A stretch of DNA of 64,000 bases from Halobacteriovoraceae bacterium. Its GTDB lineage: Bacteria; Bdellovibrionota; Bacteriovoracia; Bacteriovoracales; Bacteriovoracaceae. Both the position numbers and the translations under genes were made by a program. The notes below the pieces were generated by a model. It saw nothing but the letters and a program-made list of their open reading frames with translations. It searched no databases and was not told the DNA's origin. The stretch's first letter is position 1, and each line of letters opens with the position of its first letter. Positions 1 to 64,000 of this stretch are shown piece by piece. The stretch spans positions 124,001 to 188,000 of the forward strand of contig PASP01000014.1 in the NCBI GenBank assembly GCA_002712005.1, in the 5' to 3' direction.

Positions 1-435
1 TCTGAAAATTTAACTCAAAACCCAGAAAATGTAGTTGTCGACTTTAACAGAATGGTAGATGACTATAAAAGAGCTCTCGCGGAGTTGGAGTATCCCTCTG
101 ATGAGGTTTTAAGACAAGACTTTGAAATTATTTTCTATAGATATTCACACCTTATTCGTCAGACTGAAAACACAGTATTAGAACCAATGACAAATTACAT
201 CTTAGGGGATAGTGCTATGAGAGCGAATAATGAGAACCTTTTCATGGTTGGACCAGTTCTTCTATCTAAGATTGTCTTTAAGTACAAGGACTCAATTGAG
301 ATAACTCAATATGCTTGGGTTAGACTTCAAGAAAGTATTAGATTTGGATATACAGGGTCTTCTGGGGACAATACCCCTAGATCATGGAGTACTTTACTAA
401 AAGATATGTCTTATATTGTTACAAGCAACACTTAA
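1..435 (+). CDS. hypothetical protein, 3' part only
   Basis: The reading frame is open from the first base of the window, so the gene begins upstream; a Met codon at 52 is internal to this open frame and need not be the start. About 144 residues are visible, ending in TAA. I do not recognise the family. The visible part is acidic, looks alpha-helical and has no membrane segment or cysteine motif. The next gene follows 40 bases later on the same strand and has its own strong ribosome binding site, so the two may be co-transcribed. Confidence 0.6.
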   Translation, partial: SENLTQNPENVVVDFNRMVDDYKRALAELEYPSDEVLRQDFEIIFYRYSHLIRQTENTVLEPMTNYILGDSAMRANNENLFMVGPVLLSKIVFKYKDSIEITQYAWVRLQESIRFGYTGSSGDNTPRSWSTLLKDMSYIVTSNT

Positions 436-475
436 AAAAATTAAGGATTAATATTAAAACTCAAAGGAGGGAGAA

Positions 476-850
476 ATGAATTTAAGTCAAGAAATCCACA
501 GAGAAACTTATAGAGAATCACAATGGCCACAACTCTTTGATAAGGATGATTACTTTAGACTAAAAGTAATTGAGCTAAAAGAAAAGAGAGCTTCAAGAAG
601 ATTGACAGATATTGAACATGAAATGGTTGTGTTAGAAAAAGCCATGGAAGAATCCGGGACGGGGCCACAAATTATCTATAAATCTGTGCTCGATACATTA
701 AATAAAAAATTCTCTGAAATAGATGACCAAATATTAGCACTAGAAAATGGATCTTTAAAAGACGAGGAAGAGCTAATCGAAAAGATTGAATTTAATCTAG
801 ATGCACTAGAAGAGAAAATTGATGTATTCGCTCATTTCTTTAACACCTAA
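476..850 (+). CDS. hypothetical coiled-coil protein
   Basis: This encodes a 124-residue soluble protein of unknown function. The start is supported by an AGGAGG ribosome binding site about 5 bases before the ATG. Roughly residues 30-115 are rich in Glu, Lys and Leu with heptad-like spacing, which suggests a long coiled coil. There is no signal peptide or metal motif. It ends at 850, only one base from the 3' end of the converging sensor kinase gene. Confidence 0.6.
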   Translation: MNLSQEIHRETYRESQWPQLFDKDDYFRLKVIELKEKRASRRLTDIEHEMVVLEKAMEESGTGPQIIYKSVLDTLNKKFSEIDDQILALENGSLKDEEELIEKIEFNLDALEEKIDVFAHFFNT

Positions 851-851
851 T

Positions 852-3494
852 TTACGCCGCTAAATTACAATAATGAGTAATACACTTAAGTAACGTTTCT
901 TTTTTTACAGGTTTTACTAAATATTGGTCAAAGAATTTATTGAGAGATTTTTCTTTGGCGTTCGCAGTTAAAGCGATGATAGGAATGGGTGAATAATGAT
1001 TATCTTTAAGGAATTGTTTAATATAGGTCGTTGCTTCAATTCAATTAAGTTTAGGCATTTGGATGTCCATAAAGATTAAATCAATATCCTTATGTGATCT
1101 TATTTTTTCGAGTGCTTGGCGGCCATTATTAGCAAAAATTACTTCTAAGTTCTTATTGCTTAAATAATGTTGAATTAGATCTTGCGACTCAGGACAATCC
1201 TCTGCGATGAGCACCTTAATTTTAGTAAAATAATTTTCCTGATATTTTTTTAAAATCTTTTCCTCTTGAAACCCATTGAATTCATCTTTAAGTTCTGTTG
1301 GGTAATAAGGCTTATATAGAGCCCCTTGGAAGGCAAAGTTTTGAATCGCATTATTTTGTAGCAGTTTCTTTGATCGATGGCATAATCTAAAAACTTGACG
1401 TTTCATTGTGGAGTCAATTTCTTCAAACATTTGATATACTTTTCTCTGTCCAATTTGCAAGTTTTCATCAACGAAAACAAAGTCAAAATAACCTAGGTTG
1501 TTAAACTTGAGTTCGTTATGGAATTCATCGATAGACTCTAATCTCTTTATCATTTTAACATTATGATAGTTCAGATATTTACAAAGAACTCTCGTATTCA
1601 TCATATCAGGATCAAATATAAGGACATTCGCGCCTTCTAGCTGGTTGGAGAATTCGTTTTCATCAATTTCTTTTTCGGGAAGATATTCTAAGGTGAGTTG
1701 TATCGTAAATATCGTCCCTTTTCCGATTTCACTACTTACAGAAATTGAACCATTCATTTCTTCAATAATTCTCTTTGTAACGCTAAGAGATAATTCTGTT
1801 TCTCTACTCTTTCCAGGACGCTTTTCGTTACTAGAGTAGAAGTGATTAAATAGGTGAGGGATTTTTTCTTCCTTGATTCCGCTACCAGTATCACGTATTG
1901 TTATGGCCATTTCCACCGAGTGATTGAGAAGATCACGTTCTAAGATTTTTGTTTTTAAAAGAATAGATCCATTCTTAGTATATTTATATGAATTCTCAAG
2001 AAGTCCATAAATAATATCTTTTACCTTCTCTTCATCAGTTAAAACAAATTGAGGCGTGTCTGGATCATAATCAAGAATTAAGTCAATATTAGGATTTTGG
2101 TATTTTAAATTAAGAAGATGATTGAAAGCATTTTCAAAAATAAGACTCGTTTCAACTTCTTTTTTATCGATATATATTTCTCCGGCTTCTAAGTTAGAGA
2201 GGTCTAGAATTTTATTCACAATTCCTAGGAGTTCCTCGCCTGAACTAAGAATAGTATTAAGATGCTCTCTTTGTTTGGGACTAAGTTCAGTATCACTTAG
2301 GATCTCAGAGATACCGAGGAGATGGGTAAGGGGTGTTCTTACTTCGTGACTCATGTTGGCTAAAAAAGCTGACCTGGTTATCATAATTTGATTCATTCTT
2401 TTTTCATTCTCAATGATCTGTCTTTCAAAGTGTTTACGTTCAGTGATATCAAACTGAATAGAAATGAATTTACTTACTTCTTGTGATTCTGATTTATAGG
2501 GGAAGATAGTTGCATTTACCCAATAGGGGCTCCCTTCTTTCTTTTGCTGCTTAAGCTCGCCTCGCCATACATTTCCGCTATTTATCACTTCCCATGTCTC
2601 TTTGTGTTCTTTAGTTGCAATTTCTTCAGGTTCTAGAAATATATCTTTTTTTCGATTGAGTTCATCTATTTTATACCCAGATATCTCTTGGTAATTATCA
2701 TTACAGGAAAGAATTCGACCTTCACGATCAATTTCTATGACAATAGCTGCACTATCAAGTGCCATCTTTTGAGTAGTTAATGTTTGATTTACTTTTAACA
2801 ATTCAGTGGAAAGGTAGTTAATGGTATTTGAAATTTTTTCGACTTCCCTTAGTTGTTCATATTCCTGATCAACACCTTGTATGCGACTACTTAGAGAGAT
2901 AAGTTGATGAAGAGGGCGAATAATACTTTGAGCGATGAGTAACACAATGAAAATAGCACCTATGGTTAAAGCCGTTAAAAAAAAGAGATTATCTTTAAAG
3001 TCTTTTTGGAGAGACTGAATTAAAGGAACCTTATCTATCGTTATGTAAAGTAGGAGGTTATGATCGAGGTCAAATGGTAACGATGAAACAAGTTTTAGAT
3101 TTCTCTTCTTTCCGTCATAGATAAAGTCCTTATAAGTGAGTTTAGGCAAAGGGATGTATTCTGAATCCATCTGAAATTTATTTTTAGAGGGCACACCTAG
3201 AATGTTTGTATTTACACGTATGACTTCAGTTTGTGTGATAAAGGAAAAATTTCTATGCAATTCCTTATCAATATATTTTTTTATGGATTTAATTTCGACA
3301 TTTTCTTTATCATTAAGGTAATCGAATTTAAGAAGAATATTTCTCTCTGCATTTTTCAAATTATTTAAATGAAGTTTAAAATTATAGTCTCTTTCTTGTT
3401 GAAAGCTATAAAGAGTAAAAACAAGCCCCGCCGTGAGGCATAATGTAACGGCTAGAATAATGATCTTCGTATTAAGAGTATTTTCTAATTTCAA
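852..3494 (-). pseudogene. hybrid sensor histidine kinase interrupted by in-frame TGA
   Basis: This is a membrane-bound two-component hybrid kinase. In order it has TM1 (about 10-32), an extracytoplasmic sensor, TM2 (about 170-190), a HAMP-like region, PAS (about 245-355), the DHp domain with H383 in NMSHEVRTPL, a HATPase domain with DTGSGI (about 480-610), a degenerate receiver-like domain (about 625-745) and a C-terminal receiver from about 758. Translation stops at TGA (1041-1043), seven residues after the phospho-acceptor Asp of FMDIQMP. The same frame then continues for 62 sense codons, including IALTAN and the conserved Lys of LVKPV, to TAA at 852-854. The normal residue after PKLN is Gly, so GGA to TGA is the simplest explanation. 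The kinase core is intact. It is either a truncated gene or a sequence error. Confidence 0.85.
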
Positions 3495-3680
3495 GGCCAG
3501 ATCCTATTTTTAAGAAGTCTTAACCTCTATCTTAATTCTAGTGATTATTGTGGTAAATATTTTTTGTTTGCTTTTTTTAAATTCAATTATTTCATATATT
3601 TAGTGACTAAAATTCAGATATATAGATAATTTTATATATGGAGATTAGACTAAATTTTTTGTCATTTGAGTTTATTCTTT

Positions 3681-4205
3681 CTAGCGTTTCTCAAGTCTCT
3701 TTAAAAAACGAGAGTCATAAAAATTGAGAATGATGAGCATCATCATAAACCAATAGGCAGAAAGAAGGGCTATATTGGAATAGAGATCAGGAAAGGCAAT
3801 GAGGTTAAATTTTAGTCCAGAAAGGTAGGAGAGTGGCCCAAATATAGCACCTAAGAAGGAACCTAATATTTTCTTATCAATAAGCCAATTTAAGGAATGC
3901 CCAATTGTCATTGCAAAACTCGCCCATATAACAACAAGCCATATTGGGATAAAAGAAGAATTGTGTTGTATGAATTCAAAAATATCAAAGTAAAGAAGTG
4001 TCGTATCGCCCACTGATCCTAAAAGAGTCACGAGAAGAACGAATACAATTTCCTTTAAAGAATGATCAGAAAGGCTAACTTGAATTGAAATAAAGAGAAG
4101 TGCTAAAACTGATGCAAAGATATAGGAAGGAGCATTAAGAAGAGCAGTCCACCAAATAATTTGAAAAAGAATAATATTGAAGAATTTTGATATTTTAGTT
4201 TTGAT
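3681..4205 (-). CDS. DUF2878-like membrane protein, no canonical start codon
   Basis: This is a small polytopic inner-membrane protein resembling the DUF2878 family (function unknown). The conserved part includes FAMTIGHSLNWL and GAIFGPLSYLSG. The first ATG/GTG-type codon in frame is a GTG at 4029-4031, but the frame stays open further upstream and encodes a family-like N-terminus (NIILFQIIWW plus another hydrophobic segment). No ATG, GTG, TTG or CTG occurs in that extension. An ATC at 4203-4205 sits six bases after an AGGGAG ribosome binding site and would give 174 residues, a normal family length. It overlaps the 3' end of the exonuclease gene by 11 bases. The start could be a rare ATC, or the ATG may have been lost. 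Confidence 0.6.
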   Translation of the reverse strand: MKTKISKFFNIILFQIIWWTALLNAPSYIFASVLALLFISIQVSLSDHSLKEIVFVLLVTLLGSVGDTTLLYFDIFEFIQHNSSFIPIWLVVIWASFAMTIGHSLNWLIDKKILGSFLGAIFGPLSYLSGLKFNLIAFPDLYSNIALLSAYWFMMMLIILNFYDSRFLKRLEKR

Positions 4206-5508
4206 GGGATTCTCCCTGGTGGATTTTAATCTTATGCTTATAGATATAGGCTTCCATTATATTTTTCATATCTTCATGAGCGATGATTTCATAGCTTTTA
4301 TTAATTCCAGATTTTCCCGTGAAGATAACCTTTTGAGGAAAATGATCCTTAACCTCAATAATACACTTTTCTTTCGTTGTTCGACCTTTGAGGTTGATAT
4401 GGTAATTAGGAGTATTGACTTGTCGTGAAAAGAAAATTTTTTCAAGCATAAGATTGTATTGTTTCTGTCCTAATATATTCACCCTCTGTTCAATTGTCTT
4501 TTCAAAAAATAAGCCATCAGCATCAACACCTAAGAATGCCTGGTAGAGTGAATTTCTTTTATTTTGAGCACTTTTTCTAGAGCCAAATTTAAGTTCGGCT
4601 TCTGGATGTGTCTTGCTGGATACGACTTCTATTGAATAAAGGTCTTTCTTATTAAGTTTGAGAGCATAAGGTGTTCGAATACGATTAAGGGCCCTATTGA
4701 AATGAGGTCTTTTCAATTTTATTTCATTTGCTTCAAGAATGAGAGCTGCTAGTTCATTTCCCAAAATTGTGAAGTCGATTTCAGATATTTGGTTTTTTAA
4801 CTCGATATCTTTTTTACGTTTTAGGTCGACTCTAAAATGGGTGAGGACCCTTTTTTTTATATTTTTACTCTTTCCAATGTAAAGCAAGTTATGATCTTTG
4901 TCGTAGAAGTAGTAAATACCTGGCTTTTCTGGAAGGGAGTCAACTTTTTCTTGAGATACTGTACTGGGAAGACTGAGTTGTTTGGATTGGAAGTCTGGAT
5001 GTAGTTCACCTTTGGAAAGCAAAATCTTAAAGAGCTTTAAAGTCGCTTGAGCATCGCCCATGGCCCTATGTCTCGCAGTGATTGGAATATTAAGATCATC
5101 ACAAATTTTTCCAAGAGAATAAGACTTATGACCTTGTATTAATTTCCTTGCCGTTCTTACTGTACAGATACGAGGTCGTGAGAATGAATATCCTAGTTCT
5201 GAAAATTCATATTTTATAAAGTTATAATCGAAGTAAACATTATGAGCGACAAAGATACTGTTTTCTGTCATCTCAATGATCTTTTTCGCAACTTGGTAGA
5301 ACTTAGGAGCTGTTTCTACCATTTGATTATCGATACCTGTAAGGTGGGTTATTGAGTAAGGGATATTTTGTTCAGGATTTATGAGAGTGGAGAACTCTTC
5401 AATAATATTTGTCCCATCATAATTAATGATAGCAATCTCAGTGATCTTATGCCCTTTCTTATGACTGCCAGTGGTTTCAATATCGATGATGGAATATATT
5501 GTACTCAT
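4195..5508 (-). CDS. DEDDh exonuclease fused to GIY-YIG nuclease domain
   Basis: The N-terminal domain (about 1-175) is a DnaQ-type 3'-5' exonuclease with ExoI DIETTG, ExoII VAHNVYFDYNF and ExoIII HRAMGDAQAT, the last carrying the DEDDh His. From about residue 190 follows a GIY-YIG domain (KPGIYYFYDKDHNLLYIGKS) like that of UvrC and Cho. The same fusion is known in other bacteria, where it is annotated as a DNA polymerase III epsilon-like or Cho-like protein. A role in DNA repair, with the GIY-YIG domain incising and the exonuclease trimming, is inferred from the domains. The 437 residues look complete. Confidence 0.85.
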   Translation of the reverse strand: MSTIYSIIDIETTGSHKKGHKITEIAIINYDGTNIIEEFSTLINPEQNIPYSITHLTGIDNQMVETAPKFYQVAKKIIEMTENSIFVAHNVYFDYNFIKYEFSELGYSFSRPRICTVRTARKLIQGHKSYSLGKICDDLNIPITARHRAMGDAQATLKLFKILLSKGELHPDFQSKQLSLPSTVSQEKVDSLPEKPGIYYFYDKDHNLLYIGKSKNIKKRVLTHFRVDLKRKKDIELKNQISEIDFTILGNELAALILEANEIKLKRPHFNRALNRIRTPYALKLNKKDLYSIEVVSSKTHPEAELKFGSRKSAQNKRNSLYQAFLGVDADGLFFEKTIEQRVNILGQKQYNLMLEKIFFSRQVNTPNYHINLKGRTTKEKCIIEVKDHFPQKVIFTGKSGINKSYEIIAHEDMKNIMEAYIYKHKIKIHQGESHQN

Positions 5509-5537
5509 ACATCATTTATAGCATGAGTGTATTTGGC

Positions 5538-6518
5538 TTAGAACTCATTAAAGTAAGACAATTTCTCATGACCTTCACGATTGAGAAGGTAATGAGATAG
5601 AGGACGTCCTTTTCTATTTCCAGGTATTATTGTGTTGTATTTTTCTAGAGACGGTAAAAAGTCATCTTTTTTAAGGCATTTTTGCTCGTAGCTTTTTGTA
5701 TATTTTCTAACTTTTCTGACCGCACTTTTGGTCGCAAACTTAGAGCAGTTTATAGATTCATCAACTCCATCATCAAAATATTCTGAGAAGTCGATATCTT
5801 TATTCTTAACCCATTTCCCTTTGAAGCAGCTTACGAAAGGACCAACATTATATTGAGCCCCGAATATATCATCATTCTTTTGTAGCATGTGATTCCAAAA
5901 TCGCATTCCATTAAAATTGGCTACGAGGTCTGCATAGGAGAAAACACCGGTAGCGAAAACATTACCTCCTAAAATGGTTTTTTCTAAAATGATTCCATAC
6001 TTAAGAACTGAAGTAAGCTTCTTCTTTTTTTGATAGTATTTTTCAAAATAAGTAAATCCCATTCCAAATAAATGTTCGAACTTATCTGTACCAATATTAC
6101 GATTTCCTATTTTTACTAATGGACCTAAGGCCAATGGGCTATCTTTTGCCTTATCTCTTCCTAGTAAATAGCCATTCCATACACTCCATTCATTATATAA
6201 AGAACTTTCTAGAGGAATAACAATTTTAGGGATTCTGCTGTCGTATAAGAGATCTTTTGAAAATTGGCCTTTGCTATGATTGGCAAAATAATATTGTAAT
6301 TCTTTGTAGAGAGACTCTTCATTGCAGTTAAGATCATGGAGATTCGATCGGGTAATTGCCCGCTGTAAATAGAGATTGGCCCTATGATTTAAAGCATCTA
6401 ATGCGTCATAAAGTTCGTTGTCATTGGCCGTATATTGATCAACTTCTGCAGTATAAGAAGGCGATGTTACGAATAACGAAAGGAAAAAAAGTATAAATAA
6501 ACGTTGTGTGTGAATCAT
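5538..6518 (-). CDS. exported hypothetical protein
   Basis: The 326-residue product starts with a typical Sec signal peptide (MIHTQRLFILFFLSLF, likely cut after SYTA). The mature part is basic and has four Cys, suited to the periplasm. The central region contains GTDKFEHLFGMG and FSYADLVANFNG, which look conserved, but I cannot assign a family with confidence. It lies 29 bases upstream of the exonuclease gene on the same strand and may share its transcript. Confidence 0.65.
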   Translation of the reverse strand: MIHTQRLFILFFLSLFVTSPSYTAEVDQYTANDNELYDALDALNHRANLYLQRAITRSNLHDLNCNEESLYKELQYYFANHSKGQFSKDLLYDSRIPKIVIPLESSLYNEWSVWNGYLLGRDKAKDSPLALGPLVKIGNRNIGTDKFEHLFGMGFTYFEKYYQKKKKLTSVLKYGIILEKTILGGNVFATGVFSYADLVANFNGMRFWNHMLQKNDDIFGAQYNVGPFVSCFKGKWVKNKDIDFSEYFDDGVDESINCSKFATKSAVRKVRKYTKSYEQKCLKKDDFLPSLEKYNTIIPGNRKGRPLSHYLLNREGHEKLSYFNEF

Positions 6519-6622
6519 GTCTATTATTTATCATTTATTTGTGCACAATGTACTTATAGAGAAAAAGTTATAATCTTCATCTTGTTAGATGTGAAATTAT
6601 TACCTTAATAAGGATAGGGTTT

Positions 6623-7051
6623 ATGTGTATTATCTGTGATCGAGTGAAAATGGCCAAAGAAGGCTCTTTTGCGCCTTTTGTCCATGAGTTCGATACTTCC
6701 ATTCTCGTAATAGGAGAGCATCAGTATTTTCAGGGGTACTGTGTTTTACATCATAAAAATTGCGTGAGTGATATTACTGAATTAAGTGGTGATAACCAGC
6801 AAAAATATTTTTCTGAACTTATGGAAGCAGCAGAAGCTATAAAAGAAGTTTTTAAGCCTGATCGCTTAAACTTCTCAAGTCTTGGAAATGTGGTTTCCCA
6901 TCTTCATTACCACATCTTCCCCAGGTATGAAGAAGAGCTTTCTAAGAAAGATAAAAAAGATCCTTGGGCCAATGCAGAAGAGTTCAGTCAATTTATACCT
7001 ACGGACCAAGAGTATAAAGACTTGGCCAGTAGGATAAAAGCTGTTCTTTAA
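6623..7051 (+). CDS. HIT family hydrolase
   Basis: This is a histidine-triad protein of 142 residues, the usual family size. The active-site motif HLHYHIFPR is near residue 97. HIT enzymes hydrolyse nucleotide phosphoramidates or dinucleoside polyphosphates; the true substrate cannot be read from sequence. An AAGGATAGGG stretch before the ATG acts as ribosome binding site. It converges with the reductase gene, with only two bases between their stop codons. Confidence 0.88.
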   Translation: MCIICDRVKMAKEGSFAPFVHEFDTSILVIGEHQYFQGYCVLHHKNCVSDITELSGDNQQKYFSELMEAAEAIKEVFKPDRLNFSSLGNVVSHLHYHIFPRYEEELSKKDKKDPWANAEEFSQFIPTDQEYKDLASRIKAVL

Positions 7052-7053
7052 TT

Positions 7054-8112
7054 TTACTTATCGAGAAATGGGTAGTCTGTGTATCCTTCTTCGCTATCGG
7101 CGTAAAAGGTTTCAGGATTATAATCATTGAAGGGTTTTCCAAGTTTAACTCTTTCGACTAAGTCTGGGGTGGAAATAAAATACTTCCCCCAAGAGACCGC
7201 ATCAGCTTTACCTTCTTGAATCAGATTTTTAGCTGTCTCAATATCAAGATCTTGATTGGCAATAACTGGTCCACCAAATTGTTCTTTAAGGTAAGTACTA
7301 AGATAACCATCTCTTTGGCCTTCTCTTGTAAAAATGAAGGCGATATTTCTATTTCCAAGCTCCTTTGCAATATGACCAAAGGTTTCTTTTGGGTTATCAT
7401 TGCCCATATCATGTGAGTCGCAAGCAGGAGCAAGGTGAACCCCTATTCTTTGAGGGTCCCAAACTTCACTAACTGCATCTACGATTTCTAAGAGAAAGCG
7501 TGCTCTGTTTTCAAGACTTCCCCCATAGGCATCTGTCCTTTTGTTAGTAGAAGATTGTAGAAATTGATCAATTAAATAACCATTCGCTGCATGGATTTCA
7601 ATTCCATCAAAACCGGCTTCTTTTGCTCTACGAGCAGCACTTTTATAATCGGATACAATAGAGACAACTTCTTCAGTATCAAGAGCACGTGGAGTAACAT
7701 ATTCTTTAATAGGACGTACGAGGCTTACGTGCCCTTCTGGCTTTATTGCACTTGGAGCAACGGGAAGTTTTCCCTCTAGAAAGAGGGGGTCTGATATCCT
7801 ACCTACATGCCAGAGCTGAAGTACAATCTTACCTTCTTTTTCATGTACCGCTTGAGTGACTTTCTTCCAGCCTTCAACATGCTTATCATTCCAAATTCCA
7901 GGTGTATTTGCATAGCCTACGCCCATTGGAGATATACTGGTGGCCTCTGAAATAATGAGCCCTGCTGAAGATCTTTGGGCGTAGTATTTCGCCATCAGAT
8001 CGTTTGGAATGCGTTGATCAGTTGCACGAGCTCGCGTTATGGGAGACATAATAATGCGATTTTTAAGTTTCAAAGCACCTAGATCTATATTTTTTAATAA
8101 AATTTCATTCAT
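7054..8112 (-). CDS. old yellow enzyme family alkene reductase (NemA-like)
   Basis: This is an FMN-dependent NAD(P)H:flavin oxidoreductase of the OYE/NemA type, which reduces activated C=C bonds such as N-ethylmaleimide or enones. A TIM barrel covers the whole protein. The substrate-binding His/Asn pair is in GIEIHAANGYLIDQFL, followed by the family signature RTDAYGGSLENRARF. The frame is open 13 codons further upstream, but the ATG at 8110-8112 has an AAGGAG site seven bases before it and gives the normal N-terminus MNEILLKNID (352 residues). Cytoplasmic, probably for detoxification. Confidence 0.88.
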   Translation of the reverse strand: MNEILLKNIDLGALKLKNRIIMSPITRARATDQRIPNDLMAKYYAQRSSAGLIISEATSISPMGVGYANTPGIWNDKHVEGWKKVTQAVHEKEGKIVLQLWHVGRISDPLFLEGKLPVAPSAIKPEGHVSLVRPIKEYVTPRALDTEEVVSIVSDYKSAARRAKEAGFDGIEIHAANGYLIDQFLQSSTNKRTDAYGGSLENRARFLLEIVDAVSEVWDPQRIGVHLAPACDSHDMGNDNPKETFGHIAKELGNRNIAFIFTREGQRDGYLSTYLKEQFGGPVIANQDLDIETAKNLIQEGKADAVSWGKYFISTPDLVERVKLGKPFNDYNPETFYADSEEGYTDYPFLDK

Positions 8113-8503
8113 ATAATCTCCTTGATTTAGGATATGAGTATAAGCGATCACTCGTTCTTTTTTGTCTTCTTTTTATTAGAAGAATGAGTTGTCTAAGATT
8201 CTGGAGAATTGAACTCAATAAAAAATATACCTGATTAATTTTCTATTTTGGGTATAATTCGACATGGGGAATGGAGTATGGTCAGTTGGATATTGAAAAT
8301 ACCCTGGCCCTAAATTTAAGTTTTCCCATTGAAAATCTCTAAATTAATTCAATCGTAAATTTTCGAGGCCAGAGATCTCTGGTCTCTTTTGTTTAAATTT
8401 ATTCACAAGCTTTAATCAATAAATCGATTTTTTCTTTTTCTTTCTCGCTTAAATTATTTCCAGAAGTTAAGACCTTTAGTTTAAACGAGACAAGGAGAAG
8501 AAT
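8113..8503. other. non-coding region between divergent genes
   Basis: This 391-base gap separates the divergent reductase and lipoprotein genes, so it should hold both promoters. I see no credible small gene in it. Its one clear structure is the palindrome at 8365-8386, listed separately. The last bases carry an AAGGAG ribosome binding site for the lipoprotein gene. Confidence 0.5.
8365..8386. repeat. 22-bp near-perfect palindrome, operator or terminator
   Basis: The core CCAGAGATCTCTGG (8369-8382) is a perfect palindrome. The symmetry extends to 22 bases with a single G/T mismatch pair. It is followed by CTTTTGTTT. It could be a dimeric regulator's binding site, or a hairpin ending a short transcript. 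It lies 118 bases before the lipoprotein start. Confidence 0.5.
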
Positions 8504-9148
8504 ATGGTCCTCACAGAAAATTTTGGAAAGAAACTAATGACACTATCGCTTGTGGGAGCAATGGGAATGCTCGCAAGTTGCGATGATGATAATCCTATTG
8601 CAGAAGCAGTTGATGAAATTGAAGAGACTTCAGAACTTCAGCAGCTTCAAGAAACATGGCAAGCTCCTTGTGCTGAAAGTACAGTGCTTAATGCTTCAAG
8701 CGTTGAAAAGATTTCATTTGAAGGTAATGATTTTACAAAAACTATGAATATCTCATCAGATAGTTCATGTTCAAGTACAGAAGGCGTTGTAACTATGACT
8801 GGTGAGTTCAGCATAGATGAAACAAGTGCAGACACAGATGAGGTCTATAATTTAGACCTAACTTATCAACAAATGAAAATTACTCTTAACAATGAAACAG
8901 CTGTTGATATCTTCAATGCTGTTAATTTTTGTGGTGTAGAGGACTGGACTGTTGGTGAAGAGGTCGTGATAGAGTCCTCTGAAACAGGAGAAGACTGTTT
9001 TGTAAGTGAACTTCCAAAAACGGTATATGGAAAAGTTGAAGTTGATGACTCTGAAGATAAAATGTACTTGTCTGCTGAATTTGTAGATGAGTCTGAAAAT
9101 AGACCTGAAACAGTTGATCGCGCTAAGGTATATACTGAAGTAGATTAA
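8504..9148 (+). CDS. lipoprotein, function unknown
   Basis: The 214-residue product starts with a lipoprotein signal: a hydrophobic stretch ending in the lipobox LASC at about residue 26, followed by Asp residues. The mature protein is strongly acidic, with alternating short hydrophobic strands and four more Cys that may form disulfides. The start ATG has AAGGAG nine bases before it. No family is recognised. A Rho-independent terminator follows directly. Confidence 0.7.
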   Translation: MVLTENFGKKLMTLSLVGAMGMLASCDDDNPIAEAVDEIEETSELQQLQETWQAPCAESTVLNASSVEKISFEGNDFTKTMNISSDSSCSSTEGVVTMTGEFSIDETSADTDEVYNLDLTYQQMKITLNNETAVDIFNAVNFCGVEDWTVGEEVVIESSETGEDCFVSELPKTVYGKVEVDDSEDKMYLSAEFVDESENRPETVDRAKVYTEVD

Positions 9149-9158
9149 TAAGAATATG

Positions 9159-9181
9159 GCCAGCCTTAGGGCTGGCTTTTA
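9159..9181 (+). terminator. Rho-independent terminator after the lipoprotein gene
   Basis: A stem GCCAGCC / GGCTGGC (9159-9165 and 9170-9176) with a four-base loop is followed by TTTTATT. It lies 10 bases after the lipoprotein stop codon and directly before the end of the converging gene. Confidence 0.85.
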
Positions 9182-9517
9182 TTATCTACATACTTTATTT
9201 TCTTGCATTCGTTTCATACAGTCGACGTAAGCTTGATCTTTAGTTCTTGCACATTTTATATCAATAATATTTCCGTCTATAGATAGACGAGATTCATATT
9301 TCATAAAGCAATCAGAGCTCACGGATTCACCTTTTTTAGCTTCACATGAACAGGCATTTTTGTGAGATGCTGTTTTACCTGCCAATTCTCTTAAAATTTG
9401 AAATATACACTTTCTATCACCACTTTTTTCACAGCTATCAATACGATCAAACATGTCGGCATGTGCAAAAGGGGAACAGATAAGAAAGGTTAAAATAATT
9501 AAAAAATTAGACTTCAT
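9182..9517 (-). CDS. small exported Cys-rich protein
   Basis: The 111-residue product has a clear Sec signal peptide, likely cut after FAHA near residue 20. The mature part has eight Cys in about 90 residues, suggesting a disulfide-bonded periplasmic protein. The family is unknown. An AGGAG ribosome binding site precedes the ATG. It converges on the lipoprotein gene. Confidence 0.65.
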   Translation of the reverse strand: MKSNFLIILTFLICSPFAHADMFDRIDSCEKSGDRKCIFQILRELAGKTASHKNACSCEAKKGESVSSDCFMKYESRLSIDGNIIDIKCARTKDQAYVDCMKRMQENKVCR

Positions 9518-9592
9518 TATGACTCCTCGAATATTTGTAAAGATTTATCTTTAATTAAGGATCTAGGCAATAAAGATTCTAAATTTATAGAG

Positions 9593-9645
9593 ACAATGAT
9601 TTTTTTACATTGTGAAACTTGACACCTCTGAACTCGCTACCATCT
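9593..9645 (+). promoter_or_regulatory. heat-shock-type promoter and inverted repeat before hsp20
   Basis: CTTGAC (9618-9623), a 14-base spacer and TACCATCT (9638-9645) resemble the RpoH (sigma-32) consensus CTTGAA-N11-15-CCCCATNT. Just upstream, ACAATG (9593-9598) and CATTGT (9608-9613) form an inverted repeat with a nine-base spacer, a possible regulator site. The downstream gene is a small heat-shock protein, which supports the reading. The RpoH assignment is inferred. Confidence 0.55.
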
Positions 9646-9687
9646 TAAAGTTGTAGAAAGATGGAAACCATCACTTAGGAGGTATAT

Positions 9688-10221
9688 ATGCAAAGACATC
9701 TAATCCAAAGAAACTCAAATCCCTTCTCTGTGTTTGACCAAATTGAGAAGGACATGAATTCATTAATGGACTTTTGGCCATCGCAAGTGCGGTCCAATTC
9801 CTTTGCGGGATTTAGTCCTGCTTACGAAGTCAACGATAGAGGTGAGCACTATATGCTAAGCTTTGATTTACCAGGGCTAAGTAAGGACGATGTTAGCCTC
9901 GAAATCAAGAAAGATAAACTTTATGTAAGCGGCGAACGAAAGTCCGAATTTAAAGAAGGTGACTACTCTGAAAAAAGATATGGTCGCTTTGAACGAATCA
10001 TTGCTCTTCCAGAAGGAGTATCAGACAAAGACCTTGAAGCTCGTTTTGAAAATGGAGTTCTCTTTATCGCCATCCCAAAAGTTGGTGAGAAAGAAGTTAC
10101 TCAAAAAATAGAAATCAAAGAAGGAGCGAAAGAAGGGATTTGGAATAGACTCCTTGGAGGAATCCATAAAGATAAGAATTCAAATCAAGGGCAATCTGAA
10201 AATTTAAATTCAGTTGCCTAA
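9688..10221 (+). CDS. Hsp20/alpha-crystallin small heat-shock protein
   Basis: This is an ATP-independent holdase chaperone of 177 residues that binds unfolding proteins in the cytoplasm. The alpha-crystallin domain spans about residues 45-145, with the AFENGVLFIAIPK-type motif (here ARFENGVLFIAIPK) near its end. An N-terminal arm and a short polar tail flank it, as usual. An AGGAGG site lies six bases before the ATG. The upstream region has a heat-shock-like promoter, and a terminator hairpin follows. Confidence 0.93.
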   Translation: MQRHLIQRNSNPFSVFDQIEKDMNSLMDFWPSQVRSNSFAGFSPAYEVNDRGEHYMLSFDLPGLSKDDVSLEIKKDKLYVSGERKSEFKEGDYSEKRYGRFERIIALPEGVSDKDLEARFENGVLFIAIPKVGEKEVTQKIEIKEGAKEGIWNRLLGGIHKDKNSNQGQSENLNSVA

Positions 10222-10235
10222 ACTAACAGCCTAGG

Positions 10236-10258
10236 CCGGAGTCTCTCTCCGGTCTCTA
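10236..10258 (+). terminator. probable terminator after hsp20
   Basis: CCGGAG (10236-10241) and CTCCGG (10247-10252) form a six-pair GC-rich stem with a five-base loop, starting 15 bases after the hsp20 stop codon. The following tract TCTCTAAC is only weakly T-rich. Confidence 0.6.
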
Positions 10259-10313
10259 ACATTATAAATATTAAGCCCCAAAAGTAAGCAAGTCGCTTTT
10301 TGGAATTTATGAA

Positions 10314-10865
10314 CTATCGACTGATGCTATATACTTTGAATAGGGAATTCACTTGATAGTAGAGATCGGCTAAATTTGGTGATTGAAGTAAGTCCATAGG
10401 AAATTTACAACTCAAATTATCCAACATATCTCCAAGAGGCCTAGAGTTAATAAGATCAAATTTATAGACAACCAGTCGTCTATCCCAATCAATATAAATA
10501 TCTTTAAATTCAACTAAACTTTTAAATCCCGCTTTGATGGATAGATTTCTTGGAGTGATCTCAATAAAGGGATCTGAATACCCAATATTGCCAGAGACAT
10601 GATCAGTGTCGAAAGCACATCTCGCTTGGCCTTCTATTATTTCATTCATAAGAACTTGTTTACCGTTTTGAAAATAAATATCATCATCTACAGTAAAGTC
10701 ATGATTCATTTCAGAGGTAAATTAAATACCGTGATATTCAGAAGTGTAGGCTGGATTGTTGAGACCATCTATGTAACCAACAGAAAAATTTAAAGACAAA
10801 TCTCTTGCTTGAGTCGCTTGAATTAATATAACGAAAATGAAAAATAACTTTGAAAGAAACTTCAT
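10314..10865 (-). pseudogene. exported hypothetical protein interrupted by in-frame TAA
   Basis: An ATG at 10863-10865 begins a signal peptide (MKFLSKLFFIFVILIQATQA) and 47 codons. The frame then meets TAA at 10722-10724 and continues in the same frame to the stop at 10314. The downstream 131 residues from the Met codon at 10707-10709 lack a signal peptide or credible ribosome binding site, so both parts look like one 183-residue exported protein split by a single nonsense codon. The mature region contains phrases such as FEITPRN-like strands and two Cys. No family is recognised. It could be decay or a base error. Confidence 0.65.
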
Positions 10866-11020
10866 AAGGTACCCCTATTTGCTGCCCATTAAATATAGTT
10901 TAAAGGTTCATACAGGGGCTGAACTCTGTCAAATAAATTAGGTTTTGTTACGATTCTTCATGTGATGGGACCAGTTAAGTGTATGTTTTCTGCTAAGCTG
11001 GGTGGGCGACGTGCTCTCTT

Positions 11021-11257
11021 TTAGAAATGTTTTTTGCAGAAAGCTCGTCCTGAGCCTGATTTGAAGTATTTTTCGAATTTGATTGCTTTTTCTTTTGAAT
11101 TTATCCAAATAACAAATTCAACCTCCCATGGAGTATATTTTGAAGTGTGAGGAGATTGACCTGTATTGTGTCTTTTAAGCCTTTCTTTAAAGTTGGATGT
11201 GTATCCAGTGTAAACTTGGAATGGGTCTTTTTTACTTTTTAACTTATAGACGTACAT
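11021..11257 (-). CDS. small GIY-YIG nuclease domain protein (YhbQ/UPF0213-like)
   Basis: The 78-residue protein is one GIY-YIG domain: MYVYKLKSKK corresponds to the GIY strand, VYTGYTSNFKERLKRH to the YIG strand and catalytic Arg region, and FEKYFKSGSGRAFCKKHF to the family's conserved end. Such stand-alone proteins are common near tRNAs and at variable loci. Their substrate is uncertain; some are structure-specific DNA nucleases. Confidence 0.85.
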   Translation of the reverse strand: MYVYKLKSKKDPFQVYTGYTSNFKERLKRHNTGQSPHTSKYTPWEVEFVIWINSKEKAIKFEKYFKSGSGRAFCKKHF

Positions 11258-11376
11258 AGTCTCAGTGAATGCAACGACTGAGTAAGATTTCTAAAGACAA
11301 ATAGCTAGATTTATTGAAGTGAGATTGATGATGGTGCAAAGTTTTGCCCTCCTACGCTCCATCGAGCTACGGCGGG

Positions 11377-11473
11377 CATTCTTCGCCACCTCAAACAAAA
11401 AAACCCGTCATACCAAAGTAGTAACGGGTTTTTCAAATCCTTGGCCTGCCAGCCGAAGCCTTGGCGAAGGATG
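11377..11473. repeat. inverted repeat enclosing the tRNA terminator
   Basis: CATTCTTCGCC (11377-11387) is the inverse of GGCGAAGGATG (11463-11473) at 10 of 11 positions. The repeats enclose the terminator hairpin downstream of the CAU tRNA. The surrounding stretch is GC-rich compared with its neighbours and contains further palindromic pieces such as GCCAGCCGAAGCC. It looks like a small dispersed palindromic element, but no second copy is visible in this window. Confidence 0.4.
11398..11432 (-). terminator. terminator downstream of the CAU tRNA
   Basis: Read on the minus strand, AAACCCGT and ACGGGTTT form an eight-pair stem followed by a run of T. It lies 40 bases after the tRNA 3' end and would end its transcript. 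A-rich flanks on both sides may let it work in both directions. Confidence 0.8.
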
Positions 11474-11548
11474 GTGGGACATGCTGGACTTGAACCAGCG
11501 ACCACCCGGTTATGAGCCGGGGGCTCTAACCAACTGAGCTAATGTCCC
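11472..11548 (-). tRNA. tRNA with CAU anticodon (Ile2 or elongator Met)
   Basis: A 77-base cloverleaf with acceptor pairs GGGACAT/ATGTCCC, D-arm AGCTCAGTTGGTTAGAGC, anticodon loop CTCATAA on a CCCGG/CCGGG stem, T-arm GGTTCAAGTCC and an encoded CCA end. The anticodon is CAU. The variable and T-arm region (GGTCGCTGGTTCAAGTCCAG) closely resembles bacterial tRNA-Ile2, whose C34 is changed to lysidine by TilS; elongator tRNA-Met is the alternative. It is not an initiator type. Confidence 0.95.
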
Positions 11549-11645
11549 TCAGATTGGGAAGTATTAAAATAACCTAAAAAGAGGGACTTGGTAAAGTCGA
11601 GAACGGTTGTGGTATATAGTAAAAGTGATTTTTTTAGGAGAAAAT

Positions 11646-12443
11646 GTGGAATTTTCATTTTGGCGCTATTCAGCAACGGGTAATCTCTTTCTCTTTTTTG
11701 ATAACCGAGAGCAGAAACTCTCGAATCTCGATTCTTCTCTGTATGAAAAATGGGCTGTTGAAAATAAGGTCGATGGGCTTATCTTTTTAGAGAATTCAGC
11801 AGACGAGAGAGCGGACTTTCATATGCGCTACCTCAATGCAGATGGTAGAGAGGTTGAGATGTGTGGAAATGGAGCTCGCTCTATCTTGCATTTTGCTCAT
11901 CACATTTTGAAAATCGCTCCTGCGGAAATGGGTCAGTATACCTTTTCTACACTCTGCTCCCTTTATCATGGGAAACCCGAAAATTTATTTCCGTTACAAA
12001 TGACAGAGCTCTCCGAGGTTGGAGCTATTGCAGTAGATGATCTTATACCTCAAGCGAAAAGTTCATATTATTTGAATACAGGCGTGCCTCACTGTGTTTT
12101 TGAGCTTGATGATATTGCGGACATTGATCTTCAAAAATGGGGAGCTAAAGTTCGTTATGATAAACGCTTTGAAAAGGGAACTAATGCGAATTTCTTTAGA
12201 ATTCTAGATAAGAGTGTGGTCGAAATGAGAACATACGAAAGAGGAGTTGAAGGAGAAACGCAAAGTTGTGGAACGGGTGCGACTGCCGTCGCCTTGAGTA
12301 TGGCAAAGAACTTAGGTCATTGTTCTCCTATTAAGGTCAAGGTTCCTGGGGGAGATCTAGAAGTGTCATTTAAGGATGACTTCTCTGAAGTTTACCTCGC
12401 CGGAGCTGTAGAGCTATTGGGAAGCGGAGTTGCGACTCTCTAG
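11646..12443 (+). CDS. dapF: diaminopimelate epimerase
   Basis: DapF interconverts LL- and meso-diaminopimelate in lysine and peptidoglycan synthesis, without cofactor, using two Cys as acid and base. Both are visible: EMCGNGARSI and QSCGTGATAVA. The family's N-terminal signature appears as YSATGNLFLFF. The frame is open 13 codons upstream, but GTG at 11646 has AGGAG five bases before it and gives a normal N-terminus and length (265 residues). It converges with the VanZ-like gene. Confidence 0.92.
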   Translation: MEFSFWRYSATGNLFLFFDNREQKLSNLDSSLYEKWAVENKVDGLIFLENSADERADFHMRYLNADGREVEMCGNGARSILHFAHHILKIAPAEMGQYTFSTLCSLYHGKPENLFPLQMTELSEVGAIAVDDLIPQAKSSYYLNTGVPHCVFELDDIADIDLQKWGAKVRYDKRFEKGTNANFFRILDKSVVEMRTYERGVEGETQSCGTGATAVALSMAKNLGHCSPIKVKVPGGDLEVSFKDDFSEVYLAGAVELLGSGVATL

Positions 12444-12447
12444 AGGC

Positions 12448-12810
12448 TTATTTAAGAATCTTTTTGACGGCATCTCTCAGAATAAAATGGGCAATGAGTA
12501 CAGAAATGAGAACTCCAATACTATTGGCGATCATGTCGTAGTATTCAAAGAATCTTCCCGTAAAAGGTTGGATAAATTCGATAGCAATTCCTTGAATAAT
12601 CAGAAGAACTGAAATGAGATAAATCCTTCTTGGGTAGGCCATAGAGTATAGGAGACCAACTATCATATAACTTAATCCATGATAAAATAAATCAGACCTT
12701 GTAATAGGTGCTGGGACATGGATCTTAAGAGGCAATAAACAAATTAGCCACAATCCTAGATTACAAAGCCAGGCCAAAATTTTAATAAGTAAATTGGGAT
12801 TCATTTTCAT
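12448..12810 (-). CDS. VanZ-like membrane protein
   Basis: The 120-residue protein has four predicted membrane helices and the family layout of VanZ-like proteins: a first helix, SDLFYHGLSYMIVGLLYSM, a third helix, and an acidic GRFFEYYDMIANSIGVLI segment before the last helix. VanZ confers low teicoplanin resistance in enterococci, but most homologues have no known role. It ends four bases from dapF in convergent orientation. Confidence 0.8.
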   Translation of the reverse strand: MKMNPNLLIKILAWLCNLGLWLICLLPLKIHVPAPITRSDLFYHGLSYMIVGLLYSMAYPRRIYLISVLLIIQGIAIEFIQPFTGRFFEYYDMIANSIGVLISVLIAHFILRDAVKKILK

Positions 12811-12888
12811 ATAGAGATAGCATAAGCGACAAATAGCCTCAGATGCAAAAGTCTTTTAAATTAAGGTGGAATTGCTTATTATATACGG

Positions 12889-13383
12889 ATGAAATACCAA
12901 TCGAAATATCTCTTTATAACTTTTATCTGCGTGATTTGCGGACTTTTTCCTTCTCAGGTGATGGCGCGACTCCTTCTAGATGTTTCAGTTCTTAATAAGA
13001 AAGGTATTGATATAGGACTTACTCTTGGAAGTGAAATTCATTCTCGCGAAGAAGTGAGAAGGGATGAAGATATAAATTTGGCGATGAAGTCTGGTTTAAG
13101 TGTTCTTTTGCGGGCCAGTTTTAACCCCGAAATTGAATCAGGAAAGAGCTTTACCAATGAAAACTTTGTTGGTCCTCGTCGACCAGATGAAGATGCTCCT
13201 GTTGTGATTATAGGCCCTAGTTCTAAAGTTATTATCAGAGGGCGAATTATTGGAACAGATGGCTCTATCATTAAAGATTTTTTTGAAAATCCACTAGTCG
13301 TTTCTCTTGGGGAAGAGACTATTGTAACTCATTCAAAAGATTCTCAATTGGTTGAATTAAAAATTAAACCTCATATTAAATAA
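12889..13383 (+). CDS. exported hypothetical protein
   Basis: The 164-residue product has a Sec signal peptide ending near PSQVMA. The mature part is rich in beta-strand patterns (LLLDVSVLNKKGIDIGLTL, VVIIGPSSKVIIRGRIIG) and lacks Cys, consistent with a small periplasmic beta protein. The family is not recognised. It precedes tlyA by 36 bases on the same strand and may be co-transcribed. Confidence 0.6.
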   Translation: MKYQSKYLFITFICVICGLFPSQVMARLLLDVSVLNKKGIDIGLTLGSEIHSREEVRRDEDINLAMKSGLSVLLRASFNPEIESGKSFTNENFVGPRRPDEDAPVVIIGPSSKVIIRGRIIGTDGSIIKDFFENPLVVSLGEETIVTHSKDSQLVELKIKPHIK

Positions 13384-13419
13384 ATAACTTCCCTTAATTT
13401 ATCTGAAGATAAGAGCTTT

Positions 13420-14163
13420 ATGAAAGAAAGACTGGATCAACTATTAGTAAAAAGAGGCCTTGTTTCAACTCGCTCTCAGGCTGCAGCCCTTATTAAAAAA
13501 GGTGTGGTCACGATTAATGGTGAGGTTGTATCGAAACCTTCTTTGAAATGTCTTGAAAGCGTCGAAATCTCCATTAATCAAGATCATATTTTTGTGGGAA
13601 GAGGGGCGCAGAAAATGGAAGGTGCCTATCATGATTTTTCTTTGAGCTTCGAAGGGAAGATCGTTGGTGATATGGGTGCCTCTACCGGAGGCTTTACTGA
13701 GTTTGCTTTATTAAAAGGAGCAAGCAAAGTCTATGCTGTGGATGTGGGTCACGATCAGTTGGCCGAAGTGCTAAAAAATAATCCGAAAGTCATTAATCTA
13801 GAGGGAACAAATATTAGAGAGGGTTTTTCTGAAGAATTATTTAACCCTCTATGTGATATATTGGTTGTGGATTTAAGCTTCATCTCCTTAAACTATGTTT
13901 TAGCCCCTATGAGTACTGCTCTCAAAGAAGGGGGAGAGTTTGTTATTTTAGTGAAGCCCCAATTTGAAGTGGGAAAGAACTCTTTAGGAAAAAATGGCAT
14001 AGTAAAAGATACCAAGGCCATTGAAGAAGCGCTGGAAAGAGTAAAGAATGAGTGCGAATTAAATCATTTGATTGTTGAGAAAACATCACTATGTGCCTTA
14101 AAAGGAAAGACGGGAAACCAGGAGTACTTTTTTTATGGGCATAAGATTAAGGAGTCCCAATGA
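13420..14163 (+). CDS. tlyA: TlyA family rRNA 2'-O-methyltransferase
   Basis: An S4 RNA-binding domain (about 1-60, starting MKERLDQLLVKRGLVSTRSQAAALI) is followed by an FtsJ-like methyltransferase domain with the SAM-binding motif GDMGASTGGFTEFAL. TlyA proteins methylate ribose 2'-OH groups in 16S and 23S rRNA and make cells sensitive to capreomycin in mycobacteria; some are annotated as haemolysins. The 247 residues match the family. The stop overlaps the next start by four bases (ATGA), suggesting coupled translation. Confidence 0.92.
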   Translation: MKERLDQLLVKRGLVSTRSQAAALIKKGVVTINGEVVSKPSLKCLESVEISINQDHIFVGRGAQKMEGAYHDFSLSFEGKIVGDMGASTGGFTEFALLKGASKVYAVDVGHDQLAEVLKNNPKVINLEGTNIREGFSEELFNPLCDILVVDLSFISLNYVLAPMSTALKEGGEFVILVKPQFEVGKNSLGKNGIVKDTKAIEEALERVKNECELNHLIVEKTSLCALKGKTGNQEYFFYGHKIKESQ

Positions 14164-14699
14164 AAAATATTTGTGTCTTTTGTGGATCTGGTTCAGGTAA
14201 AGGCGGTCATTATACGGAGATGGCCAAAAGCCTTGGTGAAGAATTGGCCAATCGAAATATGGGGCTTGTTTATGGTGGAGCTTCCATTGGTGTGATGGGA
14301 GCTGTTGCTGACGGATGCCTTGATGCGGGTGGTAAAGTCTTTGGAGTCATCCCGCAATCCATTATAGATTTAGAGGTAGGACATGCAGGGCTCTCTCAAT
14401 TAGAAGTTGTAGACACAATGCATGATCGAAAGGCGAGAATGTACGATCTCTCTGATGCTTTCTTTGCCCTTCCTGGTGGGATGGGAACACTTGATGAGTT
14501 ATGTGAAATTGTGACTTGGGCTCAGCTGCAATATCACGCCAAGCCATGCTATGTGATTAACTACAATGGTTTTTTTGACGCGCTAATGAATCATTTTAAA
14601 TATATCAATCAACAAGGTTTTTTGAGTGATGCCCACCTGGAATTAGTTCGAGAATTTCCCGATTTCCAATCGGCACTTAATGACTTTGAACAACTTTAA
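14160..14699 (+). CDS. LOG family nucleoside-monophosphate phosphoribohydrolase
   Basis: This 179-residue Rossmann-fold protein (TIGR00730 group, lysine-decarboxylase-like) carries the family's catalytic motif PGGMGTLDELCEIVTW and the N-terminal CVFCGSGSGKG. Family members cleave cytokinin riboside 5'-monophosphate or other NMPs to base and ribose phosphate. Its cellular substrate here is unknown. It starts inside the tlyA stop codon. Confidence 0.88.
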   Translation: MKNICVFCGSGSGKGGHYTEMAKSLGEELANRNMGLVYGGASIGVMGAVADGCLDAGGKVFGVIPQSIIDLEVGHAGLSQLEVVDTMHDRKARMYDLSDAFFALPGGMGTLDELCEIVTWAQLQYHAKPCYVINYNGFFDALMNHFKYINQQGFLSDAHLELVREFPDFQSALNDFEQL

Positions 14700-14868
14700 A
14701 CAGGGCCAATGCCTAGCTAAGTGACTATCTTAACGATTGTCAGAGGTTGTGGAATAGCTTACAATGGGCCTCAGTTGATAATCGCAAATTATTGTTTTTT
14801 AGTGGCCATTGGGAAGAAGTCCCTTGAGTGGCCGAAGATATTATTGGGCTATCAGGAGTGCTCGTATT

Positions 14869-15351
14869 ATGACCAGACTTATTTACTTCATCGCTTTTGT
14901 TATTGGTCTCGTTATTGTGATGAACATATCAGATTACCAAGGTCAGCCAGTATCCAATGCAAAGTTTGATTTTGAAAAGAAAGCTGCATCCAACTATGAA
15001 AAGCAAAAAGAGATTCATGAGCTTCTTCATCCTAAACCTGTAGAGAAAGAAGAGAAGAAAGTTGTGGTTGAGAAAGTTCTTGTTGAGCTAACAACTCCTG
15101 AACTTCAAAATGGATCTGATCTTTATAAGAAATGTATTACTTGTCACGGTAAACGTGGTGAAGGGAAGAAGTCACAAAAGGCACCAGCAATTGGTGGACA
15201 GTATGACTGGTATATCGCTCTTCAAATTTCTAATATGAAGTCTGGTGAAAGGATTAATAAAGTGATGAATCCTTATATCAGAAACCTCTCTGAGCAAGAT
15301 ATTAAAGACCTTGCAAACTATATTTCTAAGCTTCCTCATATGGGGAAATAA
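14869..15351 (+). CDS. membrane-anchored monohaem cytochrome c
   Basis: An N-terminal membrane anchor (about residues 4-20) is followed by a Lys/Glu-rich linker and a cytochrome c domain with the haem-binding CITCH near residue 96 and GEGKKSQKAPAIGGQ after it. Met in NKVMNPY or LPHMGK is a candidate axial ligand. The frame is open 20 codons upstream, but the ATG at 14869 is preceded by AGGAG and starts right at the anchor. It may carry electrons to the cbb3 oxidase encoded nearby; that is inferred. Confidence 0.83.
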   Translation: MTRLIYFIAFVIGLVIVMNISDYQGQPVSNAKFDFEKKAASNYEKQKEIHELLHPKPVEKEEKKVVVEKVLVELTTPELQNGSDLYKKCITCHGKRGEGKKSQKAPAIGGQYDWYIALQISNMKSGERINKVMNPYIRNLSEQDIKDLANYISKLPHMGK

Positions 15352-15354
15352 TCC

Positions 15355-15879
15355 ATGTCTATTTATCAGTTAGGAGAGTGGAGTCCTACTATTGGAGATT
15401 CCACTTTTATAGCTGACTCAGCTGACCTCATAGGTCGTGCAAAAATTGGGAATCATGCCAGTTTGTGGTTTGGTGTTGTAGCACGTGCCGATGTGAATAC
15501 GATTGAAATTGGTGATCATACTAATATTCAAGATCAATCGATGCTTCATGTATCCGGTGAGCATCCCTTAAAAATAGGCTCTCAAGTTACCCTAGGTCAT
15601 AAGGTAACGGCTCATGGATGTACTATTGGAGATCATTGCTTAATCGGTATGGGGGCGATTATTTTAGATGGTGCAGAGATTGGAGAAAATAGTCTTGTCG
15701 CTGCTGGAAGTTTAATTCCTCCTGGTAAGAAGTTTCCACCTCGTTCTTTTATCATGGGTTCTCCTGCGAAGCTGATTCGTGAACTTTTACCTGCTGAAAT
15801 AGAGCAATATGGAAACCACTACAAGGTCTATCTAGAGGAAAAGAATCACTACTTAAAAAAGCTTAAAAGACTCCTTTGA
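15355..15879 (+). CDS. gamma-carbonic anhydrase family protein
   Basis: The 174-residue protein is a left-handed beta-helix built of hexapeptide repeats. The three zinc-binding His of the gamma class are visible in MLHVSG and GHKVTAHG. The family includes YrdA and PaaY; carbonic anhydrase activity is shown for some members only. It starts four bases after the cytochrome c stop. Confidence 0.88.
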   Translation: MSIYQLGEWSPTIGDSTFIADSADLIGRAKIGNHASLWFGVVARADVNTIEIGDHTNIQDQSMLHVSGEHPLKIGSQVTLGHKVTAHGCTIGDHCLIGMGAIILDGAEIGENSLVAAGSLIPPGKKFPPRSFIMGSPAKLIRELLPAEIEQYGNHYKVYLEEKNHYLKKLKRLL

Positions 15880-16102
15880 TTTTGCTTAATTCTTCTTTAA
15901 TTTCAAATAGATAAGTCTATTCTTAAATGTGTAAAAAAATTAATAAAATTCCATAATTCCTAAACGATTTTTAGTCTCAATTACGTGACAATAATTAGTG
16001 ATTTCTCTGTTAACTCTCATTAACGGATATCGCCTAACTCATGGGCTCACCTGTAAAATAAACCATAATGAGATGTATCCCATAACAACCTGGAGGTTAT
16101 AC

Positions 16103-16390
16103 ATGAATTTAGAAATTACTTTTCGCCACATGGAACATACAGAAAGTATCGATTCCAAGATTCGTCATAAGGTAGAGAAGTTTGGACAACGTCATCTTTC
16201 GAAAGCCGCTATTGTGAAGTGGACAGGTTGGGTAGAGCACCAAGAACATATCGCTACATTACATGTTATGGACCGAGGACATGAATTCTTTGTGAAAGCA
16301 AAGTCAGACAATATGTATAAAACTTTAGATCAAGTGATTTCAAAGCTTGAATCACAGCTTGGTCATGCTGATCATCATCCAGGTCATTAA
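16103..16390 (+). CDS. hpf: ribosome hibernation promoting factor, short form
   Basis: The 95-residue protein matches HPF/YfiA: MNLEITFRHMEHTESIDSKI at the start, then VDRGHEFFVKAKSDNMY-like text and a final helix, with a His-rich tail. Short HPF proteins bind 16S rRNA near the mRNA channel and promote inactive 100S ribosomes in stationary phase. The frame is open 35 codons upstream, but the ATG at 16103 has TGGAGG six bases before it and gives the family N-terminus. The dksA-like gene follows. Confidence 0.9.
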   Translation: MNLEITFRHMEHTESIDSKIRHKVEKFGQRHLSKAAIVKWTGWVEHQEHIATLHVMDRGHEFFVKAKSDNMYKTLDQVISKLESQLGHADHHPGH

Positions 16391-16431
16391 GAACATAGTC
16401 TTGAATTAAAGACTCTATTAAGGAGAATTCC

Positions 16432-16776
16432 GTGCAATCAAATGAAATAATCAACGAAATGAAAACTGTACTTCTTGAGAAAAGGAATCATCTTATTGAA
16501 AGATTAGAAAAAATCCAATCTTCCAAGATTAGAACAGAGCCTCTTTCTGCTGACTCAGGAGAGCAGTCTATTGAGTTAGAAAATACAGAGGTAGTTGATG
16601 CCTTAGATGAAATGGAACATAAGGACTTAAAGCTTGTTAATCACGCTCTGGGAAGAATTGAAAATGGCGCCTATGGAATGTGCGCAAGTTGCGGAGAAGA
16701 TATCAGTCTTTCACGCCTTAAAGCGTTGCCTTTTACTCCCTTATGCGTTCATTGTGCAGAAGAAGCTGCTTCTTAA
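16432..16776 (+). CDS. DksA/TraR family zinc-finger protein
   Basis: The 114-residue protein has an N-terminal coiled coil and a C-terminal four-Cys zinc finger (CASCGEDISLSRLKALPFTPLCVHC). It resembles the DksA/TraR group that binds the RNA polymerase secondary channel and modulates transcription with ppGpp. The coiled-coil tip carries VVDALDEMEHKDL; a DksA-type DxxDxA tip is not evident, so classical DksA function is uncertain. It begins with GTG, preceded by AAGGAG. A terminator follows. Confidence 0.85.
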   Translation: MQSNEIINEMKTVLLEKRNHLIERLEKIQSSKIRTEPLSADSGEQSIELENTEVVDALDEMEHKDLKLVNHALGRIENGAYGMCASCGEDISLSRLKALPFTPLCVHCAEEAAS

Positions 16777-16806
16777 TTGAATTCAATCTAATCAAAAGAA
16801 TAAAAT

Positions 16807-16834
16807 AAAGCCGTTCTTAGGAGCGGCTTTTTTT
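16807..16834. terminator. bidirectional terminator between the DksA-like gene and the cco cluster
   Basis: A ten-pair stem AAAGCCGTTC / GAGCGGCTTT with loop TTAG is followed by T runs on the plus strand and a T-rich tract on the minus strand. It serves the DksA-like gene and the converging end of the cbb3 cluster. Confidence 0.85.
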
Positions 16835-16997
16835 ATGGAATATAATCAGAGTTGGCTAAATAAAGAACCCAGATAGTACTTCCCACGGGAAGAGCAAAAA
16901 TAGTGCAAAAGAGAAGAAAATAAAAAATCCAACCTTCTGTTGAGATTTTTTCTTTCTTAGATTGATCTGAATTTTCAGTGACAATTAACTTTTTCAT
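16833..16997 (-). CDS. small single-span membrane protein of the cco cluster
   Basis: From the Met codon at 16995-16997 the product is 54 residues: a charged cytoplasmic start (MKKLIVTENSDQSKKEK) and one membrane helix (FYFLLFCTIFALPVGSTIWVLYL). It is the last gene of the cbb3 oxidase cluster and overlaps the TauE/SafE gene by 23 bases. I cannot name it; it does not clearly match CcoH, CcoQ or NapE. The frame extends 13 codons upstream, and the ribosome binding site (AGGA, distant) is weak. Confidence 0.5.
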   Translation of the reverse strand: MKKLIVTENSDQSKKEKISTEGWIFYFLLFCTIFALPVGSTIWVLYLANSDYIP

Positions 16998-17679
16998 AAG
17001 CAGTAAAAATCCTATAAATAATTGTGAAAAGACCAAAACTGATAAGACAGAGGCTTGTTAAATTTGGCCATGATTCTTTTAAGGGATTAAAGACTTTAGA
17101 GATTATATTCGTACCCAATGCAAGAGCTGGTAGTGTACCAAGGCCAAAGAACAGCATTCCTAAAGCTCCTGTAAAGGGGTCTTGAAAAGCTGCCAAGGCC
17201 AATATGACTCCGTAGAGAAGGCCACAGGGGAGAAAGACCGTAAAGATTCCCAGAAATAGTGATCGTAAGCTTCCTGCTTGCATTTGATAAACTCTTCCAA
17301 GAGTTAAGTTTAGCTTCTTATGTAGGTGAGCTGGAAGGGAGGGGTGAAAGCTTTTTCTTTTAAATAGGGAGAGTCCCCAAGCGAGAAAGAAGAAACCAAG
17401 AAAAACAGCTGGTATAATTTCCACCCATGGATTTTTAAAAAGTGTGGTGAATCCAGAGCCAAGTAGCCCCGCAAAAGCTCCAAGTAGAGAGTAACTTAAA
17501 ATTCGTCCAATATTATAATAAGCGACATCGGATTTTTTACTCCCTAGCTGAGAGCAACTGGTTGCGAAAGCTCCACACATGACTACGCAGTGAAGACTAC
17601 CGGCTAGTCCTGTGAGGAATGCGATGAGGGGAATTCCTGTGATCCCAGCTTGGTTGAATTTAGTGAAGAGGTCCAACAA
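16975..17679 (-). CDS. TauE/SafE-like (UreH/DsbD-type) membrane protein
   Basis: This polytopic membrane protein begins its family domain with FLTGLAGSLHCVVMCGAFATS, typical of the sulfite-exporter/UreH-like group that accompanies cbb3 oxidase genes and is linked to copper or haem handling for oxidase assembly. Six helices are visible. The preferred start is TTG at 17677-17679, six bases after a perfect AGGAGG; it overlaps the ccoG 3' end by 20 bases. A longer frame begins inside ccoG without such a signal. Confidence 0.78.
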   Translation of the reverse strand: MLDLFTKFNQAGITGIPLIAFLTGLAGSLHCVVMCGAFATSCSQLGSKKSDVAYYNIGRILSYSLLGAFAGLLGSGFTTLFKNPWVEIIPAVFLGFFFLAWGLSLFKRKSFHPSLPAHLHKKLNLTLGRVYQMQAGSLRSLFLGIFTVFLPCGLLYGVILALAAFQDPFTGALGMLFFGLGTLPALALGTNIISKVFNPLKESWPNLTSLCLISFGLFTIIYRIFTAYEKVNCH

Positions 17680-19087
17680 GATTAACCTCCTTTGTGATGA
17701 TGATTTGATTGGGTTTTTGAATATCATAAAACTGAAGTTCAATTTTTCTATTTCCTCCTTTTAGAAAATGGGGAGAAAATCTAAAGTGAATAAGGGAAGT
17801 TTTAGATCTTCCGGAATGCAGTTGAAAAGGTCGAGCTGGTGAGATTAATTCAACTTGCGAGCGATTCTCCTTTTTCTTTAATCTAAAATCAATCTTCAGC
17901 GCTTTTTCTTCTTTATAATCAAGCCTCATTTTATACAGATTAGTGATTTCTCTTTGGCCATTTTTGAGGATTCTTTCTCGATAAGGTGTTCCTGTACCGC
18001 GAATCAATGTAATTTTAAGCTGACCAGATTTGGAGATATTATAGGCCAGCAAGGAGAAAATCGTAATGAGGGCAAAGAGATAGATCCCTGATCTAATTCC
18101 AAATCGACTACTTTCTTTTCCTTCTAAGTTATTTTCAGTGTCATAGCGAATGAGACCTTTTGGCTTATTGATTTTAGTCATAATAGTGTCACAAGCATCA
18201 ATACAATTGGTACAAGCAATACATTCCAATTGAGTGCCTCTTCTAATATCAATACCTGTAGGACAAGCTTTTACACAGTGATAACAATTTATGCAGTCTC
18301 CTTCTTTAGGATTTGAAGGATCAGTATTTAGCCCTCTTCTTGGTTCACCTCTTGCAGAGTCATAGGCAACGACAAGTGAGTTTTCATCCATCATCACAGA
18401 CTGAAAGCGTCCATAAGGGCAAGCAATAATACAAAACTGTTCCCTGAACCAACCGAAGTCGAAAAGGATGATGCCAGTAATGATCATGGAGAGAATAAAT
18501 AAACTAGGATGAGATGAGGGACCATTTAAGGTGATTTGAAGAAGATTTCTTGCTCCAACAAAATAACCAAGAAAAGAATGGGCAATCACTAAACTTATGA
18601 ACGTAAAGGCCAACCACTTAAGTGATTTCTTATAAACTTTTTCAAAACTGATAGGAGATGAGTCCAATTTTTGTCGCGCTCTTGATTTACCTTCAATAAG
18701 TTTTTCGACTTTTAGAAAGAGGGTATCGATGAACACTGTTTGTGGGCAAGCCCACCCACACCATACACGCCCCCAGATACTGGTGATAAATCCCATGGTA
18801 AATACAAAACCAAGGAGTACTAAAAGTATAAGTGGTGCATCATGCGCGTAGAAGGTCGTACCAAAGAAGGTGAATTCTCTGAGAGGAATATTTAGAAGTA
18901 CAATCTGTTTGTTGTCCCAGTTGATCCACGGAAGAACGAGATAGATTAAAATTAAAAACCAATAAACCTTTGTTCTCTGAGTACGCCAAAAGCCAGTTAC
19001 ATCTTCAGGATGAATATATACTCTATGACCTTGGTCATCTGTTGAGGCCAACCTTTCTTCATGTAAATGATATCTATTCTTATTCAT
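17660..19087 (-). CDS. ccoG: cytochrome c oxidase accessory protein CcoG (RdxA/FixG)
   Basis: CcoG is a membrane iron-sulfur protein that takes part in copper delivery during cbb3 oxidase assembly. Four to five membrane helices (residues about 35-215) carry the WCGWACPQTVF motif and CIIACPYGRFQS. Then come two [4Fe-4S] clusters (CINCYHCVKACPTGIDIRRG and CIACTNCIDACD) and a C-terminal Ig-like domain (about 355-475). The 475 residues are full length. It lies 68 bases after ccoP. Confidence 0.93.
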   Translation of the reverse strand: MNKNRYHLHEERLASTDDQGHRVYIHPEDVTGFWRTQRTKVYWFLILIYLVLPWINWDNKQIVLLNIPLREFTFFGTTFYAHDAPLILLVLLGFVFTMGFITSIWGRVWCGWACPQTVFIDTLFLKVEKLIEGKSRARQKLDSSPISFEKVYKKSLKWLAFTFISLVIAHSFLGYFVGARNLLQITLNGPSSHPSLFILSMIITGIILFDFGWFREQFCIIACPYGRFQSVMMDENSLVVAYDSARGEPRRGLNTDPSNPKEGDCINCYHCVKACPTGIDIRRGTQLECIACTNCIDACDTIMTKINKPKGLIRYDTENNLEGKESSRFGIRSGIYLFALITIFSLLAYNISKSGQLKITLIRGTGTPYRERILKNGQREITNLYKMRLDYKEEKALKIDFRLKKKENRSQVELISPARPFQLHSGRSKTSLIHFRFSPHFLKGGNRKIELQFYDIQKPNQIIITKEVNLVGPLH

Positions 19088-19155
19088 GGATACTCCTCAT
19101 ATAGGGAAAGTGCGAAGACCTTCCCTATAAGAGATTTGTTTTCAAATCATGGGTA

Positions 19156-19761
19156 CTACTTTAGGACCTTTTCTCCCTGGGGTTCTTTTCCAGGTTGATT
19201 TGTATTTTTTAATTTCATTAAAAAGGTAACAGCTGCGAAAAGCTCTTCTTTAGTGAGAAGATCTTGCCAAGCTGGCATGCCATTATCTTCGTTACCCACA
19301 CGTATAAATCCGTAGAGCGTTCCATGAGATACTTCTTTTAGATTAAGCCAATAGGAATCTGTAAGATTAGGCCCAATATCACCGGTACCCCCTTCTAAGT
19401 GACAAGAGGCACAGTTGTCTTGAAATACTGTATTGGCCATTTCATCTGCATCTGTACTTGCTGCCCAGGCATTATATTCTTCTATGTCGAAGTTTCCGGT
19501 GAGCTTTCTTTGTTCTTCTAAAATAGCATTCACCTTTGACATTTCTTGGATATATTCCTCTTTTAAGCTTGGTGCTCCCGCAAAATTATAAAAGTAAATA
19601 TAGAAAATCGCGAAAACCACGCCACCTATGAAAGTAACACTCCACCAACTGGGGAGAGGATAGTCGAACTCTTCTATCCCATCATAATTATGATCAAGTA
19701 AGAGCTCTTCTTCAGTTTTATTTAGAATGATATTATCAGCGTCTGTTTTTTGATGATTCAT
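19156..19761 (-). CDS. ccoP: cbb3 oxidase subunit III, monohaem form
   Basis: CcoP brings electrons to the oxidase. This one has an N-terminal membrane helix preceded by the family motif GIEEFDYPLPSWW, a spacer, and a single cytochrome c domain with CASCH and GMPAWQDLLTKEEL. Most CcoP proteins are about 290-310 residues with two CxxCH sites; this one has 201 residues and one site. The start overlaps the ccoQ stop (ATGA). Confidence 0.9.
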   Translation of the reverse strand: MNHQKTDADNIILNKTEEELLLDHNYDGIEEFDYPLPSWWSVTFIGGVVFAIFYIYFYNFAGAPSLKEEYIQEMSKVNAILEEQRKLTGNFDIEEYNAWAASTDADEMANTVFQDNCASCHLEGGTGDIGPNLTDSYWLNLKEVSHGTLYGFIRVGNEDNGMPAWQDLLTKEELFAAVTFLMKLKNTNQPGKEPQGEKVLK

Positions 19762-19946
19762 GATCGACTCCCTTGGCTCGCCTGACCTTCATCAAAGGGC
19801 AGGGGACTAACATCTTTGTATAGGGAACGAGTACCTTTTCTGAAAGTCCAGTAGATCATTCCACAGAAAAAAGTTAAGAAAATGAGAAAGGCCAAAATAG
19901 ATAGTTCTGGCCAAGCAAAGTTACTCAACACTTGAGATTTCATCAT
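19758..19946 (-). CDS. ccoQ: cbb3 oxidase subunit CcoQ
   Basis: This 61-62-residue single-span membrane protein lies between ccoN/O and ccoP. The helix spans about residues 13-36 (LSILAFLIFLTFFCGMIYWTF) and is followed by the basic FRKGTR turn usual in CcoQ. Two adjacent ATG codons follow an AGGAGG sequence embedded in the end of ccoNO; the second is better spaced. It overlaps ccoNO by 26 bases. CcoQ stabilises the complex. Confidence 0.85.
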   Translation of the reverse strand: MMKSQVLSNFAWPELSILAFLIFLTFFCGMIYWTFRKGTRSLYKDVSPLPFDEGQASQGSRS

Positions 19947-22089
19947 CTCCTCCTAAGTCAGTTCCGAGACGTTGTAGATAGGCGATCAGTGCAACGATTT
20001 CTTTATCAATCATTTTCTTTTTCACACCACCTGCTTCGAGTTCATTCATAATTTTTTGAGCATGTTCCTTGGCGAGCATGGGAGCATTATCTATCTCCTC
20101 TTTAGAATAGGGGGCTCCTAGAGCAGCCAAGACATTGAGCTTCTTCGTGAGAGCCTCAAATTTAACTTTGTTTTTAAATAACCAAGGATAGTTAGGCATA
20201 ATTGAGCCAGGGGTTACTTCTCTTGGATTAAGCATATGTCGGTAATGCCACATATGATTGTACTTTCCACCAACTCTCATGAGGTCAGGTCCAATTCGTC
20301 TAGATCCCCATTGGAATGGTCGATCATAAACATATTCAGCAGCTGTTGATACTCTTCCATATCTTAGCTTTTCTGCGGCCATGGGACGAACAAGTTGCGA
20401 GTGGCAAGTGTAGCAACCCTCTCTAACGAAGATATCTCTTCCGGCAACCTCAAGAGGGCGGTAGGGTTTTACTCGTGCATCTTTTGCAATAAAGTTATTA
20501 GAAAGAAGTGCAGGTAAAAGTTCAATCATAGAGCCAATAATAATGGCAACGAAGGAGAGCACAGAGAAAAGAAGAGTCAATCCTTCTAGTTTTCTGTGAG
20601 GTCCACCATGAGTGTCTAGTGGTGAAGCAGAAAGAGGAAGGGCTTTGAATTTTTCTTCTTCCTGATTCTCTTCTTTAGGAGCGAGCTTAATTGTTTTATA
20701 AAGGTTAATGATAAGGAGTATAAATCCAAAAAGAACGAGTACTCCACCAAATGCTCTTACCCAATACATAGGAATGATTTTGATAACTGTTTCTACGAAA
20801 TCGGGATAAACAAGCTTTCCAGTTTCATCAACAGCTCTCCACATCAATCCTTTAGTAATTCCAGCAGTCCACATGGACATAATATATAAAAGAAGTCCAA
20901 TTGTTGCAGACCAGAATTGAATATTGGCCAATCGCTGAGACCATAGTTCAGTCTTCCATAATTTGGGAACCATGTAATAGAGAACACCGGCTGTCATCAT
21001 GTAGTTCCATCCAATAGTTCCAGCATGAACGTGTCCGACAATCCAATCTGTGAAATGTCCAATGGCATTAACGGATTTAATAGAAAGTAGGGGCCCTTCA
21101 AAAGTTGCCATTCCATAGAAGGTAACTGCAGTTGCAAAGAATTTAAGAATAGGCTCTTTTCTTACTCTATCCCATGCTCCACGCAGGGTTAGAAGACCGT
21201 TAATCATCCCACCCCAAGAAGGAGCCCATAGAGCAATGGAAAAAGCCATTCCCACTGTTTGAACCCATTCAGGTAGGGCTGAATAAAGGAGATGGTGAGG
21301 ACCTGCCCAAATATAGACAAAGATCAATGACCAAAAGTGAATGATCGATAGTCTATAGGAATAGACCGGTCTATTAACAGCTTTTTGAATAAAGTAATAC
21401 ATGAGTCCCAAGAAGGGAGTTGTGAGAAAGAAAGCTACAGCATTATGACCATACCACCATTGAACAAGTGCATCTTGTACACCTGCAAATAGGGAATAAC
21501 TTTTCATCCATGATACAGGAACTTCTAGGTTATTAACGACATAGAGAACCGCAACAGTGATGATCGTGGCAATATAGAACCAAATGGCAACATAGATATG
21601 ACGCTCTCTTCTTTGCTTTAAAGTAAGAAAGAAATTCACTCCAAAGGTTACCCATACTAGAGCTACGGCTATATCAATTGGCCACTCTAGCTCGGCATAT
21701 TCCTTTGAAGTTGTGTAGCCAAGAGGTAATGAAATTGCCGCTGCGACGATGATAAGTTGCCAGCCCCAAAAGTGAATCCTCCCCATTAGGTCACTGGCCA
21801 TTCTTGTTTTAAGTAAACGTGGGGTTGAGTAATAGATTCCCGCAAAAATAGCATTACCCACAAATGCAAAAATAGCTGCATTGGTGTGAAGTGGCCTTAA
21901 ACGACCAAAGGTAAAATATGGAGAATCCAAATTCATTTTATAGGTGGCCAATTCAAAGGCTACCCAAACACCAAGAAATAGAGCTACTACACCCCAGACC
22001 ATTGTGGCGATGGCAAACATCTTGGTCAGTTTGTCATCATAAGAGAAAGTCTCAAATTGAGATTCTCTACTTTCTACTACTGCACTCAT
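19921..22089 (-). CDS. ccoNO: fused cbb3 oxidase subunits I and II
   Basis: The 722-residue protein joins both core subunits. Residues about 1-475 are CcoN, the haem-copper catalytic subunit, with haem and copper ligands in LHTNAAIFAF, WWYGHNAVAFF, AGPHHLLYSALPEW and GHVHAGTIGWNYM. After a Lys/Glu-rich linker (about 475-505), residues about 510-722 are CcoO, with a membrane anchor, the haem c motif CYTCHSQLVRP and SRRIGPDLMRVGGKYNHMWHY. Fusions of this kind are known in Bacteroidetes and some other groups. It reduces O2 at low oxygen and pumps protons. The start overlaps the ccoS stop by four bases. Confidence 0.93.
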   Translation of the reverse strand: MSAVVESRESQFETFSYDDKLTKMFAIATMVWGVVALFLGVWVAFELATYKMNLDSPYFTFGRLRPLHTNAAIFAFVGNAIFAGIYYSTPRLLKTRMASDLMGRIHFWGWQLIIVAAAISLPLGYTTSKEYAELEWPIDIAVALVWVTFGVNFFLTLKQRRERHIYVAIWFYIATIITVAVLYVVNNLEVPVSWMKSYSLFAGVQDALVQWWYGHNAVAFFLTTPFLGLMYYFIQKAVNRPVYSYRLSIIHFWSLIFVYIWAGPHHLLYSALPEWVQTVGMAFSIALWAPSWGGMINGLLTLRGAWDRVRKEPILKFFATAVTFYGMATFEGPLLSIKSVNAIGHFTDWIVGHVHAGTIGWNYMMTAGVLYYMVPKLWKTELWSQRLANIQFWSATIGLLLYIMSMWTAGITKGLMWRAVDETGKLVYPDFVETVIKIIPMYWVRAFGGVLVLFGFILLIINLYKTIKLAPKEENQEEEKFKALPLSASPLDTHGGPHRKLEGLTLLFSVLSFVAIIIGSMIELLPALLSNNFIAKDARVKPYRPLEVAGRDIFVREGCYTCHSQLVRPMAAEKLRYGRVSTAAEYVYDRPFQWGSRRIGPDLMRVGGKYNHMWHYRHMLNPREVTPGSIMPNYPWLFKNKVKFEALTKKLNVLAALGAPYSKEEIDNAPMLAKEHAQKIMNELEAGGVKKKMIDKEIVALIAYLQRLGTDLGGDDEISSVE

Positions 22090-22274
22090 ACATCCTTCCT
22101 TTCATGAGTTATAGGTTTATTAACTAAATGAGTTTCATCATCTTCTAAGAGCATTCTCTTGCTTGGCGTATCGAGATCATCGAATTGGCCAGAGCGCGTG
22201 GACCAAATAAAAAGCCCGACAAATATCATTCCCATCCCAAGCGCCATGGGGATAAGAAACTTAATGATCTCCAT
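22086..22274 (-). CDS. ccoS: cbb3 oxidase maturation protein CcoS
   Basis: This 62-residue single-span protein has the CcoS pattern: a membrane helix (FLIPMALGMGMIFVGLFIW) followed by RSGQFDDLDTPSKRML. CcoS is needed to insert haem and copper cofactors into the oxidase. The start at 22274 overlaps the end of ccoI by 14 bases; a longer open frame reading into ccoI has no translation signal. Confidence 0.9.
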   Translation of the reverse strand: MEIIKFLIPMALGMGMIFVGLFIWSTRSGQFDDLDTPSKRMLLEDDETHLVNKPITHERKDV

Positions 22275-24690
22275 TAGAGACTCCTTTTTTTTGTAGATAC
22301 TCATAGCGTGTGCCATAGATCGTATTTAAAAGTACGGTGAAAGAACTAAGAGGCATAAGAATGGCAGCCTCTAGTGGTCCAATAAAACCGAAAATGGCCA
22401 AGCTTGCTCCAACGATATTGTAAAAAAGAGAAAAGCTTAGATTCTGTTTAACTAAGCGAATAGCCTGTTTGGAGTTTGCTAAGAGATGTTCTACTAACAT
22501 CAAATCATTGCGATAAAGGAAGGCATCTGACGATTTTAGGCTTACTTCTGCGGCCCCATGCATGGATATGCTAGCGGATGCTTGTGAAAGAGCGAGGGTG
22601 TCATTTGCTCCATCTCCAATAAAGACGGCGTTTTTATAATCTCTTATCCATTGAGCCATTGCTTCAGGACTAAGTTCTGATTGAACATGGAGTCTTGGAA
22701 ATGAAAGCTCTTTAGCAACTTTTTCAACAATAGGTGACTTGTCTCCCGAGCTTAAAAAAAGATTAAACTTTTTGTTTCTAAGGCTATTTAAGAAAGGAAG
22801 AGCTTCTTTTCGAACTTGGTCTTTCAAAATAAAAGACGCCAAGGGGCTTTGATTTTCAAATAAGAAAATTGTGGTGTCCTCACCCTCGCTTCTAACTGAA
22901 TGAATCTCATATTCAATATTATTGTAAAAGCCTCGTACACCTCTACCTATATGCTCTTCATATTGTGCCCATTTGATTGTACGTAAAGTTTTTTGTGCAT
23001 AGGCAGATGTCCAATTTACGAGGGCTTTAGCAATAGGGTGAGAACTATGAGATTCAAGAGAAAAAACGATTTCTTCAATGGAGTAAGGGATATGTGCTTT
23101 CTTGTAACGAGTAACTTGATGAAGAGAAAAGTCTCCATATGTTAAAGTTCCTGTTTTATCAAAGAAGAGATTTTCCGCTTTTGCTAGAGCTTCAATGGAT
23201 TGTTCTGACTTTATAATAATCCCCATTTTCGCACTCATACTCATAATACGACTAAAGACTAAAGTGGTGGCCAATCCTAGAGCACAGGGGCAAGTCACTA
23301 TAATTAAGGCTAAACTTCTCATTAAGGATTCTTCGAGAGTAAAGAATATGAAGTTAAAAACGAAAGAGATCGAAGTAAGAAAGAGAATTGCTGTTATAAA
23401 GTATTTACTGATGCGATCAGTAAGTAGAAAGTAGTGAGACTTTTGATTATTTTGTCGCTCAACTTCTCCTAGTATTTTTCCAAGACGAGTTTCTTGTTCA
23501 ATAGCTAAAACTTTTATTTCAATTTCTTGTCCTACATTTAAAGATCCCATGTAAACAAATGAGCCTTTCTTATGAAGAACCGGAATGCTTTCACCTGTGA
23601 GTGTTGAAAGATTAAGTTTGGTCTCTCCTTTTACTAAAGTACCATCTGCTTGAATGATATCTCCTGGCATTACAACTAAAGTATCTTCGACTTTGATTTG
23701 ATCGGAGTGGATTTCCTCTATTTTTCCATTTGTATTAATTCTTCGAATAATTCCTTGTTGGAAAAAGCTCGCTAGGTTTTTCTTATCAAATCCAGTGTGT
23801 TGAACTTTTCTAAGTAAGTAACGGCTGGATAAAATGAGAAAAGTAAGAGTGGAGAGAGAATCAAAGTAGTGATGGGCACTACCTGTGAAAACAAAGTAAG
23901 TGCTAAGGATAAATCCCGCTATGATCGCTAGACTTAGAGGGATGTCGATATTTATGCTTTTTCTTTTCAGTGCTCCGAGAGCTGATTGATAAAAAGGTAG
24001 GGCTGAGTATAGGACAACGGGTAAACAAAGAAGTAGTGAAATATTTCCAAAATAAGAGATATAGCTTCCTGTTGCTCCGACATAAATACTGCCGGAATAA
24101 AGCATAATATTCATCATTGCGGCACCAGCAATACCGATTTTAATGAGTAATGAACGGTCTTCTTTTTTTCTAAAACTCGCTTCTTCTACTGAATTTGATA
24201 TAGGGAAAGGTTTGTAACCCAGATGGTTTAAAGTGGAGGCTGCTCGTGAGAAATCTTGCTCTCCGGCTTTTAATTCGACTTCCACTAAACTCTTTCCTAG
24301 ATTGAGAGTGGCCCGTTCAACGTTAGAAACCAATTCAGGTAACTTTTCAATAAGCCAGAGACAGGCTAAACAGTGCACGCCTTCAAGATAGAAAGTCATA
24401 ATAAAACGATTATTTGATGAATAAGAATACTTTTTTAAAAAGTCAGAGGTGTTGAGATAGGAGAACTTTGAATGACTAATGTTTTTTACAGCTTTTGTAT
24501 AATCCCCTGTTCTTTCTTGAATGGAATAGAAGTTTTCAAGCCCATTAGAATGTAATATCTCGTATACACTTCTACAGCCTTGGCAACAAAATGCTGTTCC
24601 TTTGTCATCGTAAAAAGGAGTGATAACTTTGTCATAGCAATGTTTACACTTCAGATTTTGGATAATATTTTTTTCTAGCTCTAAACTCAA
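22261..24690 (-). CDS. ccoI: Cu-transporting P-type ATPase CcoI
   Basis: CcoI moves copper for oxidase assembly. An N-terminal metal-binding region holds four Cys of the DUF2318/zinc-ribbon type (CKHCYDK and CCQGCRSVYEIL), then an HMA-like domain with GVHCLACLWLIEKLP. The ATPase part shows the TM motif CPCALGLATT, the TGES actuator loop, the phosphorylation motif DKTGTLT, the SSHPIAKAL motif and GDGANDTLAL. The 809 residues are complete. It is the first gene of the cco operon and has an FNR-like box upstream. Confidence 0.92.
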   Translation of the reverse strand: MSLELEKNIIQNLKCKHCYDKVITPFYDDKGTAFCCQGCRSVYEILHSNGLENFYSIQERTGDYTKAVKNISHSKFSYLNTSDFLKKYSYSSNNRFIMTFYLEGVHCLACLWLIEKLPELVSNVERATLNLGKSLVEVELKAGEQDFSRAASTLNHLGYKPFPISNSVEEASFRKKEDRSLLIKIGIAGAAMMNIMLYSGSIYVGATGSYISYFGNISLLLCLPVVLYSALPFYQSALGALKRKSINIDIPLSLAIIAGFILSTYFVFTGSAHHYFDSLSTLTFLILSSRYLLRKVQHTGFDKKNLASFFQQGIIRRINTNGKIEEIHSDQIKVEDTLVVMPGDIIQADGTLVKGETKLNLSTLTGESIPVLHKKGSFVYMGSLNVGQEIEIKVLAIEQETRLGKILGEVERQNNQKSHYFLLTDRISKYFITAILFLTSISFVFNFIFFTLEESLMRSLALIIVTCPCALGLATTLVFSRIMSMSAKMGIIIKSEQSIEALAKAENLFFDKTGTLTYGDFSLHQVTRYKKAHIPYSIEEIVFSLESHSSHPIAKALVNWTSAYAQKTLRTIKWAQYEEHIGRGVRGFYNNIEYEIHSVRSEGEDTTIFLFENQSPLASFILKDQVRKEALPFLNSLRNKKFNLFLSSGDKSPIVEKVAKELSFPRLHVQSELSPEAMAQWIRDYKNAVFIGDGANDTLALSQASASISMHGAAEVSLKSSDAFLYRNDLMLVEHLLANSKQAIRLVKQNLSFSLFYNIVGASLAIFGFIGPLEAAILMPLSSFTVLLNTIYGTRYEYLQKKGVSNGDH

Positions 24691-24725
24691 ATTAATATCC
24701 CAAGCGTGGGTTATTTATTAATTTG

Positions 24726-24767
24726 ATATTAAGACTTGAATGGAATTTAAAACATGATGTAAATCAT
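24726..24767 (-). promoter_or_regulatory. FNR-type site and -10 element of the cco operon
   Basis: ATGATGTAAATCAT (24754-24767) is a perfect inverted repeat with the FNR core TGAT-N4-ATCA. Reading leftward, a -10-like TAATAT lies at 24726-24731. The site centre is about 41 bases before the predicted transcription start near 24719, the classic place for FNR activation. The ccoI start codon is 64 bases beyond the box. Promoter position is inferred from sequence only. Confidence 0.7.
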
Positions 24768-24793
24768 CTTTTAAAGGAATAATAATAAGCTAT

Positions 24794-25183
24794 TTAGCTG
24801 GCGTGTTGATTTTTAACTTTAGATAGGATTTCTTTAAGCTCATGATCTTTATCAAGATTTTCAATTTCATTAATTAGAGAGCGATCGAGAAAGCAAACTT
24901 CACTATGTGATTTGATGACGGCACCATAAATACTCTTTTCATTTTGAATTAACTCTTTTAACCCAAATATGGAGCCTCTTCTTATTGGAATTGTTTTACG
25001 CCGTTTTTTGACTAAACTAGCTTCTCCAGCAATGAGGAGGTAGGCTACGATTGGTGTTTGGCCTTCGTAGTAGAGATGTGAATCTACGGTATATTTATGA
25101 CCTTCGGAAAGGTTAATGATTTTGGCCATTAACTCTGGACTGACTTCAATGATACTTTGTTTTAATGTCTTTTTCGTCGTCAT
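24794..25183 (-). CDS. cyclic-nucleotide-binding-fold protein without HTH
   Basis: The 129-residue protein is a single cNMP-binding (Crp-type) beta-barrel domain. Visible parts are the jelly-roll strands HLYYEGQTPIVAYLLIAGEASLV and GSIFGLKELIQ. There is no DNA-binding domain. The usual phosphate-binding Arg of true cAMP binders is not evident (IPIRRGSIFGLKEL). It lies between ccoI and the FNR-type gene, so it might sense a signal in the same circuit, but its ligand and partner are unknown. Confidence 0.75.
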   Translation of the reverse strand: MTTKKTLKQSIIEVSPELMAKIINLSEGHKYTVDSHLYYEGQTPIVAYLLIAGEASLVKKRRKTIPIRRGSIFGLKELIQNEKSIYGAVIKSHSEVCFLDRSLINEIENLDKDHELKEILSKVKNQHAS

Positions 25184-25245
25184 GCTATGACTATAAGAGA
25201 TATTGATTGAGAAAAATATAATCTATGTCATAAAAATAGGTAAAC

Positions 25246-25962
25246 TTAGTAAGAAACATTAGCCCAGTCGATTAATTTTTCTTCATCAGTTATGAAAATT
25301 TGTTTTCCGACTTGTTCAATAAGTCCTTCTTCTTTGAATTCAGACATAAAGCGGATGAGGGTTTCGTTGGCCGTCCCTATCATCGTGGCCATTTCTTCTC
25401 TAGTGAGTTTCAATTTAATAAGAGTTTTCCCATCATCTTGTTCTTCTCCGTGTGATTCTTTTAAAAGAAGAAGAAGCTCAGCTAGTCTTTCTCGAACATT
25501 CTTTTGATGAAGAGATGAGAGTTTGTTTTCTGCAGCTCCCATGTCGGTAGAGAGCTTCTCAATCACATTCATAGAAACGCTAGGGTTTTCTTGAATAACT
25601 TTCATAATGAACTTCTTATCTAGAAAGCATACTTTTGTATCTTCAAGAGCTGTTGCTGTAGCAGTGTAGTATTGGTCGGTAAATAAACTTCTATGTCCAA
25701 GAACATCTCCTGCGCTAGCAATTCTAACAATAGATTCCTTTCCATCATTACCAACTTTAGTAACTTTGATATTTCCAGTACTAATACAGTAAAGGCCAAA
25801 AGGATGGTTTCCTTGAACGAAGAGTGTTTGTCCTTTTTTGTAAACATTGGTTACTTTGTGATCAGAGACTTCTTTGAGCTCGTCATAAGCAAGTTGGCAA
25901 AAAATACCCTTACTAACTGAGGGGCAGTTTTCGCATGAGTTATCTATCTTTTTTGAAATCAT
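25246..25962 (-). CDS. fnr: FNR-type oxygen-sensing regulator (Crp/Fnr family)
   Basis: The protein has 238 residues: a sensor domain, dimer helix (about 125-155) and winged HTH (about 170-230). The N-terminus holds C10, C13 and C22, and C112 (TKVCFLD) aligns with the fourth cluster ligand of E. coli FNR, so an oxygen-labile [4Fe-4S] cluster is likely. The recognition helix ANETLIRFMSEF keeps the Glu and Arg of FNR (ETISR) but has Ile in place of Ser. FNR-like boxes lie before this gene and before ccoI, so it probably controls both itself and the oxidase. Confidence 0.9.
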   Translation of the reverse strand: MISKKIDNSCENCPSVSKGIFCQLAYDELKEVSDHKVTNVYKKGQTLFVQGNHPFGLYCISTGNIKVTKVGNDGKESIVRIASAGDVLGHRSLFTDQYYTATATALEDTKVCFLDKKFIMKVIQENPSVSMNVIEKLSTDMGAAENKLSSLHQKNVRERLAELLLLLKESHGEEQDDGKTLIKLKLTREEMATMIGTANETLIRFMSEFKEEGLIEQVGKQIFITDEEKLIDWANVSY

Positions 25963-25991
25963 AGGACACCAACTGGTAACACAATATCGAT

Positions 25992-26037
25992 ATTATAAAT
26001 TTAGCATATCTTAGTGAAAAGAACATGATCTAGATCA
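25992..26037 (-). promoter_or_regulatory. FNR-type site and -10 element before the fnr gene
   Basis: TGATCTAGATCA (26026-26037) has the FNR core with a fully palindromic spacer. A perfect -10 TATAAT lies on the minus strand at 25992-25997. The centre is roughly 45 bases before the predicted start of transcription, so it could activate or, by covering the -35 region, repress. It suggests autoregulation. Confidence 0.6.
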
Positions 26038-26082
26038 GGAAAAAGAGATCAATACCCCTTATTGAGCAATTATATCATGATA

Positions 26083-26496
26083 TTACATGTTATTTTGGTA
26101 AAAGCGGAACTTGATCTTCTCTATAAGTGATTGGGTATCACCCCAGTCGAGATTGGGTGAATCAGCATGGGCCTTTAAATGAATGATTTTATTCTCAATA
26201 GAAAAGTAGAAAAAACTTTCTGTTTTCAAAAATGAAGATTTCTTTACAGATTTGATCCACTGTTCTTTTTGATCGAGAATTTCAAACCCTAGGGTATGAA
26301 GAACGGCAAGTAAAAGTTCCTTGGCTTCAGGCTGAGGTCTTTGATAGGTGATTCCTTCTGTGTATCCGGATCTATCCTGAAACTTTGACTGGTAGCAGAC
26401 CTTCTTAGATTCACAATCAAATCCTGTGGCATAGGAGATTTGAGTTATGAGCAAAAGACCCAAGAATTTATAAGTAGACCACCAGCGATTACTCAT
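26083..26496 (-). CDS. exported hypothetical protein
   Basis: The 137-residue product has a signal peptide (hydrophobic KFLGLLLITQISYATG) and two Cys just after it (CESKKVC). The rest shows no known motif. Its start overlaps the stop of the DUF2288 gene by four bases, so the two are translationally coupled. Confidence 0.6.
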   Translation of the reverse strand: MSNRWWSTYKFLGLLLITQISYATGFDCESKKVCYQSKFQDRSGYTEGITYQRPQPEAKELLLAVLHTLGFEILDQKEQWIKSVKKSSFLKTESFFYFSIENKIIHLKAHADSPNLDWGDTQSLIEKIKFRFYQNNM

Positions 26497-26786
26497 GAGA
26501 GTCCTTTTTGCTGAATGAGTACATAGGGCTCAATGATGAGCATATCAAATTTAATATCTTGGTCTTCATGAAATTGAGTCGCCTGCTGTGGTGTAGGTGT
26601 ATAGATAAGTCCATCATCTAACCAGCGTTTGATTTGGGATACGCTATCTGTGGCCATGGATTCACCGACTTCCACTAAGTCCAATTCTGGCTCTAGATAA
26701 TAGACGACACCTCTAGCAAAATGTTCGGCTAAGGGTTTCCAATTTGTTTCAAGTACTTCTGAGCTTAATTTTTCTTTTAATTCCAT
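26493..26786 (-). CDS. DUF2288 family protein
   Basis: The 97-residue soluble protein matches the DUF2288 pattern: NWKPLAEHFARGVVYYLEPELDLVEVGESMATD, then a short WLDDGLIYTPTPQQ segment and a final MLIIEPYVLIQQ (each piece seen in order, not contiguous here). The function of the family is unknown. It is followed by a coupled exported protein. Confidence 0.75.
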   Translation of the reverse strand: MELKEKLSSEVLETNWKPLAEHFARGVVYYLEPELDLVEVGESMATDSVSQIKRWLDDGLIYTPTPQQATQFHEDQDIKFDMLIIEPYVLIQQKGLS

Positions 26787-26821
26787 AGGCGATTATTTAT
26801 CAGCTTCTGCCTAAAAAAGGC

Positions 26822-26846
26822 AAAAAAAAAGGCCGGAAACCGGCCT
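26822..26846 (-). terminator. strong terminator of the histone gene
   Basis: On the minus strand AGGCCGG / CCGGCCT (26840-26846 and 26830-26836, loop of three) is followed by eight T. It starts 23 bases after the histone stop codon, which marks the histone gene as a separate, tightly ended transcript. Confidence 0.9.
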
Positions 26847-26868
26847 CGAAGTATTCAAAAAATACTAA

Positions 26869-27054
26869 CTAGAAATCAGTAGCTTTAACTGTTTTTCTTC
26901 CGTTGTTTACACATCTTTCTTGAGCTTCTTTAACTAATTGGTGAACTCTTTCGTTAAGCTTATCAAGAGCTTCTCCAGATACGTTAAGTCCTGTCGACTT
27001 AAGAGCTTCTTTAGTTTTAGATCCAACGAGTAACATTTCCAATTCTTTTGACAT
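26869..27054 (-). CDS. bacterial histone (Bd0055-like, one histone fold)
   Basis: The 61-residue protein is a minimal histone fold: helix 1 (SKTKEALKSTG), a long helix 2 (EALDKLNERVHQLVKEAQER) and the C-terminal NGRKTVKATDF, whose Arg and Asp form the conserved R-D clamp of RxTVxxxD histones. Bdellovibrio bacteriovorus Bd0055 is a close type and was shown to coat DNA and be essential. The ATG at 27052-27054 has AAGGAG seven bases before it; longer frames would start upstream of the promoter. It has its own sigma-70 promoter and terminator. It probably compacts the nucleoid. Confidence 0.88.
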   Translation of the reverse strand: MSKELEMLLVGSKTKEALKSTGLNVSGEALDKLNERVHQLVKEAQERCVNNGRKTVKATDF

Positions 27055-27097
27055 CTTCATTCTCCTTAATGAGGAACGGTTAATGGGTAGTAGGGAT

Positions 27098-27125
27098 ATT
27101 CTAGTGAGAAATAACAAGGTTTCAA
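27098..27125 (-). promoter_or_regulatory. sigma-70 promoter of the histone gene
   Basis: On the minus strand TTGAAA (27120-27125), a 16-base spacer and TAGAAT (27098-27103) match the -35 and -10 consensus at five of six positions each. The predicted transcript starts near 27091, about 37 bases before the histone ATG. Confidence 0.7.
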
Positions 27126-27182
27126 TCAAAACTGACGAGTAATTTTAATGTCCAAGGAAAAAGCGATGGATGCTGCGATGGT

Positions 27183-27803
27183 TCACTTGTTAAGTGACCG
27201 AATATACTGCTCAGAACATTCAAGACGGTTTTTTAGAGCGGTGCATAGATTTTCAAATGATTTTTGCTTATCTTCCGCTGTAGGGATGATTTTTTCACCT
27301 TGCACGACGTAAATCGTACTAAAGGGCTTGGGTATTCTGAACTTATCCCACGCCTTATCTATTCTCCAGTACGAGCTGGGAAGTAAGCTCAGGGGAATAA
27401 TGGGCGTCTTGGCCAAGTAGGCCAATTCAAAAACACCTTTCTTGGGAATGTGGGCAGGACCTTTGGGTCCATCTACGGTGATGGCCCCAGGAACAGAATT
27501 TCTAAGTTTGGTAATCATACCTTTGAGTGCTGAGCTTCCTTTACGGGAGGAAGAGCCCCGAACAGGCTGATGACCAAATTTCTCACAGGCATTGGCCACC
27601 AGCTCGCCATCTTTAGAAGGGGATATGATCATAGCGTGAGGTGTATCTTTATAAGCTATTAAAGCTGAAATTATATTTTGGTGCCAAAGAGCAAAAATAT
27701 AATTTTCTTTACTGGGGTCCGCTTGTTCCCCTATGAACTCAAAGCGATAGGACTTTGAGATGAGCCGGATAAAGAAATAGGTAAAAAGGGAAAGTAATTT
27801 CAT
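27183..27803 (-). CDS. DUF374 lysophospholipid acyltransferase-like protein
   Basis: The 206-residue protein belongs to the DUF374 group of glycerolipid acyltransferase-like enzymes. It has an N-terminal hydrophobic anchor, FALWHQNIISALIAY (in place of the HxxxxD catalytic block), SPSKDGELVA, RGSSSRKG and TVDGPKGPAHIPKKG. Homologues act in lipid A or phospholipid acylation; the substrate here is unknown. The start overlaps the stop of the preceding small gene by four bases. Confidence 0.82.
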   Translation of the reverse strand: MKLLSLFTYFFIRLISKSYRFEFIGEQADPSKENYIFALWHQNIISALIAYKDTPHAMIISPSKDGELVANACEKFGHQPVRGSSSRKGSSALKGMITKLRNSVPGAITVDGPKGPAHIPKKGVFELAYLAKTPIIPLSLLPSSYWRIDKAWDKFRIPKPFSTIYVVQGEKIIPTAEDKQKSFENLCTALKNRLECSEQYIRSLNK

Positions 27804-28054
27804 GAGGGAAGAACGATTTTGTCTTTTTTGAGTTTAGCCTCTACCTTCTCAGGATCATGAAAAACTTGAGATAAGATTTCTCTACATCTTACATAATTCT
27901 CTTGAGAGGCTTCTTTGAAGAAATTTTGAGCAGCTACTGCATATTGAGCTTCCCATTTCGTTTTAGTTCTTTCTTGGGGAATGTAGAATTTTGCTCCTAT
28001 AAAAAGAAGGGCAAGAACAGCAATCATTCCAAATGCAATTATACGTATATCCAT
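27800..28054 (-). CDS. small membrane-anchored hypothetical protein
   Basis: The 84-residue product has one N-terminal membrane helix (IIAFGMIAVLALLFIGAKFYI) and a charged helical tail. It is coupled to the downstream acyltransferase gene by a four-base overlap. The family is not recognised. Confidence 0.6.
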   Translation of the reverse strand: MDIRIIAFGMIAVLALLFIGAKFYIPQERTKTKWEAQYAVAAQNFFKEASQENYVRCREILSQVFHDPEKVEAKLKKDKIVLPS

Positions 28055-28213
28055 AAGTACTATTCATCAAAACTTCGTCTGTTGGTCAACAGATTTTAAT
28101 CTCTAGAAAACTCAAATAGAGAAATGTTCAATCTTTTTTCATCTATTTACACGGTTCTGTTCAAAAATTAGACAGTAGCGAACGAACTTATAAGGAGTTA
28201 GAGCTGTATATTC

Positions 28214-28230
28214 TGGCATCCTTTTTGCTT
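28214..28230 (+). promoter_or_regulatory. sigma-54 type promoter
   Basis: TGGCATCCTTTTTGCTT keeps the sigma-54 pattern TGGCA-N6-TTGCT: the invariant GG (28215-28216) and GC (28227-28228) are exactly ten bases apart. The next gene starts 58 bases downstream with its own ribosome binding site. RpoN control is inferred. Confidence 0.55.
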
Positions 28231-28287
28231 CATATAATAGTGAATTATTGATTAGAGATTTACAAAATTTCTTGAGAGGAGAGAATT

Positions 28288-29193
28288 ATGAAAACTATGG
28301 CCATGAGCTTATTCTTTTTTGGAGCCAGCTTGGTGATGCCAAGTATTCAAGCAGCACCTTTTGATCATCCCTGTGAAGTTCTCTATTGGAAAATGAATAG
28401 AGCAGAAGAAACTCAGGAGAGTGAACTTCTTCAAAGAAGATTTAGCACTTGTGTGGATCAGTTTGGTGAAACTGAACTTATCAGAGATGCTAAAGACTAT
28501 TTAAGAAGAACTAATGATTATGCGGTAGATGTAGAAAAGAAGATCGAAGAACAAGCTGAAGTAGCACGTGGAGAAAGAGCTGGTAAAATTGTAAACGAGT
28601 TAAGTGAAGAAGAGATGCTCAATTACGAAATCAATCCTCTTGGAGCACCCCTTGTTTCAACAGCTACAATCTTTCGAGCTAGAAAGAATCCAAAAACTTA
28701 TGAAACGAATGCAGATGATGTGTGTAAATACTTTGGCTATGATCGCAGTACGGCCTTCACACAAAGTCGTCAGTATGATAACGGAGATAGGTCTGATCGT
28801 GCGGAAATGCCAGAAGAAGTTCTTGAGCTGAGAAGAAAGGGATTCTTTGGTGGCTTTAAACAAGAACCTATTGTTCACAGAGCTAAGGATCACAATAGTT
28901 TAGATTACGGTATTGCTTTTAGGTATTACACTTCTGTTACTTGCGAAAGAGAAGTTGCTGCCGGCGAGTCTATTCAAAATTTTGATGTAGATATGGATGA
29001 AATTGGAAGGGCCGTAAGGTCACAGATGGAACCCCCACATCTTGATGATGAAGTTGCAAGAATTCTAAGCCTTAATCGTAATACAAGACCAGAGTCTGAG
29101 CTTGGTGAAGACAGAAGGGAAGACGAGGACCGCTTTAGAACAACGGAGTGGGATGATAATCCTTTCATCTACTCGAAATCTATCAATCAATAA
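28288..29193 (+). CDS. exported hypothetical protein, possibly RpoN-controlled
   Basis: The 301-residue product has a Sec signal peptide (cut likely after IQAA). The mature protein is acidic, has four Cys (CEVLYW, STCVDQ, DVCKYFG, VTCEREV) and no recognised domain; some strand-rich text (SLDYGIAFRYYTSVTCE) resembles secreted proteins of predatory bacteria only in style. AGGAG precedes the ATG. A sigma-54-like promoter lies upstream and a strong terminator downstream, so it is a single-gene unit. Confidence 0.65.
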   Translation: MKTMAMSLFFFGASLVMPSIQAAPFDHPCEVLYWKMNRAEETQESELLQRRFSTCVDQFGETELIRDAKDYLRRTNDYAVDVEKKIEEQAEVARGERAGKIVNELSEEEMLNYEINPLGAPLVSTATIFRARKNPKTYETNADDVCKYFGYDRSTAFTQSRQYDNGDRSDRAEMPEEVLELRRKGFFGGFKQEPIVHRAKDHNSLDYGIAFRYYTSVTCEREVAAGESIQNFDVDMDEIGRAVRSQMEPPHLDDEVARILSLNRNTRPESELGEDRREDEDRFRTTEWDDNPFIYSKSINQ

Positions 29194-29224
29194 TTTGTCA
29201 CCATTTCTTTATAAAATACCAAAG

Positions 29225-29248
29225 GGGTCGATTTTTCGACCCTTTTTT
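29225..29248 (+). terminator. terminator of the exported-protein gene
   Basis: GGGTCGA (29225-29231) and TCGACCC (29236-29242) form a seven-pair stem with a four-base loop, followed by six T. Confidence 0.92.
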
Positions 29249-29316
29249 AATGCAGCAAAGAATCAGATTCTTGATATAATGAAAGATGTGACGTCTTATT
29301 AATTTTATGGAGATAT

Positions 29317-30297
29317 ATGACGAGTACCAGTTTTAACGATGACGACTTTTCCTTAGTAATTTTGTCGAATATTAATCCCGAAAGGGAGTTGCCTACTGAT
29401 GTCTATATACATGTAGATTCAAAATATATTAAATTCAAGTCTAAAGGTGATCAAATTGGTACAGAGAAATATGATTATTTCTTAAGTAAGGGAATGAAGA
29501 ATATCTATATTCCTGCAGAAGATATTATGACTTTTCTCTCTTGGATTAATGATGATCTTATTGAGGAAGAATCAGACTTTGTGAAAAAAGCTGGAGAGGA
29601 ATCAAGAGACTTCTTTAAAAGAGGAAAGGACTTTAAGCAAAAAATCTACGAGGTCTATTTTGAAGATGAGCTTAATGGAAAGATTGTAGAAACTTTGCAA
29701 GATAACGTTGCAGACTTTGTCGATAATATCAAAAAGAATGAAATGACTTCGAAAGCAATCGCTTTTCTAATGAGTAAGAATTCATCTGTTGCAGATCATT
29801 CATTAAATGTTGCGAACCTTTCTATTTTTATAGGAATGGTCATGGGACATGGTCATCAATTTGTATTAGAGAATTTATACATGGGTGGACTTTTTCATGA
29901 TTATGGAAAACTAAAGATTGATCCAAAAGTGTTAGAGAATAAAGAAAATAGAATGTACTCTCATGCTGTTCAAGAACACCCAATGACAGGTGCAAATCTC
30001 TTGAGAAAAACTGATGGTATACCTAAGCAAGTTCTTACTATTGTAGAACAACATCATGAACAATTTAATGGCCATGGATATCCAAATTCATTACAAGGGG
30101 ATCAAATCTATGATTTGGCCCAGATTGTGAGTATGGCCAATGTTTTTGATAATATTCTTATTGAAAATAAAAATTTTGAAAAACGTCAAAAATATAAAAA
30201 AGCGATTAAAGTTCTGGAATATGATGGGGGTAAACACTGGAACCCTCGCTATATGGATCGAGTCGTCGAAGCTCTAACATTAGCCTATATTGATTAG
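29317..30297 (+). CDS. HD-GYP domain protein
   Basis: The 326-residue protein has an N-terminal region of about 130 residues without a known motif and a C-terminal HD-GYP domain (about 145-320). The metal and substrate residues are visible: DHSLNVANL, FHDYGKLKID, HPMTGANLL, VEQHHEQFNGHGYPNSLQG and AQIVSMANVFDNIL. HD-GYP enzymes hydrolyse c-di-GMP. The GYP triplet is intact, so activity is plausible. It converges with the cheR/cheB fusion, overlapping its end by four bases. Confidence 0.88.
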   Translation: MTSTSFNDDDFSLVILSNINPERELPTDVYIHVDSKYIKFKSKGDQIGTEKYDYFLSKGMKNIYIPAEDIMTFLSWINDDLIEEESDFVKKAGEESRDFFKRGKDFKQKIYEVYFEDELNGKIVETLQDNVADFVDNIKKNEMTSKAIAFLMSKNSSVADHSLNVANLSIFIGMVMGHGHQFVLENLYMGGLFHDYGKLKIDPKVLENKENRMYSHAVQEHPMTGANLLRKTDGIPKQVLTIVEQHHEQFNGHGYPNSLQGDQIYDLAQIVSMANVFDNILIENKNFEKRQKYKKAIKVLEYDGGKHWNPRYMDRVVEALTLAYID

Positions 30298-33200
30298 CTT
30301 GCCTTTTTAGCTTTAAAAGAGCGTATCCCTTCAAAAATCTCGAAAGACATATTACTTAATGACACCTGCTTACAAGCAGCACCAATTTCAAAAGCTGCTT
30401 TGGGCATACCATATACAACAGAACTCTTTTCATCTTGTGTCAGTGTGTGATGACCCCTATCTTTAAGATTCTTTAAAGATTGAGAACCATCTTTACCCAT
30501 TCCCGTTAAGATAGCTGCAACAATCTGATAATGTTTTAAATGAAGTGCACTATCAAATAAATGATCAATTGAAGGCGTGAATCGAGCTCCTATAACTTCA
30601 TCTTTTATTCTAAAGAAAATCTTATTTCCATCTTGTCTTAAAGAGAGGTGTCGACCACCTGGGGCAATGTAGACTGTATTGGGTAAGACTTCTTCTCCGG
30701 AAGAAGCTTCTTTTACAGAAAATGGGTTTTTCTCATTGAGAAGGTCTGCAAAGTCTTTAGAATATCCAGCAGGAATATGTTGTCCTATGACAACGGGTGG
30801 AAACTGAGTGGGGAAATGACTGAGTAAGTATGAAAGAGCACGTGTTCCGCCAGTTGAAGAGCCAATAAGAATTAAGGCGTTATTCATTTGGACAGATGAT
30901 GAAATTCGTCGTTGGACGGGAGAAAACTCAGTTATTCTTACCTTGGCAACAGAAGCTTCTTTGATTCTTTGAATTAAGGGAAAGCTATGACTGTTGAGCT
31001 CAGATAGTGCTGGCTTTTGAATATAATCTAAGACACCAAGGTTTAAAGCCTTGAGGACTTTCTTAGAGCTTTTATCGCTTGAAGTAAGTAGGATGGTAGG
31101 AATATGATATTTTTTTATAAATCGTTCATAGATCTCATCACCATCTATTCCGGGCATATTCATATCGAGAGTAATGACGTCGGGTTTGTTGATCAAAAGA
31201 TCATGTTCAATTCTTTTTGTATCGTGGTGAATTGAAATACATTCAATAGAGCTATCTGACTCAATATGTTTCTTTAATACTTTTGTTAAAGTAACTGAAT
31301 CATCTATAACACAAACCTTTATTTTTTTAGGTGATTTTATAGATGACGTTTGAGAAGAAATCGTGGGCGAGGAAGTCGTCACTTTCTTATTCTTTTCTTT
31401 AATTCGAAGAAGATTTCCTTTTAAGTTATATAGTGCATCCCCAGAAGATTTGAATAAATTTAGAGCAGAGAGACCTTGCTGGTCGAGAAGGCTCTTTACT
31501 CTTTTTCCTATGGAAAGAGGGGCTGCGATTTTATAATTTCTTATAGAGGAGTATTTTTTCAAGAAGCCGATAATCATATCTTGTGCGTGATTTAGATTTT
31601 TAACTTCTAAAAAACTATGAGGAATATTGGGATGTTCGTAGAAAACGACAAGGGCATGGCCAAACTTTAATTCAAGAGTCTTTCCTTGAAAATCTTTCCA
31701 TTTATAAACAGTGTCTTGATTAAACTTATCGTGATCAAGGAAGTCGGTTACATGAAACCCCCAACTGGTAGAGGGCATTGCATCTATATGATGCTTAGAG
31801 TGAAGGATGGCCTTCTCTGAGAGAATGTAGGAATCAAAAGGTATAAAATCCTGTAAATAACTATAGGCATCTACACCTTGGTAAATACAGAATATTGGTC
31901 GATCCTCCGTTTGGAGTTGATGTTTGTAATTAACAAAGAAATCAAGGCTTCTTGAAAACTCAATTGATGTTATGAACTGACCTTTTGATTTGTAGAATTC
32001 TTTAATCTCAGATTTGAAGAGATCTATATCTTCATTCTGTGAGGTGATGATATGCTTGGGTATAAAACCTTTTTCGTAAATTTCCCTAATTAAAAGTAAA
32101 ACTCTCTCTTTTGAGTGAGATTGCGCAAAAAGGTAGAGCGACACAGGAGTTAATTTCTTATTAACAGAGGGAGTGATAACGACTTCAGATCGAGCTTTAA
32201 CAGGCTCAAGTGTTGGAATCGTTTCTTTTTTATCATTCAAAGAGAGAAAGGTGATAATTTTATTCTTTAGTTCTTCACTACATTCCGAGAAGTTTTTGAA
32301 GTTTGGTTTTTCTACATAATCAATAGCTCCTAACTTTATGGCCTTTCTTCCAAGGTCCTGATTGTCACGATTTACACTTGAGACAATGAGAACTGGAGGA
32401 TGATCTTGATTATAGTGGCGTTCAAGGTAGCTGACTCCATCGAGATTGGGCATATGCAGATCTAATGTAATAAGATCTACATTAGGATGAGTTTTTAAGT
32501 AACTGTGAAGTTCCTCACCATCTTTACATTGCTTAATTAGATTATAGCGTGAATCTTCATCAAATATTTTTTTCAAAACTTTTAATACAGCGGGGCTATC
32601 ATCAACCGTTACAATGTTATAAATCTTACTTTCTGAAGATGGGATGTGGATCGTTTGATTTTTTTGTTCATTTCTTCTGGTGTATATACAAGGGCCTACT
32701 TTGTCGATCTCCATTGTATAGGAACCAACTGGTTCACTCACGCCGGTGAATAATAGACCATTTGGTGCGAGTTTTTGCATTAAGTTTTTGAGTGATGATT
32801 TTATATTTTCTTCATTGAAATAGATAAAGACATTACGACAAAAGATAATATCAAATGGCTCTTGATGAGAAAGAGGCTCAAGAAGATTGTGGGTTTGAAA
32901 ATGGCAAACGTCTCTTATAAGAGGAGAGATTTGAGCTGAGTCTGTACCATTTGATCGAATTCGATTCCAGTAGCCGGAGAAATAGTGGGCTGGAATTTCT
33001 TTGATCTTGTCATAGGGATAAATTCCGGCCTTTGCCGTTTCAATCGATTGAGGAGCAACATCCGTTCCTAGAATTTCAAATGAAAGGGATGTATGACGTT
33101 TTTTTAGTTCTTGATCGAGGAAAAGAGCAAGGGAATAAGCTTCTTGTCCTGTTGAAGCGGCAGCTGACCATAATCTTATCTTGGATCGACCCTGGGCCTT

Positions 33201-33482
33201 TACATTTTCAATAATTTGATCGAGGTTTTCTTTTAAATATTCGAAATGAATAATTTCTCTAAAAAGAAAAGTATGATGAGTTGTTAATAGCTCTACTAAT
33301 AGTGGTTCTTCTTCATTGTAATGAACTTCTAAAAATTTTAAATATTCTTCAGGCGAAGACATATCTAATTCTAGCATTCGTCTCTTTAAACGGGTGGAGA
33401 CCATCGTTTTTGACTTGCTGTCATAAACGTTGGCCGTGACCTTAGAGATCCTTTGAATTACAAAATCAATGAGTTTGTCCAC
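30294..33482 (-). CDS. CheR-REC-(CheD-like?)-REC-CheB fusion
   Basis: This 1062-residue chemotaxis protein joins the two opposing receptor-modifying enzymes. Residues about 1-270 are a CheR methyltransferase (THHTFLFRE, WSAAASTGQEAYSLA, IIFCRNVFIYF). Then follow a receiver (about 290-410, Asp in ITLDLHMPNLDG), a middle region (about 430-690) whose end weakly resembles CheD, a second receiver (about 705-820, ITLDMNMPGIDG), and a CheB methylesterase (about 860-1050; catalytic Ser in GSSTGG, His in GQHIPAG, Asp in LTGMGKDG). It is the third gene of the cheA-cheW operon. Confidence 0.88.
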   Translation of the reverse strand: MDKLIDFVIQRISKVTANVYDSKSKTMVSTRLKRRMLELDMSSPEEYLKFLEVHYNEEEPLLVELLTTHHTFLFREIIHFEYLKENLDQIIENVKAQGRSKIRLWSAAASTGQEAYSLALFLDQELKKRHTSLSFEILGTDVAPQSIETAKAGIYPYDKIKEIPAHYFSGYWNRIRSNGTDSAQISPLIRDVCHFQTHNLLEPLSHQEPFDIIFCRNVFIYFNEENIKSSLKNLMQKLAPNGLLFTGVSEPVGSYTMEIDKVGPCIYTRRNEQKNQTIHIPSSESKIYNIVTVDDSPAVLKVLKKIFDEDSRYNLIKQCKDGEELHSYLKTHPNVDLITLDLHMPNLDGVSYLERHYNQDHPPVLIVSSVNRDNQDLGRKAIKLGAIDYVEKPNFKNFSECSEELKNKIITFLSLNDKKETIPTLEPVKARSEVVITPSVNKKLTPVSLYLFAQSHSKERVLLLIREIYEKGFIPKHIITSQNEDIDLFKSEIKEFYKSKGQFITSIEFSRSLDFFVNYKHQLQTEDRPIFCIYQGVDAYSYLQDFIPFDSYILSEKAILHSKHHIDAMPSTSWGFHVTDFLDHDKFNQDTVYKWKDFQGKTLELKFGHALVVFYEHPNIPHSFLEVKNLNHAQDMIIGFLKKYSSIRNYKIAAPLSIGKRVKSLLDQQGLSALNLFKSSGDALYNLKGNLLRIKEKNKKVTTSSPTISSQTSSIKSPKKIKVCVIDDSVTLTKVLKKHIESDSSIECISIHHDTKRIEHDLLINKPDVITLDMNMPGIDGDEIYERFIKKYHIPTILLTSSDKSSKKVLKALNLGVLDYIQKPALSELNSHSFPLIQRIKEASVAKVRITEFSPVQRRISSSVQMNNALILIGSSTGGTRALSYLLSHFPTQFPPVVIGQHIPAGYSKDFADLLNEKNPFSVKEASSGEEVLPNTVYIAPGGRHLSLRQDGNKIFFRIKDEVIGARFTPSIDHLFDSALHLKHYQIVAAILTGMGKDGSQSLKNLKDRGHHTLTQDEKSSVVYGMPKAAFEIGAACKQVSLSNMSFEIFEGIRSFKAKKAS

Positions 33483-33490
33483 TTTGTTCC

Positions 33491-33961
33491 TTACGCGGCT
33501 GTAGCTACTTCTTCTAAATCGAGAAGTTTTTCAAAATTAAGTAAGAAAACTAAGTAATCTTCTGGAGACTTCCAGATTGAATTTATAAATTTAGAATTTT
33601 TATTTTTTGTCGTTGTAACAATTTCAGATAAATCATTGGGGTTAACATTCACTACTTTATTTATAGAGTCTACAATAACTCCCACCTGTACATTATTGAC
33701 CTTCACAATAATAGTTGCACATTGTGATTGATCTTCTTTAGGTTCGATATTGAGTTTTGTGTGAAGATCTACGATCGTAATAATCTGGCCACGAAGATTC
33801 ATGATACCTTTGATATATTTTGGCGAATTGGGAAGAGGAGTTGTCTCAGGTATAGAAATAACTTCTATAACAGTTAAGAGTTCAACGCCATATTTTTCAT
33901 TTCCTATATTAAACTCTAAGAAACGTGCACCAGTTATATCTTTTTCACTTCTGTCTTCCAT
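33491..33961 (-). CDS. cheW: chemotaxis adaptor CheW
   Basis: The 156-residue single-domain adaptor links chemoreceptors to CheA. Typical text includes FNIGNEKYGVELLTVIEVI, INLRGQIITIVDL-type sequence (here MNLRGQIITIVDLHTKL) and VNNVQVGVIVDSINKVVNV. It lies 12 bases after cheA and 8 bases before the fusion gene. Confidence 0.93.
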   Translation of the reverse strand: MEDRSEKDITGARFLEFNIGNEKYGVELLTVIEVISIPETTPLPNSPKYIKGIMNLRGQIITIVDLHTKLNIEPKEDQSQCATIIVKVNNVQVGVIVDSINKVVNVNPNDLSEIVTTTKNKNSKFINSIWKSPEDYLVFLLNFEKLLDLEEVATAA

Positions 33962-33973
33962 TTTATCTCCTGC

Positions 33974-35764
33974 CTAGCATGCAATATCAAAATGAGTATT
34001 ATTATTAAGTTTAAAGAAGTCCTTATATAACTCCTTAAGGTCAATGATAAATGATGGCTTACCATTTCCAAGTATTGTGGCACCAGTAATTCCATTGAAT
34101 CCTTTGATGTCGGCACCAAGTTCTTTAATAACAACTTGTTGCTTATAAAGAACATTTTCAATTAAGACCGCAAATTTTCCATCTTTGTTCTCAGTAATGA
34201 TGGCCGTGGCTTCTTTCAAGTCTGGCCGATCTTTTTTGAGATCGAGCTTTTCTGCCAGAGAAAATACCGGAATAATATTTCCTCTTAGCTTGTAGTAGAG
34301 ACCGCCTCCTGTTGCAGAGGCAAAATTATCTTTTGAAATTTGCACGATTTCTTGAACCTGTGACAGAGGAAGTGCGAACTTATGATCTCCAGATTCAATA
34401 ATGAGTCCATCTACAATTGCTAGGGTTAGCGGCAGTTCTATACGAAAAGAACTACCAGTTCCTACCTTACTTTGGAGAGAGACCTTTCCGCCAAGATTTT
34501 CAATATTAGTTTTAACCACATCCATCCCTACTCCACGTCCGGAGACTTCGCTTACCGTTTCCTTTGTAGAAAAACCAGGGTGGAAAATAAGTTGAATAAC
34601 TTCTTCATCAGAAATAGGTGAGGACTCATTGAGAATACCTTTTTCAATACCTTTTCTGCGAATAATATTCGGATCTATCCCTTTACCGTCGTCAGTGATT
34701 TGGATAATGAGATTGGACCCTTCGTGAAATGCAAATAGTTCAATTACACCTTGTGAAGGTTTTCCAGCTTCTGTTCTTTCGTGAGGAGCTTCTACTCCAT
34801 GATCTATACCGTTTCGTACAATATGAACGAGAGGGTCCAATATGAACTCAACAACCTTCTTATCAACTTCAGTATCTTCTCCTCGAAGTTCGAGTTTGAT
34901 ATCTTTATTGAGGGCCTTACTTGTGTCTCTGACGATTCTTTGCATTCTTTGAAAAGTCGACTTTAAAGGAAGCATTCTCAGGCTCATTGCCATAGATTGA
35001 AGTTCTTTAAAGATTTTACTCATTTGAGAGATCGAAGAAATCGAAAGATCATCAGTAATTTCAACTCCTCTTTTCTGTTCGAGGACGGTTTGAAGAATAA
35101 CTAATTCTCCAATGTAATCATTTACTTTGTTAATTCTAGAAAGTTTAACTCTGATATCTTCATCGGTATCTTCTTTCTTCTTAGGGGCTTTGACCTGGGG
35201 CTTTTTCGATCCTGAAGCTTCTTCCTCGCTATTGGATAGGGGGAGGAGATTTTGGTCCAGATTAAGATCTGGCTGAGCATCTCCTTTGGCTTCATTTTCG
35301 TATTTTTCTTCTCTTTCATTTTCGAGTGAAGGGCTGTCTTCAGACGCTTCCATAGAGTCATGGTAGTCACCACCGAGGATGACTTCCAGGTTATGAACAA
35401 CTTCAGAGATATCAAATGTCGCCTCTAGGTTTTCTTTGTAGCCATCTAGCATTTCTTCGACTTTATCTTTGAAGGCAAAGAGAACATCTATGACTTTAGT
35501 TGTAAGAGGGATTTCATTTTGTTGAATTTTAAGAATTAAATTTTCTGTATGATGGGTGAGTTCAGATATTTGCTCAAAACCGACGGCCATGGAAGTACCC
35601 TTTAAATTATGGGCAACCCTAAAAAGTAAATTCAACATTTCTTCATCAGGAGTAGAGTTTTCAAGAGTTAAGAAAACTTCTTCGGCTTGAAATAATAAGT
35701 CAGCAGCTTCAGAGATAAATTCTTGTTTTATCTCGAGTTCAAATTCATCCACACCTTTCTCCAT
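33974..35764 (-). CDS. cheA: chemotaxis histidine kinase CheA
   Basis: The 596-residue kinase has an Hpt domain with phospho-acceptor H52 (FRVAHNLKGTSMAVGF), an acidic linker (about 130-205) with no clear P2 domain, the dimerisation domain (about 205-270), a HATPase domain (DPLVHIVRNGIDHG, GRGVGMDVV) and a C-terminal CheW-like domain. It phosphorylates CheY- or CheB-type receivers on receptor signal. No free CheY gene is in the window; the fused receivers downstream are the nearest candidates. Confidence 0.93.
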   Translation of the reverse strand: MEKGVDEFELEIKQEFISEAADLLFQAEEVFLTLENSTPDEEMLNLLFRVAHNLKGTSMAVGFEQISELTHHTENLILKIQQNEIPLTTKVIDVLFAFKDKVEEMLDGYKENLEATFDISEVVHNLEVILGGDYHDSMEASEDSPSLENEREEKYENEAKGDAQPDLNLDQNLLPLSNSEEEASGSKKPQVKAPKKKEDTDEDIRVKLSRINKVNDYIGELVILQTVLEQKRGVEITDDLSISSISQMSKIFKELQSMAMSLRMLPLKSTFQRMQRIVRDTSKALNKDIKLELRGEDTEVDKKVVEFILDPLVHIVRNGIDHGVEAPHERTEAGKPSQGVIELFAFHEGSNLIIQITDDGKGIDPNIIRRKGIEKGILNESSPISDEEVIQLIFHPGFSTKETVSEVSGRGVGMDVVKTNIENLGGKVSLQSKVGTGSSFRIELPLTLAIVDGLIIESGDHKFALPLSQVQEIVQISKDNFASATGGGLYYKLRGNIIPVFSLAEKLDLKKDRPDLKEATAIITENKDGKFAVLIENVLYKQQVVIKELGADIKGFNGITGATILGNGKPSFIIDLKELYKDFFKLNNNTHFDIAC

Positions 35765-35895
35765 GGTATTCGTAGGCTTATGCTAAATTTCTTTTCGGGA
35801 AAAAGGCGTCAGCTCTTAAACAAAAGTCTTGGGAGGTGCAGATATTACCTAGGGGGCAAGTTCAATATAAACAGGCGCTTAGGGTACAATATTTG

Positions 35896-37116
35896 TTATT
35901 GGGTCGACTTTTTATAAAGTGGAAGAAATTCTTTCTGAAGAAAGAAGACCAAGGCTAATGCAGGAAGAGAGAGACCAATAGTAGCTGATGAAATCCAGCC
36001 CCAATTTTCTATAGACCATGCTCCGAGTGCGCTACCAAAACCGCCTCCTATGAAAATAAAAGAGACAAAGACTCCGTTAAGTCGACTTCTAAGCGCAGGG
36101 GAAATGGCAAAAACTTCTCTCTGCCCTGTAACCATACTTAATGTGACTCCGGCATCTAAGAGAAGAGCACATGAAACCATTAGAATGATTCCAATGATAG
36201 ATCCTTCGGGTGCAAAGAGGGTTAAAATATAAGAAAAGATAGAGAGAGTTAAGGCAAGTAGGGTGACCTCCTTAGCTTTTCCGGCATCAGCTGCCTTGCC
36301 AGCAAAAGGAGCAGCTATAGCTCCAGCAACTCCGGCCAAAGCAAATAAAGCAATTTCACTATGGTTGAATTGGTAAGCCGATTTTTCTAAATAGTAAGGT
36401 GCAGCTGTCCAAAAGAGACAAAAAGAAGAGAAGAGGCAAAATTGATAAAAGGCCCTTCTTTGGAGAACTGACTCATTTAAAAAGAGAGTCGCCATATGTT
36501 TTAAAATATTAAGATATTTTAATTTCTCTCTTTTGCCCTCCTCTTGGATTTGAGGGGGACGAGAAGGGAGTTTGAGCATCATGAGAAGAAGAGTGAAGCT
36601 CATTAAAATCGCACTAACGATAAAAATAGTGGTCCAATGAGCGATCTCAGAGACAAGGCTTGATAAAGGACGGGAAAGCATAATTCCCAACATTAACCCA
36701 CTCATTAGAGTTCCCACTGCCTTTCCACTTCTTTCTTCTGGAACTAGGCCAGAGATATATGGAATGAGAACCTGAACAGATGCAGCTCCAATACCTGTCA
36801 TCAGAGCACAAAGAATGAAAATCTCATAAAAGGGGGCGTAGGCCAATCCAAGTGAACCTAAGATCGTTACTGTTATCATGGACAGAATAAGTTTCTTAGG
36901 ATCAATGATATCTCCCATTGGAATTAAAAAGAATACACCTGCTCCATAGCCAATTTGAGTAGCTGTTGAAATGAATCCTACTTGAGAGGGGAGAAGTTCG
37001 AGGCTTCGTGCCATCAAGCCTATAATAGGTTGTACATAATAGTTATTGGCAACAATCGTTCCTACCGCAAAAGCGATAATAAGCATAAAATTTCTTGAGA
37101 GGGAGTTTGGATTCAT
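35896..37116 (-). CDS. MFS transporter (YnfM-like, DHA1 type)
   Basis: The 406-residue protein has 12 predicted membrane helices. It starts with the group signature ANNYYVQPIIGLMA and has the MFS motif in loop 2 (GDIIDPKKL). Relatives include arabinose efflux-like and multidrug exporters; the substrate cannot be told. It diverges from the alkyltransferase gene, with 50 bases between the starts. Confidence 0.82.
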   Translation of the reverse strand: MNPNSLSRNFMLIIAFAVGTIVANNYYVQPIIGLMARSLELLPSQVGFISTATQIGYGAGVFFLIPMGDIIDPKKLILSMITVTILGSLGLAYAPFYEIFILCALMTGIGAASVQVLIPYISGLVPEERSGKAVGTLMSGLMLGIMLSRPLSSLVSEIAHWTTIFIVSAILMSFTLLLMMLKLPSRPPQIQEEGKREKLKYLNILKHMATLFLNESVLQRRAFYQFCLFSSFCLFWTAAPYYLEKSAYQFNHSEIALFALAGVAGAIAAPFAGKAADAGKAKEVTLLALTLSIFSYILTLFAPEGSIIGIILMVSCALLLDAGVTLSMVTGQREVFAISPALRSRLNGVFVSFIFIGGGFGSALGAWSIENWGWISSATIGLSLPALALVFFLQKEFLPLYKKSTQ

Positions 37117-37166
37117 ATATTTTGTGCTACTTTAAATTTAAGACAACTGACATAGAGGAATTTAGC

Positions 37167-37643
37167 ATGAAAACTCAAGTCCAAGTAAAAACCAAGTTAG
37201 ACACATACTATCTTACAGCATCTGAAAAAGGACTTATTTCTTTAGATTGGGAAAAAAATCCAGAACTCCCTCTATCGAGGAAAGGTAATCTCCATACTGA
37301 TTTAGCTTGTGATCAGTTAATCAAATATTCTTTAGGTCAGCTTAAAAAATTTAATTGTAAATTTGATTTTGAATCGATGAAGGCAACAGATTTTCAAATA
37401 AAGGTATGGAAGGAGCTATTAAAAGTTCCTTATGGAAAGGTGGTTTGTTACCAAGATATCGCACGTAAACTAGGTGATAAGAATCTTGTAAGGGCCATTG
37501 GTGGAGCAAATGGTAAGAATAGAATTCCTGTTATTATTCCTTGTCACAGAGTCATCGCAAAAGATGGAACGATAGGTGGATACTCGGGTGGTCTAAATAG
37601 AAAAAGAAAACTTCTAAATAGAGAAGGGATTAATCTAGACTAA
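37167..37643 (+). CDS. ogt: methylated-DNA-protein-cysteine methyltransferase
   Basis: This suicide repair enzyme removes O6-alkyl groups from guanine. The active-site motif PCHRV (IIPCHRVIAKDG) and the helix-turn-helix text VPYGKVVCYQDIARKLG are present. The frame is open 24 codons upstream, but the ATG at 37167, with GAGGAA ahead of it, gives a normal 158-residue Ogt-type protein. Its end overlaps the converging binding-protein gene by 14 bases. Confidence 0.9.
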   Translation: MKTQVQVKTKLDTYYLTASEKGLISLDWEKNPELPLSRKGNLHTDLACDQLIKYSLGQLKKFNCKFDFESMKATDFQIKVWKELLKVPYGKVVCYQDIARKLGDKNLVRAIGGANGKNRIPVIIPCHRVIAKDGTIGGYSGGLNRKRKLLNREGINLD

Positions 37644-38421
37644 GATGGTACTTATGTAACAGAGATTGGTAATCTTTCGTTAAAATAATTTTATTAATCG
37701 ACTGAAAGATAAGGTTCTTTAATTCACTATTTGTTTTCTTTGAAATAAGAACACTGTATTTCGAATCTCTAAATGAAGAAGGAAGAAGCTCAATATTACT
37801 GAACTCAGGATTTTTTTGAAGATAGAGTTGAGTAGGAACTACGTTGAGTACACCAATCTCAATCCGATTTAGATGAAGTAAGCGTATAATATTCTCTGGA
37901 GTATGAAGGTGAGTAATATTTTTCATCTGTCCTATCCATGCCCGCACTTCATCGGTATAGACCCATCCAGCTGCTACGCCTACGACCACTTTTTCCTTAA
38001 AAGAATTTAGGTCCGTCTCATTTTTAATTTTAAACTTCTTTTGAAAGCTCTTATTTATATAGAGGGCCGTTTGATTGTTCACATAGGAGGCAGAAGGTTC
38101 TGACCACTTAAGACGCTTCTCAGTCGGGATAGCTGCAAAAACGAGATCATTATTACCTGACTCGGTCTCTATCAAAAGTCGTTTCCAAGGCATGAATGTA
38201 AATTGTATTTTACAGCCAGTATCTTTAGCTATGAGTTGAGCTAATTCATAGTCGAGTCCAGAGATGGGTTTATTTTCTTTATCGGTGTAAATGAAGGGTG
38301 GATATGATTCATATCCAACTCGAATCATATGGTCACACTTAGACCATGTGGTGAGGGTATAGAATAAGCTCATTAAGATAAGAATGACTTTCATGATTAA
38401 AAGTAGCATGTTGCTGAGCAA
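37630..38421 (-). CDS. periplasmic solute-binding protein, family 3
   Basis: After a signal peptide ending near residue 30 the protein has the SBP_bac_3 fold: IRVGYESYPPFIYTD, GLDYELAQLIAKDTGC, FMPWKRLL, and NDLVFAAIPTEKRLKWSEP. Such proteins bind amino acids for ABC import or act as stand-alone sensors. No ABC transporter genes are next to it, so it may be an orphan receptor. The start is uncertain; Met codons at residues 1, 5 and 10 all lack a clear ribosome binding site. Confidence 0.8.
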   Translation of the reverse strand: MLSNMLLLIMKVILILMSLFYTLTTWSKCDHMIRVGYESYPPFIYTDKENKPISGLDYELAQLIAKDTGCKIQFTFMPWKRLLIETESGNNDLVFAAIPTEKRLKWSEPSASYVNNQTALYINKSFQKKFKIKNETDLNSFKEKVVVGVAAGWVYTDEVRAWIGQMKNITHLHTPENIIRLLHLNRIEIGVLNVVPTQLYLQKNPEFSNIELLPSSFRDSKYSVLISKKTNSELKNLIFQSINKIILTKDYQSLLHKYHLSLD

Positions 38422-38570
38422 AAGTTAAGTTAGCATTCTATGATTTGAGCTAGGGAGATATTACAAGAATATCAAAATAAATATTGTCGATTTAAAGTAT
38501 CTCTAGACAGATCTGACTCTTATGGCCATAAGTTTTCTATACAAATAAAATCTTAAAAAAGTGATATGTA

Positions 38571-40205
38571 ATGAGCGAAGAAACGACCCGCGACGGAAAC
38601 TCTTTTGTCCGTCTCTTTATTAGTAAGCCTAGAAATTTAAAAAATGATGTTCTATCAGGTTTGACAGTGGCCTTGGCCCTTATCCCTGAGGCTGTTGCCT
38701 TCGCGTTTGTAGCAGGTGTTCATCCTAAGGTCGGTTTATATGCCGCTTTTATGATGGGATTAATCACGGCCCTCGTTGGGGGAAGACCAGGAATGATTTC
38801 TGGAGCTACTGGTGCAGTAGCCGTAATTTTCGCTCCACTTATTTTCAAAGTTCAGGATATGGCGACTGCAAATGGAGCATCGGCTGCGGAAGCTGCTACC
38901 ATGGGATTAAATTATCTTTTCGCTGCTGTTATTTTAATGGGCGTTTTTCAAGTTCTTTTTGGAGTCGGTAAGCTTGGTAAGTTTATTCGCCTTGTTCCCC
39001 ATCCGGTGATGCTCGGATTTGTAAATGGTCTGGCCATTATAATATTTAAAGCTCAGTTTTCTCAATTTACGGTTAAGGGCTCTCTCTTGGATACATGGCC
39101 TCTTACTGTCATGGGTCTCTTAATTGCACTTACCATGGGAATCTCAGTTTTTCTTCCAAGGCTGACGAAAGCAGTTCCTGCCACTTTAGTAGGTATTGTC
39201 GTTACCACTGTAGTAGGTCACTTTATTAATATTTATAATCCTGGATTAGTAAGAACAGTATTAGACTTCGTTCAAGATCAAAATGCTTCCGTTACAACTC
39301 TGAAAGTGGGTCTACCCATGTTTTCTCTTCCGCAAATTCCTTTAACTTGGGAGAGTATTAAAATCATCATTCCTTATGCTTTCTTAGCCGCCGCTGTAGG
39401 ATTGATAGAATCCTTAATGACTCTGACTTTGGTTGATGAACTCACAAACACGAGAGGGAAGAGTAATTTAGAGTCGATAGGTCAAGGACTTGCCAATATC
39501 GTTAATGGTTTCTTTGGGGGTATGGGCGGATGTGCCATGATTGGCCAAAGTATGATTAATATTCGTGGTGGAGGAAGAGGGAGAACCTCTGGAATTGCTG
39601 CTGCTATATTACTTCTTCTCTTTGTTCTTTTCTTGGCCCCTATGATTGAGGTTATTCCACTTGCTGCACTTGTTGGGGTTATGTTTATGGTTGTGATTGG
39701 GACTTTTGAGTGGTCATCTTTAAGACTCTATAAGAAGATCCCAATGAGTGATTTCTTTGTCATCGTTTTAGTTTCCGTAGTTACTGTACTTACTGATTTG
39801 GCCATTGCTGTATTTGTAGGAATTATCGTTTCAGCTCTTGTTTTTGCTTGGGAGCACGGAAAGCATATTAATGCCCTAAAAACTAAAGAAGGAAATAAGA
39901 TCAAGTATGAGCTTGATGGACCTCTTTTCTTTGCCTCTGTAACGAGCTTCAAAGAATTATTTAATTTTGAAGGTGATCCTGAACATGTCTATATCGACTT
40001 TGCTAAGTCCAGAATATGGGATCACTCCGGTATCGAAGCCTTACAAAATATTACTGAGCGATATGCTCAAAATAATAAGAAGCTTCATCTTCTCAATCTT
40101 GGTCCAGACTGTAAGCTCCTCTTAGAGAAAGCCGAAAATATAGTGGAGCTGAGTATCCAAGAAGATGCCCACTGGCATATTGCTGATGACAAGCTTGATT
40201 CTTAA
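38571..40205 (+). CDS. SulP family anion transporter
   Basis: The 544-residue protein has a SulP membrane domain of 10-14 helices (LTVALALIPEAVAFAFVAGVHP, GRPGMISGATGAVAV) and a C-terminal STAS domain (about 440-530). SulP carriers take up sulfate, bicarbonate or other anions. With a gamma carbonic anhydrase in the same window bicarbonate is possible, but the substrate cannot be read from sequence. It appears to be a single-gene unit. Confidence 0.9.
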   Translation: MSEETTRDGNSFVRLFISKPRNLKNDVLSGLTVALALIPEAVAFAFVAGVHPKVGLYAAFMMGLITALVGGRPGMISGATGAVAVIFAPLIFKVQDMATANGASAAEAATMGLNYLFAAVILMGVFQVLFGVGKLGKFIRLVPHPVMLGFVNGLAIIIFKAQFSQFTVKGSLLDTWPLTVMGLLIALTMGISVFLPRLTKAVPATLVGIVVTTVVGHFINIYNPGLVRTVLDFVQDQNASVTTLKVGLPMFSLPQIPLTWESIKIIIPYAFLAAAVGLIESLMTLTLVDELTNTRGKSNLESIGQGLANIVNGFFGGMGGCAMIGQSMINIRGGGRGRTSGIAAAILLLLFVLFLAPMIEVIPLAALVGVMFMVVIGTFEWSSLRLYKKIPMSDFFVIVLVSVVTVLTDLAIAVFVGIIVSALVFAWEHGKHINALKTKEGNKIKYELDGPLFFASVTSFKELFNFEGDPEHVYIDFAKSRIWDHSGIEALQNITERYAQNNKKLHLLNLGPDCKLLLEKAENIVELSIQEDAHWHIADDKLDS

Positions 40206-40305
40206 ATAGTCGACTAAGAGAATCAGGCTAGGGAAGAATCTGCATTTATAGTATTAATCAATACTTAGGCTTACAATAAAAAGAAACTTTTATTGAGGAG
40301 CCTTT

Positions 40306-40953
40306 GTGGATTCATCAGTCATTCAAAGTATATTCAGCTTCATGACGAATAATATCTTTTTGATTATCTATCTCTTTGCCTTTGTAGAGATCGTACTTGT
40401 CGTTTTGATTTTCTTTCTTATGAGAAATCATGAAATGATTCTTCTCGATGTCAGTGATAACTTACTGAAGGGTTTTAAGGATGCTCCTGATAAAGACTCG
40501 TCTCAAAATGTTCACGATAAGATTCAGTCTGCTCTAGACTTTATAAACGAGAAGATCTCATCAAATCATAAATTTAAAGCTGAGTTTGCAAAGAACGCAA
40601 ATATGGTAACAAGAAGATCTTTCTATGATCGTCATTATAAAATTGAGATCTTTGCGAGTGTCATGTCCACAATTGTTCAAGTCTTTCCTCTGTTGGGGAT
40701 TTTAGGGACGATCTTGGCCATTGCACAAACCGCCTTGAGTGGTTCTCAAACGATTGATGTCTCTACACTTTCCAGTGCATTTGTTTTGGGGATGAATACA
40801 ACCATATTAGGTATTACTCTTTCTATTATTTTTATGATTATTGAAAGTACGTTTCAACCTAAAATCGAACGAATTATTTCGGAGAGTTATTACTATAAGC
40901 AAATTGTTTCTAGGATTAATCTCTCAACTAAAGAGTTGGCTGAAGAAGTCTAA
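40306..40953 (+). CDS. MotA/TolQ/ExbB family proton channel
   Basis: The 215-residue protein has three membrane helices: one near the N-terminus, then FPLLGILGTILAIAQTALS and SSAFVLGMNTTILGITLSIIF. This is the TolQ/ExbB stator fold, which forms a proton channel with an ExbD/TolR partner. Its start is GTG, seven bases after GAGGAG. The next gene, 11 bases on, is the likely partner. Confidence 0.85.
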   Translation: MDSSVIQSIFSFMTNNIFLIIYLFAFVEIVLVVLIFFLMRNHEMILLDVSDNLLKGFKDAPDKDSSQNVHDKIQSALDFINEKISSNHKFKAEFAKNANMVTRRSFYDRHYKIEIFASVMSTIVQVFPLLGILGTILAIAQTALSGSQTIDVSTLSSAFVLGMNTTILGITLSIIFMIIESTFQPKIERIISESYYYKQIVSRINLSTKELAEEV

Positions 40954-40964
40954 AAGGTGGTGTT

Positions 40965-41522
40965 TTGAATAATCCAATGCAATCACGCTATAGAAGAAAA
41001 AAGCCTACAACGATACAGCTAACTTCATTGCTGGATCTATTATTTGTAATGGTCTTTGTATCTCTCTTGCAGCAAAAAGCTCCGCCTGCGCCTGCTCCAG
41101 TGAAAAAAACTAAACCAGCTGCACCTAAAGTGGCAGCTAAACCTAAAGCTAAACCTGTTGCTCCCCCAAAGAAAGTTGTTTCAACAATCGAAGCTACATT
41201 TAATTTCTATGGAACGGCGAAGAATCCTAACCTCCCCACAGGAAAGTACTTAATGCGAGGTGATTATAATTCTAAGACTCGTGAGCTTAAGCTTGGAGGT
41301 ATTGGTTGGATTGATCGTCCCAAAAATTACGATATGGTTCCTCTGTCAGGTAAAATTGGTCCTTCAGGGAAAACGTTTACAGGTAGAATTGAATTTCAAA
41401 GCTGTAAGCAATTTACACTTCAAAGAACAACTAATAGCGGTGAAAGAGAAATAAGTGGAGATTGGAAAGGTGTTTATGAATGTGGTCAAGGTGCAACGGG
41501 ACTGACTTTAACGATTCTGTAA
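40965..41522 (+). CDS. ExbD/TolR-like membrane anchor with unusual periplasmic domain
   Basis: The first 40 residues are like ExbD/TolR: a short basic cytoplasmic start, then one helix with the conserved Asp (IQLTSLLDLLFVMVFVSLL). After it comes a Pro/Ala/Lys-rich linker (about 45-75) and a domain of about 110 residues that does not look like the ExbD periplasmic domain; it has two Cys and strand-rich text (FTGRIEFQSCKQFTLQ). The start is TTG after AAGGTGG. With the preceding channel gene it could form a proton-driven motor of unknown task. Confidence 0.7.
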   Translation: MNNPMQSRYRRKKPTTIQLTSLLDLLFVMVFVSLLQQKAPPAPAPVKKTKPAAPKVAAKPKAKPVAPPKKVVSTIEATFNFYGTAKNPNLPTGKYLMRGDYNSKTRELKLGGIGWIDRPKNYDMVPLSGKIGPSGKTFTGRIEFQSCKQFTLQRTTNSGEREISGDWKGVYECGQGATGLTLTIL

Positions 41523-41548
41523 AAAAAAGGGCCTCTAATTAGAGGCCC
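41521..41548. terminator. bidirectional terminator
   Basis: GGGCCTCT (41529-41536) and AGAGGCCC (41541-41548) pair around an AATT loop. On the minus strand eight T follow, ending the porin transcript. On the plus strand it ends the proton-channel pair. Confidence 0.9.
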
Positions 41549-41556
41549 ATTATCTA

Positions 41557-42741
41557 TTAAAACTTCACGAGATATTCGCCATAAATAAAAGTAGAGTCAT
41601 CTGGATTTCCTTGGAAGTAGTCTCCATGACTAAATAAGGCCATCCCTAATTTAAATGTCTCATACTTATTTTTCTTGTAATTAACCATGAGGTCAAATTC
41701 ATTACCGATATCATCTTTTGTAACGTCACCGTTAATTTGTCCTGAAACCGCTTGGTTGTAAGCACCAAATCCATTGGCTTTTTGCTTAAAGTTCATCCAC
41801 TTGAATTTGAAATCCCATTTAGCTGAGGCTTTGTAGTTAAGACCAGCATATAAGCTATCAATATTTCTACGGCCAACAACATCGATAATTCCGTTATATC
41901 TATGTCTATTGGTGTAGAGGTGGTCATAACGGTCAGAAGCTTGTGTCCAACCAACATAGGGATTGAGACTGTTTTCAAATTTATAGCCAAACTCTAAGTC
42001 AATATTGTGTTCTGTGGTGTCTGTTTGTTGGTGAGTTTGAACAATATTTTCTGTTCTATAAGTAAACCCATTCCAATCTCCTTTTAGACGAAATCCATAA
42101 TTATAAGTTTCAAGAACATTTCTTTCGTTATTGTGAAGAATATAGAAGTCGAGATTTAAGTTCTTTCTCATTAATGCTTTGTAGTAAAGAATAACGAGGT
42201 CAGCATCATCTGTAGTATTGGAAGTATCAGAACCTTCTGAAATCTTAGAGTAGGCAAGATCAAGTTGTCCTTCTCCAATATCGAACATAAGCTTTATTGC
42301 ATCAAAAGAAAGACCACCGGCCGTCCAGTTCCTTGTTCCTAGAATGACACTGTCACCATAGTTAAGTTGTTGACGACCAATTTTATAAGAAAGGATATCT
42401 CCCTTCGACAATACGTAGGCTTCAAAAATATCTACTCCGCTGTGGTATTTATCCCCACTTGAATTTCTAACGCTATCATTTTCATCGTTAGTAGCAGATA
42501 TGAGTTCTCCATAATTCTTCGTTGCCTGTGGGCTTAACATAAAAGAAAGATTGTTATCTAGTTTGATATTGAAGTTGGCGCGGGCACGCAGACCGGTCAG
42601 GTTTCTACGATCAGCATTGGAAAAAGTAAATTCTCTATGCTGATTACGTACTCGTAGTTGACCACCATAATCGAATTCTAGGGAATGTGTGGGAATTGAA
42701 AATGCTCCTGTAAGTAGGAGCATGGGTATTGCTTTCTTCAT
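41557..42741 (-). CDS. outer-membrane porin (alginate-export type barrel)
   Basis: After a signal peptide (cut near THSLEF) the 394-residue protein shows repeating amphipathic strands with aromatic girdles, and ends in EYLVKF with terminal Phe, the usual signal for outer-membrane insertion. Text such as SYKIGRQQLNYGDSVILGTRNW is characteristic of the alginate-export/OprD-like porin family. Its substrate is unknown. It is followed by a strong terminator and preceded by a chemoreceptor gene on the same strand, 24 bases away. Confidence 0.82.
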   Translation of the reverse strand: MKKAIPMLLLTGAFSIPTHSLEFDYGGQLRVRNQHREFTFSNADRRNLTGLRARANFNIKLDNNLSFMLSPQATKNYGELISATNDENDSVRNSSGDKYHSGVDIFEAYVLSKGDILSYKIGRQQLNYGDSVILGTRNWTAGGLSFDAIKLMFDIGEGQLDLAYSKISEGSDTSNTTDDADLVILYYKALMRKNLNLDFYILHNNERNVLETYNYGFRLKGDWNGFTYRTENIVQTHQQTDTTEHNIDLEFGYKFENSLNPYVGWTQASDRYDHLYTNRHRYNGIIDVVGRRNIDSLYAGLNYKASAKWDFKFKWMNFKQKANGFGAYNQAVSGQINGDVTKDDIGNEFDLMVNYKKNKYETFKLGMALFSHGDYFQGNPDDSTFIYGEYLVKF

Positions 42742-42765
42742 TTAAGAGTCCTTTCTAATGTGTTT

Positions 42766-44451
42766 TCAAGCTACATCAGAATAAGGCTCTTTCTCAAAAT
42801 TATCAACGGATTCCATTTGAGTATTTTTTGTCTCTTTAGAATTTGAAGGAGGTTGTTTATCATTCTTATAGTCAACTCTTTCAACAAGAGTCCGTAGGTC
42901 AATAATGCTTTTTGAGATGCGATGAACAGCTTCTTCAACTTTCTTGGAAGAATTATTTATCTTTCCAGCAGCATCATTGGTTGAAGCCGCTGATCCAGAG
43001 ATATTTTGCATGGCCTGATTTACTTCTTGTACACCTACAAGCTGTTCACGAGAGGCTTCAGAAACTTGATTACTTGTTGAAGCTACTTCGTTAAAGTCAC
43101 TCGATACTTTAAGTATGACTTCTTTACATTGATTTCCTAGCTCAACACTTTCTTGAACATATTTTTGATTCTCAGAAATAGAAGAGTTAATCTTCTCTTT
43201 TGAGTTACTGACTATTTCAGTCACTTTTGTAAGACTCTTTTCAAGTAGCTTAGTGATTTGCTCAGCAGATTCACCACTGATTCTTGCTAGGCTTCCAACC
43301 TCTTCCGCTACAACGGCAAAGCCTTTTCCATTTTCACCAGAGCGAGCCGCCTCGACAGAAGCATTGAATGAAAGAAGTTTCGTCTGAAAAACAATATCAT
43401 TGATGACTTTTGTTTTTTCATTCACTTCATTGAAAACTCGAATAATTTCTGAGAGTTCGTCATTACTTTTTTGAATCGTATTAGATAAGTTTAGAGAACT
43501 CGATTCAACATCCTGAATACGTGAACTAAGTTTTTCGAGATAACCCACACTGTTATGGATCAAGCCTTTACTCTGTTCGACAAGGTGGGAAACACGATTT
43601 GCGCCCTCAGTATTATTCTTAATCATTTGTGTGATTTCTTCCATAGAAGAGGTCGTTTCAGTCGTCGCAGAAGATAGGCTACTTGAAACGTCTCTCATAT
43701 CGATTGATCTTGTATCTAGTTCATGGCTAATACCACCAAGATTTTCACCCTCTGAAGTCATAAGCTCGACGATCGAAGAGATTTTAAAATTGATTGCTTT
43801 AGAAAAAAGATATCCCAGAAGAAGAGAGAGTAGGATTCCTCCAACTGAAATTCCAATGATTAAATTGTTAACTAAGGTGTAAGTCTTTTGAGCATCTTGG
43901 AACTCTTGAGCTCCAAAGTTTAATATAAGTTCTTGCAATTGATCCATTTGATCTCTTGAACTTTCAAAGTGTGAATACATGGATCCGAAAGATTTTTGTG
44001 TAAGTCTTTCTCTATTGTCATCGTTGAGGAGAAAGTCACCTTTTTCATTGAATATAAAGTCCGTTACCGAATCTTTTTCCCATCTTTGATAACGGGATTC
44101 AAAGGCTTCAACGAGCTTCAATTCTTCAGGAGTTTTATCTAGTGCTTTGTACTTATTAAATCTCTCAAGTACTTGTCCTTTATTTTTTAAATAATCTCCC
44201 ATCTGAGCCTTTCTTTCTTTAGAGGAAAGACCATTGAGAAGAAGAGATCTCTCTGCCACCAGCATTTGCTGAAAATCGCGATCAGCTTGAACCAAGTAGT
44301 TAATACTAGGAAGTCTTGTGGAGAAGACTGAGTTCAACTTTTGATTGATGGAAGTTAGAGAATAGTATCCTATTCCCGCCAAGGTAACTTGAACGAAGAG
44401 CATGACACCGGATAAAATAAGGACTTGTTGTTTAATGGTTCTATTTTTCAT
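42766..44451 (-). CDS. methyl-accepting chemotaxis protein
   Basis: The 561-residue chemoreceptor has TM1 (about 9-31), a periplasmic four-helix-bundle sensor (about 35-190), TM2 (about 193-215) and a cytoplasmic signalling domain. The hairpin tip that binds CheA/CheW is seen in [21 protein letters not shown]-like text ([20 protein letters not shown]). Its location directly before the porin gene suggests that ligand and porin substrate may be related; this is inference. Confidence 0.92.
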
Positions 44452-44609
44452 GGGGTCTCTATCGGATTCATTTATAAAGATAATGAGATTTTTTTTAGAA
44501 AAAGGAAAAAAATGTCATAATAAAATAAATCTATTTTATAAATTTGAAGAATGCCCTTTATAATGACAAGGGATAAAGATAATCCCATTTCAGCTAGGAG
44601 GAGGTTGCT

Positions 44610-45014
44610 ATGAATTGTCCACGTTGCCAAAGTCAAAAAATATCAGAATTTGATCATGATGGGGTTGAGTTTGATTTCTGTTCTGACTGTAAAGGTATTT
44701 GGTGTGATCATGGTGAGTTGGCAGAATATGTCGAAACACTTAAAGACATACCATCTGATTTAGATCCTGTGAAAAATGGAGAGCTTACTGTATTGAGATG
44801 TCCAAAGTGTCCAGGAGAGTATCTCTACGAAGTAAACTATATGAAAGGTGAGGATCTTTTGATTGATAGATGTCCTAGTTGTTCTGGTATTTGGTTGGAT
44901 TTTAAAGAACTGGCTGTTATTCAAAAATTGGCCGTCAATATCGATGCTAAAGATAAATTAAAAAGAACAATTAAGCAGATGAAGGAAGATGGATTTATTG
45001 TAATAGAATCCTAA
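44610..45014 (+). CDS. zf-TFIIB type double zinc-ribbon protein
   Basis: The 134-residue protein has two zinc ribbons: MNCPRCQS with FCSDCKGIWCDHGEL, and RCPKCPGEY with RCPSCSGIWLDFKEL. This is the zf-TFIIB (COG3809) family, whose role is unknown; members often neighbour membrane or stress genes. An AGGAGGAGG stretch precedes the ATG. The MBL-fold gene begins six bases later. Confidence 0.85.
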   Translation: MNCPRCQSQKISEFDHDGVEFDFCSDCKGIWCDHGELAEYVETLKDIPSDLDPVKNGELTVLRCPKCPGEYLYEVNYMKGEDLLIDRCPSCSGIWLDFKELAVIQKLAVNIDAKDKLKRTIKQMKEDGFIVIES

Positions 45015-45020
45015 TACATA

Positions 45021-45779
45021 GTGAAAGTTCATGAAATAAAAGGTTATATTCTTACGATTTACTTGGTTGAGAAAGAGGGAGAACTTCTTTTGCTAGACGG
45101 TTGTGCTCGCCCTGACTTTAATGTCGTGAAGGCTTTTATTGAAAATGATCTTGGTTATCAATTGTCCGATCTTAAACTTGTTATCTCAACCCATCCTAAC
45201 CCTGATCATTTTGGGGCCCTTTCTCTTTTTAAAAAAGCTGGAATTCCTATTGCTGGCCCTCCTGAACTCAATGACTGGTATACTGGCTTTCTTGGATTTC
45301 TTACTTATTGGGTAGATATACTTTTGATGTATCTCGTGGCGATTAATAAAAAAAGGGGATTTTATAATACGTTATTTCCTCGCTCAGTAGAATTAGATCT
45401 TATTCTCAAGGACGGAGATAGAATTCCAGGTTTTGAAGAATGGTCGGTATTGAAATGTCCCGGTCATACTAATATGGATTTAACCTTGTATAATAGTGAA
45501 TTAAGTTTGGCCTATATCGCAGACAATGTGGTTGGTAGTGAGAATAAACTATTTAGGCCATATCCTCTTTTTAAGCCTCATCTCTATAAAGAGTCTCTTC
45601 AACGTTATATTGATTTAGATATTCAAGAGATCATGATAGCCCATTATGGAAGATTTAAATTAAATAAAGAGAAATTAAAAAAATTAATTGAGACGACTCC
45701 TGAGAAGTCACGACGCCATATTAATACCTTGCCTGCAATTTTTCTCAAACTTCTACGCTCCCTCTATAACAAAAGATGA
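45021..45779 (+). CDS. MBL-fold protein with altered metal site
   Basis: The 252-residue protein has a metallo-beta-lactamase fold. The first metal motif reads THPNPDH instead of THxHxDH, so the second His is Asn. Other ligands are present: His in KCPGHTNMDL, Asp in YIADNVVG and His in IMIAHYGRF. It may bind one metal, or a different one. The start is GTG at 45021 with no clear ribosome binding site, fitting coupling to the zinc-ribbon gene. Function is unknown. Confidence 0.8.
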   Translation: MKVHEIKGYILTIYLVEKEGELLLLDGCARPDFNVVKAFIENDLGYQLSDLKLVISTHPNPDHFGALSLFKKAGIPIAGPPELNDWYTGFLGFLTYWVDILLMYLVAINKKRGFYNTLFPRSVELDLILKDGDRIPGFEEWSVLKCPGHTNMDLTLYNSELSLAYIADNVVGSENKLFRPYPLFKPHLYKESLQRYIDLDIQEIMIAHYGRFKLNKEKLKKLIETTPEKSRRHINTLPAIFLKLLRSLYNKR

Positions 45780-45789
45780 CATTTGCTTA

Positions 45790-45958
45790 AAGGTACGGCA
45801 TTCTTTTTGAAAAAGTAATCAAGTCAGTGAAGTTGGTGTAAGTCCAACACTGTCCCGCAACGGTAAGTTGATGTAAGCAACAAGTCCGATCCTGATAGAT
45901 TATTTCCATTTTCTTACCCGAGGAGGTTATCTATGAATATAAGTTCAGACCTGTAAAT
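45790..45958 (+). ncRNA. cobalamin (B12) riboswitch
   Basis: The core GGTGTAAGTCCAACACTG followed by TCCCGCAACGGTAAG is the conserved P5-P6 and L5 region of cobalamin riboswitches. CAAGTCCGATCCTG and the later AAGTTCAGACCTGT resemble the 3' B12-box. The outer limits are estimated. About 55 bases later comes the acyl-CoA thioesterase gene. A hairpin AGCTCT/AGAGCT (45987-46003) directly precedes its ribosome binding site and could be the part that B12 binding controls. Confidence 0.88.
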
Positions 45959-46014
45959 TTTAAGTACGCAAATTTTTAACAAATTGAGCTCTTATGGAGA
46001 GCTAAGGATGAACT

Positions 46015-46401
46015 ATGTCTTTAATTGAAGAAAGAATGAAGCAGGCTAGAACTACAATCGTTAGGGCGGTGTTTCCCGGAACTACTAATCATTACGACAC
46101 ATTGTTTGGAGGTAATACCTTAAAGTGGATGGATGAAGTGGCCTTTATTACGGCGACACGTTTTGGGAAAAAGAAATTTGTCACCGTCTCAAGTGATCGG
46201 ATTGATTTTAATATACCAATTCCTGGTGGGCATTTTGTAGAACTCATAGGGGAAGTTGAAAAGGTCGGAACTTCAAGTTTGGTGGTCAAAGTCACTTTGC
46301 ATCTAGAAGAGATGTATAGCGATCATAAAATTGTAGCTGTGGAAGGAAATTTTACCCTCGTTGCAATCAATGATGAAAGAAAGGCCGTTTCTATCATGTA
46401 G
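46015..46401 (+). CDS. acyl-CoA thioesterase, hotdog fold (YciA/BACH-like)
   Basis: The 128-residue enzyme hydrolyses acyl-CoA to free acid and CoA. The family motifs are FPGTTNHYDTLFGGNTLKWMDEVA (seen in two halves, with the catalytic Asp in WMDE) and RIDFNIPIPGGHFVEL. AAGGA precedes the ATG by about six bases. It is the only gene between the B12 riboswitch and a strong terminator, so its expression is probably controlled by cobalamin. Confidence 0.88.
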   Translation: MSLIEERMKQARTTIVRAVFPGTTNHYDTLFGGNTLKWMDEVAFITATRFGKKKFVTVSSDRIDFNIPIPGGHFVELIGEVEKVGTSSLVVKVTLHLEEMYSDHKIVAVEGNFTLVAINDERKAVSIM

Positions 46402-46410
46402 AAGATAAGG

Positions 46411-46446
46411 TACACCACCTTCTAAGAAAGGTGGTGTATTCTTATT
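46411..46446 (+). terminator. terminator of the thioesterase gene
   Basis: TACACCACCTT (46411-46421) and AAGGTGGTGTA (46428-46438) form an eleven-pair stem, followed by TTCTTATTT. Confidence 0.9.
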
Positions 46447-46511
46447 TGCAGCTTTTTTTCTTATAGGAGAGGGAGTAAACTTTATTGAATTAAATAAACC
46501 ATGGATAGGAA

Positions 46512-47042
46512 ATGGAAATACAGAAATATACAAAGAAAGAATTTCTTCTCACAATACTTTTACTCCTTGGATTTCTCTACCCTGCTTATGGAAAGACTTC
46601 TGGGTTTAGGCTGAAAAGCTTTCGTGCAGATTTAGAAGTTGAAACTGTTGATGGAAAAACAAAGAAGTTAGAAGAAGTGTTAAAGGGATATCAAGGAGAT
46701 AAGCCCATCCTTATCTATATTTGGGCAAGCTGGTGTCCCGATTGTATGGTAGAAGCACCCCACTTGGAGAATTATCTGAAGAGTCATTCATCAGATATAT
46801 CTATGCTTTACTTTAGTGTGGATAAAGATAGAAAAGCTTGGTTAAAGAAGAAGAAGGATCTTAAGTATGGAGGACAATCGATACGTTTTCCATCCGGTTG
46901 GAGTGATAAGAGTTTTAGAAAGTCCATAAAACTAGACTGGATCCCTCGATATATACTTATTGATAAAAAAGCAAAGGTCATACATTCATATGCTATAAAA
47001 ATATCCGATAAGGACTTACTAAAAGCAATTGAAGCACATTAG
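46512..47042 (+). CDS. thioredoxin-like (TlpA/redoxin) exported protein
   Basis: After an N-terminal signal or anchor (FLLTILLLLGFLYPAYG) the 176-residue protein has a thioredoxin fold with the redox motif WASWCPDC and the later cis-Pro in WIPRYILID. It probably reduces or rearranges periplasmic disulfides, for example in cytochrome c maturation. The next gene follows after 12 bases with an AGGAGT ribosome binding site. Confidence 0.85.
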   Translation: MEIQKYTKKEFLLTILLLLGFLYPAYGKTSGFRLKSFRADLEVETVDGKTKKLEEVLKGYQGDKPILIYIWASWCPDCMVEAPHLENYLKSHSSDISMLYFSVDKDRKAWLKKKKDLKYGGQSIRFPSGWSDKSFRKSIKLDWIPRYILIDKKAKVIHSYAIKISDKDLLKAIEAH

Positions 47043-47054
47043 GAAGGAGTATAA

Positions 47055-47455
47055 ATGGTACGTTTTATGAAGTTGGCAGGACTCCTTTATATGATTCTTG
47101 TTATGGTCCTATATTTTACATTTATTGATGTGATGAACGCCTTTGAACAAGCCGTTGGAAGAACAATGGCCTCCTTTATTTTAATAGCGATTACGGTTAC
47201 AGGATTTCTTTCCCTTATGGCCTTAATGAAAAGAACAGGAAGTGGGCCTATGGAAGGGGAGGGAGCAGAGGAAATTGATTTCTCAAAAAATTCACCTACT
47301 GTAGATCAAAAGACGCAAAAGAAGTAAAACCAATTGATTACACAGGTAATGTATTCGAACATAATTTTGAGACTCTGGAAGAAGATCTCTCTTTTTTAGA
47401 TAAGAATGCGCAAGGCGCTCAAAAAGATAAAGATGAAGAAGACGAGAGTAAGTAG
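47055..47455 (+). pseudogene. small two-span membrane protein, frameshifted
   Basis: The frame from the ATG at 47055 encodes two membrane helices and ends after 90 residues at 47327. The next frame (-1) is open across the same place and runs to TAG at 47453-47455, encoding 47 sensible acidic residues (DAKEVKPIDYTGNVFEHN...). Adding one A to the AAAA run at 47308-47311 would read VDQKDAKEVKP and join them into one protein of about 133 residues. No slippery heptamer is present, so a mutation or base-call error is more likely than programmed shifting. Family unknown. Confidence 0.65.
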
Positions 47456-47507
47456 TTAAAATAACATCTGATACTCAATAAAATATAATTTTATTCCGAT
47501 ATAGAAA

Positions 47508-49412
47508 GTGATGAAAAATTATAAATTGAGAAAAATTATTTGGTTGACCACTCTAGCATCGGTTTACACTTCCTGTTCCCATATGAATGAAAATCGAAGA
47601 ATAAGACTTCCTTCCAATGCAAGTAAGAATTGTGCTGAACTTGTGAACTCGGTACTCAAATCTGGAAGAAAGAATAAGCCGCTTAGTGAAGAGAGTCTTA
47701 TCGAGTTATATCAAGATGTTTCTCTAAAGAAGTCTCAGGTCGCCTACCCCGATATACCTTCCGTTGAGCAGTTACATTTGAGTCGATTTTCACCACGAGA
47801 AATTGTTAAACCCGAAAAGCTTTCTCCAGGCCTGTCCTCTTCTGAATTAGAAGAGGCTAGAGAGTTAGGGGGAATCTTTGAAGATTATAAGATTTTATCT
47901 GATGTGAAACCTCGAAATCTTTCAGATGATGAACTTGTAAAATTAAAACGTGAAGCGCAGGTGCATACGAAGCGTGAAGTTATTGATGAAAATAGTGATG
48001 ATTTCAGAAGGGCCTATTTAAAGTTTTGGATTGAAAATCGCTATACCTTTGAAAAGGATTTGATACCTGCAGATAGTGAAGACGCTAAAGTGATGTGGAG
48101 TCTGAGACTAACTGATCCACGATTAATTCATGAAAATAAGGAAGCCTTTGATTATGTTGAATCTTATTGGAAGAACTTAATTCGTGAAACTCCTGAACAG
48201 ACTACAGGAAGCATTGTTCCTCTTCCTTACGAATTTGTCGTAGCAAATTCCACTCGATTTGATGAAATGTATTATTGGGATACTTATTTTGGAATGCAAG
48301 GACTACTTGCCACAGGCAGGCTCGATCTTTCTCAAAAGATTGTTGAAAACTTTCTATATATGATTCGTAACTATGGAATTATTCCCAATGGGAATAGAGA
48401 TTACTATCTGACTCGTTCTCAACCTCCTTTTATATCAAGTATGGTTAAAGATGTTTTTGAAGCAACTCTAAAGTCGGGGAAATATTCTGATAGTGAGGTG
48501 AAAGAGTGGTTGGCACAAAGAGCCTATCCTTTATTAAAGGGTGATTTCGATAATTTTTGGATGAAGCCCAATTCAAGATTTGATGAAAAAACATTCCTTC
48601 ATCATCATTATGATGAAGTTGATCATCCACGCCCTGAGAGGCACAGTGCTGACAAAGACATGGCCGATAGTTGGGATGATGAACAGGGACTAGGCTTAAG
48701 TTATCGTGATACAAGAGCAGTCGCAGAGTCTGGGCTAGATTTTACAGATGCCCTTGGGAAAGAAGCTGCTCAAACGGCAAATACTCTTCTCAATAGTATG
48801 ATCTATAAATACGCTAAAGACTTAGAAGAGTTTGCAGAAATCCTTGGTCTAGAAGACGATGTTCAAAGATTTAGAGAAATTGCACAGAAAAAGAAAAGGG
48901 CCATGGATAAATATCTCTGGAATGATGAGACGGGAAGTTATCAAAATTATTTAATTAAAGATGGCCGTCAGCTAGATGGATTATCGGCAGATAATTTTAC
49001 GGCCCTCTATACACAGGTGGCTTCTCCTGAGCAGGCTTCCGAAGTCGTGAAGAAATTGAGACTTCTGGAAAAAGATGGTGGTGTCATGTCTTCTCTGTTC
49101 ACTGAATCTCATCATCAATGGGATGGAGATAATGGATGGGCCCCTTTGCATTTCTTTGTCATTCAAGGCTTGAGAAACTATTGCTATGATGAAGATGCTG
49201 AGAGAATAGCTCTCAAACTTGCTAACTCTTATGCTGATATCTATAAGAAGGAAGGAGTCTTCCTGGAAAGAATTGATGTGGCCACGGGAGCTAGACCTGT
49301 TGAAGATGGTAAGAAGTATCCCGTTCAAGAAGGTTTTCTTTGGACTAATGGGGTTTATACTTGGATTTTAAAAAATATTTTAAATCAAGAATTTAAACCT
49401 GCGTCGAAATAA
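47508..49412 (+). CDS. treA: alpha,alpha-trehalase (GH37), lipoprotein
   Basis: This enzyme splits trehalose into two glucose. Family signature 1 appears as STRFDEMYYWDTYFGMQGLL and signature 2 as QWDGDNGWAPLHFFVIQGL, with catalytic-region text GLSYRDTRAVAESGLD between. An N-terminal lipoprotein signal ends in the lipobox YTSC near residue 24, so it is probably anchored in the periplasm. The 634 residues are longer than usual (about 550) because of an N-terminal extension of about 150 residues. Confidence 0.9.
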   Translation: MMKNYKLRKIIWLTTLASVYTSCSHMNENRRIRLPSNASKNCAELVNSVLKSGRKNKPLSEESLIELYQDVSLKKSQVAYPDIPSVEQLHLSRFSPREIVKPEKLSPGLSSSELEEARELGGIFEDYKILSDVKPRNLSDDELVKLKREAQVHTKREVIDENSDDFRRAYLKFWIENRYTFEKDLIPADSEDAKVMWSLRLTDPRLIHENKEAFDYVESYWKNLIRETPEQTTGSIVPLPYEFVVANSTRFDEMYYWDTYFGMQGLLATGRLDLSQKIVENFLYMIRNYGIIPNGNRDYYLTRSQPPFISSMVKDVFEATLKSGKYSDSEVKEWLAQRAYPLLKGDFDNFWMKPNSRFDEKTFLHHHYDEVDHPRPERHSADKDMADSWDDEQGLGLSYRDTRAVAESGLDFTDALGKEAAQTANTLLNSMIYKYAKDLEEFAEILGLEDDVQRFREIAQKKKRAMDKYLWNDETGSYQNYLIKDGRQLDGLSADNFTALYTQVASPEQASEVVKKLRLLEKDGGVMSSLFTESHHQWDGDNGWAPLHFFVIQGLRNYCYDEDAERIALKLANSYADIYKKEGVFLERIDVATGARPVEDGKKYPVQEGFLWTNGVYTWILKNILNQEFKPASK

Positions 49413-49423
49413 GTAAAGTCATT

Positions 49424-50050
49424 ATGAACTATGAAAAAGTAGATATTGAAAACTGGAGCAGAAAGCAGCAGTTTGAATTTTTTCTTAAATTTACTGAGCC
49501 TTTCTTTGGAATCACATTTGATCTGACCATCACGAATTTCTTTAATAAAACGAAAGAAAGGGGGGACTCTATATTTATTGGATATATATTTAATATTTTA
49601 AAGGCCATGAATGAAATTGATGAATTAAAAATGAGAATCGTTGGTAGAGAAGTTTTTAGATATAATCAAATAGGTTGTTCTGCAACGATTGCTCGTGATG
49701 ATGGAACCTTTGGCTTTTCATATATCGATTATAATCCAAACTATAAAGATTTTAAAATAAGCGCAGAGGAAGAGATAAATCGAGTCCAGAAATCAAAGAG
49801 TTTCGATCCTGGTCCTCAAGTATATGATACGATTCATTTTTCATCACTTCCTTGGATTAAGTTTACTTCACTTTCTCATGCACGACAGTTTGATCATCCT
49901 GACTCAATCCCAAAGGTTTCGTGTGGGAAGATTGTGGAAAAGGATGGTGAATACTTTATGCCTTTTTCAATACATGTTCACCATGCTCTTGTTGATGGCT
50001 TTCACATCGGCTTACTCGAAAAACGATTGTCAGAACTATTTAATCGTTAG
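49424..50050 (+). CDS. CatA-like O-acetyltransferase
   Basis: The 208-residue protein resembles class A chloramphenicol acetyltransferase. The catalytic motif HHALVDGFHIG is present near residue 187, and the N-terminal WSRKQQFEFFLKF corresponds to the family start. It is 11 residues shorter than typical Cat (about 219), so chloramphenicol resistance is not certain. It follows trehalase after 11 bases and its end overlaps the pentapeptide-repeat gene by four bases. Confidence 0.85.
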   Translation: MNYEKVDIENWSRKQQFEFFLKFTEPFFGITFDLTITNFFNKTKERGDSIFIGYIFNILKAMNEIDELKMRIVGREVFRYNQIGCSATIARDDGTFGFSYIDYNPNYKDFKISAEEEINRVQKSKSFDPGPQVYDTIHFSSLPWIKFTSLSHARQFDHPDSIPKVSCGKIVEKDGEYFMPFSIHVHHALVDGFHIGLLEKRLSELFNR

Positions 50051-50625
50051 AGCTGAACTTTGATTCCTAGTTGCTCAACTAGAGAAAGAGCTCCTGTCAT
50101 ATCGAGTTGGATACCTTTTACCTGATTACTTTCTAAATCGATATAGAGGTGAGAAGTATTGGTAAAGTTTGAGTCTCTTAGATCGCATTTGGTAAACTGA
50201 GAGTCTCTAAGGTGACTGCCTTGAAAGGAACTTTTTCTTAAATCGTTCTGTGTAAACTCAGAGTTTCTGCAATTCGAATCAATGAGCTTTAGCCCTGATA
50301 ATTTAAGATTGTCAAAAACGCAAAATTCGATATGGCATGAATTAAAGCTTAAGCTAGATACTGAAGTTGCCTGGGCCCAATGTAAGCCTACAAGTTTGGA
50401 GTCAAAAAAATCAACCTCACGAAAGCTACATCCTGTTAATTGAGGATTTTTGAAGTTGCAGTTTTTAAATTTACATTCGATAAATTTTGACGATTTTATT
50501 TGATTTTCAGAAAATTGGATTCCCTTAAAGGTACATCCTAAGAATTCTCGATTTGAGTAATCATGGAAATCACCATTTTCAATGGTTAAGTCTTCAATAT
50601 ATTCTTCATCGCTTAATTTCATCAT
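50047..50625 (-). CDS. pentapeptide-repeat protein
   Basis: The 192-residue protein is built of A(D/N)LXX-like five-residue repeats forming a right-handed quadrilateral helix. Examples are FKGIQFSENQ, FIECKFKNCNFKNPQ, SGLKLIDSNCRNSEF and FTKCDLRDSNFTN. Proteins of this type include DNA mimics such as Qnr and McbG, but also many with no known role. It converges with the CatA-like gene, so shared control is unlikely. Confidence 0.85.
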   Translation of the reverse strand: MMKLSDEEYIEDLTIENGDFHDYSNREFLGCTFKGIQFSENQIKSSKFIECKFKNCNFKNPQLTGCSFREVDFFDSKLVGLHWAQATSVSSLSFNSCHIEFCVFDNLKLSGLKLIDSNCRNSEFTQNDLRKSSFQGSHLRDSQFTKCDLRDSNFTNTSHLYIDLESNQVKGIQLDMTGALSLVEQLGIKVQL

Positions 50626-50936
50626 TCTAAGCTAATTATTATGAAAGGAATTGTTAAGGTAAATTTTTTTACTCTGAAAAGGATCTTACTGATTTGGAAT
50701 AAATTTGCTCATCTTAAAAAGTAATAACGTTTTGAAATGAGGTGCTTTTGAAACTATACCGTTGATTTTTTTCTTCTATCAAATCATAATGAAGAAATAG
50801 GTATCGTATTCATGCCTCCCCCCTTCATAGGGAAAGCACTAAAGTGTGGAATATATAGAATCATATCATCTTACCTTTAATTAAGGATGAAACAGAAGAA
50901 GGGAATGTTTAGGTGCCTTAGTTTTGGAGGTTTAAG
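50626..50936. other. non-coding region before the DnaB-like gene
   Basis: This 311-base stretch lies between divergent genes and should hold their promoters. It is AT-rich and has no convincing coding frame or RNA gene. Its end carries a GGAGG ribosome binding site for the DnaB-like ATPase. Confidence 0.45.
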
Positions 50937-51764
50937 ATGAAGTTATCATCACCCATTCACGTATTAAAAAGTCAGGCGAAAGAACTCAAAAGAAGTGAAT
51001 CTCTTTCTATGATTGAGGCTTTAGACAAGATTGCTCAAAGAGAAGGTTACAGTTCCTGGTCATTGCTACAATCAAAAAACTCTAGCCCCTTTCCAAAGTC
51101 TTATTCAGAAGTTTTAGATTTTCTAAATGAAGGTGATCTCCTAATCATAGGAGCAAGGCCAGGCATGGGGAAAACAAGTTTTACAATCGGTCTTTTTGTA
51201 ATGGCTGTTCAGAGAAAGCTTGCCTCTAATTACTATTTCACGTTGAATGAAAATCATAAAGATATTGCTGGCAGGATTTCTATATATGATAAAACAATTG
51301 GTAACTTTAAGGAAAGTTTAGGATATCCTGGAAATGAGCATTTGGGATATATTGGAGTCGACTACTCGAATGCTATAAGCGCTGACTATATAATAGAAAA
51401 AACGAAGGCTACGATTTCTAAGAAGTCTGTTATTGTTGTCGATTATCTTCAATTACTCGATGAAAAAAGAATAAATCCTCCTTTACAGAAGCAAGTTGAG
51501 AAACTTAAGAAATATGCCAAAGAGACTGGTTGTATAATTATCTTTATTTCTCAAGTTCGAAGAGAAATTGAAAATCAAATAGATAAAACACCGCGACTAG
51601 CTGACATTAGGCTGCCTAATCCTTTAGAGTTAAACCTTTTTAATAAAATCATATTACTCTATAGAAAAGAGAAACGATCAGAAAAGGTGAAGATCTGTTT
51701 TTATCGACCGAAAGAGCATCAATTTGAAGTAAGTTGGGATTGGCAAGAGAGTAGATTTTCTTAA
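50937..51764 (+). CDS. solitary DnaB-like RecA-fold ATPase with N-terminal Glyoxalase_8-like domain
   Basis: The 275-residue protein has a short N-terminal domain (about 1-48; SQAKELKRSESLSMIEALDK, then GYSSWSLLQS) of the type PF20066, seen in phage and plasmid proteins. Residues about 55-270 are the DnaB C-terminal ATPase: Walker A GARPGMGKTSF, Walker B SVIVVDYLQLL, and the ISQVRREIE motif. No DnaB N-domain is present and it is half the length of a replicative helicase. It may act on DNA but its role is unknown. Confidence 0.82.
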   Translation: MKLSSPIHVLKSQAKELKRSESLSMIEALDKIAQREGYSSWSLLQSKNSSPFPKSYSEVLDFLNEGDLLIIGARPGMGKTSFTIGLFVMAVQRKLASNYYFTLNENHKDIAGRISIYDKTIGNFKESLGYPGNEHLGYIGVDYSNAISADYIIEKTKATISKKSVIVVDYLQLLDEKRINPPLQKQVEKLKKYAKETGCIIIFISQVRREIENQIDKTPRLADIRLPNPLELNLFNKIILLYRKEKRSEKVKICFYRPKEHQFEVSWDWQESRFS

Positions 51765-51789
51765 AGAGATGACATAAATAAGCAAAAAA

Positions 51790-51823
51790 AAGCCCGAAGT
51801 GGGTTAAACGACGGGCTTAGATA
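51790..51823 (+). terminator. terminator after the DnaB-like gene
   Basis: AAGCCCG (51790-51796) pairs with CGGGCTT (51812-51818), with a 15-base loop. Only a short T-rich tract (AGATATTT) follows. Confidence 0.65.
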
Positions 51824-52210
51824 TTTCTTTCTCCGAAGAGATCAAAATTTGAATGGGGTGTTCGTTGAGAACAGCCTTATTTCGAGCCCTTAATTTATAC
51901 TATTTTCTTTTGAAGTAAAGGAAATAATATCTCCTATTCTAGAATCGGGTAATAATGACAATTCTTCTGTTGATTCACGCAACTCTTGTCTTGTTAATTA
52001 TGCATAAAGCTTCATAGTCTCAAAAGTAGTCTATAAACAAATCTTCATAACTGTAATAGAGGTGATATTGTTGCAAAACAAGATGTAAGTAGATGAAATT
52101 TGGTGCCTTGTTGTAGGTATTGTTTTTGAGAGATAAATATATATCTGAGGTATTTGTTTTAATTGGGGGAATGACGAATCCTGTAAAAGATATATTATTG
52201 AGCAGAGAGT
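51824..52210. other. non-coding region
   Basis: About 390 bases lie between the terminator and the end of the HNH-like gene. I see no small gene, RNA fold or repeat of note. It is AT-rich and many stop codons occur in all frames. Confidence 0.4.
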
Positions 52211-52909
52211 TTAATCAATGAATTTCTTTGTTTTAATAATTTCTAGAAAACTTTTAAATTCATAGGTTTCTTCGTAGTTAACTTCTAGAATTAGTCCGTC
52301 AGAGAAATATTTTGCAAGAGTCTCGTCATTAGAGAAACCATCCTTTTTTAGCTTTATAAAAAAGCTGTGATTATAAAGTGTCATTTCAATTAGACTGGAA
52401 TTATTAAAAGAGTTTATTCTTGGTGGTATAATTGCTGGGAACTCGCTAGATATTCTATATCCACCAATGATTAAATTGTGTTGTACAGATTCTGACTTCC
52501 AAGTATTTAGAAAGTAATCATAATATTTCTCAATAAAATTATTCCCATGGCTTTTTTCATATATGTGAAATCGAATAGCAACGGAAACAATAAACTGCAT
52601 AAGATTGTAAATATCCTGCTTTTTGTATTTACGAACAGTGTTATTAGAAATTTCCCCATGATAGGTTTCAAGTGGTTGACTTTGGTCATAGAAATATTTA
52701 GCAGCATCATCATCTTTTTTAAATAAGAGTTCGCATTCGCTACACCATAACTTTCCCTTTAAGTCTCTTTGTTGGCCATGCTTGATTTTTTCTTTAGTAA
52801 GGCTAGAGTATCTTCCCCCAGACTTTATTTTTTTGAACAAAAACCTTGGAATTACATGACCTGTAATTATAAAACCATCAACTTCATTTTTACAGACAGG
52901 GCATATCAT
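52211..52909 (-). CDS. HNH-like zinc-binding protein, function unknown
   Basis: The 232-residue soluble protein starts with a treble-clef-like zinc site: C3-x2-C6, then HVIPRFL at about 18-24, then C56-x2-CE near 59. This order resembles the HNH-type family with KxHIIPxFLY and LCxxCE found in many genomes, often next to defence genes. The rest (about 75-232) is helical and unrecognised. It is the last gene of a four-gene minus-strand operon. Nuclease activity is not shown. Confidence 0.6.
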   Translation of the reverse strand: MICPVCKNEVDGFIITGHVIPRFLFKKIKSGGRYSSLTKEKIKHGQQRDLKGKLWCSECELLFKKDDDAAKYFYDQSQPLETYHGEISNNTVRKYKKQDIYNLMQFIVSVAIRFHIYEKSHGNNFIEKYYDYFLNTWKSESVQHNLIIGGYRISSEFPAIIPPRINSFNNSSLIEMTLYNHSFFIKLKKDGFSNDETLAKYFSDGLILEVNYEETYEFKSFLEIIKTKKFID

Positions 52910-52922
52910 GATGTCTTTTTTA

Positions 52923-53291
52923 TTAAAATGAGCAGTTTAATGTGACCATGTATGGTTGTCCCTTAGAGTCAAACATACTTAAAACAGCTGTATCATCGTT
53001 TTTTTGAGAGGCGACTATTGTTAATATGGTTTCTGCTTTAAAGCCAGACCTAGGATCTGTACAAACTAGCCACCTATTATAACCAACAATATTTTGAACT
53101 TTCATATAATCACCCATCTCAGCATAACATGTTAGAGCTGTACCCTGAATGGTTGGGCGAAAAGTATTGTCACCATGCTCATAAGTTTTAACTTCTTGGT
53201 CAGGGTACTTTACTTTAAAAGTACAAGTTACTGCATAAACTAGATTCAAATTACTTAAACTCATAGATAAAATAATAATAAGCTTTTTCAT
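52923..53291 (-). CDS. small exported hypothetical protein
   Basis: The 122-residue protein has a Sec signal peptide (cut near LVYA) and five Cys in the mature part, probably forming disulfides. It has short beta-strand patterns and no known domain. It lies 13 bases before the HNH-like gene and 43 bases after the lipoprotein gene on the same strand. Confidence 0.6.
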   Translation of the reverse strand: MKKLIIILSMSLSNLNLVYAVTCTFKVKYPDQEVKTYEHGDNTFRPTIQGTALTCYAEMGDYMKVQNIVGYNRWLVCTDPRSGFKAETILTIVASQKNDDTAVLSMFDSKGQPYMVTLNCSF

Positions 53292-53334
53292 ATATATCCC
53301 ATGCGAAAATTTATCTTCACGTTAGCGAGTAGAT

Positions 53335-53781
53335 TTACTTGAAATTACCTAGAAATATCTTTGCATCGATAGCATTATCAGGCTGAGATCCAACGTAGAA
53401 GAGCCCTATCATTCCATCTCTGCTATGTTTATTCACGATGATATTTTGTGTGTTAGCAGTGTAGTTATAACCACCATAATAATTCTTTTGAATTGTACCC
53501 GTCGTGTTTCCGCTAATAATGTAACTACTTGAATTACTATTCTGATCTACGGTGGAAAAGTAATCTAAACCTTGCTCTAGAGTAAGTTCGGCACATCTTC
53601 TTAAGAAAAACTTATGAACGGTATCGCTACCTGTATATCCATTTCCTTTAAAGCTGACTCTATAAAGGTCTTCACCCATTTTCATATCATTATATCCACC
53701 ACCAAAGCCTTCTTTTTGATAAGCTGTAGCGCATCCAGTTAGTAGAAATAATAAAGATAATAGTATCAATAGCTTATTCAT
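53335..53781 (-). CDS. CC0125/CC1285-type lipoprotein
   Basis: The 148-residue product has a lipoprotein signal with lipobox LTGC near residue 17. The conserved family core is GFGGGYNDMKMGEDLYRVSF, then GNGYT and RRCAELTLEQGLDYF. Homologues occur in many Gram-negative bacteria; the role is unknown. It is the second gene of the operon starting at 54551. Confidence 0.75.
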   Translation of the reverse strand: MNKLLILLSLLFLLTGCATAYQKEGFGGGYNDMKMGEDLYRVSFKGNGYTGSDTVHKFFLRRCAELTLEQGLDYFSTVDQNSNSSSYIISGNTTGTIQKNYYGGYNYTANTQNIIVNKHSRDGMIGLFYVGSQPDNAIDAKIFLGNFK

Positions 53782-53801
53782 ATATAGTCCTGTTTTCTAC
53801 T

Positions 53802-54551
53802 TTAAGAGGCTTTTTTAAAGTCAATTTTTTCAAGTGGTGAATCGTAGAGGAAGGCTTCTAAGAAAGGATCCTCTACTGCCATAGATTCAACAAATGGAAT
53901 GTAGTTGGTTGTATTGTTTATTGAATAAAATTTTAAAAGATATGGCTCTATTTCATTCTTTAATTGCAAACGATAGAGCTTAGTATTTACTTTATAAGAC
54001 TTCCTTGTGCCTTTTCTAAAGAGTTTAGAAAGCGGAATATTCTCTTTTAGTAATTCTAATAAATCTTTTTTTGATGAAGATTTTTTGAAGCTAATACTAC
54101 TTTTTTCAAGTATCTCGATGATTATCTGCTTTTTAAGCAACTTATTGAGTTCATCATCACTTGGGAAAAAATCAAGCTTCTTACTCTTCGCAAGGCCTTG
54201 ATCTTCTAAAAAACTTAAATAGCTCATATCACAATTTTTATCAAACTCATTAGGTGGTTCAGATAGTAGGCTTGGTGATATTTCAAAAGTTGTTTGTAAA
54301 TCTGTTGGAGAAAGAACACCTATTAAAAAATCAAAGTTTGCCTCTCCTTCTCTAATTAATGATTTTAGTAAGGGTGCATTAACCTCTTCAGTATAGAAGT
54401 CTTTCATTCTTAGCTCTTTGAGGTTTTCAAATGCACCATGAGGATCAAGAGACTTTAAACATGAGGAATATACAACGTCCTCAAACTGTTTCATTTTGTG
54501 ATACTGAAAGGCCACAAAGCCTGTAATTAGAATAATTAGTAGGTATATCAT
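53802..54551 (-). CDS. membrane-anchored hypothetical protein
   Basis: The 249-residue product begins with one membrane helix (IYLLIILITGFVAFQYH) and continues as a charged, helical domain with two Cys. I do not recognise the family. It is the first gene of a four-gene operon with an inverted repeat directly before it. Confidence 0.6.
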   Translation of the reverse strand: MIYLLIILITGFVAFQYHKMKQFEDVVYSSCLKSLDPHGAFENLKELRMKDFYTEEVNAPLLKSLIREGEANFDFLIGVLSPTDLQTTFEISPSLLSEPPNEFDKNCDMSYLSFLEDQGLAKSKKLDFFPSDDELNKLLKKQIIIEILEKSSISFKKSSSKKDLLELLKENIPLSKLFRKGTRKSYKVNTKLYRLQLKNEIEPYLLKFYSINNTTNYIPFVESMAVEDPFLEAFLYDSPLEKIDFKKAS

Positions 54552-54559
54552 GAATACTG

Positions 54560-54580
54560 ATTCGTCCTATTTGTACGAAT
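54560..54580 (-). promoter_or_regulatory. inverted repeat at the start of the four-gene operon
   Basis: ATTCGT (54560-54565) and ACGAAT (54575-54580) are inverted copies with a nine-base spacer, 9-29 bases before the ATG at 54551. On the minus strand the weak ribosome binding site AGGAC overlaps one arm, so a hairpin here could hide it. It could also be an operator. Confidence 0.4.
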
Positions 54581-54852
54581 AGTTGAATTTTATTTGGTTA
54601 AGAAATCTTTAATTTGAAATGTTGTGACAGAAGTGTCGGACTGTTTATATTTTGAATACTAATTCTAGAAACTTAGAGAGGAGTTCCAATAAAAATATTA
54701 AGAAGCCACGAAGTAGCCCAAAGAAGCCAGTTGCATGAAATAAGATGAAATAGAGTGAAATAGTAAAAAGAAGTGCTTAGATAAACTACAGGAATCCAAC
54801 TGATTGTTATTAAGTGTTTTTGTATTTTGGGGGTTATTTAGGCAGAAACAAA
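54581..54852. other. non-coding region upstream of the operon
   Basis: This stretch holds no credible gene. A short imperfect tandem repeat of the form GAAATAnnnT occurs three times near 54738-54762. The promoter of the leftward operon should lie here but no clear -35/-10 pair was found. It ends at the tRNA-His gene. Confidence 0.4.
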
Positions 54853-54929
54853 TGGGGTGGCTGACGGGACTCGAACCCGCGACAACCAGAATCACAATCT
54901 GGCGCTCTACCAACTGAACTACAGCCACC
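54853..54929 (-). tRNA. tRNA-His (GTG anticodon)
   Basis: A cloverleaf with acceptor GTGGCTG/CAGCCAC, D-arm AGTTCAGTTGGTAGAGC, anticodon loop TTGTGAT (GTG) on CCAGA/TCTGG, T-arm GGGTTCGAGTCCC and an encoded CCA end. The extra 5' G (position -1, at 54929) opposite C73 is the hallmark of tRNA-His and is encoded here. Confidence 0.97.
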
Positions 54930-54948
54930 ATAAAATTTACGAAGCCCC

Positions 54949-54977
54949 AATTTAGGGCGAGACGGGAAAAGTGTCAA
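54949..54977 (-). promoter_or_regulatory. promoter of tRNA-His
   Basis: On the minus strand TTGACA (54972-54977, perfect -35) and TAAATT (54949-54954) are 17 bases apart. The predicted start lies about 15 bases before the tRNA 5' end. Confidence 0.7.
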
Positions 54978-55108
54978 TGCTTTTGGGGTAAAAAAGGTTG
55001 TTTTTATATGGTTTATGCTTTGCGTTGGTGGTTATTTATTTTGACCACTTGCAAATAGCTTCATAAAATAAAGGCTTTAACGCTAACCATATTCCCAAGG
55101 ATTGGATT

Positions 55109-55722
55109 ATGAAAAAACTGGCCCTTATTTCTACTTTAATTGGAGCGTTGGCGCCGGCCCAAGTTATGGCCTACGGAACAGGTTATGTAACCTATCCGCT
55201 TATGCCACAAAAAAGAATTATCTCAACTGAATTTACAGGAGTGACCTCTACAGGTGGAGGTGTAGGACTTCAAGGTAGATTCACACAAAAACTTAGTGAA
55301 AAAATGATCGTTGATGGTGGGATTGGGATCTCTGGTGGAGAGCGCGATAGTCGCTTCTTTGTTGGAGCAGATTACGAACTCTTCCCCGATTATATGAGAC
55401 AGCCCCGGGTTTCTGTAAAAACGACTTATACGAATGCTCGTGAGTTTGATGTAAGAAGAAGTATTTTCTCCATCGCTCCTACTGTTTCAAAAGGTTTTAG
55501 CTTTTGGGGACATGAGGCATTTCCTTATTTTTCTCTTCCTATTGGAATCAACCTCAATAGTGATGATAAAACTTATGAGTCTCAAGTTAATGCAAGTTTT
55601 GGTATTTCTGGAAATCTACCTTTTGCAGACTACAAGCATCTTTAGGAAATGTTGAAGCAACCGTTGGTGTAAAAGATAGTTATACGGCCCTATTCTTTGG
55701 GGTTTCCTATCCTCTTAATTAA
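55109..55722 (+). pseudogene. exported beta-rich protein, frameshifted near the C-terminus
   Basis: The reading frame from the ATG at 55109 encodes a signal peptide (cut near VMA) and beta-strand-rich sequence resembling an outer-membrane barrel, ending at 55645. From about 55630 the -1 frame is open, encoding LQASLGNVEATVGVK then DSYTALFFGVSYPLN to TAA at 55720-55722. Adding one base between 55629 and 55630 restores one protein of about 204 residues whose last strand looks like a barrel end. It is therefore a one-base deletion or sequence error. Confidence 0.7.
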
Positions 55723-55733
55723 TCGAATTATCG

Positions 55734-56477
55734 GTGATAACTCCTAAGCTCGTTTTCTCAGACTTTGATGGAACTCTTACGCTAGACGACGAGCTTAGGC
55801 CTGAATTCTTTGATGTACTTTCTCTTTTAAAAAACCATGATGTTCCTCTCGTTATTTGTACGGGACGTAGTAAATCATGGGCTCACTTTCTACTCACACA
55901 TTTCCCACAACTTGATTATGTTATTACTGAGGGTGGGGGAGTCTTAACTTGTGTAGAAGAAAAAGAGGGGAGAAGACTGCTCAAAGATATTCTACTTGTG
56001 GATGAGAGTGAAGTCATTCGTCTTGAAAAAGCAGTTATTGAATTAAAGGAAAAGTTTCCAAATATAGAACTTTCAGTCGATAGCTTTGGACGTCAAACGG
56101 ACAGGGCCATTGAATTGAGCTTCCTCGAAGATCATCCTGAACTCGATAAAGAAATTCGCTCGTTCTTCAAAGAAAAGAAGATCAATTTCTCTACTTCCAA
56201 TGTTCATATGAACTTTTGGTGTGGAGATATTTCAAAAATTAATTCGATCAGAACTTTTTTAAAGGACTATAAGAGAAGTTCAGAAGAAGAGATTATCTTC
56301 TTTGGAGACTCTTTAAACGATGAGAGTGTTTTCAAAGAACTTCGTCATTGTGTTGGAGTATCTAATATTGAAAAAGTTAAGGATCGCTTTCAATATCTAC
56401 CTCAGACTATTTTAGAGGGAAAGCATAACGAAGGGGTTTTAGGAGTTCTTAACTACTTAAAATCGATTTTCAGCTAA
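55734..56477 (+). CDS. HAD-superfamily phosphatase (Cof-like)
   Basis: The 247-residue protein has HAD motif I FSDFDGTLTL with both catalytic Asp, motif II in VICTGRS, Lys in the cap region, and motif IV IFFGDSLNDESVF. This is the Cof/mannosyl-3-phosphoglycerate phosphatase-like group of sugar-phosphate phosphatases. The start is GTG at 55734. It follows the frameshifted barrel gene by 11 bases. Confidence 0.85.
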   Translation: MITPKLVFSDFDGTLTLDDELRPEFFDVLSLLKNHDVPLVICTGRSKSWAHFLLTHFPQLDYVITEGGGVLTCVEEKEGRRLLKDILLVDESEVIRLEKAVIELKEKFPNIELSVDSFGRQTDRAIELSFLEDHPELDKEIRSFFKEKKINFSTSNVHMNFWCGDISKINSIRTFLKDYKRSSEEEIIFFGDSLNDESVFKELRHCVGVSNIEKVKDRFQYLPQTILEGKHNEGVLGVLNYLKSIFS

Positions 56478-56478
56478 T

Positions 56479-57585
56479 CTATCTTTTTTGAAATGAAGCT
56501 TCGATTACTTCTTTAGCTTCTGCAAAGAATTTATCATAATCCAAACTTAAATTTTCCCTGATCCAATTGCTCATATCTAGTGAAGGGTTGCAGTAGAATG
56601 TTCTTCTTGGCTCATCTTGTTCATTTTGGGCTTTGTCTTTAGAGTTTGGCCAAGGAATATTAATAGCGGTTGCGTGAAGGGCATGTCTTGGAAGTTGCAT
56701 ATACGCATAGTCTTCTGGGGAAGCGAGAAGGTCCTTAAATCTTTGAAACATAGGATAGCTACCATAGTAGATCTTATCGCCTAGTAGAGGGAAGCCGTGG
56801 GCCAGGGCATGAACTCTAATTTGATGTTGCCTTCCCGTTTTAGGGAATGCCAGGCCAAGAATGTATTCACCCTCTTCATAGAGAATTTTAAATCCGGTTT
56901 CAGCTCTTTTTCCTACATTGGAATCTTCTGGATGGTATCCAATTAAAACTCTAAGAAGGCCTTCGCCACCCGTATCGAGTCGCTCTTTAGCGGTAAACTC
57001 TTTAACTCCCTTATAATGTTCATTCTTTACACCAATAAAGAAATAACACTTTTGAACTCTTTCATGCTCAAAGTAAGTGGTAAAGCGATTAGCAGCTTCA
57101 GGGTTCTTCCCTACTAAGAGGACTCCACTCGTTTCCCGATCGAGTCGGTGTACAGAGTGGGTTCCGTGACCGCACAGAGACTCACAATAAACAGTTGCAC
57201 AGTAGAATAGATGTTTTCCTGTGGGATGGGTGCTCATAAAAGCTGGCTTGGAAAGTGCGATAAGGTCATCATCTTGATAGATAACAGGTGGAGCCGTTTC
57301 TAGTTCTAGTTTTTCTCCGTTCCACCATTCGTCTTCATGAATTGTTTTGTAAATAAAGACAGTGATTTTTTCTTTATCATAGACCTTTGTATTGGGCTTC
57401 ATTTTTCCAGGACGGCCAATAATCTGAACATCACCCTCTTTAATTTTTTCCTTAACTTGCTCTCTAGAAAAAGAGGGGAAAAAGATTTGAAGATATTGAT
57501 CAAGGCGCATTCCATTTTGTGGGGAATGCACCTCATAGCAAACTTCAAAGCTATCGGGTTGAAACTTCTTATAGATGATATTCAT
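56479..57585 (-). CDS. RluA-family pseudouridine synthase
   Basis: The 368-residue protein has an N-terminal S4-like RNA-binding domain (GMRLDQYLQIFFPSFSREQV) and a pseudouridine synthase domain with the catalytic Asp in HRLDRETSGVLLVGKN. It should isomerise uridines in rRNA or tRNA; which positions cannot be told. It is longer than E. coli RluD (326) through a C-terminal tail of about 50 residues. It converges with the HAD gene. Confidence 0.9.
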   Translation of the reverse strand: MNIIYKKFQPDSFEVCYEVHSPQNGMRLDQYLQIFFPSFSREQVKEKIKEGDVQIIGRPGKMKPNTKVYDKEKITVFIYKTIHEDEWWNGEKLELETAPPVIYQDDDLIALSKPAFMSTHPTGKHLFYCATVYCESLCGHGTHSVHRLDRETSGVLLVGKNPEAANRFTTYFEHERVQKCYFFIGVKNEHYKGVKEFTAKERLDTGGEGLLRVLIGYHPEDSNVGKRAETGFKILYEEGEYILGLAFPKTGRQHQIRVHALAHGFPLLGDKIYYGSYPMFQRFKDLLASPEDYAYMQLPRHALHATAINIPWPNSKDKAQNEQDEPRRTFYCNPSLDMSNWIRENLSLDYDKFFAEAKEVIEASFQKR

Positions 57586-57614
57586 GAAAGATAGATACCT
57601 TAATTCGTATGAAT

Positions 57615-59804
57615 TTAATACCTTTCTTTTATCAAGGCCTTCGTCAGGGTTAAGGCTCCTTGCTTAGAATGACCGTACTTATGATGAAGATTATCAATAA
57701 CCTTGGCGATCATTTCACGATTATCTTTAGATAAAGGAGTCTCATTTTCATCTCCCACCATTTCAGCTTCAAAGAAAACAAGATTTCGTGAAATCACTTG
57801 AATGACTTTCTTTTGTTCTTCTCTAAAACTTTCTTGAAGTCGATCAGATAGATTTGGGAAGACTTCAACATAGGTTAAGCTCCTTCCAGGATTATCTAAG
57901 CTATAGGCTCCTAATCTCGAAAGAAGCTGAGATCTAAAATTATCCGCATTTTCTTTTAAGTTAATACTCTTTTCAAATTCCTCTATAGAGTACATATCAA
58001 CTTCTTCATATTTTCCCGTGATATGATTGCGAACTTTTTCACCTTTTATAAGAGCATTAATATTTTGGATATACTTACGAATATAGTCTTCATAGCTGCG
58101 ATCATCTATTAGCCCTAGACTGTCTCTTAATTCTTTATCAAAGAAATCAAAACAATATTCTTTTACGAGATCAATAAAACGAGTGGGATGATGATAATCA
58201 GCCTGAGGTGTCATATTGAGGAAGTCGTAATCATTTTTCTTAGTAATAAGTTTTTTTAGCCCTTCAATTACGTCGATGAAAGTGATGTTGCGATTACGAT
58301 TACTCAACTTATAGAGAAAGGCCTTTATATCACGAGGAGAAATACCAAATTTTCCTTCATAGAGATTTTCGTATTCGAATTCAGACTCTACGGTTGATTT
58401 CTTCGTCTCTAGAATTTGCTTTGACTCATAATCGAGTTTATCAGGTGAGATAGACTGAGCGAGAAAAATAGCTTTTTCTAGAGGATTCATATTTGTTGCA
58501 ATATTGGCGAGTTTCTTATCTTCATAATTCTTAACTTGTGGACATCGTAGTCGAGTCATAACAGAGAAAAGACAAACCGCTCTCAAAGAATAGGGTTCAA
58601 AGAAACTAATCTCTTTTAAGCCCTCACACTGGTTGTGATAAATTTGTTCTTCTTTGAGAAAGTCGAGAAGATAGGGGACCTTTACAAAAGTAAAGCGTCC
58701 TTTAAAAGAATTAAAATCAGGATGCTGTTTGAAGGCGGATAGGTGGACTTCGTTAGATGTCCCAATAAAGAATATATCCAATTCAGTAAGGATTCCTTGG
58801 AGGTTTATATTCTTTGTTTCCATGGTTTGAAGGAGATACTTAAATGTATCAAGAGGTCTCTTTAAAAGATCCGAAAACTCGAGTACACCACGATTGGCCA
58901 ATACCGCCTGTCCTTTAAGCGAAAAGAGGTTAAGCGATTGAAGACTAGGTGGAAGACTTGCTAATCTCTTATCCATTGTAATCTGTTGCATATGAGCATC
59001 AACATGAAGTTGAGGCTCAATCGTAACGGAACCTGTAGAGTAACGTTTACTAATTTTGAACCTTTCGACACGAATATGTTTTAATACATCACGATGTCTA
59101 CCTTTATAGTTCTTAAGAAGAGCATCATAGATCATGCGATTTCTTTTAGAGAGATCACCATTGTAAAAATAGGTTTTTTTGATGGCCTCTAGAGTTTCAG
59201 GCTCGTCTTTAAAAAGATCTTCAATAACTTCACGACGATGTTCTCTTGGAACAAGAAGGATGGGATGATCTTTTAATTCCGATGTTAAAATAGCCGATAT
59301 ATCTTTATCTTCTAAATAAGCAAAAGTGGTAAGATCTGTTCCGATTTTTTCAGACCCTAGTCCTAGTGAGCCTTTGACAAAATTATCGATAGGAAAGATC
59401 CAGCTGAAAGTATAAAGAGGGCCGTTATCATCTTGGCTGTAGATTTCTAGGCCTTTCATTATTTTTTTTACAATAGATGATTTAGAAGATCCGTTAGGAC
59501 CTACGAGCAAAATAAATTTATTGTTAAACCCTTCTTCTTTGAAGTTTTCCAAGTTTTGCACGATGGCCTGTTGAACTTTCTTTTGGCCATAGACTGCAGA
59601 AGCGTCATTATGTTCAAAGTCAAAGACCTTATAGGAGCCATCTTCATTGGTACCAAAGGATTCAATCATATCTTTAAGATAATTGAAGGTCGTTCTCAGC
59701 TCTCTTTTAGGATGTTTTTCAAAATGATCCATATAATCTTGAAAGGAGAGAAGCTCAAGCATCTCTTGTTCTTCTTTACTTGCTTTATCAATCCAATCTA
59801 ACAT
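57615..59804 (-). CDS. prkA: PrkA-family serine protein kinase (AAA domain)
   Basis: The 729-residue protein has an N-terminal AAA-type domain (Walker A GPNGSSKSS) and a C-terminal PrkA kinase-like domain. PrkA proteins act in stress and sporulation signalling; in E. coli (YeaG) they work with YeaH and YcgB in stationary phase. Neither partner is next to this gene. A TTG 12 codons upstream is an alternative start; the ATG at 59804 has AAGGA six bases before it. Confidence 0.88.
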   Translation of the reverse strand: MLDWIDKASKEEQEMLELLSFQDYMDHFEKHPKRELRTTFNYLKDMIESFGTNEDGSYKVFDFEHNDASAVYGQKKVQQAIVQNLENFKEEGFNNKFILLVGPNGSSKSSIVKKIMKGLEIYSQDDNGPLYTFSWIFPIDNFVKGSLGLGSEKIGTDLTTFAYLEDKDISAILTSELKDHPILLVPREHRREVIEDLFKDEPETLEAIKKTYFYNGDLSKRNRMIYDALLKNYKGRHRDVLKHIRVERFKISKRYSTGSVTIEPQLHVDAHMQQITMDKRLASLPPSLQSLNLFSLKGQAVLANRGVLEFSDLLKRPLDTFKYLLQTMETKNINLQGILTELDIFFIGTSNEVHLSAFKQHPDFNSFKGRFTFVKVPYLLDFLKEEQIYHNQCEGLKEISFFEPYSLRAVCLFSVMTRLRCPQVKNYEDKKLANIATNMNPLEKAIFLAQSISPDKLDYESKQILETKKSTVESEFEYENLYEGKFGISPRDIKAFLYKLSNRNRNITFIDVIEGLKKLITKKNDYDFLNMTPQADYHHPTRFIDLVKEYCFDFFDKELRDSLGLIDDRSYEDYIRKYIQNINALIKGEKVRNHITGKYEEVDMYSIEEFEKSINLKENADNFRSQLLSRLGAYSLDNPGRSLTYVEVFPNLSDRLQESFREEQKKVIQVISRNLVFFEAEMVGDENETPLSKDNREMIAKVIDNLHHKYGHSKQGALTLTKALIKERY

Positions 59805-60018
59805 GCTGTTTCCTTTTGGTTTTACATTGGCCAAAGGCAATACGCCTTCTTCTATTTTATACTTTTTGAAACTTTTTCTCTAGGAATGTAGGCCTGATGT
59901 AAAAATTAGTTTCTTCGACTAGAGTGAATATGACGAATCTTGTAGAGTATAAGGAAAAAGCCTTTAAGATAGGGGCTAGGCATAGGGTTGGCCATAAGGA
60001 GAAAGGAGTTCTAAGAAA

Positions 60019-61236
60019 TTGAATTTAAGGGGCAATAAAAGCATATTAAAATGGTCGGGAATATTTTTCTCTCTTTTATCTCTATTTGGGGGATTGTGGA
60101 TCTATTTTTCCCCATGGAATGATAGAACTTCTTTAAAAGCCCCCCTTGCTATGAAGCCTCATTGGGAACTCGCGATCGATGAAATTGTCTCAGTATGGGA
60201 GCAGGGGGTAGATACATCAGACCCTTATTTTTTAAGTCAATGCCCTGAATTCAAATCAGTGACTGCTCATCCGAATAAGGAATTGAGTTCATGCTCCTAT
60301 TCTTTATTCAAATGTTTTTACTCAAATCGAAAAAATAAAGTACGTTTTAAAAATCATTGGTATCCCTATCGGGTAGAGATTTCTGAACCTACTCATCAGA
60401 GAGAGAACTTGAAATTAAAATTAATTATGGGAGAAGAGACTTTACCTCTTACATTAGAAAATAATTGCAATAAAGCTTCGTTACCCCAAGGCTATTATCT
60501 AGGTCAATTCTATAAAAGTTCTAATAAAATCAAAGATAGGCTTTGGCATACGAGTAAGGTTAACTATGTTGTAGATAAGTATCTGGTTAGAAACTTTGAA
60601 GTCATCCATTGGGCAAAAAGAAAAGGTCTCGATCAAATTCTAGATAAACTGAGTAAGAGTGACCCCTTTGAACCCGTTATTCATTTACTTTCTGAACAAA
60701 TGGAGAATTTCTGTAAGGATCATAATTCTGAAGTATTGACTGCTAAAATTCACGATGCTCTTACCTATCATCATGGACGACAAAGCTGGGAAGAGATTAA
60801 AACGACTCCGCCTAGCTTAAATAGTGCTCCCCACCCATTTGGGCCTAGAAAAGATGACGGACCTCAATTCAAAGAAAAATTTGAAAAAGAAGGATGTCAA
60901 AAGGTTTATTCTAAAGAATGTCTCGAGAAGAAAGTTGAAAAAACTTTCCCAAGTAGTATGGGGTGGAGTGGGGTAGCAGAACTTCTAGGGGGACCTATGG
61001 AGTATGTTGCTAATCCCTATCGTCCCAGACGAAATCTCGTGGTGAGTAGTTACTATTTCGACTTTAATTCTTCTTGGCATCAGGCGGGTCAATTAGGCTA
61101 TTGGAATGGTCAAGACTTTGGGAAGATGAACTTCAATTTCTTTGGAGAGCAGCCTGTAATTGATTCATCGAAGAAGGTTTCTTTTCATGTTGGATTTCGT
61201 TGCATGAGAAAAACTTATGGCGGAGAGAAACCATGA
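60019..61236 (+). CDS. FGE-sulfatase-fold protein without catalytic Cys
   Basis: The protein has one N-terminal membrane helix (FFSLLSLFGGLWIYF) and a C-terminal region (about 190-400) that fits the formylglycine-generating-enzyme fold: VNYVVDKYLVRNFEVIHWAK, PVIHLLSEQMENFCK, GVAELLGGPMEYV and the closing VGFRCMRK. The paired Cys of true FGE are absent (the RGGSW-like stretch reads NLVVSSYYF). It is likely a non-catalytic or diverged member, exposed outside. The start is TTG after AGGAG. It overlaps the next gene by four bases. Confidence 0.6.
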   Translation: MNLRGNKSILKWSGIFFSLLSLFGGLWIYFSPWNDRTSLKAPLAMKPHWELAIDEIVSVWEQGVDTSDPYFLSQCPEFKSVTAHPNKELSSCSYSLFKCFYSNRKNKVRFKNHWYPYRVEISEPTHQRENLKLKLIMGEETLPLTLENNCNKASLPQGYYLGQFYKSSNKIKDRLWHTSKVNYVVDKYLVRNFEVIHWAKRKGLDQILDKLSKSDPFEPVIHLLSEQMENFCKDHNSEVLTAKIHDALTYHHGRQSWEEIKTTPPSLNSAPHPFGPRKDDGPQFKEKFEKEGCQKVYSKECLEKKVEKTFPSSMGWSGVAELLGGPMEYVANPYRPRRNLVVSSYYFDFNSSWHQAGQLGYWNGQDFGKMNFNFFGEQPVIDSSKKVSFHVGFRCMRKTYGGEKP

Positions 61237-62021
61237 GATTCAAAAGTTTAAGAATTCTTATTTCTTTTGTGACAATATTCGTTGCTATTCATGTTCAGGG
61301 GAAGAAAGAGGATATCTATTGGGGCAATATAAGAAATCAAAGTCATTTGGAAAATAATGACCTGACTCGTCCAGCAGGAGCCTATAAGAAATTATTAGAG
61401 TGGAAGCTTCCGCAGATGGAGAAAGAGGATATTTTTCAGTGCCTTATCTATAGAGTCCCCTTTCCTGGTAAAGAAATGGGACGAATGATGATTCAATCCT
61501 TTTATAAGGAAGGCTGTGTTCTTGGGTCTCATTTTCATGAAAAAATTCTTTTTGATAAGAGGCCCGATGATTTAACCCTTAAAACATTTTCTGACTACTC
61601 AGGCTTTCATTTGCAGTTCATTAGTGAAGATCTCACTTATATTATGACTTTTCCGCAAGCTGGAAAAAATAAGAGATGGAAGAGTCTAAAATTTAATTGG
61701 GAAGATCAAAAAGTGAAAGAGGTGTCCTTAAAAAAGGGAGACTATTGTCTAAAGTGGAATAAGCATTGCGAAGAGGAAGTGAATGAGTGTTCTCATTGCC
61801 CAAGTGGACAATGGAGGGAAACTTTAAACTATAAAGAGTGTCCATCAAAAGTTACTGGGATTTGTGGCCCACGAGAGTGTGGAGGCAAAAATCAAAAAGC
61901 TTGTCTAAGGATGGTGTCTTTGAAATATCCTATTAGTTGTGAAGAAGCTCTCGAGTTTGTCACATGTGCGCCCTTACTTATCCCAAATTGCGAAGGCACA
62001 GGTGAGATTATTTGCCGTTAA
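61233..62021 (+). CDS. exported Cys-rich protein
   Basis: The 262-residue protein has a signal peptide (LRILISFVTIFVAIHVQG). Its last 100 residues hold about 15 Cys in CxxC- and CxnC-like spacing (HCEEEVNECSHCPSG, CPSKVTGICGPRECGG), so it is probably a disulfide-rich periplasmic or surface domain. The start ATG overlaps the preceding stop (ATGA), which points to coupled translation with the FGE-like protein. The family is unknown. Confidence 0.65.
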   Translation: MRFKSLRILISFVTIFVAIHVQGKKEDIYWGNIRNQSHLENNDLTRPAGAYKKLLEWKLPQMEKEDIFQCLIYRVPFPGKEMGRMMIQSFYKEGCVLGSHFHEKILFDKRPDDLTLKTFSDYSGFHLQFISEDLTYIMTFPQAGKNKRWKSLKFNWEDQKVKEVSLKKGDYCLKWNKHCEEEVNECSHCPSGQWRETLNYKECPSKVTGICGPRECGGKNQKACLRMVSLKYPISCEEALEFVTCAPLLIPNCEGTGEIICR

Positions 62022-63294
62022 TAAATTTTTCTAGAATAGGATCTGGAAGAATTTGAGTGCCAAGAAACTTGGAAGGAATAAGTCCAAAAGCAGTATTTTC
62101 TAAGAAATCAAATCTTCTTTCGTTGACCTCTTCTTTAGAGGCATTGAGGACGCAATCCTCTAATCCTGCGAAGACTTCGTGACAGAGCTTGAGTGGAGGC
62201 AATATATAGCTTTTTGAGAAGTCAATTTCATGTTCCTTATCATTGATGACAAGTTTTGCAAGACCTATAAAAGACTGAGGTCTAGGAAGCCCTAAAAGCG
62301 GAGTTCCTAATATTTGTCCCGCTGTTCTCTTTAGACTTGGAGTGATGATAAGGTCGATAGTCTTAGGTGGAAGCTTTGAAAGAAGTTGATAGAGTTCATT
62401 TTTCTTTTTGTTAGGATCGCAATTAAATTTCGTAATTTCTGATAAGGGAATCGGGGTATCGTATAAGAACTCAGGGCAATTCATTTCTCCGTGGTACATG
62501 AGAATATTGAGATGCACATTCTGTGATTTGAGGATATTTCTTGTCCTTAAAACGGCAGTAAGGGGATCTTGAAAGTAGATACCATTCATTTCATTTTTCT
62601 GTTCATTGGAGAGTGAGTCGTAGCTTGTAACAGCAATAATCCCAACCGCAGTATCACCCACTTTCTTAATGGCATAAGAGAGGGAATGATCATTGACTAG
62701 GGGCTTACCCGTTTTAAGATCAAAAATATTAGAGTTGATCCATTGAGAGTGGGAATTGCCCTCTTTTTGATCAGAGGAGTGAGACTGGGTCCACAGAGCT
62801 TCTCTGTAGCCCATATGGTGATAATCAATTTTTAAATGGGCCAGAGTCATCTTAAGTATATCAATCTTTTTTTGGTCAAGAGAACTTATGGATGAACGTG
62901 TTGTAAGAGTTTCCGGGAGAGTGGCTCCCATTGCTAAACTGAGTAAGTGGATATCTTTTTCTTGATCAATTTTATTACGAAGAGTTTCTAAGTAACGAGA
63001 AAGAATAGGTAGGCCGCCTACTTTAATCGTTGATGGCATCATCGCTGGAGATTGTGGAGATCTCAACTCTGTCTGAGGATATATTTGTTCCGAAAGATTT
63101 GAAACAAGAGAAATATACAACTCTTGAAGAGAGGGTTCTGTTTCAAGAGTTGAATCTTTTTGTACTTTAAATTTTTTGAGTTGATTACTTTCTGGATAAG
63201 TGAAAAGTCTTTTAATCTGAACTTCGTCGTTACAGCTTAAGGTAAAACCAAGAATTAAAAATATACCAACTAAGCGAACCATAAATAAGTTCAA
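62008..63294 (-). CDS. metallophosphatase-like lipoprotein, catalytic motifs missing
   Basis: The 428-residue protein has a lipobox (TLSC, near residue 21). The text KVGGLPILSRYLETLRNK, HHMGYREALW, GIIAVTSYDSL, FQDPLTAVLRTRNIL and TIDLIITPSLKRT follows the order of UshA-like 5'-nucleotidase/metallophosphatase domains. The metal ligands (DxH, GNHE, GHxH) are not seen, so it may be an inactive relative. It converges with the Cys-rich gene. Confidence 0.6.
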   Translation of the reverse strand: MNLFMVRLVGIFLILGFTLSCNDEVQIKRLFTYPESNQLKKFKVQKDSTLETEPSLQELYISLVSNLSEQIYPQTELRSPQSPAMMPSTIKVGGLPILSRYLETLRNKIDQEKDIHLLSLAMGATLPETLTTRSSISSLDQKKIDILKMTLAHLKIDYHHMGYREALWTQSHSSDQKEGNSHSQWINSNIFDLKTGKPLVNDHSLSYAIKKVGDTAVGIIAVTSYDSLSNEQKNEMNGIYFQDPLTAVLRTRNILKSQNVHLNILMYHGEMNCPEFLYDTPIPLSEITKFNCDPNKKKNELYQLLSKLPPKTIDLIITPSLKRTAGQILGTPLLGLPRPQSFIGLAKLVINDKEHEIDFSKSYILPPLKLCHEVFAGLEDCVLNASKEEVNERRFDFLENTAFGLIPSKFLGTQILPDPILEKFINGK

Positions 63295-63362
63295 TCTCCG
63301 ATAGAATGAGGAAAGTGCTTGTTAGTATTTTTTGGAATGATTAAAAATCATTCCAATACTTC

Positions 63363-64000
63363 TCAATAGCTTTTAATCTGCGAGAGTTTATTAAAAGCAC
63401 TTTCTAAAGCGTGGTATATCTTATCGTAGGTCTCTTGGTTTGCACAAGGTCCTAAGCTGATACGGACTGCTCCACGACCAATATCGTCGGTTACTCCCAT
63501 GGCCTTAAGTACTTTAGAAGTCGTAGGTTCATTATCAGAGCACGCACTAGAAGTTGTGACATAGATATCTTGAGACTCAAGTTCAATTTGCACGGCCTGA
63601 CCATGTATTCCAGGATAGGCAAGAAAGGTTGTACCTGACATTCTTGGTGCATCTTCACCCATGATAACAACCTTAGGATAGTTCTCCTTAATTTTCTTCT
63701 CAAACTGGTTACGCATACTTGCTAATTTTTCGAGTTCAGGAAGTTTCTTATCCATTGTATTAAGAGCTACGGCAATGGTTTCGAAACCAATATAGTTCTG
63801 AGTTCCTCCTCTTAAGCCTCTCTCTTGTCCACCACCAATAACTAATGTCTTAAGTAAATTGGGATCACGAGCAAGAACAAATCCTGCTCCAGTCATGGCC
63901 CCTATTTTGTGACCAGAAAGGAGAGCGTAATCGATATTGGATTCAGAGAAGTTAAAAGGAGCTTTTCCAATATATTGAGTTGTATCACAAACAAATGGAG
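63363..64000 (-). CDS. cysteine desulfurase (NifS/IscS family), 3' part
   Basis: The frame runs to the window edge, so the gene begins beyond 64000. The visible C-terminal part has the PLP-binding Lys in SGHKIGAMTGAGF, the GGGQERGLRGGTQNY signature, and the active-site Cys in TSSACSDNEPT. The enzyme provides sulfur from cysteine for iron-sulfur clusters or thiolation. It is probably about 380 residues in full. Confidence 0.92.
   Translation of the reverse strand, partial: PFVCDTTQYIGKAPFNFSESNIDYALLSGHKIGAMTGAGFVLARDPNLLKTLVIGGGQERGLRGGTQNYIGFETIAVALNTMDKKLPELEKLASMRNQFEKKIKENYPKVVIMGEDAPRMSGTTFLAYPGIHGQAVQIELESQDIYVTTSSACSDNEPTTSKVLKAMGVTDDIGRGAVRISLGPCANQETYDKIYHALESAFNKLSQIKSY

Follow-up and report, generated by a model that had tools for sequence, protein, structure and literature searches.

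The window analysed here is a 64-kb stretch (64,000 nucleotides) from a Halobacteriovoraceae bacterium. As listed in Table 1, the locus under study contains a cobalamin riboswitch aptamer, followed on the same strand by a very short putative leader frame, a gene for a hot-dog acyl-CoA thioesterase (hereafter TE) and a terminator-like hairpin. Aptamer and enzyme both scored above their cut-offs, confirming the original prediction of a cobalamin riboswitch in front of a thioesterase, and the hairpin agrees with the terminator that had been placed behind the gene. The neighbouring genes encode a zinc-ribbon protein, an MBL-fold hydrolase, a thioredoxin-like protein, a trehalase and a CatA-like acetyltransferase, none of which is a B12 gene.

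Table 1. Features of the riboswitch-thioesterase locus in the window
Feature	Position	Strand	Basis
AdoCbl (cobalamin) riboswitch aptamer, RF01482	45800-45941	+	cmscan, 56.0 bits (curated cut-off 50)
GAGGAGG Shine-Dalgarno within aptamer region L13	45920-45926	+	sequence
Putative 7-codon leader frame MNISSDL*	45933-45956	+	6 nt 3' of GAGGAGG
Small hairpin AGCTCT-TATGG-AGAGCT just 5' of the TE ribosome site	45987-46003	+	
Likely own Shine-Dalgarno of the TE gene (AAGGA)	46004-46008	+	sequence
Hot-dog acyl-CoA thioesterase (TE), 128 aa	46015-46401	+	Pfam 4HBT (PF03061), 58.6 bits (gathering cut-off 20.6)
Intrinsic-terminator-like hairpin	46409-46440	+	13 pairs and T-rich tail

The RF01482 match (E 1.4e-7 for the 64-kb window) covered all of model positions 1-149 and was the sole riboswitch found in the window by cmscan at curated thresholds. 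The riboswitch had been expected from position 45790, and its presence held while its start moved 10 nt downstream. RF00174, the family proposed for checking the locus, matched at the same place when used alone, with a sub-cut-off score of 27.8 bits, and our own covariance model R1, derived from Bacteroidota riboswitches, also matched there (45810-45959, 36.2 bits). The L13 region of the aptamer reads CCCGAGGAGG and contains a near-ideal Shine-Dalgarno sequence 6 nt 5' of an ATG, so that L13 overlaps the predicted ribosome-binding site, a layout shared by relatives. In the translational mode of this AdoCbl riboswitch group, ligand binding hides the L13 ribosome site.

The ATG behind L13 opens the 7-codon frame and not TE, whose start lies 73 nt from the aptamer end and 58 nt from the leader stop. 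A frame at a like position occurs in L067, a Bacteriovoracaceae locus, with a different sequence (MNFIITS*). The view that no gene separates riboswitch and TE was thus correct apart from this frame, and a missed protein-coding gene was rejected because nothing else was found there and the frame is not conserved in sequence in L067. A base-paired relay from leader to TE was also rejected: the opening energy of the TE start was 8.3 kcal/mol with the leader free and 8.1 kcal/mol with it covered, the value was ordinary when compared with shuffled leaders, and L067 gave a like result. The fold of the whole leader did not exceed that of shuffles in stability (z -0.09). A search of the + strand for a sigma-70-like promoter found none. 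The MBL-fold hydrolase gene ends at 45779, only 20 nt 5' of the aptamer, and because of this short gap and the missing promoter match transcription may begin within that gene or ahead of it; the riboswitch may thus be intercistronic. Inspection of 45021-45800 likewise showed no room for a promoter between the MBL-fold gene and the aptamer, a close arrangement that is absent from L067 and L068.

The TE protein was compared with known thioesterases. Its nearest solved structures in phmmer were 2gvh and 2eis, the latter being T. thermophilus TTHB207, and BACH-type structures were also matched. Against the YciA equivalog NF007970 it scored 32.8 bits, far below the cut-off of 162, so that YciA orthology was rejected; the earlier label "YciA/BACH-type" is right for the superfamily and not for orthology. 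TE shares with the YciA/BACH-type hot-dog thioesterases (PF03061; 2gvh, 2eis, 1yli) the fold family, as judged by sequence, a putative active-site pair of N and D, and a small single domain, but it differs from YciA in forming its own subfamily, linked to B12 genes. In alignment A3 (14 rows) the putative catalytic pair is N25 and D40, which we take for the N and D that form the active site in the BACH/YciA branch; the N was kept in 14/14 rows and the D was replaced only in L164 and L165. These two relatives (L164:4025-4426 and L165:4070-4414) lie by methylcitrate genes in Paracoccus and Novosphingobium and have lost the conserved Asp, with MDE changed to MAK or MGK; the second domain of 2gvh likewise has no such Asp. 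From their sequences, the Asp-less relatives may be inactive alone, partner-dependent or devoted to another role.

The riboswitch and TE were then searched for in 59 genomes (the window's own and 58 relatives) with RF01482 and the TE alignment. The pairing was found in the window's genome (G000), in G005 of the same genus and in G018 of another genus. Together with loci read individually, six Bacteriovoracia relatives carry it: G005, G018, G008, G016, L067 and L068. G008 (L038) was added by reading the locus, with AdoCbl-II at 34.2 bits, just below the cut-off of 36.5, and so was G016 (L037), with RF00174 at 55 bits about 0.4 kb upstream of TE. In L067 and in L068 (Halobacteriovoraceae), RF01482 scored 39.5 and 49.4 bits, both below cut-off, with core and L13 legible. 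The motif CCCG(A/C)GGAGG, followed after 5-7 nt by a start codon, occurs in L033, L035, L038, L067 and L068, and also before a TonB receptor in L028. The L13 ribosome site stands 5-6 nt before the start of TE itself in L033, L035, L038 and L068; in the window and L067 it precedes the 7-codon frame, and TE has its own site. G022, of the same family, has TE with no riboswitch found at the locus. The window's genome has two cobalamin riboswitches in total, and the second (G000:C12:132562-137000; L151:4563-9016), with the same GAGGAGG-in-L13 layout, precedes a B12-uptake operon of the type TonB receptor-BtuF-BtuD-BtuC. Most forks of the TE tree were open, but a five-row Bacteriovoracia group that includes the window was supported (SH-aLRT 97), and all of its members bear the riboswitch. 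The closest TE relatives in the tree place the host in the Bacteriovoracia (Bdellovibrionota). With 128 columns, too few to resolve the forks, the tree was rejected as a count of independent riboswitch gains. In L037 (1900-2330, - strand), about four direct copies of a unit of about 75 nt (aaaggctttgtttt.agctcgacgatggtcgccgcctgtgcggatcgaaactggggtttcgctcct) lie between riboswitch and TE; this repeat is absent from the other TE loci read.

The 80 best genome matches to TE, mostly Bacteroidota, were taken for a wider survey. From 13 cobalamin riboswitches at these loci a covariance model was made, and over 87 sources (984 kb) it gave 45 matches. In 39 of the 80 loci TE had a cobalamin riboswitch upstream and in the same orientation, and just one further match fell elsewhere in them; 12 of the 39 had contributed sequence to the model and so match by construction, but these contributors had been chosen from Rfam matches. 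Rfam was concordant, at 32.7-110 bits in the representatives recovered. The riboswitch stood directly before TE in 24 loci and before metE and then TE in 6. In 5 it was followed by a TonB receptor, an optional DUF5074 (BtuG-like) gene and TE, and in 2 it stood with class I ribonucleotide reductase (RNR) genes, the other 2 having different contexts. In Fulvivirga imtechensis the gene order is TonB receptor, TE, cobU, cobT. Close TE genes with no detected riboswitch made up about half of this set. The link between riboswitch and thioesterase is therefore real and, extending from Bacteriovoracia into further genera and phyla, far broader than first proposed.

As these 80 loci had been picked by similarity to the query, a separate, evenly drawn sample of 80 Bacteroidota genomes was searched. 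A close TE (>120 bits) was present in 8 of them, and in the seed and 3 of the 7 others (4/8 with the seed included) a cobalamin riboswitch preceded the TE gene on its own strand by no more than 5 kb. The riboswitch of G110 lies 105 nt before TE, and the orders in G115 and G128 are riboswitch-nrdB-TE-nrdA and riboswitch-nrdB-nrdA-TE. None of the 12 weaker, paralogue-like TE matches in the sample had a riboswitch within 5 kb. The 80 genomes, about 3.4 Mb each, contain about 120 riboswitches, from which we estimated a chance rate of about 0.001 per gene for the same distance and strand.

In other phyla, TE loci were read on plasmids. T. thermophilus HB8 (TTHB207) and T. brockianus have riboswitch-TE-nrdB-nrdA, and Allomeiothermus has riboswitch-nrdI-nrdE-nrdF-TE. 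In D. radiodurans the order is TE-nrdI-nrdE-nrdF; this gene neighbourhood is kept in Deinococcus although no riboswitch at or above the Rfam cut-off was found. In Shinella sumterensis and Sphingomonas, riboswitch-TE is divergent from mesX-mesD, which in Sphingomonas is preceded by a separate riboswitch of its own. Sinorhizobium medicae shows riboswitch-TE-LysR-mesX-mesD, Shinella WSC3-e shows riboswitch-metE-TE followed by riboswitch-nrdH-nrdI-nrdE-nrdF, and Azospira shows riboswitch-TE-RNR, from which a second riboswitch diverges towards a TonB receptor. Methylcitrate-cycle genes adjoin TE in Novosphingobium (riboswitch-mesX-mesD-TE-acnD-prpF) and in Paracoccus (TE-prpD-prpC-prpB, no riboswitch found). 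Back-to-back divergent cobalamin riboswitch pairs were seen in L161:3338-3907, L162:3280-3891 and L166:3285-3869, in each of which one member pointed towards TE while its partner pointed towards mesX-mesD, a DUF1636 gene or a TonB receptor. Two PLSDB entries from Proteus mirabilis (NZ_OL790811.1 and NZ_OL790812.1, 4.1 Mb, filed as plasmids) look like chromosomes by their size, and both carry a gene for a TE relative with 46% identity to that of the window; no riboswitch was found in the 10 kb read from NZ_OL790811.1.

Overall, the partners of TE are metE, nrdAB/nrdIEF/nrdHIEF, mesX-mesD, btuB-like genes, DUF5074 genes and cobU-cobT. Among all neighbours, metE, mesX-mesD and class I RNR (nrd) genes occur most often, ahead of genes of the mutase pathway. 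The enzyme called "lone" is thus alone in the window's genome, while elsewhere it can share operons. The MesD/MesX methionine synthase works without B12 (PMC7857596), and in A. baumannii B12 strongly lowers mesX expression (PMC12892962). All three Rfam AdoCbl families are represented in the pairing across phyla, and because of this and the differing gene orders the pairing probably arose more than once, as far as sequences can tell.

It had been proposed that TE compensates for a stalled B12-dependent methylmalonyl-CoA mutase (MCM), and mutase genes were looked for. The window's genome encodes MCM (PRK09426, 1257 bits) and MeaB, as well as a 1062-aa protein of IcmF length; PrpD and PrpB gave no match there in a search of the methylcitrate cycle that covered these two enzymes. 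MCM/IcmF-family genes were present in 40 of 40 TE genomes tested, so mutase presence was rejected as a discriminator of riboswitch-bearing from riboswitch-free TE genomes; being near universal in these groups, such genes prove little. A TIGR03081 methylmalonyl-CoA epimerase gene (above cut-off) adjoins TE in L069 and L117, two loci in which no riboswitch was found. The proposal therefore fits the genomics in its enzymes and in the epimerase and methylcitrate neighbours, but the mutase genes do not discriminate and the metE and nrd contexts are commoner. The distant relative YciA increases propionate production in a strain accumulating propionyl-CoA (PMC9399607) and hydrolyses methylsuccinyl-CoA and mesaconyl-CoA in engineered cells (PMC9529712); to judge from these activities, substrates like methylmalonyl- or propionyl-CoA are within the reach of the fold. 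Methylmalonyl-CoA is the better guess of the two, because TE also occurs beside methylcitrate genes, a setting in which a cell would waste propionyl-CoA by hydrolysing it.

In nature, B12 is often in short supply, and the known riboswitch-controlled answers are import of B12 or B12-independent isozymes that replace MetH and NrdJ. The recurrent partners of TE are genes for B12 absence or scavenging, and by this association TE would be on when B12 is low. We consider it highly probable that TE belongs to the low-B12, cobalamin-riboswitch regulon, and it is probably a so far unnoticed part of the way bacteria usually respond when B12 is short. We infer that bound AdoCbl would make the aptamer hide the L13 Shine-Dalgarno and turn translation off, and that scarcity of AdoCbl would turn it on. 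The hidden site would be that of TE itself in most Bacteriovoracia relatives and that of the 7-codon leader in the window and L067, where TE may be controlled via leader translation, by coupling or polarity; this passage of control from leader to TE is the weakest link of the model. Once AdoCbl is lacking, a cell with MCM and with neither PrpB nor PrpD would presumably have CoA tied up in propionyl- and methylmalonyl-CoA, substrates that would pile up when the AdoCbl-dependent mutases (MCM, IcmF) have no cofactor. TE would hydrolyse short-chain acyl-CoAs, most likely methylmalonyl-CoA and/or propionyl-CoA, and return free CoA. It would then stand to the mutases as MetE/MesD stands to MetH and class I RNR to NrdJ, relieving rather than replacing.

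To this reading as a whole, a TE of the low-B12 regulon that relieves the CoA pool of cells with stalled mutases, we give a probability of about 0.6. What counts against it is that metE and nrd, not mutase genes, are the commonest neighbours, that no riboswitch was found at about half of the close TE genes, G022 and Deinococcus included, and that the L13 ribosome site of the window is not directly that of TE, with no structural relay found. The first of these points would also suit a TE that sits in the low-B12 regulon and acts on a substrate unrelated to the mutases, serving another need when methionine and deoxynucleotide synthesis switch to B12-independent enzymes, or general CoA recycling, and mutases so widespread weigh little against it. 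However, metE, mesX-mesD, nrd and btu have no obvious acyl-CoA in common, B12 shortage being their common factor, and the epimerase and methylcitrate neighbours indicate propionyl-/methylmalonyl-CoA, so we hold a substrate of this kind to be unlikely, if well worth keeping in view. TE might also be a productive step of B12-independent propionyl-CoA disposal instead of a relief valve, either as a 3-hydroxypropionyl-CoA hydrolase, as in the low-B12 propionate shunt of C. elegans (PMC4951191), or in propionate excretion. The failure to detect PrpB and PrpD in the window's genome and the methylcitrate genes next to TE in two species speak for such a route; we nevertheless judge it improbable, since in most loci TE is alone, neither an acyl-CoA dehydrogenase nor a hydroxyacid dehydrogenase adjoining it there, and the only other riboswitch of the window's genome stands before the B12-uptake operon.

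Mere chance adjacency, with a real riboswitch of which TE is not the conserved target, might be suspected from the close TE genes that have no riboswitch and from the L13 site that serves the 7-codon frame in the window. The comparative data contradict it and leave it a negligible share: the chance expectation of about 0.001 per gene compares with 3 of 7 non-seed genes in the even sample and 39 of 80 loci, and the pairing extends over three Rfam AdoCbl families and four phyla. An activating riboswitch, by which TE would be made when B12 is plentiful, is scarcely credible, as the ribosome site lies in L13, which is generally known to be hidden upon binding, and as the operon partners are genes needed at B12 scarcity. 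The Caulobacter metE and btuB riboswitches turn translation off with B12 (PMC6538847), although an activating corrinoid riboswitch has been reported (PMC10653944).

The proposed relief of CoA from stalled mutases may extend beyond the window. We give even odds to the wider reading that, in at least four phyla, a dedicated methylmalonyl-/propionyl-CoA thioesterase under cobalamin-riboswitch control is a third standard way of meeting the loss of B12, one that replaces no B12 enzyme and rescues the CoA pool of cells whose AdoCbl mutases have stalled, and that 2eis/TTHB207, a solved structure with no function assigned, is one of these enzymes. If so, this answer to B12 shortage would be independent of MetE/MesD and class I RNR, and a protein family now labelled just "acyl-CoA thioesterase" or "hotdog domain-containing protein" would gain a function. 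In the open-licence literature, no paper was found linking a cobalamin riboswitch with this thioesterase; a co-mention in PMC8620254 was discarded, as it concerns an unrelated acyl-ACP thioesterase.

Compared with known systems, TE shares with the cobalamin-riboswitch regulon (btuB, metE, class I nrd, mesX-mesD) the riboswitch families, the operons in many species and the expected direction, on at low B12, but the members known so far either bring in B12 or stand in for a B12-dependent enzyme, whereas TE stands in for none. The methylcitrate cycle (PrpC, PrpD or AcnD/PrpF, PrpB), a known B12-independent relief for propionyl-CoA found adjoining TE in Paracoccus and Novosphingobium, oxidises propionyl-CoA, whereas TE would merely hydrolyse CoA esters. 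The C. elegans shunt likewise rewires propionyl-CoA metabolism at low B12 (PMC4951191), but it is a multi-enzyme oxidative route of an animal and TE is a single riboswitch-controlled hydrolase. In M. tuberculosis, metE and ppe2 have a B12 riboswitch and a short leader ORF before the target, as in the window, and expression of ppe2 requires translation of its leader ORF (PMC11260477); there the leader ORF and ppe2 itself overlap (AUGA), in contrast to the distance between leader stop and TE start in the window.

Elsewhere in the window, the gene for the CatA-like O-acetyltransferase (49424-50050) adjoins the trehalase gene. Its product scored well below the NCBIfam cut-offs (117 vs 270 for CatA) and matched Pfam CAT at 104.8 bits.
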